Source: a virus
Virus record (IMG/VR): IMGVR_UViG_3300025652_000322
Coordinates: 1 to 30,739 of that record
Reading direction: 5' to 3' (one strand)
Length of the DNA: 30,739 nucleotides
This document shows, piece by piece, positions 1 to 30,739 of this stretch. The translations under genes and the position numbers were made by a program. The notes beneath the pieces were generated by a model. The model was given only the letters and a program-made list of their open reading frames with translations. It did not search any database and had not been told where the DNA came from. The number at the start of each line of letters is the position of its first letter. The stretch's first letter is position 1.

Positions 1-2
1 GC

Positions 3-119
3 GTAAAATCTGGTCGCAAAACTGTGAGACTCACATCTTCACAGGTAGCAATAGCTAAAAAATTAGGTGTGCCACTAGAAGAGTATGCAAAACAAATAAA
101 ACTCACGGAAGGAGCATAA
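3..119 (+). CDS. C-terminal end of a scaffold-like capsid assembly protein (partial)
   Basis: The reading frame is open from the left edge of the window to TAA at 117-119, giving 38 residues that include TSSQVAIAKKLGVPLEEYAK. Similar 'TxxQVxIAKKLGxPLEEYAK' tails occur at the C-terminus of phage proteins encoded just upstream of capsid genes, often annotated as scaffold or capsid assembly proteins. That assignment is from memory of the family and is moderate at best. The start lies outside the window. The Shine-Dalgarno sequence of the next gene (GGAAGGAG, about 107-114) is embedded in its last codons, so the two are likely co-translated. Confidence 0.6.
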   Translation, partial: VKSGRKTVRLTSSQVAIAKKLGVPLEEYAKQIKLTEGA

Positions 120-123
120 GCAT

Positions 124-585
124 ATGAAAAAAGACGAAACACAAAAAGTAACTTCTCGTGCGAGCCAAACTCGGTCAAAAACTGAAAGACCAAAAGAGTG
201 GGCTCCTCCATCTTCTCTAGATGCACCGACTGCGCCGGATGGATTCCGACACAGATGGATACGGGCAGAGAGTTTAGGATTTCAAGATTCTAAAAATATC
301 TCTGGAAGATTAAGATCTGGATATGAATTAGTGAGAGCTGATGAATACAAAGATTCTGATTATCCTGTAATCACTGATGGTAAATACGCAGGCGTGATTG
401 GAGTAGGTGGCCTTGTACTCGCAAGGGTGCCCGAAGAAATCGCGAAGGCAAGAACTGAATACTTTAAGCGTCAAGCTCAAGGTCAAGACGAAGCTGTAGA
501 AAACGATTTAATGAGGGAAGAGCATAAGAGTATGCCCATCAATGTTGATAGGCAGTCTCGCACAACCTTCGGTGGCAAAAAGTAA
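124..585 (+). CDS. Conserved phage protein upstream of the capsid gene
   Basis: A 153-residue, hydrophilic, charged protein. The N-terminal 30 residues are basic and look disordered (many K, R, T, S). A conserved core follows with RPKEWAPPSSLDAP, then GFRHRWIRAE, SGRLRSGYELVRADEY and KYAGVIGVGGLVLARVPEE. The C-terminus includes ENDLMREEHKSMPI and ends FGGKK. I recognise this pattern as a family found next to scaffold and capsid genes in many marine and enteric podovirus-like phages. Its biochemical function is not known to me; a virion or capsid-assembly role is inferred from position. There is no signal peptide or membrane segment. The start is supported by a strong GGAAGGAG ribosome-binding site and only 4 nt separate it from the previous stop. 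Confidence 0.85.
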   Translation: MKKDETQKVTSRASQTRSKTERPKEWAPPSSLDAPTAPDGFRHRWIRAESLGFQDSKNISGRLRSGYELVRADEYKDSDYPVITDGKYAGVIGVGGLVLARVPEEIAKARTEYFKRQAQGQDEAVENDLMREEHKSMPINVDRQSRTTFGGKK

Positions 586-615
586 TTTTACTTAAACCAA
601 CGAATTAAATTAACC

Positions 616-642
616 GAACTGGAGGCCCTTAGGGGCAGGTTC
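616..642 (+). other. RNA hairpin in the leader of the decoration-protein gene
   Basis: The 73-nt gap before the next gene can fold: GCCC (625-628) pairs with GGGC (633-636) around a TTAG loop, and GAAC (616-619) pairs with GTTC (639-642) outside it with a small bulge. It lies just upstream of the AAGGAG ribosome-binding site (645-650). There is no T-tract after it, so a transcript-stability or translation element is likelier than a terminator. Confidence 0.4.
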
Positions 643-658
643 ATAAGGAGATAAGACT

Positions 659-1267
659 ATGGCTAATAGACAAACAGCAGGATATGGTTTTAGATCGGCT
701 GGTACTTTAGGTAATACACCTGCGGTACAAGGTTTATCTAAATACTTTATCGATGCCGCTGTAGACATTGATTTGTTTTACGGCAGCGCAGTACAAGTTA
801 CAGCAGGTTATGTTGTAACAGCTGAAGATGCAGCTACGGCTGAATCAATTGGTGTCTTATATGGTATCTTTTATGAGGATGCGTCGACGTTGAAACCAAC
901 GTTCAACAATCATTATAATGGTGCTATTACACCAGCAACAGCAAAAGACGGCGGTGATATCGTAGCTTTTGTTAATGACTACCCTTGGCAAATCTTCCAC
1001 GTAGCAAGTGATGCAGCAGTAGGAGCAAATATTCCTGCAGCGCACGCAGTTTACTTAGATACTTTCGATGTAAACTCAGCAGCTGGAAGCACAACTACAG
1101 GTATGTCATCTAACACACTAGATATCGGCGACTCACACGCAACAAATAACACTTGGAGACTATTAAGAGGTGTTGAAGACCCTGAGAATGGGGACTTAAC
1201 GGCAGCATTTTGTAATGTTGAAGTTGTTCAAAACTTGAACCAATACATTGATAGTTCTGGGTCATAA
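659..1267 (+). CDS. Putative capsid decoration or head structural protein
   Basis: A 202-residue protein of low charge, rich in A, T, G, V and D, with alternating hydrophobic strands typical of a beta-rich virion protein. It begins MANRQTAGYGFRSAGTLGN, an N-terminal style (MAN...GFR) shared by many phage head or decoration proteins encoded just before the major capsid gene. No signal peptide, membrane helix or catalytic motif is visible. It has a good ribosome-binding site (AAGGAG, 645-650) and is separated from the capsid gene by only 18 nt, which supports co-expression with the capsid at high level. Decoration or head-stabilising function is inferred from position and composition; a minor capsid role is equally possible. 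Confidence 0.75.
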   Translation: MANRQTAGYGFRSAGTLGNTPAVQGLSKYFIDAAVDIDLFYGSAVQVTAGYVVTAEDAATAESIGVLYGIFYEDASTLKPTFNNHYNGAITPATAKDGGDIVAFVNDYPWQIFHVASDAAVGANIPAAHAVYLDTFDVNSAAGSTTTGMSSNTLDIGDSHATNNTWRLLRGVEDPENGDLTAAFCNVEVVQNLNQYIDSSGS

Positions 1268-1285
1268 GGAATAGGAGAATAAATT

Positions 1286-2200
1286 ATGGCAATATCACGA
1301 CATCAACTCGTAAAAGAGTTAGAGCCAGGATTGAATGCACTATTCGGCCTGGAATACAAAAGGTATGATAATCAGCACGCTGAGATTTATACTAACGAAT
1401 CATCTGACAGAGCTTTTGAAGAAGAAGTAATGTTAAGTGGTTTCGGAAACGCAAGTGTAAAGAGTGAAGGTTCTGGAGTAGCATTTGATAATGCACAAGA
1501 ATCTTTCTCTGCTAGATACACTCATGAAACAGTTGCTTTAGCATTTGCTATCACTGAAGAAGCTATCGAAGACAATCTTTACGATAGAATTTCTTCTAGA
1601 TACACAAAAGCTCTAGCAAGATCTATGAGTAACACTAAACAAGTAAAAGCAGCAGCACCTTTAAATAACGGTCTACCAAGTGTAGATGGTTTTGATTCAG
1701 GTGATGGTGTTTCTTTGTTTAATACTTCTCACACAACTGTGAGCGGTACTAGCGTTAAAAACACACTTACAACACAAGCAGACTTAAACGAAACTTCATT
1801 AGAGCAAGCGATGATTGACATTGCTGGTATGACTGATGAAAGAGGTTTAAGAATTGCAGCTAAAGCAGTCAAAATGATTGTTCCATCTGCAAACCAATTC
1901 CAAGCTGAAAGACTTATGAAGTCTCAAGGTAGAGTTGGAACTGCTGATAATGATATCAATGCATTAGGATCAATGGGAATGATTCCTCAAGGTTACAGAG
2001 TGAATAATTTCTTAACTGATACTGATTCGTTTTACATTATCACTGATGTACCAAATGGTATGAAAATGTTCACTAGAGCACCATTGACAACTGCAATGGA
2101 AGGTGACTTTGATACTGGTAACGTTAGATACAAAGCTAGAGAAAGATACTCATTTGGAGTTTCTGACTTTAGAGGTATCTTCGGCGTTGAAGGTGCGTAA
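1286..2200 (+). CDS. Major capsid protein, Mu gpT-like (HK97 fold)
   Basis: A 304-residue protein matching the Mu-like major head subunit family (gpT type) in length and motif order. It starts with LEPGLNALFGLEYKRY and the acidic E-loop-like stretch DRAFEEEVMLSGFG. It continues with SFSARYTHETVALAFAITEE, EEAIEDNLYDRISSRYTKAL, and the mid-domain FNTSHTTVSG. The C-terminal half carries LNETSLEQAMIDIAGMTDER, LIVP-like KMIVPSANQFQAERLMKS, ADNDINALGSMGMIPQGY and KARERYSFGVSDFRG. It would form the icosahedral shell. A GGAG-type ribosome-binding site precedes the ATG, and a strong hairpin follows the stop codon. No separate protease domain is visible. This is the most secure functional call in the capsid module. 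Confidence 0.93.
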   Translation: MAISRHQLVKELEPGLNALFGLEYKRYDNQHAEIYTNESSDRAFEEEVMLSGFGNASVKSEGSGVAFDNAQESFSARYTHETVALAFAITEEAIEDNLYDRISSRYTKALARSMSNTKQVKAAAPLNNGLPSVDGFDSGDGVSLFNTSHTTVSGTSVKNTLTTQADLNETSLEQAMIDIAGMTDERGLRIAAKAVKMIVPSANQFQAERLMKSQGRVGTADNDINALGSMGMIPQGYRVNNFLTDTDSFYIITDVPNGMKMFTRAPLTTAMEGDFDTGNVRYKARERYSFGVSDFRGIFGVEGA

Positions 2201-2214
2201 TCAATAAAACTTTT

Positions 2215-2239
2215 TGTGGCCGGACATAGTTCGGCCACA
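2215..2239 (+). terminator. Strong hairpin after the major capsid gene
   Basis: Positions 2215-2225 pair with 2229-2239 (TGTGGCCGGAC against GTTCGGCCACA, one G-U pair, ATA loop), an 11-bp stem that is GC-rich against an AT-rich background. The T-run (2211-2215) lies before the stem rather than after it, so it is not a canonical Rho-independent terminator on either strand. It may be a 3' stability element for the abundant capsid mRNA or a partial terminator. Confidence 0.6.
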
Positions 2240-2263
2240 TTCAATAACTAATACGGTGAGAAC

Positions 2264-2521
2264 ATGAAAAAATTCCTAGTAAACATTTGGGCGTACGATC
2301 ACTATGCAAAATTTGAAGTTTTGTCAGAAGATAACGCTACTGCTCTTGAACAATCAATCCTTGACAAGTTGGGAGAAAAGAGTATAAATTGGGAATATCT
2401 TGGTATATCTTATGATAACCGAGTAAACAGAATAACCTATGAGGAGGTTATAAATGATACAAGACCTATACAAACAAAAAAGGTCCTTGGAGTTGAAGTG
2501 GGAACAGGAGCATCTGTCTAA
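2264..2521 (+). CDS. Small conserved hypothetical protein
   Basis: An 85-residue protein starting MKKFLVNIWAYDHYAKFEVL. The pattern of a short beta-strand, an alpha-helix (ATALEQSILDKLG) and a second strand resembles small alpha/beta phage proteins seen next to capsid genes. I do not recognise a function. The last 22 codons overlap the start of the next gene in a different frame. The preceding ribosome-binding sequence (GGTGAG) is weak. Translation coupling with the downstream gene is likely because that gene's GAGGAGG site lies within this coding sequence. Confidence 0.65.
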   Translation: MKKFLVNIWAYDHYAKFEVLSEDNATALEQSILDKLGEKSINWEYLGISYDNRVNRITYEEVINDTRPIQTKKVLGVEVGTGASV

Positions 2522-2663
2522 TGGTAGATACACTCTTGAAATGGTTCGGATCGATGACAAAGTCAAAGAAGTTATCACTGAAATCAAGCTTGAAGAAGCT
2601 AAAATTGCACATAGACAAAATACTGTTGAAGGTGCGGCTCCACAAGTTTCTGTAGCTACTTAA
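2454..2663 (+). CDS. Small coiled-coil-like protein
   Basis: A 69-residue, highly charged helical protein (MIQDLYKQKRSLELKWEQEH, then RIDDKVKEVITEIKLEEAKI) with heptad-like spacing of hydrophobic residues, suggesting a short coiled coil. It has one of the best ribosome-binding sites in the window (GAGGAGG, 2441-2447, 6 nt before the ATG). It overlaps the upstream gene by 68 nt in another frame. Function unknown; its position between the capsid protein and other head proteins suggests an assembly or minor virion role. Confidence 0.7.
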   Translation: MIQDLYKQKRSLELKWEQEHLSNGRYTLEMVRIDDKVKEVITEIKLEEAKIAHRQNTVEGAAPQVSVAT

Positions 2664-2706
2664 TCAAAAGCTACATTGCTGAAATGCATAAATACCTTAG
2701 GATCTC

Positions 2707-2735
2707 TTGCACTCTACTAAAAAATAACATATAAT
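2707..2735 (+). promoter_or_regulatory. Candidate sigma70-type promoter
   Basis: A perfect TATAAT (2730-2735) lies 17 nt after TTGCAC (2707-2712), which keeps only the TTG of the -35 consensus. The predicted start near 2742 would give an 85-nt leader containing the 2761-2806 hairpin and the AGGAGG site of the next gene. It is in the 164-nt gap 2664-2827, the longest non-coding stretch in the window. The region is AT-rich, so a chance TATAAT is possible. Confidence 0.45.
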
Positions 2736-2760
2736 TTTAACACTATACAAAAATAAAAAC

Positions 2761-2806
2761 TTAAATGTAGACGCGTATAGTCGACATCCCTAGGGACTAC
2801 ATTTAA
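2761..2806 (+). promoter_or_regulatory. Inverted repeat in the leader of gene 2828-3334
   Basis: TTAAATGTAG (2761-2770) and CTACATTTAA (2797-2806) are perfect 10-nt inverted arms. The enclosed 26 nt holds three short palindromes: ACGCGT (2771-2776), GTCGAC (2780-2785) and CCCTAGGG (2788-2795). An alternative stem pairs TAGTC (2778-2782) with GACTA (2795-2799). The AGGAGG ribosome-binding site follows at 2814-2819. It could be an RNA stem-loop that insulates or controls the next gene, or an operator. Confidence 0.5.
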
Positions 2807-2827
2807 AATATCTAGGAGGATATTAAT

Positions 2828-3334
2828 ATGGCAAATACAACTTTTTCAGGTCCGGTACGATCTGAAAGCACACTTAAAACTGTTAGTAAAAATGCTACTA
2901 CAGGAGCAATTACTGAAGTTATCACTATGGGTGATGCACCAGTTGCATTAGGAGATGAAGACAAAACTCTTGATAACGCAACACACAGTGGAAGAACTCT
3001 TGTAGTTCCTGCACTTGCAGCTAACAGAACAATTACATTACCGGCACCAGTTGCTGGTGCGCACTTTAAATTTATTTATGGTGGCGCCGCGGAAGAAGCA
3101 GAAAATTTAATTATAATAACACCAGGAAATACTAATTTCTTTATTGGTGGAGTTATTCATTTAGATTCAAATGCTGATAACGTATCTGTTTATTCTGATG
3201 GAAACTCTAACTCAAAACTAACTCTTACAGATTTTGGTTTATTTGAAATAAATATATTAGCTAAAGATTCTACTAACTACTATATTTGGGGTCAAGCAGA
3301 AGGCGCAGACGTGCCTGCATTTGCAGATCAATAA
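2828..3334 (+). CDS. Beta-rich structural protein (MANTTFSGPVRSE family)
   Basis: A 168-residue protein beginning MANTTFSGPVRSESTLKTVS. That N-terminus is shared by virion proteins of marine phages and cyanophages. The middle carries hydrophobic strands (RTLVVPALAANRTITLPAP, HFKFIYGG, NLIIITPG) and the C-terminus reads YYIWGQAEGADVPAFADQ. The pattern suggests a beta-sandwich head or tail surface protein. No catalytic motif or membrane segment. The start is fixed by AGGAGG eight nt upstream. It is the first gene after the promoter and hairpin at 2707-2806 and ends just before a UUCG hairpin, so it may be an abundant, separately controlled virion component. Confidence 0.8.
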   Translation: MANTTFSGPVRSESTLKTVSKNATTGAITEVITMGDAPVALGDEDKTLDNATHSGRTLVVPALAANRTITLPAPVAGAHFKFIYGGAAEEAENLIIITPGNTNFFIGGVIHLDSNADNVSVYSDGNSNSKLTLTDFGLFEINILAKDSTNYYIWGQAEGADVPAFADQ

Positions 3335-3345
3335 CATATAATTAT

Positions 3346-3365
3346 GATGGGGCTTCGGCCCCATC
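3346..3365 (+). terminator. UUCG tetraloop hairpin, terminator-like
   Basis: GATGGGGC (3346-3353) pairs perfectly with GCCCCATC (3358-3365) around TTCG, the extra-stable cUUCGg tetraloop. It follows the stop codon by 11 nt. The bases after the stem (TAGTAATCTT) are not a clean T-tract, so termination may be partial and mRNA 3'-end protection is an alternative. Confidence 0.65.
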
Positions 3366-3390
3366 TAGTAATCTTAATTAAGGAGGGATT

Positions 3391-3810
3391 ATGGCAGACA
3401 CAGTAACAGGACCAACTATCATGCAAGAAAATGATGTTAGAGTGGTTATTAAATATGTAAACCAATCAGACGGATCAGGTGGAACAACAGTATTTGGAGA
3501 TGTATCAGCAATGGCGAACAATGCAGATGGTGCTTCTTGCTTACACTTAGTTTTACAAAGAGTTTGGTATTCATCACAAGGTGGAGACGGTGGAGATTCT
3601 TACGTTCGTATGGATGAAGAAGACGATGACGGCGACATACCTATTATTGGTTTAACAGGATCTGGTTATTGGGACTTTAGAGAATTTGGTGGGTTAAAAA
3701 CTGACAAATCAAACAACACTAACCAAAGTGATGTTAACCTTGTAGTTCCTAGCACAGCAGATGCTGGTAACATGTATACGGTAATAGCAGAATTTAAAAA
3801 ATTATATTAG
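3391..3810 (+). CDS. Conserved virion structural protein
   Basis: A 139-residue protein beginning MADTVTGPTIMQENDVRVVI. The order is a beta strand (RVVIKYVNQSDGSGG), a central VSAMANNADGASCLHLVLQR, RVWYSS, an acidic loop (MDEEDDDGD) and a C-terminal YTVIAEFKKLY. This is a recurrent marine-phage structural family; I recall homologues with the same beginning, the same 'NxSDGTG' loop and an ExxKxY ending. The exact position in the virion is unknown to me. The ribosome-binding site AGGAGGG (3381-3387) is strong. No membrane or enzymatic motif. Confidence 0.8.
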   Translation: MADTVTGPTIMQENDVRVVIKYVNQSDGSGGTTVFGDVSAMANNADGASCLHLVLQRVWYSSQGGDGGDSYVRMDEEDDDGDIPIIGLTGSGYWDFREFGGLKTDKSNNTNQSDVNLVVPSTADAGNMYTVIAEFKKLY

Positions 3811-3821
3811 GAAGGTAGCAG

Positions 3822-4574
3822 ATGGCTAATACTACTTCCGGAACAGTAACGTTCGACAAAACATTCGCTGTTGATGAAATTATTGAAGAAGCATACGAAA
3901 GACTTGGCATACAAGTTAGTTCAGGTTATCAATTAAAAACAGCAAGACGATCTCTTAATATTTTATTTCAAGAATGGGGTAATAGAGGTATTCACTATTG
4001 GGAAGTAGGTGAAGCTAATATAGATATAATTGAAGGACAAGCTGAATATACTTTTTACAGAGCAAGTGGTGATGGAACAAGTTCTGTAACAAATCCAGCT
4101 GGTATTTATGGTGTTGCAGATGTTCTTGAAGCAACTTTAAGATCTAATAGAACCCAAACAACACAAACAGATTCTTCTTTAACAAAAATTTCTAGAGCAA
4201 CTTATTCTGCATTATCAAGTAAGTTATCTAAAGGAACACCAGCACAATTTTTTGTTCAAAGATTCGTGGACAAAACTACAATAACAGTTTACCCAACAGC
4301 AGATTCTTCTAATGCATCTAAAGACATACATTTTTATTATTTAAAAAGAATACAAGACGTAGATTCAACATACACAGATGCAACAGATCTTCCATACAGA
4401 TTCGTACCTTGTATGGTTTCAGGACTTGCTTTTTATTTAAGTCAAAAAGTAAATCCGCAGTTAACACAAACAATGAAGTTATTATACGAAGATGAATTAG
4501 CCAGAGCACTATCTGAAGATGGTTCTGCTGCTAGTACATACATAACTCCTAAAAACTATTACCCGAATATATAA
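3822..4574 (+). CDS. Head-tail adaptor (short-tail connector) protein
   Basis: A 250-residue protein. The N-terminal helices (FAVDEIIEEAYERLGI, QLKTARRSLNILFQEWGNRG) followed by HYWEVGEANIDI, a beta region with KISRATYSALSSKLSKGTPA and QFFVQRFVDKTTITVYPTAD, then HFYYLKRIQDV and LPYRFVPCMVSGLAFYLSQK match in order the adaptor proteins that sit below the portal in short-tailed phages (P22 gp4-type families). I rely on recalled family pattern, not a search. The gene ends in a TAATG junction with the next one, implying coupled translation with the other neck proteins. No membrane segment. Confidence 0.75.
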   Translation: MANTTSGTVTFDKTFAVDEIIEEAYERLGIQVSSGYQLKTARRSLNILFQEWGNRGIHYWEVGEANIDIIEGQAEYTFYRASGDGTSSVTNPAGIYGVADVLEATLRSNRTQTTQTDSSLTKISRATYSALSSKLSKGTPAQFFVQRFVDKTTITVYPTADSSNASKDIHFYYLKRIQDVDSTYTDATDLPYRFVPCMVSGLAFYLSQKVNPQLTQTMKLLYEDELARALSEDGSAASTYITPKNYYPNI

Positions 4575-5128
4575 TGGCAACAGGAAAATACGCAAAAGCA
4601 ATATCAGATAGATCAGGATTTGAATTTCCATATAACGAAATGGTTAGAGAATGGAATGGTTCACTTGTGCACAAATCAGAATTTGAACCTAAACATCCAC
4701 AATTAGAATTAGGCACACATGCTGCAGATCAAGAAGGTTTAATGAATGCAAGACCGGATAGAACAGAAAATTCTGTTGCAGTAATATTAAAACCAAATCC
4801 TTTTGAAACTATTGCAGCTTCATCAGGTATTATAAATGTATCAGAACCATCACACGGTAGATCAACAGGCGATACTGTAAGATTTAGAGGATCACCCTCT
4901 ACTGCAGGCACATTTGCAAACCCTGCATCATTCGATGGTATAACAGGATCAAACGTTGCAAAAGCTGCAGGATATTCTATTACCGTTGGTAAAAGAGATT
5001 CAAGTGGAAATATCACTAACACAACAGACTTCTATCACTTTACTGTAGACACAGATACTGCTACAAGTGGTAGTACATCAGGAGGAGGAGAGAATTGCTC
5101 GGCAGGTCCAGCAACTCTTAGCGCATAA
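4574..5128 (+). CDS. Conserved structural protein with FCCH-like beta domain
   Basis: A 184-residue protein. The N-terminal 70 residues carry AISDRSGFEFPYNEMVREWN, then HKSEFEPKHPQLEL and NARPDRTENS, a pattern conserved in marine phage neck or tail proteins. The remainder (SEPSHGRSTGDTVRFRGSP ... ITVGKRDSSGN ... FYHFTVDTDTATSG) resembles the small beta repeat 'aHG.s.GD.V......F' used as an inserted or C-terminal decoration in many virion proteins. The C-terminus is Gly/Ser rich with one Cys. It is joined to both neighbours by 1-nt overlaps (TAATG), so it is most likely part of the head-tail connector set. Biochemical role unknown. Confidence 0.75.
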   Translation: MATGKYAKAISDRSGFEFPYNEMVREWNGSLVHKSEFEPKHPQLELGTHAADQEGLMNARPDRTENSVAVILKPNPFETIAASSGIINVSEPSHGRSTGDTVRFRGSPSTAGTFANPASFDGITGSNVAKAAGYSITVGKRDSSGNITNTTDFYHFTVDTDTATSGSTSGGGENCSAGPATLSA

Positions 5129-5832
5129 TGTCAGGAATTAGTTATTCAGATTTAAGAACACAAATTAGAAACTACACAGAAGTTTCTAGCACCGTGTTAT
5201 CAGATTCAATTATAGAAAATATTGTGCTTAACGCAGAATATAGAATTTTTAGAGATGTACCTCTTGATGCATATAGAACATCAACAACAGGTAATTTAGT
5301 TACTAACCAAGATTTTGTAAATGTTCCAGCAGGAGCATTAGTTGTTAGAGGTGTACAGGTTTATGATTCAACATCAGTTACTACAGGATCAAACGTTTGG
5401 TTAGAAAAAAAAGATTTATCTTATTTAGAAGAATACGTATCAGCTAATACTTCTACAGGAAAACCTAAGTATTATGCAATGAAAGGTGGAGCAACAGGTA
5501 ATACTAGTTCTACTTCAGGTGCTATTTTATTAGCTCCTGTACCAGATTCAACATATGAATACCAAATTCATTACAATCGTATTCCAGATAAATTAGAAGC
5601 AAGTAGTAATGAAACTAGTTATATAAGTTTGAATTTTCCAAATGGTCTGTTATATTGTTGTCTAGCAGAAGCTTTTGGTTTTTTAAAAGGACCAATGGAC
5701 ATGCTACAGTTATACGAATCAAAGTATAAAGCTGAGATTCAGTTGTTTGCTGCAGAACAAATTGGAAGACGAAGAAGGGATGATTATACGGACGGTACTG
5801 TAAGAATACCAATTCAGTCACCACCACAATAG
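5128..5832 (+). CDS. Adaptor or neck protein (tail tubular A-like role)
   Basis: A 234-residue protein. It opens SYSDLRTQIRNYTEVSSTVL with an N-terminal helical segment including ENIVLNAEYRIFRDVPLDA. A beta middle follows (LVTNQDFVNVPAGALVVRGV, WLEKKDLSYLEEYV, TGKPKYYAMKGG, AILLAPVPDSTYEYQIHYNR) and a C-terminal helical segment (GLLYCCLAEAFGFLKGPMDM, LYESKYKAEIQL). This arrangement is the hallmark of a phage adaptor family placed between portal and tail nozzle in short- and long-tailed phages. The C-terminal tail RRRRDDYTDGTVRIPIQSPP is basic then extended and may dock on the portal or DNA. Stop/start overlap with the upstream gene; 10 nt to the fibre gene. Confidence 0.75.
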   Translation: MSGISYSDLRTQIRNYTEVSSTVLSDSIIENIVLNAEYRIFRDVPLDAYRTSTTGNLVTNQDFVNVPAGALVVRGVQVYDSTSVTTGSNVWLEKKDLSYLEEYVSANTSTGKPKYYAMKGGATGNTSSTSGAILLAPVPDSTYEYQIHYNRIPDKLEASSNETSYISLNFPNGLLYCCLAEAFGFLKGPMDMLQLYESKYKAEIQLFAAEQIGRRRRDDYTDGTVRIPIQSPPQ

Positions 5833-5842
5833 GAATTAAATT

Positions 5843-7669
5843 ATGGCATCAACATACACAGATCTCGGTATAGAAAAAATGGCAACTGGCGAAAACGCCG
5901 GTACATGGGGAACAAAAACTAATACTAACTTAGATATTATAGAAAAAGCAATTTCTGGTTATGTAGAACAAGCAGTAACTAGTGGTGGAACAACACAGTT
6001 AACTATTACGGATGGTGATGCAACAGAATCAACATCAGTTGCAAGACATGCTGTTATAAAATTAACAGGTACAATATCAGGTAATTCTATTGTAACTGTA
6101 CCAGATTCTGTAGAAAAAGTTTATATTGTAACTAATGGCACATCGGGTGCGTACACAGTTCAATTTAAAACAGCATCAGGAACTGGTATTACTTTTGGTG
6201 TATCTGAAAAAACTACAAGATTAGTTTACTCTGATGGAACAAATCTTGTTGATGCAGGATTTGGTGGATCTCTTGATTTAGAAGGAAGAGAATTAGTTTT
6301 AGATGCTGATGGTGATACAACTATTACAGCAGATACAGATGATCAAATAGATATTAAAATTGCTGGTGCAGATGATTTTCAATTTACAGCAAATACTTTT
6401 ACAGCTCAATCTGGAAGTAGTATTGTTGTACCAGATGGTGGACTTACTTTTGGAAGCACAGCTATTACATCGACAGCAGCAGAATTAAATATTTTAGATG
6501 GTGTTACATCAACAACAGCAGAACTAAATATTTTAGATGGTGTTACATCGACAGCAGCAGAATTAAATGTACTTGACGGTATCACTGCAGTTGTTGGAGA
6601 ATTAAATGCTTTAGATATAGGTTCTACAGCAATAGGAACAGCTGTTGCAAGTAAAGCAGTTATATTAGATGCAAACAAAGATTATACAGGAATTAGAAAT
6701 TTAACTATATCAGGAGATCTTACAGTATCGGGTGATGATATTACCATGGGTACAAATACTGCAGGTAATTTATTAGTTGCAGATGGTACAAATTTTAATT
6801 CTATAGCTGTAGGATCATTATCAGAAATATCTAGCATAGCTAATGATGATGTATTTTTAGCAGTTGATACTTCAGGCGGTGGTCTTAAAAAAGTTGCAAG
6901 ATCAACTGTTGTATCAGGACTAGCTACATCCGCTGCATTAACAAATGTAGTTGAAGATAGCACACCACAGTTAGGTGGTAATCTTGATATGAATGGTGCA
7001 GATATTGTAACCACTTCAAATGCAGATTTAGAATTAGCACCTAATGGTACAGGTCATGTTACTGTTAGAGGTAATACAAATTCAGGTGCTATACAATTTA
7101 ATTGTGAATCTAATTCACATGGCCAGCAAATAAAGGCACAACCACATTCTGCAGGTGTTACAAACGTTATGTTATTACCAGATGGTGCTGATTCAACTTT
7201 AGTATCTCTTGTAGCTACACAGACTTTAACAAATAAAACTTTAACATCACCTAAAATAAATGAAGATGTAGCAGTAACTTCTACTGCAACAGAATTAAAT
7301 TTATTAGATGGTGTGACAGCAACAACTGCTGAATTAAATATTTTAGACGGAGTTACATCTACAGCAGCAGAGCTTAATATATTAGATGGAGTAACTTCAA
7401 CAGCAGCAGAGCTTAACATTTTAGACGGAGTTACATCTACAGCAGCAGAGCTTAACATTTTAGACGGAGTTACATCTACAGCCGCAGAATTAAATATTAT
7501 AGATGGTGATACATCAGCAACTGCTACAACTTTAGCAGATGCTGATAGATTAGTTACAAACGACGCTGGTACTATGAAACAAGTGGCGTTAACAGATGTT
7601 AAAACATACTTGACGAGTGCAGGATTTAGTTCGGAAGACCCGACAGCTCTTGCAATTGCGTTAGGATAG
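5843..7669 (+). CDS. Tail fibre shaft protein with 13-residue repeats
   Basis: A 608-residue protein. The first 45 residues (DLGIEKMATGENAGTWGTKT, then NTNLDIIEKAISGY) are the typical N-terminal virion-attachment pattern of marine phage tail fibres. A beta region follows (LVLDADGDTTITADTDDQID). Two repeat tracts of 13 residues, consensus TAAELNILDGVTS, lie at about residues 209-260 and 479-556. Between them is DDVFLAVDTSGGGLKKVARS. After the last repeat comes ADADRLVTNDAGTMKQV, then a short end (SSEDPTALAIALG). There is no globular C-terminal receptor domain, so this is probably an elongated trimeric shaft whose tip is supplied by other proteins, for example those at 8063-14369. The C-terminal 'DAGTMKQV' motif resembles the linker motif in the C1q fibres downstream. 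Confidence 0.85.
   Translation: MASTYTDLGIEKMATGENAGTWGTKTNTNLDIIEKAISGYVEQAVTSGGTTQLTITDGDATESTSVARHAVIKLTGTISGNSIVTVPDSVEKVYIVTNGTSGAYTVQFKTASGTGITFGVSEKTTRLVYSDGTNLVDAGFGGSLDLEGRELVLDADGDTTITADTDDQIDIKIAGADDFQFTANTFTAQSGSSIVVPDGGLTFGSTAITSTAAELNILDGVTSTTAELNILDGVTSTAAELNVLDGITAVVGELNALDIGSTAIGTAVASKAVILDANKDYTGIRNLTISGDLTVSGDDITMGTNTAGNLLVADGTNFNSIAVGSLSEISSIANDDVFLAVDTSGGGLKKVARSTVVSGLATSAALTNVVEDSTPQLGGNLDMNGADIVTTSNADLELAPNGTGHVTVRGNTNSGAIQFNCESNSHGQQIKAQPHSAGVTNVMLLPDGADSTLVSLVATQTLTNKTLTSPKINEDVAVTSTATELNLLDGVTATTAELNILDGVTSTAAELNILDGVTSTAAELNILDGVTSTAAELNILDGVTSTAAELNIIDGDTSATATTLADADRLVTNDAGTMKQVALTDVKTYLTSAGFSSEDPTALAIALG
6467..6622 (+). repeat. 39-bp tandem repeat tract 1 in the fibre gene
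   Basis: Four in-frame units starting at 6467, 6506, 6545 and 6584, each encoding a 13-residue TAAELNILDGVTS-type unit. The first three are close copies; the fourth is diverged (ITAVVGELNALDIG). They probably form a beta-helical or stalk segment. Confidence 0.85.
7277..7510 (+). repeat. 39-bp tandem repeat tract 2 in the fibre gene
   Basis: Six in-frame units starting at 7277, 7316, 7355, 7394, 7433 and 7472. The copies at 7394 and 7433 are almost identical in DNA, which points to recent unit expansion. Copy number could vary between related phages and would change fibre length by 13 residues per unit. Confidence 0.9.
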
Positions 7670-7695
7670 TACTATAAGAAAAAAGGAGTAAAAAT

Positions 7696-8061
7696 ATGGC
7701 AAACACGTTTAAAGTTATAACTTTCGCAGCAGAACCTGCTAGTGCTGGCACTCCGTATAAAATGTATACGGTGGCAGGATCAACTACCACAGTGGTATTA
7801 GGTCTAATTCTTACTAACATTCATACAACTGCAGTTACTGCAGAAGTAGAACTTGTTAGTGACACAGGCAGTAGAGGTGGAGCGAATAACGTCAGTAACG
7901 GAACATCATTTTTAGCAAAGGACGTAAGCATCCCCGCGGGAACGTCACTTGAGTTGTTATCGGGAGGAAAAGTAGTTTTAGAAGCTACCGATGAAATAAA
8001 AATTGATTGTTCAGTTGCAGATAAATTATCTGGCACGTTAAGCATAATGGAGATAACGTAA
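7696..8061 (+). CDS. Small beta-sandwich virion protein
   Basis: A 121-residue protein (MANTFKVITFAAEPASAG) with repeated hydrophobic strands: YKMYTVAGSTTTVVLGLILT, VTAEVELVS, DVSIPAGTSLELLSGGKVVL and KLSGTLSIMEIT. It has the same start (MANTFK), length and strand pattern as the 113-residue protein at 17032-17373, so the two are probable paralogues. The family is common among marine phage structural genes and is assumed to be a small tail or fibre-associated subunit. AAAAAGGAG precedes the ATG and only 1 nt separates it from the first C1q-like fibre gene. Function beyond structural is unknown. Confidence 0.75.
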   Translation: MANTFKVITFAAEPASAGTPYKMYTVAGSTTTVVLGLILTNIHTTAVTAEVELVSDTGSRGGANNVSNGTSFLAKDVSIPAGTSLELLSGGKVVLEATDEIKIDCSVADKLSGTLSIMEIT

Positions 8062-8062
8062 G

Positions 8063-8956
8063 ATGGCCTATATTGGAATTCAGCCAGCAGAATCGTTTAC
8101 TTCATTCGCTACTCAAGAATTTTCTACGAGTGCTACGACCTCCTATACTCTAGATCATGCTGTAGCTAACGAAAATGAATTAGCTCTTTTTGTAAATAAC
8201 GTAAGACAACAACCTGGATCTGGTAAAGCATATACTGCGACAGGCACAGCGTTGACACTATCTGCGGCCACGGCTTCGACAGATACGATGTACTGTGTAT
8301 TTTTAGGTAGAGCATTACAAACTGTTGTACCTGCAACTAATAGTATTACAGCTGCTATGGTTGGTAATGATTTAATATCTGGTAAGGATGCACTAGCTAG
8401 TGAACCTGACGACACAGACGAATTCCTTGTCTCAGATGCAGGTACGATAAAAAGAATTGATTATTCATTGATTAAAGGTGGTGGAATTACAATGGTAGAT
8501 CAATTTAGATTAACAACAACTTTTCAAGGAGATGCAGTTCCTATTGCTTCTAATTTAGAAAGAGTTGATACAGATGGTTTTAGTCAAATAGGAACAGGAA
8601 TGACAGAAAGTTCTGGTATTTTTACTTTTCCAGCAACAGGAATATATTTAGTACAATTTAATGTTCATTTTACAACAAATGAAACAGAGGATAGTAGATA
8701 TAATAGAGCAGAAACTTATGTAACTTTAAATAATTCAAGTTATTCAGAAGCTAATTTTACAGCTACAGGACTTCCTTTAATAGATAGTTCTTTCACATCA
8801 GGAAATACACATAGTCAATGCATTATTGATGTTACAAATACATCAAACGTAAAAGTTAAATTTCATATTGATGTTCATAATTCAAATATGTACGTCTCTG
8901 GAAATACTGACAGAAATGAAACATATATGACGTTTATACGTCTAGGAGATACATAG
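8063..8956 (+). CDS. Tail fibre protein with C-terminal C1q-like domain (block A)
   Basis: A 297-residue protein. The N-terminal 95 residues (MAYIGIQPAESFTSF ... LALFVNNVRQQPGSGKAYT ... MYCVFLGRALQ) follow a common marine fibre N-terminal pattern. Then a linker with EPDDTDEFLVSDAGTIKRID leads to a C-terminal jelly-roll region from about residue 145. The signatures there are SSGIFTFPATGIYLVQFNVH, YVTLNNSSYSE, IIDVTNTSNVKVKFHI and TYMTFIRLGDT, which read as a C1q/TNF-like trimeric beta domain. Such domains often form the receptor-contacting tip. The linker DNA (8402-8490) is nearly identical to that of its paralogue at 11266. It starts 1 nt after the preceding stop and ends 1 nt before the next start. 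Confidence 0.8.
   Translation: MAYIGIQPAESFTSFATQEFSTSATTSYTLDHAVANENELALFVNNVRQQPGSGKAYTATGTALTLSAATASTDTMYCVFLGRALQTVVPATNSITAAMVGNDLISGKDALASEPDDTDEFLVSDAGTIKRIDYSLIKGGGITMVDQFRLTTTFQGDAVPIASNLERVDTDGFSQIGTGMTESSGIFTFPATGIYLVQFNVHFTTNETEDSRYNRAETYVTLNNSSYSEANFTATGLPLIDSSFTSGNTHSQCIIDVTNTSNVKVKFHIDVHNSNMYVSGNTDRNETYMTFIRLGDT
8402..8490 (+). repeat. 89-bp near-identical linker, copy 1
   Basis: Differs from 11614-11702 at only three positions by my alignment, whereas sequence on both sides diverges strongly. It encodes the linker between the N-terminal attachment region and the C1q-like domain. Confidence 0.9.
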
Positions 8957-8957
8957 A

Positions 8958-9251
8958 ATGAATAGAAATACAGGAAGACCAGATCACATAGAAGATTATT
9001 TAGTTGTGTTACATAAAGGTCAATGGTTTGGTTGGAGTGATAGCAAAAATAAAGTTTATGCTAATTTAATTATATATGATGACAGTAAATCTAAACCTAC
9101 TGAACAAGAATGTACTGATGGTTTAGCACAATTACAATCTGATTTTGATACAGTAAAAACAAATGCTGCAAATAAAAAAGCATCTGGCAAACAAAAGTTA
9201 AAAGACTTAGGTCTTGATGATGATGAGATAAAAGCATTAATAGGAGCCTAA
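8958..9251 (+). CDS. Small fibre-associated protein (block A), possible assembly factor
   Basis: A 97-residue protein. The first 60 residues (GRPDHIEDYLVVLHKGQWFG, WSDSKNKVYANLIIYD, SKPTEQECTDGLAQLQSDFD) are clearly homologous to those of the 117-residue protein at 12170. The C-terminus, however, is different: LKDLGLDDDEIKALIG, a short helical ending that recurs in phage tail-fibre accessory proteins. The size, the position immediately after a fibre gene and the exchangeable C-termini suggest a fibre-assembly chaperone. This is inference; no catalytic residues are evident. It is separated from its neighbours by 1 and 3 nt. Confidence 0.75.
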   Translation: MNRNTGRPDHIEDYLVVLHKGQWFGWSDSKNKVYANLIIYDDSKSKPTEQECTDGLAQLQSDFDTVKTNAANKKASGKQKLKDLGLDDDEIKALIGA

Positions 9252-9254
9252 CCC

Positions 9255-9902
9255 ATGGCACTCTCTAAGGTCAACTTTAATAGCATGAATGTAACGCCTT
9301 CAGCAAGCAAGGCGATTAAGTTTAATTCAAGCAACAATGGTTTAGAGACAGGGGATATTGGTGGTAATTTAGTATTACTAGCTACACAAACAGCTAGTTC
9401 TAGTGCTACTTTAAGTTTTACAAGTGGTATAGATTCTACTTATAAAGAATATATTTTTAAGTTTATTAACTGCCATCCAGCAAATAATGATGTAAATTTT
9501 CAATTTAATTTAAGTATAGATGGTGGTTCTAACTATAATGTTACTAAAACAACCACTAGATTTACAGCATTACATAGTGAATCTGATGACAACCATCAAA
9601 CACTTGCTTATGAAGCAAATAGAGATATGGCACAAAGCACAGTAGATAAAATTCTTTTGAATGGAGTAGGTAATGGTAGTGATGAAAGTTGTTCTGGAGT
9701 ATTACATCTATTTAATCCATCATCAACCACATTTGTAAAACATTTTATTGCAAGAGCTGTAGAAAATAGATCAGATGATACAGCAGAAGATGCTTATGGT
9801 GCAGGATATGCCAACACAACTTCTGCTGTAAATGCTATTGTATTTAAATTTGGAAGTGGCAACATAGACAGTGGAACAATTAAAATGTATGGAGTATTAT
9901 AG
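9255..9902 (+). CDS. Putative receptor-binding tip protein A1
   Basis: A 215-residue member of a six-gene paralogous family in this window. The N-terminus is the block A type (MALSKVNFNSMNVTPSASK, KFNSSNNGLET). The C-terminal beta domain holds TASSSATLSFTSGIDSTYKE, YIFKFINCHP, GGSNYNVTKTTTRF, HLFNPSSTTFVKHFIARA, GYANTTSAVNAIVFKF and the ending GNIDSGTIKMYGV. Its early C-terminal segment and its ending match protein B1 (12527) best. Similar 'HLFNPSSTT...GTIKLYGI' domains are recurrent in marine phage fibre genes; I infer receptor or glycan binding. The gene ends in TAGTG, overlapping the next start by 1 nt. Confidence 0.8.
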   Translation: MALSKVNFNSMNVTPSASKAIKFNSSNNGLETGDIGGNLVLLATQTASSSATLSFTSGIDSTYKEYIFKFINCHPANNDVNFQFNLSIDGGSNYNVTKTTTRFTALHSESDDNHQTLAYEANRDMAQSTVDKILLNGVGNGSDESCSGVLHLFNPSSTTFVKHFIARAVENRSDDTAEDAYGAGYANTTSAVNAIVFKFGSGNIDSGTIKMYGVL

Positions 9903-10576
9903 TGGCCCTTACAAAATTTAATTATAATAGTTTTGATCTAACAACTGCAGCTAGCAAAGGTCTTGCATTTAATTCTAGTGCTAATGGTTTTGAAACTGCT
10001 GCTGAAGGTAGCATGACTTTAATTAAAACTTTGACTGCTAGTTCTGATAGTACATTATCTTTTGTAGATGGGGCATCTTCTGTTGTATTAGATAATACCT
10101 ATCCTGTTTATGTCTTTAAGTTTATTAATATTCATCCAAGTGCAGTAGCTCAATTTTCATTTCAAGGAAATGCTGCTGGGGGTAGTGGATATAATGAAAC
10201 TATAACGTCAGCATCTTTTCAAAGTTTTCATAGAGAAGATGATAGTTCAACATCTTTAAATTATAGAACAGGAGATGACCAAGGACAAGGTACAGGTTTT
10301 CAAGTGCTAACAAATAATGTAGGGGACGATGCAGATCAATCTTGTTCTGGTACTTTACATTTATTTAATCCTTCAAACACAACTTTTGTTAAACATTTTT
10401 TATCAAGAGTACAAGTTTATCGTTCTACAGGCTCAAGTGCAGAAGCATCATCTGTTGAAGGTTTTACTCATGGATATTTTAACACAACATCAGCTATTGA
10501 CGAAATACAATTTAAAATGTCTAGTGGCAACATAGATAGTGGCACTATAAAACTCTATGGAATAAAGGATAGTTAA
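9902..10576 (+). CDS. Putative receptor-binding tip protein A2 (GTG start)
   Basis: A 224-residue paralogue of the tip family. It starts with GTG, sharing its G with the upstream stop (TAGTG), so translation is probably coupled. The N-terminus is block A type (LTKFNYNSFDLTTAASK, LAFNSSANGFET). The C-terminal domain holds LIKTLTASSDSTLSFVDG, VVLDNTYPVYVFKFINIHPS, HLFNPSNTTFVKHFLSR, GYFNTTSAIDEIQFKM and the ending GTIKLYGIKDS. The 'TYPVY' strand and the 'KDS' ending match the second protein of block B (13135) rather than its immediate neighbours. Receptor-binding role inferred. Confidence 0.8.
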   Translation: MALTKFNYNSFDLTTAASKGLAFNSSANGFETAAEGSMTLIKTLTASSDSTLSFVDGASSVVLDNTYPVYVFKFINIHPSAVAQFSFQGNAAGGSGYNETITSASFQSFHREDDSSTSLNYRTGDDQGQGTGFQVLTNNVGDDADQSCSGTLHLFNPSNTTFVKHFLSRVQVYRSTGSSAEASSVEGFTHGYFNTTSAIDEIQFKMSSGNIDSGTIKLYGIKDS

Positions 10577-11235
10577 TGGCACTTAATAAATTAAAATTTA
10601 ATAGTTTAAATGTAACACCAACAGCAGGTAAGACAGTTGGATTTAACTCTAGTGCTGATGGATTAGAGGCTACACTTAGTGGTGGTGCTATAACGTTTAT
10701 TAAAAAACTTACTGCTAGTTCAAGTTCTACTTTATCTTTTGTTGATGGATCTAGTGATGTCGTTTTAGATTCTACCTATAAAGAATATTTATTTATATTT
10801 CATGATATTCATCACTCAGAAGCTGATAGAAATTTCGCTTTTAATCTTAGCACCGACAGTGGTAGTAATTATAATGTTGCTAAAACTACTACGCATTTTA
10901 GAACATATTCATATGAAGATGGTGGTGGTAATACTTTAGAGTATCGTACAGGAACTGACTTAGCACAGGGAACTGGAGTACAATCTCTACTTCAAGGTAT
11001 CAGAGGTGATAATGATTCATCCGGTGCTGGTTATATGCATTTGTTTAATCCTTCATCAACTACATTTGTAAAACATTTTATAGCTGTGGGAACTTACATG
11101 CAGGACAATGTTTTATGCGAAACTTTTTACACAGCAGGATATGGTAATACCACGTCTGCTGTAGACGCTGTACAGTTTTCAGTAAACTCAGGCAACATAG
11201 ATGCAGGAACAATAACCTTGTATGGAATAAATTAA
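10576..11235 (+). CDS. Putative receptor-binding tip protein A3
   Basis: A 219-residue paralogue. The block A N-terminus (LNKLKFNSLNVTPTAGK, GFNSSADGLEA) leads to FIKKLTASSSSTLSFVDGSS, DSTYKEYLFIFHDIHH, DSGSNYNVAKTTTHF, HLFNPSSTTFVKHFIA, GYGNTTSAVDAVQF and GNIDAGTITLYGIN. The FIKKLTASSSS and TYKEYLF segments match the third gene of block B (13755), but the GSNYNV(A/T)KTTTHF segment is closest to the second gene of block B, which indicates a mosaic. It has a 1-nt overlap with the upstream gene (TAATG). A 30-nt gap with AAAAGGAGA then leads to block B. Confidence 0.8.
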   Translation: MALNKLKFNSLNVTPTAGKTVGFNSSADGLEATLSGGAITFIKKLTASSSSTLSFVDGSSDVVLDSTYKEYLFIFHDIHHSEADRNFAFNLSTDSGSNYNVAKTTTHFRTYSYEDGGGNTLEYRTGTDLAQGTGVQSLLQGIRGDNDSSGAGYMHLFNPSSTTFVKHFIAVGTYMQDNVLCETFYTAGYGNTTSAVDAVQFSVNSGNIDAGTITLYGIN

Positions 11236-11265
11236 TATGATAGATAAGCAAAAAGGAGAACAGCC

Positions 11266-12168
11266 GTGTATATAGGAAAAACACCCACAGTAGGAAACTT
11301 TCAAGTCTGTGATGCGATATCAGTCGTAAATGGGCAGGCAGCCTATACCCTACAAGTAGGGGGCACAAATGTCGCACCAGAATCAGCTAACCATATGTTG
11401 GTCAGTTTAAATGGTATCCTACAAAAACCAGGATCATCCTTTACAATCTCAGGTAGTACGATGACGTTCGCCTCGAATCTGGCGACAGGGGATGTTATCG
11501 ACTTCGTTCAAATATTAGGTAACGTGCTTGACATCGGCCAGCCGTCTGACGACACTGTGACCGCTGCTAAACTTAATAATGATATTATTTCAGGGCAGAC
11601 AGCTTTAACAGCTGAGCCTGACGATACAGACGAATTCCTTGTTTCAGATGCAGGTACGATAAAAAGAATTGATTATTCATTGATTAAAGGTGGTGGAATT
11701 ACTCAAGCTCAACAATGGCGAATTACATCTAGTTTTAGTTTCTCAAGTGTTCAAGACATAGACACAAATTGGGAAATAAGCGATTCAACAGGGTATGGTT
11801 CTATTGGAAGTAATTTAACACAATCAAGTGGTATTTTTACTTTTCCAAGTACAGGATATTATTTGATAATGGCAACTTATCAATTTCGGAGAGCAACAGG
11901 CGACAGAGGAATTGGTGGAAATATAATGGTTACCACAAACAATTCTAGTTATACAAATGTATCATCAGTAGAGGTAAACAACTCAGATATTGGAGGTGAT
12001 GACAACACTACTTTTGCTGGAAGTCACCAAACCATAATAGATGTTACAGATACCTCAAATGTAAAATTTAAACTTACTATTCAGACATCTGGTAGCACTC
12101 AAACTTGCGATGGTAATACGGATAGAAACTACACTGGTTTTATTTGTGTGAGATTAGGAGATACATAA
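11266..12168 (+). CDS. Tail fibre protein with C-terminal C1q-like domain (block B, GTG start)
   Basis: A 300-residue paralogue of the gene at 8063. It starts with GTG after AAAAGGAGA. The N-terminus (MYIGKTPTVGNFQVCDAIS, LVSLNGILQKPGSSFTISG, FVQILGNVLD) has the same layout as block A but is diverged. The linker EPDDTDEFLVSDAGTIKRID is identical in protein. The C-terminal C1q-like region (SSGIFTFPSTGYYLIMATYQ, GNIMVTTNNSSYTN, IIDVTDTSNVKFKLTI, GFICVRLGDT) aligns along its length with block A. The two would be alternative or co-assembled fibre proteins. It ends one nt before the small accessory gene, exactly as in block A. Confidence 0.8.
   Translation: MYIGKTPTVGNFQVCDAISVVNGQAAYTLQVGGTNVAPESANHMLVSLNGILQKPGSSFTISGSTMTFASNLATGDVIDFVQILGNVLDIGQPSDDTVTAAKLNNDIISGQTALTAEPDDTDEFLVSDAGTIKRIDYSLIKGGGITQAQQWRITSSFSFSSVQDIDTNWEISDSTGYGSIGSNLTQSSGIFTFPSTGYYLIMATYQFRRATGDRGIGGNIMVTTNNSSYTNVSSVEVNNSDIGGDDNTTFAGSHQTIIDVTDTSNVKFKLTIQTSGSTQTCDGNTDRNYTGFICVRLGDT
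11614..11702 (+). repeat. 89-bp near-identical linker, copy 2
   Basis: Partner of 8402-8490 with three mismatches. It is much more conserved than the flanking coding sequence. Confidence 0.9.
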
Positions 12169-12169
12169 A

Positions 12170-12523
12170 ATGATATATGATAATAATGGCAGACCAAATC
12201 ACATAGAAGCATATTTAATAACTGTTAGAAATGGTCAATGGTTTGGTTGGACAGATAGTAAAAATAAAACATATGCAAATTTAATCGTGCACGATGGTGG
12301 ATCTAAACCTAGTGAAGCTGATTGTACAAATGGTTTAAAGGCATTGCAAGATGCTTGGGATACTAAAAATGCAACTTATAAATTAAATAGAGCTAAAAGT
12401 TATAAGTCAATAAAAGATCAATTAGATTTATTATACCATGATATGACAGCAAGCAAAGGTGACAGCACTGGAGAGTGGTATAAACATATTAAAGCAGTTA
12501 AAGATGCTAACCCTAAAGGATAA
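12170..12523 (+). CDS. Small fibre-associated protein (block B), possible assembly factor
   Basis: A 117-residue protein homologous over its first 60 residues to the one at 8958: GRPNHIEAYLITVRNGQWFG, WTDSKNKTYANLIVHDGG, SKPSEADCTNGLKALQDAW. It ends instead in YKSIKDQLDLLYHDMTASKG followed by STGEWYKHIKAVKDANPKG. That ending is a recurrent C-terminal helical module of phage tail-fibre accessory proteins ('DQLDLLYHDM...WYxxIKAVKDANP'). The C-terminal exchange relative to block A looks like domain shuffling. A chaperone-like role in fibre assembly is inferred. Spacing to neighbours (1 and 3 nt) equals that in block A. Confidence 0.75.
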   Translation: MIYDNNGRPNHIEAYLITVRNGQWFGWTDSKNKTYANLIVHDGGSKPSEADCTNGLKALQDAWDTKNATYKLNRAKSYKSIKDQLDLLYHDMTASKGDSTGEWYKHIKAVKDANPKG

Positions 12524-12526
12524 CTT

Positions 12527-13135
12527 ATGTCAATCAATGTATGCAATGACAGATCCATGGCATCCATTACCAGTCTCCCTTCAGGGGTCTCTGGTAGTAG
12601 CTTAGTATTATTATCTACACAAACTGCATCAAGTTCATCTACAATAGATTTTACTTCAGATATAGACAGCACATACAAAGAATATATTTTTAAGTTTATA
12701 AGTATTCATCAATCTAATGACGGAGCTGATTTTCAATTTCAAGTAGATACAGGAACTAATACATCTTATAATCAAACTATTACCTCTATGGGTTTTTTAT
12801 CTTATCATCAAGAAGATGATAGTGCTGCTGCTTTAAATGCTCACAGTGGAACAGCAATTTTACACCAAGAAACAGGTTTTCAAGATTTAGGAAGATCCTT
12901 AGGAAATGATAATGATCAATCTTTAAGTGGAGAATTACATCTATTTGAACCAAGTAGCACAACTTTTGTAAAACATTTTATGGGAGTTATAAACGAAGCT
13001 GCAAGTGATAATGGAACTAATCAAAGATTTGTTGCTGGTTATGTAAATACAACAACAGCTATAACTAGAATTAGATTTAAAGCAGATGCTGGCACTATAG
13101 ATGCTGGAACAATTAAAATGTACGGAGTTGTGTAA
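12527..13135 (+). CDS. Putative receptor-binding tip protein B1
   Basis: A 202-residue paralogue of the tip family with the block B N-terminus (MSINVCNDRSMASITSLPSG), a 'NDRS...ISxLP' motif seen at the start of other phage fibre proteins. The domain then reads STQTASSSSTIDFTSDIDST, YKEYIFKFISIHQS, HLFEPSSTTFVKHFMG, GYVNTTTAITRIRFKA and DAGTIKMYGVV. The LLxTQTASSS and YKEYIFKF segments and the MYGV ending match A1 (9255). A carbohydrate- or protein-binding tip role is inferred. It ends in TAATG, overlapping the next start. Confidence 0.8.
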   Translation: MSINVCNDRSMASITSLPSGVSGSSLVLLSTQTASSSSTIDFTSDIDSTYKEYIFKFISIHQSNDGADFQFQVDTGTNTSYNQTITSMGFLSYHQEDDSAAALNAHSGTAILHQETGFQDLGRSLGNDNDQSLSGELHLFEPSSTTFVKHFMGVINEAASDNGTNQRFVAGYVNTTTAITRIRFKADAGTIDAGTIKMYGVV

Positions 13136-13755
13136 TGTCAATTGTAACTTATAACAACAGAAGCATTGCAAATATTTCAGCTATACCTGGGGCAGCTAAA
13201 TCATTAACACATATTAAAACTTTAACTGCTAGTTCAAGTTCTACTTTGTCTTTTGTTAATGGTAGCAGTGATGTAGTGCTGGATAGCACCTATCCTATAT
13301 ATCGTTTTGAGTTTATAAATATTCATACAAGTCAAGATAATACTCAATTTCAATTTAACTGTAGTTCTGATAGTGGTAGCAATTATAATGTTACTAAAAC
13401 TACCACACATTTTTATGCATATCACAATGAGGGTGGTTCAGATCCAGCATTAACTTATGCTGGTGGTTCTGATTTAGCACAATCAACATCAGCACAACCT
13501 TTGGGAATTGGATTAGGAACAGACAACGATCAAAATCTTAGTGGAGAAATGTTTTTGTATTCACCATCATCTACGACTTTTGTAAAACATTTTATAGCAA
13601 GAACAAATAATTATATGTACCATGAATATACATTAGATTCATATTCTGGTGGATATATGAATACTTCTTCAGTAGTAAATGCAGTTCAGTTTTCTATGAA
13701 TAGTGGCAATATAGACTCTGGTACAATAAAACTATATGGAATAAAGGATTCATAA
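13135..13755 (+). CDS. Putative receptor-binding tip protein B2
   Basis: A 206-residue paralogue with the block B N-terminus (MSIVTYNNRSIANISAIPG). The domain holds HIKTLTASSSSTLSFVNG, DSTYPIYRFEFINIHTS, DSGSNYNVTKTTTHF, SPSSTTFVKHFIART, GYMNTSSVVNAVQFSM and GTIKLYGIKDS. The TYPIY strand and KDS ending match A2 (9902), while the DSGSNYNV segment is nearly identical to that in A3 (10576). This is direct evidence of a mosaic history. It has a 1-nt TAATG overlap on both sides, so B1, B2 and B3 are probably translated in a coupled manner at similar amounts. Confidence 0.8.
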   Translation: MSIVTYNNRSIANISAIPGAAKSLTHIKTLTASSSSTLSFVNGSSDVVLDSTYPIYRFEFINIHTSQDNTQFQFNCSSDSGSNYNVTKTTTHFYAYHNEGGSDPALTYAGGSDLAQSTSAQPLGIGLGTDNDQNLSGEMFLYSPSSTTFVKHFIARTNNYMYHEYTLDSYSGGYMNTSSVVNAVQFSMNSGNIDSGTIKLYGIKDS

Positions 13756-14369
13756 TGAGCATAGTTACACTTAATGATAGAGCAGTTAGATCGGTATCAG
13801 CCTTTGGATCTATACACACTGGATCAATGGTGTTTATTAAAAAGTTGACTGCTAGTTCTAGTTCTACTTTAAGTTTTGTTAATGGTAGTTCTGATGTAGT
13901 GTTGGATTCTACTTATAAAGAATATTTATTTACATTTAAAGATATTCATCCACAAAATGATGGAAGACATTTTAGAATTGGTTTTAGAGATGGTGGTACA
14001 GACTATGATGCTACTACAACAACAAGTTATTTTAATGGTTATCATGAGGAGGGAGATGGAACAGCAGCTCTTCAATATGAAGCTGCCATAGATCAAGCAC
14101 AAAGCACAGATCCCGTTAAACTAAATGGAGCAGTTGGTTATGACAACGATGAGTGTCTTGGTGGATATTTACGTTTATTTAATCCAAGTTCTACAACTTT
14201 TGTAAAACATTTTATATCTGAAATATCATCTACACACGATGCTCCAGCTGCTAATCATTGTTTTGCTGCTGGATATTGTAATGTAACTGCAGCAATTGAT
14301 GCAGTGCAGTTTACCATGAATACAGGCAACATAGACGCTGGAGATATTTGCCTTTACGGAATTCTATAA
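13755..14369 (+). CDS. Putative receptor-binding tip protein B3
   Basis: A 204-residue paralogue. The block B N-terminus (MSIVTLNDRAVRSVSAFGS) leads to FIKKLTASSSSTLSFVNGSS, DSTYKEYLFTFKDIHP, a diverged middle (RDGGTDYDATTTTSYF), LFNPSSTTFVKHFISE, GYCNVTAAIDAVQFTM and GNIDAGDICLYGIL. The FIKKLTASS and TYKEYLF segments match A3 (10576), the third protein of block A. It contains three cysteines in its last 60 residues or so, unlike its paralogues. It is followed by 30 nt and a strong AAAGGAGA site for the chaperone-like gene. Confidence 0.8.
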   Translation: MSIVTLNDRAVRSVSAFGSIHTGSMVFIKKLTASSSSTLSFVNGSSDVVLDSTYKEYLFTFKDIHPQNDGRHFRIGFRDGGTDYDATTTTSYFNGYHEEGDGTAALQYEAAIDQAQSTDPVKLNGAVGYDNDECLGGYLRLFNPSSTTFVKHFISEISSTHDAPAANHCFAAGYCNVTAAIDAVQFTMNTGNIDAGDICLYGIL

Positions 14370-14399
14370 AGATGATACATAACACCAAAGGAGAAAACT

Positions 14400-14699
14400 A
14401 TGCCAAGATATCATAATATAAACGGTAACAAAGTACAATTTACAGCAGCTGAAGAGACAGCTAGAGACAATGAAGAAGCGGCTTGGGCTAACGCAGCTCC
14501 TGCTAGAGCTTTAGCGGATCTAAGATCTAAGAGAGATCGTCTTTTAACAGCATCTGATTGGGAAATTACATCGGAACTTGAAAAAGGGAATGCTATATCA
14601 TCTGATATGAAAACCTACAGACAAGCTCTTAGAGATTTACCTGATGGTAAAGATACTGTTGAAAAATGTGAAAACGCTACATGGCCAACTAAACCGTAG
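14400..14699 (+). CDS. Tail assembly chaperone-like protein
   Basis: A 99-residue protein. After a short N-terminus (MPRYHNINGNKVQFTAAEE) and an Ala-rich helix, the module LADLRSKRDRLLTASDW, then MKTYRQALRDLPDGKD, matches the short C-terminal domain of phage tail assembly chaperones ('LRxxRdxlLxxsDW...YRqaLRdlP'). In this phage it follows the two fibre cassettes directly, fitting a role in folding or attaching fibre subunits. It is not homologous in its N-terminus to the small proteins at 8958 and 12170, but it occupies the same kind of slot. Good AAAGGAGA ribosome-binding site. Confidence 0.75.
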   Translation: MPRYHNINGNKVQFTAAEETARDNEEAAWANAAPARALADLRSKRDRLLTASDWEITSELEKGNAISSDMKTYRQALRDLPDGKDTVEKCENATWPTKP

Positions 14700-14718
14700 T
14701 AGAGCATAGGAATACACT

Positions 14719-16875
14719 ATGTTACAAAAAGTACAGTTTGCACCAGGCTTTAATAAACAAGTTACAGCGACCGGTGGCGAAGGCCAATGGGTTAATGGTG
14801 ACAATGTTAGGTTTAGATATGGCACACCAGAAAAAATAGGTGGTTGGGCACAATTAGGTTCTATTGAACTAACTGGACGTAACACAGCTATTCATCATTT
14901 TGTAAATGCTTCAGGTATTAAGTATGCAGCGTTAGGTACAAATAGAATATTGTATGCTTATTCCGGTGGTATTTTTTACGACATACACCCAATCAAAACT
15001 ACAACAACTTTAACATCAGCTTTTACAACAACTAATGGTTCTGCAGTTGTAACATTAACTTTTTCATCTGCTCATAATATGAGTGCAGGTGATATTATAT
15101 TATTAGATAGTTTTACAAGTATTACAAATTCTAATTTTGTTTCCGGTGATTTTACAGACAAAAAATTTATGGTAACAAGTATACCAACGGATACAACTAT
15201 AACTATTACCATGTCTTCTAACGAATCAGGATCAGGTGCATCTACATCAGGTGGTATTCGTGTTCAACATTACTATCCTGTAGGACCAGCAGTTGAAGTT
15301 GCAACAACAGGTTGGGGTCTTGGATCATGGGGTGGTGTAAAACAAGGACAGTTTACATCGACATTATCATCAGGAATAAATGCATCAGCTACAAGTTTAA
15401 CTATGGCTAGTTCTACATCGTTTGCATCATCAGGAACAGTTATTATAGGTTCAGAATTAATTACATATACGGGAAATAGTGGGGGTACGTTATCGGGTTT
15501 AACTAGAGGTGCCAACGGTACAACAGCAGCAATACATAGTTCTGGTGCAACCGTTACAGATGCATCTAATTATTTTGCATGGAACGCTGCAGCATCTGGA
15601 GATATTGTAACAGCACCAGGTTTATGGTCATTAGATAATTTTGGTAACAAACTTATTGCAACTATATTTGGTGGAGAAACTTTTGAATGGGATTCTGATC
15701 CCATAGGTGCAACATCAACTAGAGCAACAATTTTAGCTAATGCTCCAACATCCTCTGCATTTAGTTTAGTATCTACACCGGACAGACACTTAATATTTTT
15801 TGGAACAGAAACAACTATTGGCACAAAATCTACACAAGACGAAATGTTTATAAGATTTTCTGATCAAGAAAATATTGATGGCTCTGATGCTTATGCACCA
15901 AGTGCAATTAATACTGCAGGTACACAAAGACTTGCAGATGGATCAAAAATTGTTGGAGCGATTAGAGGACGGGATGCTATTTATGTTTGGACTGATACTG
16001 CTTTGTTTATTATGCGTTTTGTAGGATCTCCTTTTACTTTTTCATTTCAACAAGTTGGTACAAACTGTGGATTGATAGGAAAAAATGCAGCGGTTGAAGT
16101 TGATGGTACTGCGTATTGGATGTCAGAAAATGGTTTTTTTAGATACACAGGTAAACTAGAATCATTACCATGCTTAGTTGAAGATCATGTTTACGATGAT
16201 ATTAATACAATTCCAAAACAACATATCAATGCAGGATTAAATAATTTGTTTGGTGAAGTAATGTGGTTTTATCCTAACTCAGGATCAAATACAGTTAACA
16301 GAATGGTTTGTTATAATTATTTAGACTCAACACCAGATAGACCCGTTTGGACTACAGGCACATTAGCAAGAAGTGCTTGGCAAGATTCTGCTGTGTTTGG
16401 TAAACCTCATGCAACAGAATATGATACAAGTTCTAATGGTACATCTGGAAGTGCTACTTTTGTTCAAGGAAATACTGATGGTGTTAGTTATTACTATGAA
16501 CACGAAACAGGTTTAGATCAAATAAGAGAAGGTGCAACTACATCTATTACTGCAAGTATAGAATCTGGTGACTTTGATATTGGTCAACAAGGATTACAAG
16601 GTGATGGTGAGTTTATGATGAAAATAAGAAGAGTGCTACCAGATTTTTTATCACAAACAGGAGACACTAGGATTACATTAAATTTAAGAGACTTTCCTAA
16701 TCAAACACAAGCTAGTTCTACACTAGGTCCTTTTAGTATATCAAGTTCTACAAATAAAATAGACACACGAGCTAGAGCTAGATCAATATCTTTAAAAATA
16801 GATAACACAAGCACAAGTCAGTTTTGGAAACTAGGTACATTTAGATTAGATATACAACCGGATGGTAGAAGATAA
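14719..16875 (+). CDS. Large tail nozzle/hub-like protein (P22 gp10-like role)
   Basis: A 718-residue protein. It opens with the recognisable pattern QKVQFAPGFNKQVTATGGEG, QWVNGDNVRFRYGTPEKIGG and TNRILYAYSGGIFYDIHP, characteristic of a marine phage tail protein that I place with the short-tail nozzle or DNA-stabilisation proteins. Two beta inserts follow: VVTLTFSSAHNMSAGDIILL (about residues 105-180) and SGTVIIGSELITYTGNSGGT with LSGLTRGANGT (about 235-275). The second half looks like a repetitive beta-propeller: LWSLDNFGNKLIATIFGG, TPDRHLIFFGTE, GRDAIYVWTDTALFIMRF, GTAYWMSENGFFRYTGK, GEVMWFYPNSG. The gp10-like role is inferred from fold pattern and from the adaptor genes present. It overlaps the next gene by 1 nt. 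Confidence 0.72.
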   Translation: MLQKVQFAPGFNKQVTATGGEGQWVNGDNVRFRYGTPEKIGGWAQLGSIELTGRNTAIHHFVNASGIKYAALGTNRILYAYSGGIFYDIHPIKTTTTLTSAFTTTNGSAVVTLTFSSAHNMSAGDIILLDSFTSITNSNFVSGDFTDKKFMVTSIPTDTTITITMSSNESGSGASTSGGIRVQHYYPVGPAVEVATTGWGLGSWGGVKQGQFTSTLSSGINASATSLTMASSTSFASSGTVIIGSELITYTGNSGGTLSGLTRGANGTTAAIHSSGATVTDASNYFAWNAAASGDIVTAPGLWSLDNFGNKLIATIFGGETFEWDSDPIGATSTRATILANAPTSSAFSLVSTPDRHLIFFGTETTIGTKSTQDEMFIRFSDQENIDGSDAYAPSAINTAGTQRLADGSKIVGAIRGRDAIYVWTDTALFIMRFVGSPFTFSFQQVGTNCGLIGKNAAVEVDGTAYWMSENGFFRYTGKLESLPCLVEDHVYDDINTIPKQHINAGLNNLFGEVMWFYPNSGSNTVNRMVCYNYLDSTPDRPVWTTGTLARSAWQDSAVFGKPHATEYDTSSNGTSGSATFVQGNTDGVSYYYEHETGLDQIREGATTSITASIESGDFDIGQQGLQGDGEFMMKIRRVLPDFLSQTGDTRITLNLRDFPNQTQASSTLGPFSISSSTNKIDTRARARSISLKIDNTSTSQFWKLGTFRLDIQPDGRR

Positions 16876-17039
16876 TGGCAAGAATAGTACAAGCATTAAC
16901 ACAACCTAATAAAGAATATGATCAACAAATACAACAATCGTTTGTAAGAGATGTAGATAGTATTGTTCAAAAATTAAATACAACTTATCAACAAGATCTA
17001 AAAGACGAAGCAGAAGCGGAGGCTTTTTTCTTTGGCTAA
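16875..17039 (+). CDS. Small 54-residue helical virion-associated protein
   Basis: An ATG overlapping the upstream stop (TAATG, 16873-16877) opens a 54-residue frame: MARIVQALTQPNKEYDQQIQ at the start and DLKDEAEAEAFFFG at the end. It is helical and Gln-rich. The 'DEAEA.AFFxG' ending recurs in short proteins encoded between the tail hub and small MANTFK-type proteins of marine phages, which makes it a credible gene. Function unknown. Its stop overlaps the TTG start of the next gene by 8 nt, so the two are probably coupled. Confidence 0.75.
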   Translation: MARIVQALTQPNKEYDQQIQQSFVRDVDSIVQKLNTTYQQDLKDEAEAEAFFFG

Positions 17040-17373
17040 TACATTTAAAAATAAAAAAGTAGATTTAACTACAACTAGCGCTACAACATTATATACGGTG
17101 CCAACGGCCACTACCGCTATAGTTAAATCTATATTAGTGTCTGATGATTCTGGTAGTGGTGATACAGTTACAATTACTATCACTGATGCTAGTGATAATG
17201 TATTTAATTTATTTAAAACAAAGTCCATATCTGCTAATGGCACTACAGAATTATTAACAAATCCTTTGATATTAGAGGAGAGTGAAATACTAAAAGTAAC
17301 TGCTGCTACGGCAAACAGACTACATGTGGTCCTATCTACATTAGAAGTTCAAAAAAGAACTGTTACAACATAG
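17032..17373 (+). CDS. Small beta-sandwich virion protein (TTG start)
   Basis: A 113-residue protein starting at a TTG codon (17032-17034). Its N-terminus MANTFKNKKVDLTTTSATTL aligns with the MANTFK start of the protein at 7696. No ATG exists upstream or within the conserved N-terminus. Strands include LYTVPTATTAIVKSILVSDD, GDTVTITITDASDNVFNLF and LILEESEILKVTAATANRL, ending VVLSTLEVQKRTVTT. It is a paralogue of 7696-8061, placed with tail rather than fibre genes. The rare start and the overlap with the preceding gene imply expression by coupling at a lower level. Confidence 0.72.
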   Translation: MANTFKNKKVDLTTTSATTLYTVPTATTAIVKSILVSDDSGSGDTVTITITDASDNVFNLFKTKSISANGTTELLTNPLILEESEILKVTAATANRLHVVLSTLEVQKRTVTT

Positions 17374-17429
17374 GCTTGATTTACTTGACAAAAACAAGTA
17401 ATATAGGAAACCCACAGGTTAAAATCCTG
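17346..17429 (+). other. Cluster of three small inverted repeats in an 81-nt gap
   Basis: AGTTC/GAACT with an A6 loop (17346-17361, inside the end of the upstream gene), TTACTTG/CAAGTAA with a 7-nt loop (17381-17401) and CAGG/CCTG with a TTAAAAT loop (17415-17429). The gap precedes a gene that lacks a Shine-Dalgarno sequence. The role is unclear: weak terminator, processing site or operator. The third hairpin resembles a tRNA T-arm, but no acceptor stem was found. Confidence 0.35.
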
Positions 17430-17454
17430 CTTTTAAACTAACTTAAAAAATTAT

Positions 17455-19595
<2,141 letters not shown>

Positions 19596-19596
<1 letters not shown>

Positions 19597-19862
19597 TGTT
19601 GTTTACAAAAGGTATGGGAGCTATAATAAAAGGTGCTACTACAGGTGGTGCAAAAAAAACTATTAAAACTCCGTCAGATTTTATATTAAAAAATCAATTA
19701 AAAAATATTCAAAAAACACCTAACAAAGAATTTAAAAAAGTAAATTTAAAAATGCCAGAAGATGGTTCTACAGTAAAAGGTAAAGTAGGCAAAAAAAATT
19801 ATAAAAAAGAAACTAAACGTTACCATCAAGCACATAAAAGAATGGGATTAATTAAGGATTAA
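19596..19862 (+). CDS. Small, very basic protein
   Basis: An 88-residue, strongly lysine-rich protein (KKTIKTPSDFILKN, GKVGKKNYKKETKRYHQAHK) that begins MLFTKGMGAIIKGATTGGA, a short Gly/Ala stretch. Its net positive charge suggests nucleic-acid or acidic-protein binding, such as packaging alongside DNA inside the head. It overlaps the acidic-rich 713-residue protein gene by 1 nt (TAATG) and is followed 3 nt later by the Gln/Gly-rich protein. Function unknown. Confidence 0.65.
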
Positions 19863-19864
19863 AT

Positions 19865-21238
19865 ATGGCAACAGAACAACGAAATTTATTTAACCCAAAG
19901 ATAGAGGCATTATCAGAAAAATATACTGATGCCATGGGCGCATTGGCAGCAACGCCATTTACAGGTGCACAAATATCAGCAATGGCACCGAAGGTTGCAC
20001 CTCAAACAGCATTACAACAACAAGCAACACAATTAACAGGTTCAGGTATTGGATCATATCAACCATTTGTAACAGCAGCACAACAAGCTGCAGGTACAGC
20101 AGGAACTGGTTTAGGTTTAGCACAAACAGGATTAGGAATTGCAGGACAAGAATTAACAGGAGCAGGAACAACATTAGGAACTGCTGGCACACAATTAACT
20201 GGAGCACAACAAGCTCTTGGTGCAGCAGGAACAACCACTGCAGGAGCAGGACAATTTATAGGTGCAGCAGGAACAGGATTAGGTCAAGCAGGAACTACAC
20301 TTGGTGGAGTATCTCCATTTATTGGTGCAGCACAATCAGGATTGGGAGCTGCAGCAGGTTTAACTGGAACAGGAGCAGGAACAGGAGCAGGATCATTGTC
20401 TTCTTACATGTCACCCTACCAACAACAAGTTATTGATACAACACTTGCAGAATTTGATAAACAAGCAAAAGCACAACAACAATCTATATCAGATCAAGCT
20501 GTAGCTCTTGGTGGTTTTGGTGGTGGTCGTGAAGGTGTTATGCAAGCAGAATATCAAACAGCATCAGATAAAAACAGAGCAGCAATACAAGCACAATTAT
20601 TAGCACAAGGATTTAGTCAAGCACAAGCTGCAAGACAAGCAGATTTACAGAACCAAATGTCATTATCACAAGGTCAATTAGGTTTAGGTCAAGCAACAGG
20701 ATCTTTAGCTGCACAACAAGCAGCACTTGCACAAGGTCAATTAGGTTTAGGTCAAGCACAACTTGGTTTAGGTTCTGCACAGGCACAACAAGCAGGTCAG
20801 TCAGCAGGTATGGCTGGTCAAAGAGCAGCGCTTGCACAAGCACAAGCAGGTTTTGCTGGTCAAAGAGGTGCAATGGCAGGACAACAAGCAGGTCTAGCAC
20901 AAGGTCAATTAGGTTTAGGACAATTCCAACAAGGATTAGGTGGAGCACTACAAGGATTCCAAGGAACAGATATAGCAAGAGTGGGTCAGGTGGGCGCCGC
21001 AGATCAAGCTTTTGCACAAGCAAACATAGATGCACAAAGAGAAAAAGAAAGAATGGGACTATACGAACCATACGAAAGACTTGGATTCTTAGGATCAGGT
21101 CTAACGGGATTAATGGGTGGCATGGGACCTCAATATCAATTCCAAAACCAAGGCAGTGCAAGTCCATTAGCAACAGCTCTTGGAGTAGGATCAACTCTTG
21201 GCGGTATTTACGGTAACGTTACAGGTAAAGGTAACTAA
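19865..21238 (+). CDS. Ala/Gly/Gln-rich repetitive virion protein, probable ejection protein
   Basis: A 457-residue protein of extreme composition. Residues 70-175 are A/G/T/L/Q repeats of the type LGTAGTQLTGAQQALGAAG. The core SSYMSPYQQQVIDTTLAEFD, then VALGGFGGGREGVMQAEYQ and AQGFSQAQAARQADL, is conserved in marine phages, with the GGxGGxREG turn between helices. Residues 265-365 are again repetitive: AQGQLGLGQ units recur at DNA 20667, 20730 and 20898 with near-identical sequence. The C-terminus (YEPYERLGFLGSGLTGLMGG, ATALGVGSTLGGIYGNVTGK) has hydrophobic Gly-rich segments that could insert in membranes. The T7 gp14-type ejection role is inferred from layout, not from detectable identity. 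It overlaps the next gene by 1 nt. Confidence 0.7.
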   Translation: MATEQRNLFNPKIEALSEKYTDAMGALAATPFTGAQISAMAPKVAPQTALQQQATQLTGSGIGSYQPFVTAAQQAAGTAGTGLGLAQTGLGIAGQELTGAGTTLGTAGTQLTGAQQALGAAGTTTAGAGQFIGAAGTGLGQAGTTLGGVSPFIGAAQSGLGAAAGLTGTGAGTGAGSLSSYMSPYQQQVIDTTLAEFDKQAKAQQQSISDQAVALGGFGGGREGVMQAEYQTASDKNRAAIQAQLLAQGFSQAQAARQADLQNQMSLSQGQLGLGQATGSLAAQQAALAQGQLGLGQAQLGLGSAQAQQAGQSAGMAGQRAALAQAQAGFAGQRGAMAGQQAGLAQGQLGLGQFQQGLGGALQGFQGTDIARVGQVGAADQAFAQANIDAQREKERMGLYEPYERLGFLGSGLTGLMGGMGPQYQFQNQGSASPLATALGVGSTLGGIYGNVTGKGN

Positions 21239-22341
21239 TGAATAGAACTTTAAGAAGACCGATGTTTAGAATGGGTGGATCAACAGGTGAAGGTATTACA
21301 TCTGGACTACAAGCACCTAGACAACAATATCAAGGGACAGGTGATGCATCAGATCAAAACGTTAAAAAATTTAATGAAGAAATGAACATGGCAGATTTTT
21401 TAAGAAACGCAACTATTGGTGATATGAGAAGAGCATCAGAATCAATGGGTTATAAACCTAGAGGCACTAACACAAATGATTTTTTAATTAGTATGGGGTT
21501 AGATTTAGCATCAAGACCTACATCAGGTAATATATTTGCTGACCTTGCAACATCATCTAAAGGTCCATACAAAGAATTTATGGCAGCTAAACAATCTGCA
21601 GCAGAACAAAGATATGCAAGTGAATCAGATCTATTTAAATCTATGATGGAAGGTCAATCAGACATACTTGCATCAGAAGCAGAGTCAGGAACTTCTGGAA
21701 AAATATTTGATAAAGAAAACACAGCTAGGATGATTAAAGATTACATTACTGATATAAATAATACTACAAGTCAGTTAGAATCTCCAGATTTAACACCAGA
21801 AAAAAGAAAAGAATTAGAACAAAGTTTACAAATTTCAAGAGCACAATTAGCAAGTATTAAAAAACAAAGTCCGTATGCAGCAGCTGTATTAAAATCAGAT
21901 AAATTTGTTAAAGGAATGGTTCGTACAATTATGGAAAGATTAGTTCAAGATACAGATAAATATCCTGAAGGAGAAAATGATCCTAATTTATATAAAGATG
22001 CATACCAAGAATTTATTAGATACTTTGAAGATCAATTTGCTACGGGTGGTAGAGTTGGTTTACAAATGGGTGGAGAACCTATGCAAGCAGCACAAACACA
22101 AGGTCAAATGCCCATGGACCAAGGACCTCAAGAGTCTCAAGAAATGCCAGAAGAATTACAAAACATAGATTACGATACATTAAGAACAAGATTACCACAG
22201 AGTATTACAGATGACATTGTAACTTTGATTGCAAATAGTGCTGAAGCAATGGAAGATTTTGCTATGATACAATCACAACAAGATGTTGATATGTTTAATA
22301 ACAAATACGGTGTTGAATTAGTATTACCATCGGAGGCGTAA
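21238..22341 (+). CDS. Putative internal virion protein with GGR motif
   Basis: A 367-residue protein. The N-terminus RRPMFRMGGSTGEGITSGL is a conserved marine-phage signature. A helical region follows (NDFLISMGLDLASRP, KGPYKEFMAAKQSAAEQRY, LTPEKRKELEQSLQISRAQL). Then comes FATGGRVGLQMGG (about residues 265-277), a Met/Gln/Pro linker (QGQMPMDQGPQESQEMPEE) and a C-terminal module ITDDIVTLIANSAEAMEDFA, QDVDMFNNKYGVELVLPSE. The order 'GGRxG...GG motif, Met/Gln-rich linker, conserved C-terminal module' parallels that of the 713-residue protein. Function unknown; it is joined by 1-nt overlaps to both neighbours, which suggests the same particle or complex. Confidence 0.72.
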   Translation: MNRTLRRPMFRMGGSTGEGITSGLQAPRQQYQGTGDASDQNVKKFNEEMNMADFLRNATIGDMRRASESMGYKPRGTNTNDFLISMGLDLASRPTSGNIFADLATSSKGPYKEFMAAKQSAAEQRYASESDLFKSMMEGQSDILASEAESGTSGKIFDKENTARMIKDYITDINNTTSQLESPDLTPEKRKELEQSLQISRAQLASIKKQSPYAAAVLKSDKFVKGMVRTIMERLVQDTDKYPEGENDPNLYKDAYQEFIRYFEDQFATGGRVGLQMGGEPMQAAQTQGQMPMDQGPQESQEMPEELQNIDYDTLRTRLPQSITDDIVTLIANSAEAMEDFAMIQSQQDVDMFNNKYGVELVLPSEA

Positions 22342-25300
22342 TGGCCAAACAAAAAGTTCTTGCTCCTTATACAATAAAGAAAAAAGAAGAAGATAAACCC
22401 ATAAAAAAAACAAATGAATTTCAAGAAGCTTTTCTTAATGCTATTAAAAATATAGAAGAGTCACAAAAAGAACCACCTAAACCTGTTAAATACATCAGAC
22501 CAATAGTAGAAGCTTTTAAACCACTAGAAGAACAAAAAGATTCTAGTGCTGCACGTCTTGTCTTTAGTTTAAATCCTATGTTAAGAATTCAAATTAACGA
22601 AGGATTGGCTAAAAAAGAAGGTAAGTATGTAGACATTAATGAAATGTTAAAAAGTAGAGATGAGAAAGATTACATATCAGGGCTAGATGAAATTAGAACA
22701 GGTATAGAAACAGGTGCACATAACCTTGGTACAAGCACAGGCAGACTCTTATTTATGGGTACAGATTTTATAGCTAACACAGATTTTTTAGAAAAATTTG
22801 ATGCAATAATGGAAAGAAATAAACCAGAAGAACCCGAAACATGGAGAGGTGATTTAATAGAATTACTTACAACTTTTGGTGCACCTGGGGCAGTAGTTAC
22901 AAAAATTCTTTCAAGACTTGGTAAAGTTGGAAAAATATCAAACGTTGCAAATAAAATGAATAATCACAAAGCTAGTAAAGTAGCTCTTCGTGCTATTAAA
23001 AGTTTAGCTACTGTAGGTTTGACAGATGCTTCGGTTAGTTATGAAGGTAGACCTACATTGTTTGTTAATCCCGAGTCTACAAAAGGGTTAAGTCGTAGAA
23101 AAAAAGCAGGAGCTGAATTTAGAAACAGAATTAAATTTGGATTTGAGGGCGCTGTAGTTGGTGGTGGTTTTCCTCTTGTTGGTAAGGGGCTACAACTTGG
23201 TTATAAATTTTTAGGTAGACCTTTAATGGAACCTGTTGCAAAACTTGGTCTTAAAGGTATTAACAATTTAACATTTAGACCTGTTAGTTATTTATTAACT
23301 TCACCTAAATTAGGGTCTGTTCCTAATCCATTAGCTCCAGCCGTTAAAAAAACTGCTGAAAAATTAACAGGTGCTGGTAACTTTACAATTAATAAAATTA
23401 TAGGTCCCATGATTGCAAATGGATTTAATATAAAAAAAGGTTGGTCACAAATACCACCTTTTGAAAGATGGAGATTAGGTGATGTTGCTAAAAAAGGACC
23501 TGAAGCAAGATTAAAAATAGCAGATAATCTTATTTATTGGTTAAGATCTTATGGTAAAGCACCCAAAGATATTGAAACTGTTACAGAACAAGTTGGTTTG
23601 TATGTAAAGAAAAAAGCAAGAAGAATAGATAAAATATATCAAGACATCGAAGCGCAATCATACAAATTAGCAAAACAATTTGAAACAAGATATAATGGAA
23701 ATAAAACATCTCCTGTTGGAGAAAAATATTTTTTAGATCAAATAGATGATTTTTTTAGAGGTAAAGTAAAACTAAGTGATTTACCAAAAGAGTTACAAAC
23801 ATCTACACAAGAATTAAAAAAACACATTGAAGATGTTATGAAAGAATTTAAAAAAGCTTTACCAAAAGGTAAAGATGCAGACGACATTGTAAAATCTTTA
23901 GATTTGTCTCTTGGTAAAGACATAAGAAATTATTTATTAAAATCTTTTAAAACATTTACTAACCCAAATTATGCACCGGATGAAAAGTTAATAGATAACG
24001 CAGCAGATTTTTTAGCTAAAAATGTAATTAGCAAAAACAAAGATTATAAAATAGCAGCAAAAACAACATATGGTAATTTAAAAAACATGAGTGATATGCA
24101 TTTTGCTTATGGAAAAGATTTAGCTAGAAAAATATTAGTTGAGGGAAAACAAGAAGGAAGAAACCCACTTGCAACATTAAAAGACATTGGACAAAATATT
24201 TTAAGAAATAAAAAATATACTTTTTTAAAAACAGGAGAAGAGTTACCTGATGCTATACAAAAATTATTAGGTGTAGAAAAAAATTTAAAAGCATCTATTT
24301 TATTTACAACTGCAGATGTAGTTGCTGCTAATGCTCAAAAAAGAGCGGCAGATTTTATAGCAAAACAAGGTGTAAAAAATGGTTGGTTATTTAGAAATGA
24401 AGCAGAAGCAATAGTTAAATACCCAAGAGCGCGACAGGTAAAAGATCTTCCGCAAATAGGAAATTATTTAAAAACAGAATTATCTGATTTATGGACTTCT
24501 CCAGAATTTGTAGAAATGTTTAAAGGAACTGGTGGTCAGTTTAACAGAAGTGTGTTGGCTGGTTTTTATAGAAATTATATACTAAGACCTAAAGCTTTAG
24601 TTCAAGCAGGTAAAACTTTGTATTCACCCACAACACAAGTTCGTAACGTAACTGCAGGATCTATGTTTGCATTATTAAACGGACACATTGGACACAATGC
24701 AAGTTTAACAGATGCTATTAGAATTGTCATGAGAGATATTTTTAAAGCTGGTAAAAATATAGATAATAGAGAATTTAATAATTATATAGAAAAACTTATT
24801 AAAGTTGGTTCTATAGATGAAAATGTGGTTGCATCTGAATTAGGTGCAATTTTTAATAAAATAAGAGCTGGTAATATAAAAACAGAACAAGAATTAACAC
24901 AAGAATTATTAAAACCCGCTTCTCTTACAGAAAAAGTTGCTAGAGTTTATGCAGGTGGTGATAATTTATGGAAAATATACGGACATGAATTTGATAAATC
25001 TATGTTTAGTCAAGCACTTAAATCTGTTGATGATGTTGCAGATTTTTTTAAACACATGGGTGATGATTTTAGTAAAACAGATTTAGTATCAAACGTTCCT
25101 AAATCTTTAGATGAAGCTTTAGATGAAGCAGCTGCTTACATGATAAGAAATACTTATCCAACTTACAGTAAAGTTCCCCCCGTTGTACAGGGTATTAGAG
25201 AATTACCGATTGGTAACTTTGTATCTTTTCCTGCAGAAATAATTAGAACTACATCTAACAACATAGCGATGGGTTTAAAAATGGCTAGTCACGCTAATCC

Positions 25301-26786
25301 AAAAATAAGACAAATGGGTATTAGAAGAATGATGGGTGCTGGAATGACATTATATGGAATAGGAAAAGGAATATCTGAAACAGCATATTATTTAACAAAC
25401 ACAACAGAGAACCAATGGAATGCGTATAAAAGAGCGGGAGCTGCTCCATGGGATAAAAATAAAAATTTAGTTCCTATTAAAGGATGGAAAAACGGCGAGT
25501 CTGCTTTTATAAATTTTTCTTATTTTACTCCTTACGATATGTTTGACGACACAATTGATGCTGCTATTAATCAAGCAATGTCTCAAAACATGAACCCACA
25601 AGAAGTTAACTCATACGTTACGGGTTTATTGTTTGGCGAAAATGGACCAGTTAGAGAATTGTTAGGACCATTTATAGCAGAACCTTTAGGGTTTGATAGA
25701 TTTATAGACGTAACAACAAGAGGTGGTAGAACTAAAGAAGGTTTTAGAATTTATACTGATGCAGATATGGAGCAAGATCTTCGTGCTGTTATAACAAAAT
25801 CTATAAACCATATTATAGATGGTATAAAACCAGGTGTATTGACTACAGCTGAAAAAATTAAAATGGGTTTTGAAGGTGATTTAAGTAGATCGGGTAAAGC
25901 AATTAATTTAAAAGATGAATTAATTGCATTATTTACAGGTACTAGAATTATGAGAGTAGATACAAAAAAAGATTTAAGATTTATTGCTTCAAATTTAAAT
26001 AGATCTTTAAGATCTGTTGATGAAACAGAAAATTTTTACACAGTAGAACATTGGAAAACTCATACACCTGGAGACATGATACGAGAATTTACAAAAATGC
26101 AAGAAGAAGCTTTTAGATTACAAAAAGCTGTGCATATGAAAATAAAAGATTTAGAAACTTTAGATCTTAGTAAATCAAAAATTATAGAAATCTTAGAAGA
26201 CTCAGGATTAAATTCAACTCTTGCAGATAACTTAGCTTACGGAAGATTTACTCCAATAAATTATTCTGAAAAAAGATTTGAAACAAAAATGAAATACATA
26301 AAAAACTGGTTAAAACAACAACAGAAAGAAAATCCAGGAGAATACTACAATTTAAAAAGAAGTTTTGTTTTTCCTGAAAGAGAGTTTGATAAAATTATTT
26401 CAAACTATGATGATAATAAATTTTTTCCTAATGAAATATTTAACAAAGAAACCAAACAATATGAAGGTGGTTATTATCCTGAAAGAGAAGATTATTTAAC
26501 AGACAAAAATGGTAGTTTAATTAAAGATGATAATGGTAATCCTATAAAAGATCCAAGTAGTTCTCAAGAATTTTTACAAAAAAATGTTCCTATAATTAAA
26601 GACAAAATTAAAAATATTATTAACCCTTTAGGTGATGTTATGGGTAAAGCACCTGTTGCGCCACTACCAAATACACCTGCTCCAAATGTACAAACAGCAG
26701 CATTAAAAGATCCAATAACTAACTTGACAAGGACGGAGAGTGCATTACTATCACCAGAAGAACAAGTAATTGCTAGGAGAACATAA
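22341..26786 (+). CDS. Very large internal virion / DNA-ejection protein
   Basis: A 1481-residue, mostly helical protein, the largest in the window. The N-terminus is charged (KKKEEDKPIKKTNEF). Hydrophobic helices appear near residues 170-195 (IELLTTFGAPGAVVTKILSR) and 265-300 (FGFEGAVVGGGFPLVGKGLQ). The long central part is Lys-rich. The C-terminal third holds conserved stretches: KTLYSPTTQVRNVTAGSMFA, GIRELPIGNFVSFPAEIIRT, MGIRRMMGAGMTLYGIGKGI, GFDRFIDVTTRGG. It ends LTRTESALLSPEEQVIARR, a C-terminal peptide pattern recurrent in marine phage internal proteins. Its size, position after the other presumed ejection proteins and position just before lysis genes fit a T7 gp16-like role. No lytic transglycosylase motif was seen. 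Overlaps both neighbours by 1 nt. Confidence 0.72.
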   Translation: MAKQKVLAPYTIKKKEEDKPIKKTNEFQEAFLNAIKNIEESQKEPPKPVKYIRPIVEAFKPLEEQKDSSAARLVFSLNPMLRIQINEGLAKKEGKYVDINEMLKSRDEKDYISGLDEIRTGIETGAHNLGTSTGRLLFMGTDFIANTDFLEKFDAIMERNKPEEPETWRGDLIELLTTFGAPGAVVTKILSRLGKVGKISNVANKMNNHKASKVALRAIKSLATVGLTDASVSYEGRPTLFVNPESTKGLSRRKKAGAEFRNRIKFGFEGAVVGGGFPLVGKGLQLGYKFLGRPLMEPVAKLGLKGINNLTFRPVSYLLTSPKLGSVPNPLAPAVKKTAEKLTGAGNFTINKIIGPMIANGFNIKKGWSQIPPFERWRLGDVAKKGPEARLKIADNLIYWLRSYGKAPKDIETVTEQVGLYVKKKARRIDKIYQDIEAQSYKLAKQFETRYNGNKTSPVGEKYFLDQIDDFFRGKVKLSDLPKELQTSTQELKKHIEDVMKEFKKALPKGKDADDIVKSLDLSLGKDIRNYLLKSFKTFTNPNYAPDEKLIDNAADFLAKNVISKNKDYKIAAKTTYGNLKNMSDMHFAYGKDLARKILVEGKQEGRNPLATLKDIGQNILRNKKYTFLKTGEELPDAIQKLLGVEKNLKASILFTTADVVAANAQKRAADFIAKQGVKNGWLFRNEAEAIVKYPRARQVKDLPQIGNYLKTELSDLWTSPEFVEMFKGTGGQFNRSVLAGFYRNYILRPKALVQAGKTLYSPTTQVRNVTAGSMFALLNGHIGHNASLTDAIRIVMRDIFKAGKNIDNREFNNYIEKLIKVGSIDENVVASELGAIFNKIRAGNIKTEQELTQELLKPASLTEKVARVYAGGDNLWKIYGHEFDKSMFSQALKSVDDVADFFKHMGDDFSKTDLVSNVPKSLDEALDEAAAYMIRNTYPTYSKVPPVVQGIRELPIGNFVSFPAEIIRTTSNNIAMGLKMASHANPKIRQMGIRRMMGAGMTLYGIGKGISETAYYLTNTTENQWNAYKRAGAAPWDKNKNLVPIKGWKNGESAFINFSYFTPYDMFDDTIDAAINQAMSQNMNPQEVNSYVTGLLFGENGPVRELLGPFIAEPLGFDRFIDVTTRGGRTKEGFRIYTDADMEQDLRAVITKSINHIIDGIKPGVLTTAEKIKMGFEGDLSRSGKAINLKDELIALFTGTRIMRVDTKKDLRFIASNLNRSLRSVDETENFYTVEHWKTHTPGDMIREFTKMQEEAFRLQKAVHMKIKDLETLDLSKSKIIEILEDSGLNSTLADNLAYGRFTPINYSEKRFETKMKYIKNWLKQQQKENPGEYYNLKRSFVFPEREFDKIISNYDDNKFFPNEIFNKETKQYEGGYYPEREDYLTDKNGSLIKDDNGNPIKDPSSSQEFLQKNVPIIKDKIKNIINPLGDVMGKAPVAPLPNTPAPNVQTAALKDPITNLTRTESALLSPEEQVIARRT

Positions 26787-26965
26787 TGGCTAAAAAATCT
26801 GCATTACAAAAAATCGAATCTCATGAAAAGCTTTGCAGAATAATGCAAAAGCAAACATTTGAGCAGATAAAAGAAATGCAAGAACGTATTAAAAGATTAG
26901 AGTATTGGATAGTCGGTGGTATGGGAGCCGTATTATTAATTTTACTCACGGATTTTACAAAATAA
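26786..26965 (+). CDS. Holin-like small membrane protein (XhlA-type layout)
   Basis: A 59-residue frame starting at a TAATG junction (26784-26788). The first 40 residues are a charged helix (KIESHEKLCRIMQKQTFEQI, then QERIKRLEY) and the last part is a single transmembrane segment (WIVGGMGAVLLILLTDF). The amphipathic helix followed by one C-terminal membrane helix is the layout of XhlA-like phage lysis proteins. It directly precedes the M15 peptidase gene with a 4-nt gap, making a holin plus endolysin pair. A pinholin or anchor role cannot be separated from a true holin by sequence alone. Confidence 0.75.
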   Translation: MAKKSALQKIESHEKLCRIMQKQTFEQIKEMQERIKRLEYWIVGGMGAVLLILLTDFTK

Positions 26966-26969
26966 AACT

Positions 26970-27446
26970 ATGGAACTTTCTAGAAACTTTTCTCTTCAAG
27001 AATTAATTAAATCAGATACAGCTGTCCGTTTGGATATAAACAATAATCCAAACTCAGGTCAGATAGAAAAACTAAAAGCACTTTGTGAAAATATTTTACA
27101 GCCGGTACGTGATCACTTTGGTAGAGTCAAGGTGACTAGCGGGTTCCGTAGCGAGCAGCTGTGCCTAAAAATAGGTAGCTCGATCAACAGCCAACATGCA
27201 AAAGCTGAGGCCGCAGACTTTGAATGTATGGGAACTGACAATGCAGAATTAGCTGATTGGATTTACATGAACCTAGAATTTGATCAATTGATACTCGAGT
27301 TCTACACGCCCGGCGAACCTAATTCAGGATGGATACACTGTAGTTATACTACTGACCAACCTAGAAAACAATTCTTACACGCATTTAAATCAGAAGGTAA
27401 AACTAAATACAAACCTGTAATTGGAAAAGCTAGAGATCTAGTTTAA
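26970..27446 (+). CDS. Peptidase M15-family endolysin (D-Ala-D-Ala type)
   Basis: A 158-residue protein of the M15 (VanY/D,D-carboxypeptidase-like) family, which cleaves peptides in peptidoglycan. Zinc ligands are visible as His76 and Asp83 in SQHAKAEAADFE, with His123 in GWIHCSY; the probable catalytic Glu110 is in LILEFY. The N-terminal NFSLQELIKSDTAVR and the VTSGFRSEQLC segment are also family-typical. Usually the motif is SxHxxGxAxD; here the Gly is replaced by Glu (AKAEAAD), a conservative family variant. No signal peptide, so release presumably needs the upstream holin-like protein. The start lacks a clear Shine-Dalgarno sequence and may depend on coupling. Confidence 0.88.
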   Translation: MELSRNFSLQELIKSDTAVRLDINNNPNSGQIEKLKALCENILQPVRDHFGRVKVTSGFRSEQLCLKIGSSINSQHAKAEAADFECMGTDNAELADWIYMNLEFDQLILEFYTPGEPNSGWIHCSYTTDQPRKQFLHAFKSEGKTKYKPVIGKARDLV

Positions 27447-27452
27447 AAATTC

Positions 27453-27473
27453 TAGCGCGCTACGCGTACAGTC
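27453..27473. promoter_or_regulatory. GC-rich overlapping palindromes between convergent genes
   Basis: In the 30-nt gap between the endolysin and the helicase end, TAGCGCGCTA (27453-27462) and TACGCGTA (27461-27468) overlap, followed by CAGTC. ACGCGTACAGTC (27462-27473) matches ACGCGTATAGTC at 2771-2782 with one mismatch. The site could be a bidirectional terminator substitute or a protein-binding site. No T-tracts are seen on either strand. Confidence 0.4.
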
Positions 27474-27476
27474 CTA

Positions 27477-28907
27477 CTAAATCCATGATTTAAGTTCTTC
27501 ACCTAATACTTCGGAAGCTATGTTTATTTTTTTTCTTAACGCTTTAACAATTTTTTCATCAACAGTATCTTCAGCATTTATATCTACATAAGTTACAGGT
27601 TTTTTCTGTCCCATACGATGTGCTCTGTCCTCTGACTGTAATCGTTTTTCTAGGTCATATCCGTTAGAATAGTAAATTACGGTGTTTGCAGCCGTTAAAG
27701 TTATCCCATAGCCGCCCGTAGAAGGCGTTCCAATAAAAAACCGGCACTTAGGGTCGTCTTGAAAACGTTTGATATTGTCTTGTCTTTCGTCTTTTGGCGT
27801 TAACCCATAATAGTCAACAAAGGACCCTGGACCATATTTATCTTTTATAGCATCTATAATTTTAGTCATGTCATACTGATAGTGAGCCCAAATAATAGCT
27901 TTACCCTCAATGTCTTCAAGAATAGTCATTAGTTCATCTATTCTATTATTTTTTATAGATTGAGTAATACCATTATCGTCAGTAAAATGACCACAAGTTA
28001 TTTGTTGTAAACGCATTAACTGTGTCAATGAATTTTTTGTGCTAGATATTTTACCTTGTAATATAGCTAAAGCTTGTTCTTTCATTTGATTGTACAATTT
28101 TGATTGTTCGGGTGTTAATTGTATTTGACGTTTAATAAATATTTTATCTGGTAAATCTAAACAATCTTCTTTTAAAACACGATAAGAAAATTCTTTTAAC
28201 GTTTCAGATAATTCACCTAAGTTTTTAAATTTATCTACAACTTGTATTGACCTACCATGAGCATGCATGGTTTTCATTTCTGCATACCTATTTCTAAATG
28301 CATAATAAGATGTAAAATCTAATAACCATGGACTTAAAAATTCACATTGACTAAACAAATCTAACGGATTTTTAGTAACAGGAGAACCTGTCATTATACG
28401 TCTATATTTTGCTTCTTTAGATAAAGCTACAATGTTTTTAGTACGTTTAGCACTAGGGTTTTTAATTGTAGTAGACTCATCAATAGCCATTAACGCATTA
28501 TGTGATCTTAAAAATTTACCTGCAAACAATCTACCTTTGTCTGTACTAAAAGCTTCAACATTCATAATTAAAATATGTAAAGCTGTTTCCACTTCAAACA
28601 AAGTTTCTAGTTTTTCTTGTTGTTTTTTATTTATATTTGGTTGCCACAATACAGTTACGTTTTCTATGTGGTTAGGTAAATGAGTTGGTAATTCATTACT
28701 GTACCAAGTTCCAACAACTCCTTTAGGTGCTATGATTAAAGCACCATCTACTTTACCTTTATCGTAAAGCATAGACATATTATCTATTAATACTTTTGTT
28801 TTACCTGTACCCATTTCCATAAAATAAGCATAAGTTTCTCTATTCCATGACTTTTCTAACGCAGTCATTTGATGAGCGTATGGTTTTGTTTTAAATTTAT
28901 AGTTCAT
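27477..28907 (-). CDS. SNF2-family (superfamily 2) DNA helicase / translocase
   Basis: A 476-residue ATP-dependent DNA translocase. Motifs in order: Q-like region KPYAHQMTALEKSW; Walker A MGTGKTK (residues 32-38); Walker B variant AIDEST (141-146) in place of DEAH; motif III TGSPVTKNP; motif IV AIIWAHYQYDM; motif V IGTPSTGGYGITLTAA; motif VI QSEDRAHRMGQ. SNF2-like helicases of this compact type are common in phage replication modules. I choose the start at 28907 (MNYKFKTKPY) rather than 28940: the upstream 11 codons look non-native, and a purine-rich AGAAAGAAG and predicted promoter elements sit in that interval. It is the only minus-strand gene and it runs toward the lysis gene; it is divergent from the gene at 28962. 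Confidence 0.92.
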   Translation of the reverse strand: MNYKFKTKPYAHQMTALEKSWNRETYAYFMEMGTGKTKVLIDNMSMLYDKGKVDGALIIAPKGVVGTWYSNELPTHLPNHIENVTVLWQPNINKKQQEKLETLFEVETALHILIMNVEAFSTDKGRLFAGKFLRSHNALMAIDESTTIKNPSAKRTKNIVALSKEAKYRRIMTGSPVTKNPLDLFSQCEFLSPWLLDFTSYYAFRNRYAEMKTMHAHGRSIQVVDKFKNLGELSETLKEFSYRVLKEDCLDLPDKIFIKRQIQLTPEQSKLYNQMKEQALAILQGKISSTKNSLTQLMRLQQITCGHFTDDNGITQSIKNNRIDELMTILEDIEGKAIIWAHYQYDMTKIIDAIKDKYGPGSFVDYYGLTPKDERQDNIKRFQDDPKCRFFIGTPSTGGYGITLTAANTVIYYSNGYDLEKRLQSEDRAHRMGQKKPVTYVDINAEDTVDEKIVKALRKKINIASEVLGEELKSWI

Positions 28908-28925
28908 AGTTTTTCTTCTTTCTAG

Positions 28926-28958
28926 TTGACAAAATAACATTTATAACTATATTGTCAA
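28926..28958. promoter_or_regulatory. Mirror-symmetric divergent promoter region
   Basis: Plus strand: TTGACA (28926-28931), 16-nt spacer, TATATT (28948-28953). Minus strand: TTGACA (28958-28953), 16-nt spacer, TATTTT (28936-28931). The arms TTGACAA (28926-28932) and TTGTCAA (28952-28958) are inverted repeats separated by 19 nt, so each -35 overlaps the other strand's -10. The plus start would fall within a few bases of the ATG at 28962, which has no Shine-Dalgarno sequence. The minus start near 28924 leaves a short leader before the helicase ATG. Confidence 0.6.
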
Positions 28959-28961
28959 GTC

Positions 28962-29321
28962 ATGAAAGAAAATAAAGTTTATGTAATTCAAGAAGTTGCT
29001 GGAACTCAATCAGGCTCACCTAAAATTAATATTATGGGTGCTGCTAAATATGGTAAGTTTGAATTTTTACTACCAGAGTTTTCGCAAATAATATTTTCTC
29101 CTGGTCCATTAATTTTTAAATTAAGAAAAGCATTAAAAAATTTTACGACCGAAGATTATTTATTATTAACTGGTGATCCAGCTATTATAGGCGTTGCATG
29201 TTCAATAGTTTCTGACATGACAAACGGTAAATACAATTTACTTAAATGGGATAAACAAGAAAGATCTTATTATCCTATTGAAATTAACCTATACGAGAAA
29301 GGAGAAATTGATGACAATTGA
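28962..29321 (+). CDS. Conserved small phage protein at the head of the DNA-metabolism module
   Basis: A 119-residue protein starting MKENKVYVIQEVAGTQSGSP. The pattern FEFLLPEFSQIIFSPGPLIF, KLRKALKNFTTEDYLLLTGD, PAIIGVACSIVSDMTNGKYN and LKWDKQERSYYPIEINLY is a family I recognise from phage replication regions ('LLPxxxQIxFSxGPxxxKLRxxLxxFxxxDYLLLxGDP'). Its biochemical function is unknown to me. It is the first gene of the plus-strand unit after the divergent promoter and has no visible Shine-Dalgarno sequence, so it may be leaderless. Its end overlaps the next gene by 11 nt. Confidence 0.8.
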   Translation: MKENKVYVIQEVAGTQSGSPKINIMGAAKYGKFEFLLPEFSQIIFSPGPLIFKLRKALKNFTTEDYLLLTGDPAIIGVACSIVSDMTNGKYNLLKWDKQERSYYPIEINLYEKGEIDDN

Positions 29322-29862
29322 TTTTGAAAAAGACCAAGAAAATGTTTTGCAAAAAACAACCAACATACAATCACTTGCAGATCAAGTAGAAAAGTTAGAG
29401 GACTTACAAAAAAGACTTGAACTACAAGAAGATAATTTAAAAAACACAAAAAAACAAATTGATCATTTATCTGGAGAAGTAATTCCTACTATGATGTCTG
29501 AGATGGGTTTATCTCATCTTAAACTTATGGATGGATCTTCAGTAGATGTAAAACCAAATTATAGCGCAAGTATCTCTGTTGCAAACAGAGAAGCAGCGTT
29601 TGGATGGCTTCGTAATAATGGACTAGGAGATATAATCAAAAATGAGATATCCGTATCTTTTGGTCGCAACGAGGATAACAAGGCGGCTGATTATGCCACC
29701 CTTGCAGAGAGTCAAGGATTTCAACCTCAACAAAAATTGAAAGTTGAACCTATGACTCTCAAAGCGTTAGTCCGTGAACGTATAGAGGCAGGTAAAGAAA
29801 TGCCAACGGAAATTTTCAACGTATTTGTTGGAAATAAAACAACAATAAAAAGGAAACAATAA
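29311..29862 (+). CDS. Conserved coiled-coil phage protein near the ssDNA-binding-like gene
   Basis: A 183-residue protein. An N-terminal coiled coil (QSLADQVEKLEDLQKRLELQ, EDNLKNTKKQIDHLSGEVIP) is followed by an alpha/beta domain: SEMGLSHLKLMDGSSVDVK, SISVANREAAFGWLRNNGLG, DIIKNEISVSFGRNEDNKAA, EPMTLKALVRERIEAGKEMP. The layout is found in phage DNA-metabolism clusters, commonly adjacent to single-strand-binding or recombination genes. I do not know its activity. I place the start at 29311 because GAAAGGAG lies 7 nt upstream; an upstream in-frame ATG at 29278 lacks such a site. It overlaps the previous gene by 11 nt. Confidence 0.78.
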   Translation: MTIDFEKDQENVLQKTTNIQSLADQVEKLEDLQKRLELQEDNLKNTKKQIDHLSGEVIPTMMSEMGLSHLKLMDGSSVDVKPNYSASISVANREAAFGWLRNNGLGDIIKNEISVSFGRNEDNKAADYATLAESQGFQPQQKLKVEPMTLKALVRERIEAGKEMPTEIFNVFVGNKTTIKRKQ

Positions 29863-29864
29863 AC

Positions 29865-30623
29865 ATGAATGAAGTAGCAATGAAAAAAGAAAATGCAGTA
29901 GCAGTCAATATGTTTGAAGCTGATGCAGACAAAGGCTCTCAGAACATGACGCAAGAAGATCTTGCGTTACCATTTCTGAAAGTATTAGGACAACTATCTC
30001 CAGAGGTAAATAAGAGAGATGGGAAATATGTTGAGGGGGCAGAACCCGGCATGATTCTCAACACTGTCACAAACGAAGTTTTTGATGGTACCAAAGGAAT
30101 AGATGTGTTGCCAGTATTCTATGAAAGAAAATACGTAGAATGGCAAGACAGAGGTGAGGGTAAAGGCGCACCTGTAGCAATTCACGATGCAAGTTCAGAC
30201 ATCATGAGTCAAACTACACGTGACAAATCTTTTAAAGATAGATTACCTAATGGTAATTACTTAGAGAATACTGCAAATCATTATGTGGTAGTTTTAGGTG
30301 ATTCACCACAGACGGCTTTAATTTCTATGAAAGCGACTCAACTAAAAATTAGTCGTAAATGGAATTCCATTATGATGGGAATTAAGTTGCAAGGTAAAAA
30401 TGGTTTGTTTACTCCGCCAACATACAGCCACATTTACAATCTAAAGACTGTTCAAATGTCTAACGACAAAGGAACATGGTTTGGTTGGGAAGTGTCTAAA
30501 GTTGGTCCGGTCTCGGATCAAGGTGTTTATCAAATTGCAAAATCTTTTGCTGACAAAGTTGGCAAAGGTGATGTGGAAGTTAAACATGGATCAGACGAAT
30601 CAAAAACAGATTCACCATACTAA
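29865..30623 (+). CDS. Putative ssDNA-binding / DNA-metabolism protein
   Basis: A 252-residue protein. Conserved-looking stretches are QEDLALPFLKVLGQLSPEVN, KYVEGAEPGMILNTVTNEVF, GIDVLPVFYERKYVEWQDRG, NYLENTANHYVVVLGDSPQT, ALISMKATQLKISRKWNSIM, LFTPPTYSHIYNLKTV and GTWFGWEVSKVG. This family is common in early regions of marine and other phages and has been annotated by analogy to single-strand-binding proteins. The beta-rich body and the acidic, disordered C-terminus (KHGSDESKTDSPY) would fit an ssDNA-binding protein with an acidic tail, but the tail is short. I regard the function as inferred and moderate. It begins 2 nt after the upstream stop. Confidence 0.62.
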   Translation: MNEVAMKKENAVAVNMFEADADKGSQNMTQEDLALPFLKVLGQLSPEVNKRDGKYVEGAEPGMILNTVTNEVFDGTKGIDVLPVFYERKYVEWQDRGEGKGAPVAIHDASSDIMSQTTRDKSFKDRLPNGNYLENTANHYVVVLGDSPQTALISMKATQLKISRKWNSIMMGIKLQGKNGLFTPPTYSHIYNLKTVQMSNDKGTWFGWEVSKVGPVSDQGVYQIAKSFADKVGKGDVEVKHGSDESKTDSPY

Positions 30624-30636
30624 ATAAAATCCTAGG

Positions 30637-30670
30637 AGTAGGCGCGGAAGCGAGAGTGGAAGCGCCTATT
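30637..30670 (+). promoter_or_regulatory. Hairpin with purine-rich loop upstream of the last gene
   Basis: AGTAGGCGC (30637-30645) pairs with GCGCCTATT (30662-30670), including one G-T pair. The 16-nt loop (30646-30661) is almost entirely purine. It is followed by TTAAAAATTATG, where ATG at 30678 opens the final frame. It could control translation of that gene or terminate the preceding one; no T-tract follows. Confidence 0.5.
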
Positions 30671-30677
30671 AAAAATT

Positions 30678-30739
30678 ATGTTTGAAAAAATATTTAAAGG
30701 ATTGGAACGTGCGCATGGTTGTACCAAGGTAACCACACC
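30678..30739 (+). CDS. N-terminus of a possible primase/helicase-module protein (partial)
   Basis: An open frame from ATG at 30678 to the right edge of the window, about 20 residues: MFEKIFKGLERAHGCTKVTT. 'F..IF.GL.RAhG' is a start pattern I associate with large phage proteins of the replication module (primase-like or related), but 20 residues are too few for a firm call. No clear Shine-Dalgarno sequence is present; the hairpin at 30637-30670 is just upstream. Confidence 0.5.
   Translation, partial: MFEKIFKGLERAHGCTKVTT

Follow-up and report, generated by a model that had tools for sequence, protein, structure and literature searches.

The window, that is, the whole 30,739-nucleotide stretch of viral DNA that was analysed, carries two tandem five-gene blocks on its plus strand at 8063-14369 (Table 1). 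Each block comprises a fibre gene, a gene for a small accessory protein and three genes for paralogous tips. The gene order and coordinates given for both blocks in the initial annotation were correct, and the junctions were exactly as it had described (a 1-nt gap, a 3-nt gap and two 1-nt stop/start overlaps: TAGTG, where the GTG of A2 overlaps the A1 stop, and TAATG, as between A2 and A3). Every motif that it had quoted was present in the tips. The accessory proteins of the two blocks are 51% identical; accessory protein A had no PHROG match and may be a chaperone or adaptor.

Table 1. Features of blocks A and B and of the gene that follows them
Feature	Position	Strand	Remarks
Fibre A	8063..8956	+	fA N-terminal fibre domain, linker, C1q/TNF-like head (residues ~141-297)
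Linker stretch of fibre A, 57 nt	8432..8488	+	Same as in fibre B; exact-run comparison
Accessory protein A, small, 97 aa	8958..9251	+	
Tip A1	9255..9902	+	Class alpha; N-terminus type A
Tip A2	9902..10576	+	Class beta; N-terminus type A; GTG start
Tip A3	10576..11235	+	Class gamma; N-terminus type A; AlphaFold-modelled
Fibre B	11266..12168	+	GTG start; fB N-terminal fibre domain, fibre A's linker, C1q-like head
Accessory protein B, small, 117 aa	12170..12523	+	
Tip B1	12527..13135	+	Class alpha; N-terminus type B
Tip B2	13135..13755	+	Class beta; N-terminus type B
Tip B3	13755..14369	+	Class gamma; N-terminus type B
Probable tail fibre assembly protein, after block B	14400..14699	+	PHROG 4912 tail fiber assembly, E 1.9e-18

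Tips A1, A2, A3 and B1 matched PHROG 14820, a family of unknown function, with E values of 4e-73, 8e-75, 2e-74 and 3e-66, respectively, the matches spanning profile positions 1-22 to 205-206, and B2 and B3 matched the tip alignment profile over the full length. In the AlphaFold model of A3, the tip fold was predicted to be a beta-sandwich, and confidence was low for the N-terminal 36 residues (block means of pLDDT, 52-63). Foldseek found nothing in the PDB that was clearly related to the tip fold; the similarity of the model to galectins, levanase domains and many sandwich proteins (VIA Z 6-8) lay in the range common to sandwiches. Residues 141-297 of fibre A were modelled as a jelly-roll, with pLDDT >90 over most of this range and VIA Z 14-15.4 against TNF/C1q folds (RANKL, EDA and C1QL structures). 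The Pfam TNF and C1q models remained below the cut-off on the fibre head, and Pfam as a whole gave only sub-threshold matches. Fibre B matched PHROG 18673 (tail fibre, E 3e-53). Searching the sequences of solved structures with alignments of the tips and fibres brought no useful match.

Separate trees were built for the N-termini (first 26 residues) and the C-domains of the 120 tips from the 20 contigs that carry both A and B blocks. On the N-terminal tree, block needed 1 change (shuffled mean 37.3) and class, that is, alpha, beta or gamma, needed 4 (shuffled mean 53.8). On the C-domain tree, class needed 12 changes (shuffled mean 56.5, minimum 48) and block needed 29 (shuffled mean 40.5, minimum 33). 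The C-domains sorted by position and did not group by block, and the N-termini sorted by block, as had been proposed; this grid exceeds chance. The mean identity of C-domains between contigs was 0.541 for A1-A1, 0.544 for A1-B1 and 0.550 for B1-B1, with a similar pattern at the other two positions. N-terminal similarity was 0.52-0.79 for the same gene, 0.21-0.66 for different positions within one block and 0.05-0.23 across blocks; the N-termini are thus more alike within a block than across blocks and are specific to position as well as to block.

About 250 relatives were compared. Among the 241 non-redundant tip arrays that were bounded on both sides, 225 contained three tips, 16 contained six and none contained any other number, a rule that was stable across flank cut-offs of 300-1000 nt. 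Arrays of four and five tips were found in two short contigs with a flank of 252-292 nt (L062 and L122), and both are mosaics of N-terminal types. The one-, two- and three-block versions whose existence among relatives had been raised were all observed, since relatives carry one, two or three tip sets. Sets A and B occur together in 19 contigs besides the window, and nine-tip versions occur in L006 and L072, so that the arrangement is not confined to this DNA. Overlaps of 1 nt between stop and start were present at 316 of 514 within-triplet junctions, which fits coupled translation.

The relatives carry at least five N-terminal types. When HMMs trained on the A and B tips were applied to types C, D and E, each set received one tip per class. 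The best permutation was gamma-beta-alpha (cba) in 11 of 11 sets of type C and beta-alpha-gamma (bac) in 34 of 35 sets of type D and in 26 of 29 sets of type E; the derived relation of D to C held in 9/11 cases and that of D to E in 26/29 (chance, 1/6). Because the classes appear in permuted order in these three types, the C-domain encodes chain class, not gene position, and an equation of the C-terminus with gene position was rejected. The earlier proposal that the C-terminus decides the place of a subunit within the tip was therefore upheld in part: the C-domains are position-specific, which a heterotrimer explains well, but what they mark is class.

These data are probably best explained by an obligate alpha-beta-gamma head encoded by each block, with the fibre as a separate module and the N-terminus adapting the set to its partner. 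Each block would give one receptor-binding appendage of two modules, namely, a fibre protein, probably a homotrimer with a C1q/TNF-like head, and a separate tip head containing a single copy of each of the three tips, arranged alpha, beta, gamma around the ring. Such a ring would be a pseudo-threefold heterotrimer and could be mounted on a fibre with threefold symmetry. The C-domain, starting at about residue 37, would carry the class-specific ring interface (70/74 and neighbours, with strands around 41-45, 153-155 and 212-219) and a variable surface that presumably contacts the host. The adaptor to the set's own fibre or tail partner would be the first 15-35 residues, which are alike within a set and differ between sets, and a virion with two blocks would bear two different heterotrimeric heads. 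A heterotrimer of tips is well supported; the complex itself would be 1:1:1, and the tips presumably bind the receptor.

The docking of the head is less certain. It is conceivable, though doubtful, that the alpha-beta-gamma complex is anchored on the tail or on some other protein of the virion instead of the fibre of its block and that fibre and tips, as separate appendages, travel together; this alternative keeps the heterotrimer and differs from the preferred explanation in docking only. Heads have been exchanged between fA and fB fibre N-termini (in L145 and the window) while the tips stayed with their block, the gene order fA fB tA tB occurs, and A-type fibres are found without A tips (L217, L248, L257 and HTVC019P). 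Against this, tip type tracks fibre type: of 90 B sets, 89 lie behind a B fibre, and an A fibre is found upstream of 18 of 19 A sets. For most D and E sets the preceding protein is a different one, which also counts against this alternative. Since tip and fibre types co-occur, docking via the tip N-terminus appears plausible. The initial claim that the N-terminus decides which fibre a subunit joins agrees with this co-occurrence; the A-type fibres without A tips, the fA fB tA tB order and the C-type sets that use one B-type fibre jointly with a B set speak against it.

The ring order of the proposed heterotrimer was suggested by contacts between chains. In the AlphaFold model, the class-marking residues 70/72/74/76, 153/155 and 212/214/218 are mostly every second residue of three strands. 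The pair alpha70-beta74 ranked 1 of 90,828 inter-chain pairs and gave high covariation values in the forward direction only. The 70>74 pair trained on B topped the held-out types, and same-chain 70-74 signals were weaker; for the top 20 pairs in held-out data, the directional test gave p 0.13. Over 249 triplets, alpha70>beta74 combined opposite charges in 125 and like charges in 6, beta70>gamma74 were both nonpolar in 242, and gamma70>alpha74 combined opposite charges in 214 and like charges in 2. The reverse ring and the beta and gamma homotrimers were mismatched at 70/74.

A simple sister-pair test of alpha70-beta74 was crude and too weak (p 0.13), and it was replaced by tree-based phylogenetically independent pairs. 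By this test, acidic alpha70 changed together with basic beta74 (15.4 vs 0.2, median p 6e-5) and Ile at beta70 with Cys at gamma214 (12.9 vs 0.2, p 2e-4), and none of the controls (wrong direction, wrong partner, same chain) was significant. On the gamma-to-alpha side, there were four independent changes only, of which 3.6/4 agreed (p 0.125). Strong covariation among residues 42-57/64 of beta and gamma was set aside, as it probably reflects exchange of linked variants rather than contact.

Phage tail-fibre tips are usually homotrimers, and each tip gene might form its own homotrimer, the virion mixing three heads on identical fibres and gaining a wider host range. With alpha alone, the 70/74 residues would match in 127/249 triplets, and some fibres end in a C-terminal copy of the tip domain that is presumably homotrimeric. 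This reading is nevertheless unlikely: nonpolar residues would face charged ones at 70/74 in 201/249 triplets for beta-beta and in 241/249 for gamma-gamma, the covariation mostly links different chains, has a direction and is phylogenetically independent, and neither the number three nor one tip per class would be fixed. The tips, occurring in threes with class-specific residues and matched contacts, do not conform to the homotrimeric tip of the T7 gp17 or T4 gp37 kind, in which one gene gives one trimer. A point against the preferred explanation is that the fibre-borne domain copies, presumed homotrimers, lack the self-matching at 70/74 that was expected of them. Neutral descent, in which block duplication of an ancestral cassette of three genes left C-domains that are simply orthologues, kept in step by recombination, with no heterotrimer formed, would yield the same order and position-matched C-domains and agrees with the one to three sets of relatives and with recombination at the fibre linker, but it is very improbable, as it leaves unexplained the strict multiple of three in 241 arrays, the one-of-each-class composition under permuted gene order and the inter-chain co-changes on independent branches, and the A and B C-domains are as alike between blocks as within.

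The closest precedent for the alpha-beta-gamma head is a comparable published system, the three-gene heterotrimeric tail of the virophage DSLV2, of a different protein family. According to the available text of Chu et al. (2025, PMC12724248), this tripartite tail is encoded by three consecutive paralogous genes (~200 aa), the products of which are more alike at the same position across viruses than within one virus. These products co-purify as a heterotrimer and attach to cyanobacterial cells by way of LPS; they contain PF07484, the phage collar domain, and are similar to the T4 gp37 tip. In both systems, consecutive paralogous genes always occur together (in threes or sixes in 241/241 phage arrays). 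In contrast to DSLV2, PF07484 gave no match at E <= 1 in A1, A2, A3 and B1, and, as far as that text goes, exchangeable N-terminal adaptor sets, permuted class order and double sets are described for the phage only. In the A-1(L) cyanophage structure paper, the baseplate wedge is the only heterotrimeric part, and the fibres are not heterotrimeric. C1q-domain proteins and tail fibres are mentioned in a paper on the host-recognition islands of pelagiphages, which does not mention the triplets, and no paper describing the tip triplets was found.

The fibre head has the fold of C1q/TNF trimers, and heterotrimers of homologous chains exist in that superfamily (C1q; lymphotoxin LTa1b2, PDB 4mxw); vertebrate C1q is made up of three chains, A, B and C. 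The proposed phage heterotrimer differs in being formed by the tips, beta-sandwiches without a clear PDB match. Phage receptor-binding proteins combine a conserved N-terminal anchor with an exchangeable C-terminal receptor-binding part, as the tips do; here, however, three different chains have the anchor in common, and class identity is an added property of the C-terminal part.

HTVC010P and similar pelagiphages rank among the most abundant ocean viruses. Three cultured pelagiphages, HTVC010P, HTVC019P and HTVC034P, have a single-block version, in which a B-type fibre is followed by three genes for unnamed hypothetical proteins of the same tip family; these phages differ from the window in having one set only, of type B. 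The GenBank records and literature found say nothing of their tip triplets. On balance, marine phages, cultured SAR11 phages included, may share a general kit for asymmetric receptor-binding heads that are obligate alpha-beta-gamma heterotrimers, with C-domains swapped freely among phages class by class, interchangeable N-terminal adaptors onto several unrelated fibres and two or three distinct heads per virion. If the proposed head is real, it names a receptor-binding head of these pelagiphages, now annotated as hypothetical, and shows it to be asymmetric. It would also give an annotation rule for hundreds of genomes, by which tips are read in threes, the N-terminus indicating the appendage and the C-domain the place in the ring. 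An asymmetric head could show three binding sites at once, one of which could evolve while the others hold, and this bears on how SAR11 phages keep pace with changes of the host surface. The heterotrimer prediction can be tested directly on the class residues and co-varying pairs.

Recent gene conversion between the A and B tips of the window was rejected because the longest exact runs between them were no more than 23 nt. Fibres A and B share a 57-nt exact run that ends at 8488, and most flanking 60-nt windows are 40-63% identical; this stretch codes for the fibre-to-head linker and probably marks a recombination seam.

The two five-gene blocks described in the initial annotation, each consisting of a fibre, an accessory protein and three tips, were found to be exact to the base. 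Their junction spacings were equal, as had been claimed: each block contained a 1-nt gap, a 3-nt gap and two 1-nt stop/start overlaps, and the tip overlaps in both blocks read TAGTG or TAATG. Fibres A and B were 44% identical with an invariant linker, the accessory proteins were 51% identical, and the six tips, which could be aligned from end to end, showed 45-53% identity with A1. The four tips scanned belonged to PHROG 14820 (function unknown), and B2 and B3 matched the tip profile across the whole length of the profile. The window, a single IMG/VR virus record of 30,739 nt, carried head, tail, endolysin and helicase genes and no tRNA genes. Its nearest annotated relatives were pelagiphages: short DNA stretches matched HTVC035P and HTVC034P near the two-block region and HTVC027P and HTVC023P elsewhere.

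Coordinates of features in the window and at related loci (L-numbers, tip-bearing loci on related contigs)
Feature	Location	Strand	Observation
Virion protein	window, 5843-7669		608 aa, rich in TSTAAELNILDGV repeats
Linker run, fibre A	window, 8432-8488		57 nt identical to fibre B, before the C1q-like head
Helicase gene	window, 27477-28940	minus	PHROG 62, E 3e-124; other genes examined in the window lie on the plus strand
L349 (IMGVR 3300025645_000662)	2707-4546		B triplet identical to that of the window; B fibre with equal score
L145	2827-3684		B-type fibre N-terminus with a C1q-like head nearly that of the window's A fibre
L062	2053-4601		E-type and B-type N-termini mixed, as also at L122

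Eight viral-contig scans gave about 530 loci; because the best 80 of several hundred relatives were retained per scan, the tip family is much larger than this sample. A profile HMM was used to find tip genes, which were then grouped into arrays. At least five N-terminal types were found among the tip sets, namely A (MALxKxxFNS), B (NNNS/NDR), C (MxxYxxIKYD), D (MxxISNGTTIxD) and E (MGxIxRxxxN), and one type was common to all three tips in nearly every set. For 20 two-block contigs, the tree of C-domains (from about residue 37 onward) showed 12 position changes versus a shuffled mean of 56.5 and 29 block changes versus a shuffled mean of 40.5 (minimum 33). The N-terminal tree showed 1 block change and 4 position changes. 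The proposed grouping of C-domains by position and of N-termini by block was borne out, and this grid is real and widespread. A weak block signal persisted in the C-domain tree. Mean C-domain identity between phages was 0.544 for A1-B1 and 0.541 for A1-A1, and approximately the same equality between and within blocks held at the other positions.

The reading that the C-terminus specifies gene position did not hold, since the order of chain classes (alpha, beta and gamma, in gene order in A and B sets) differed in C, D and E sets. Classes in the latter sets were assigned with HMMs built from the A and B positions. The best permutation was gamma, beta, alpha in 11/11 C sets and beta, alpha, gamma in 34/35 D sets and in 26/29 E sets, for which single-class assignments were weak and only the best permutation was clear; these counts are not independent because sets of one type have common ancestry. 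The predicted class relations held from D to C in 9/11 and from D to E in 26/29. According to nearest-neighbour and HMM tests, the conserved feature of the C-domain is chain class, not gene position, and each N-terminal type retains one tip per class despite the changed order.

In the AlphaFold model the tip forms a beta-sandwich that starts at residue 37 (mean pLDDT 84.7, with low values for the N-terminal 36 residues). Few columns separated the classes (A3 numbering: 41-45, 56, 57, 64, 69, 70, 72, 74, 76, 153, 155, 158, 212, 214, 218 and 219). They alternated on three strands (70/72/74/76, 153/155 and 212/214/218), as would be expected of one sheet face, the face being deduced from strand parity; those on strand 39-47 did not alternate.

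Covariation was evaluated against a null in which pairing was shuffled within N-terminal type. Alpha70-beta74 ranked 1st of 90,828 inter-chain pairs. Forward values were 0.27 for alpha70-beta74, 0.12 for beta70-gamma74 and 0.06 for gamma70-alpha74, and the reverse-direction values were lower (0.006, 0.004 and 0.026). The 70>74 pairing trained on B sets was also at the top in the remaining N-terminal types, where most other top pairs from this training did not replicate. Permutation within clusters of similar sets gave z of 9-15 for alpha70-beta74 and 10-16 for beta70-gamma74, with reverse values under 2; in this permutation the gamma-alpha pair showed no directionality, and beta70-beta74 of the same chain covaried too (z 9-13).

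On a 249-set tree, with pairs taken on separate branches, acidic alpha70 occurred with basic beta74 (15.4 for, 0.2 against, median p 6e-5) and basic alpha69 opposed basic beta72 (10.8 to 0.4, p 0.002). Beta70 Ile accompanied gamma214 Cys (12.9 to 0.2, p 2e-4) and gamma74 Thr (12.0 to 0.6, p 0.002), and acidic gamma70 accompanied alpha74 Lys (3.6/4). Same-chain (alpha70-alpha74), wrong-direction and wrong-partner controls on this tree were not significant. Plain residue chemistry was consistent with the covariation: among 249 triplets, charges were opposite in 125 and like in 6 at alpha70>beta74, opposite in 214 and like in 2 at gamma70>alpha74, and both residues were nonpolar in 242 at beta70>gamma74. 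Nonpolar-charged mismatches would arise in beta-beta and gamma-gamma contacts and through most of the ring if its order were reversed. The window A set matched on all three sides (E-K, V-I, E-K). In the window B set, whose ring residues were read from the identical triplet at L349, E70 faces E74 on the alpha-beta side, with R72 adjacent.

Arrays were counted as bounded if all their genes were complete and 300 nt or more of additional sequence lay on each side. Such arrays made up 241 of 379 non-redundant ones and contained exactly three tips in 225 cases and exactly six in 16. A 250-nt cut-off admitted two exceptions, L062 (4 tips) and L122 (5 tips), which are 4-5 kb contigs with N-terminal types mixed in each array and represent either recombinants or chimeric assemblies. 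At 150-200 nt, a single-tip case (L096) appeared, with the contig end 220 nt away. Sub-threshold tip-like ORFs beside bounded arrays were fibre-like in 21/23 cases, the remaining two being doubtful. Nine tips, in A, C and B sets, were found at L006 and L072; a short fibre (209 aa ORF versus the usual roughly 300 aa) precedes the C and B sets there. The cultured phages HTVC010P, HTVC019P and HTVC034P carry a single B-type set.

The best explanation of the grid is that each block encodes one head, an obligate heterotrimer of alpha, beta and gamma chains, whose N-terminal adaptors are specific to the set. Several lines of evidence support the heterotrimer; the partner on which the heads dock, their stoichiometry and their binding to a receptor are inferred. 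The nearest published case, the tail of virophage DSLV2, works similarly but belongs to a protein family other than that of the phage tips.

The N-terminal type of the tips tracked that of the upstream fibre. The nearest fibre was B-type for 89/90 B sets with enough upstream sequence and A-type for 13/19 A sets; in five further A sets an A-type and then a B-type fibre lay upstream (A fibre, B fibre, A tips, B tips), and in one no upstream fibre was detected. An A-type fibre without A tips was present in four contigs, including HTVC019P. Therefore, A tips accompany the A fibre, and the converse does not always hold. Upstream of the D sets, and of roughly half the E sets, lie proteins other than these fibres.

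Residues 141-297 of fibre A adopted a C1q/TNF fold in AlphaFold modelling and fold comparison, so the fibre is likely trimeric. The fibre at L145 indicates that heads move between A-type and B-type N-termini. Most 60-nt windows on either side of the identical linker run were 40-63% identical, and this run is a probable recombination seam for head swapping. In 52 non-redundant cases (L015, L024, L036, L041, L043, L054, L080 and others), a tip-like domain (score 50-130) replaced the C1q-like head of the fibre; these domains are presumed to be homotrimeric.

The bacterial-genome scan gave only four loci, which lay in Pelagibacter assemblies (single-cell or metagenome) and in two further MAGs. Tip relatives at L540 and L541 occurred in metagenome bins labelled Roseovarius and Campylobacteraceae; these may be phage contigs that were placed in bacterial bins.
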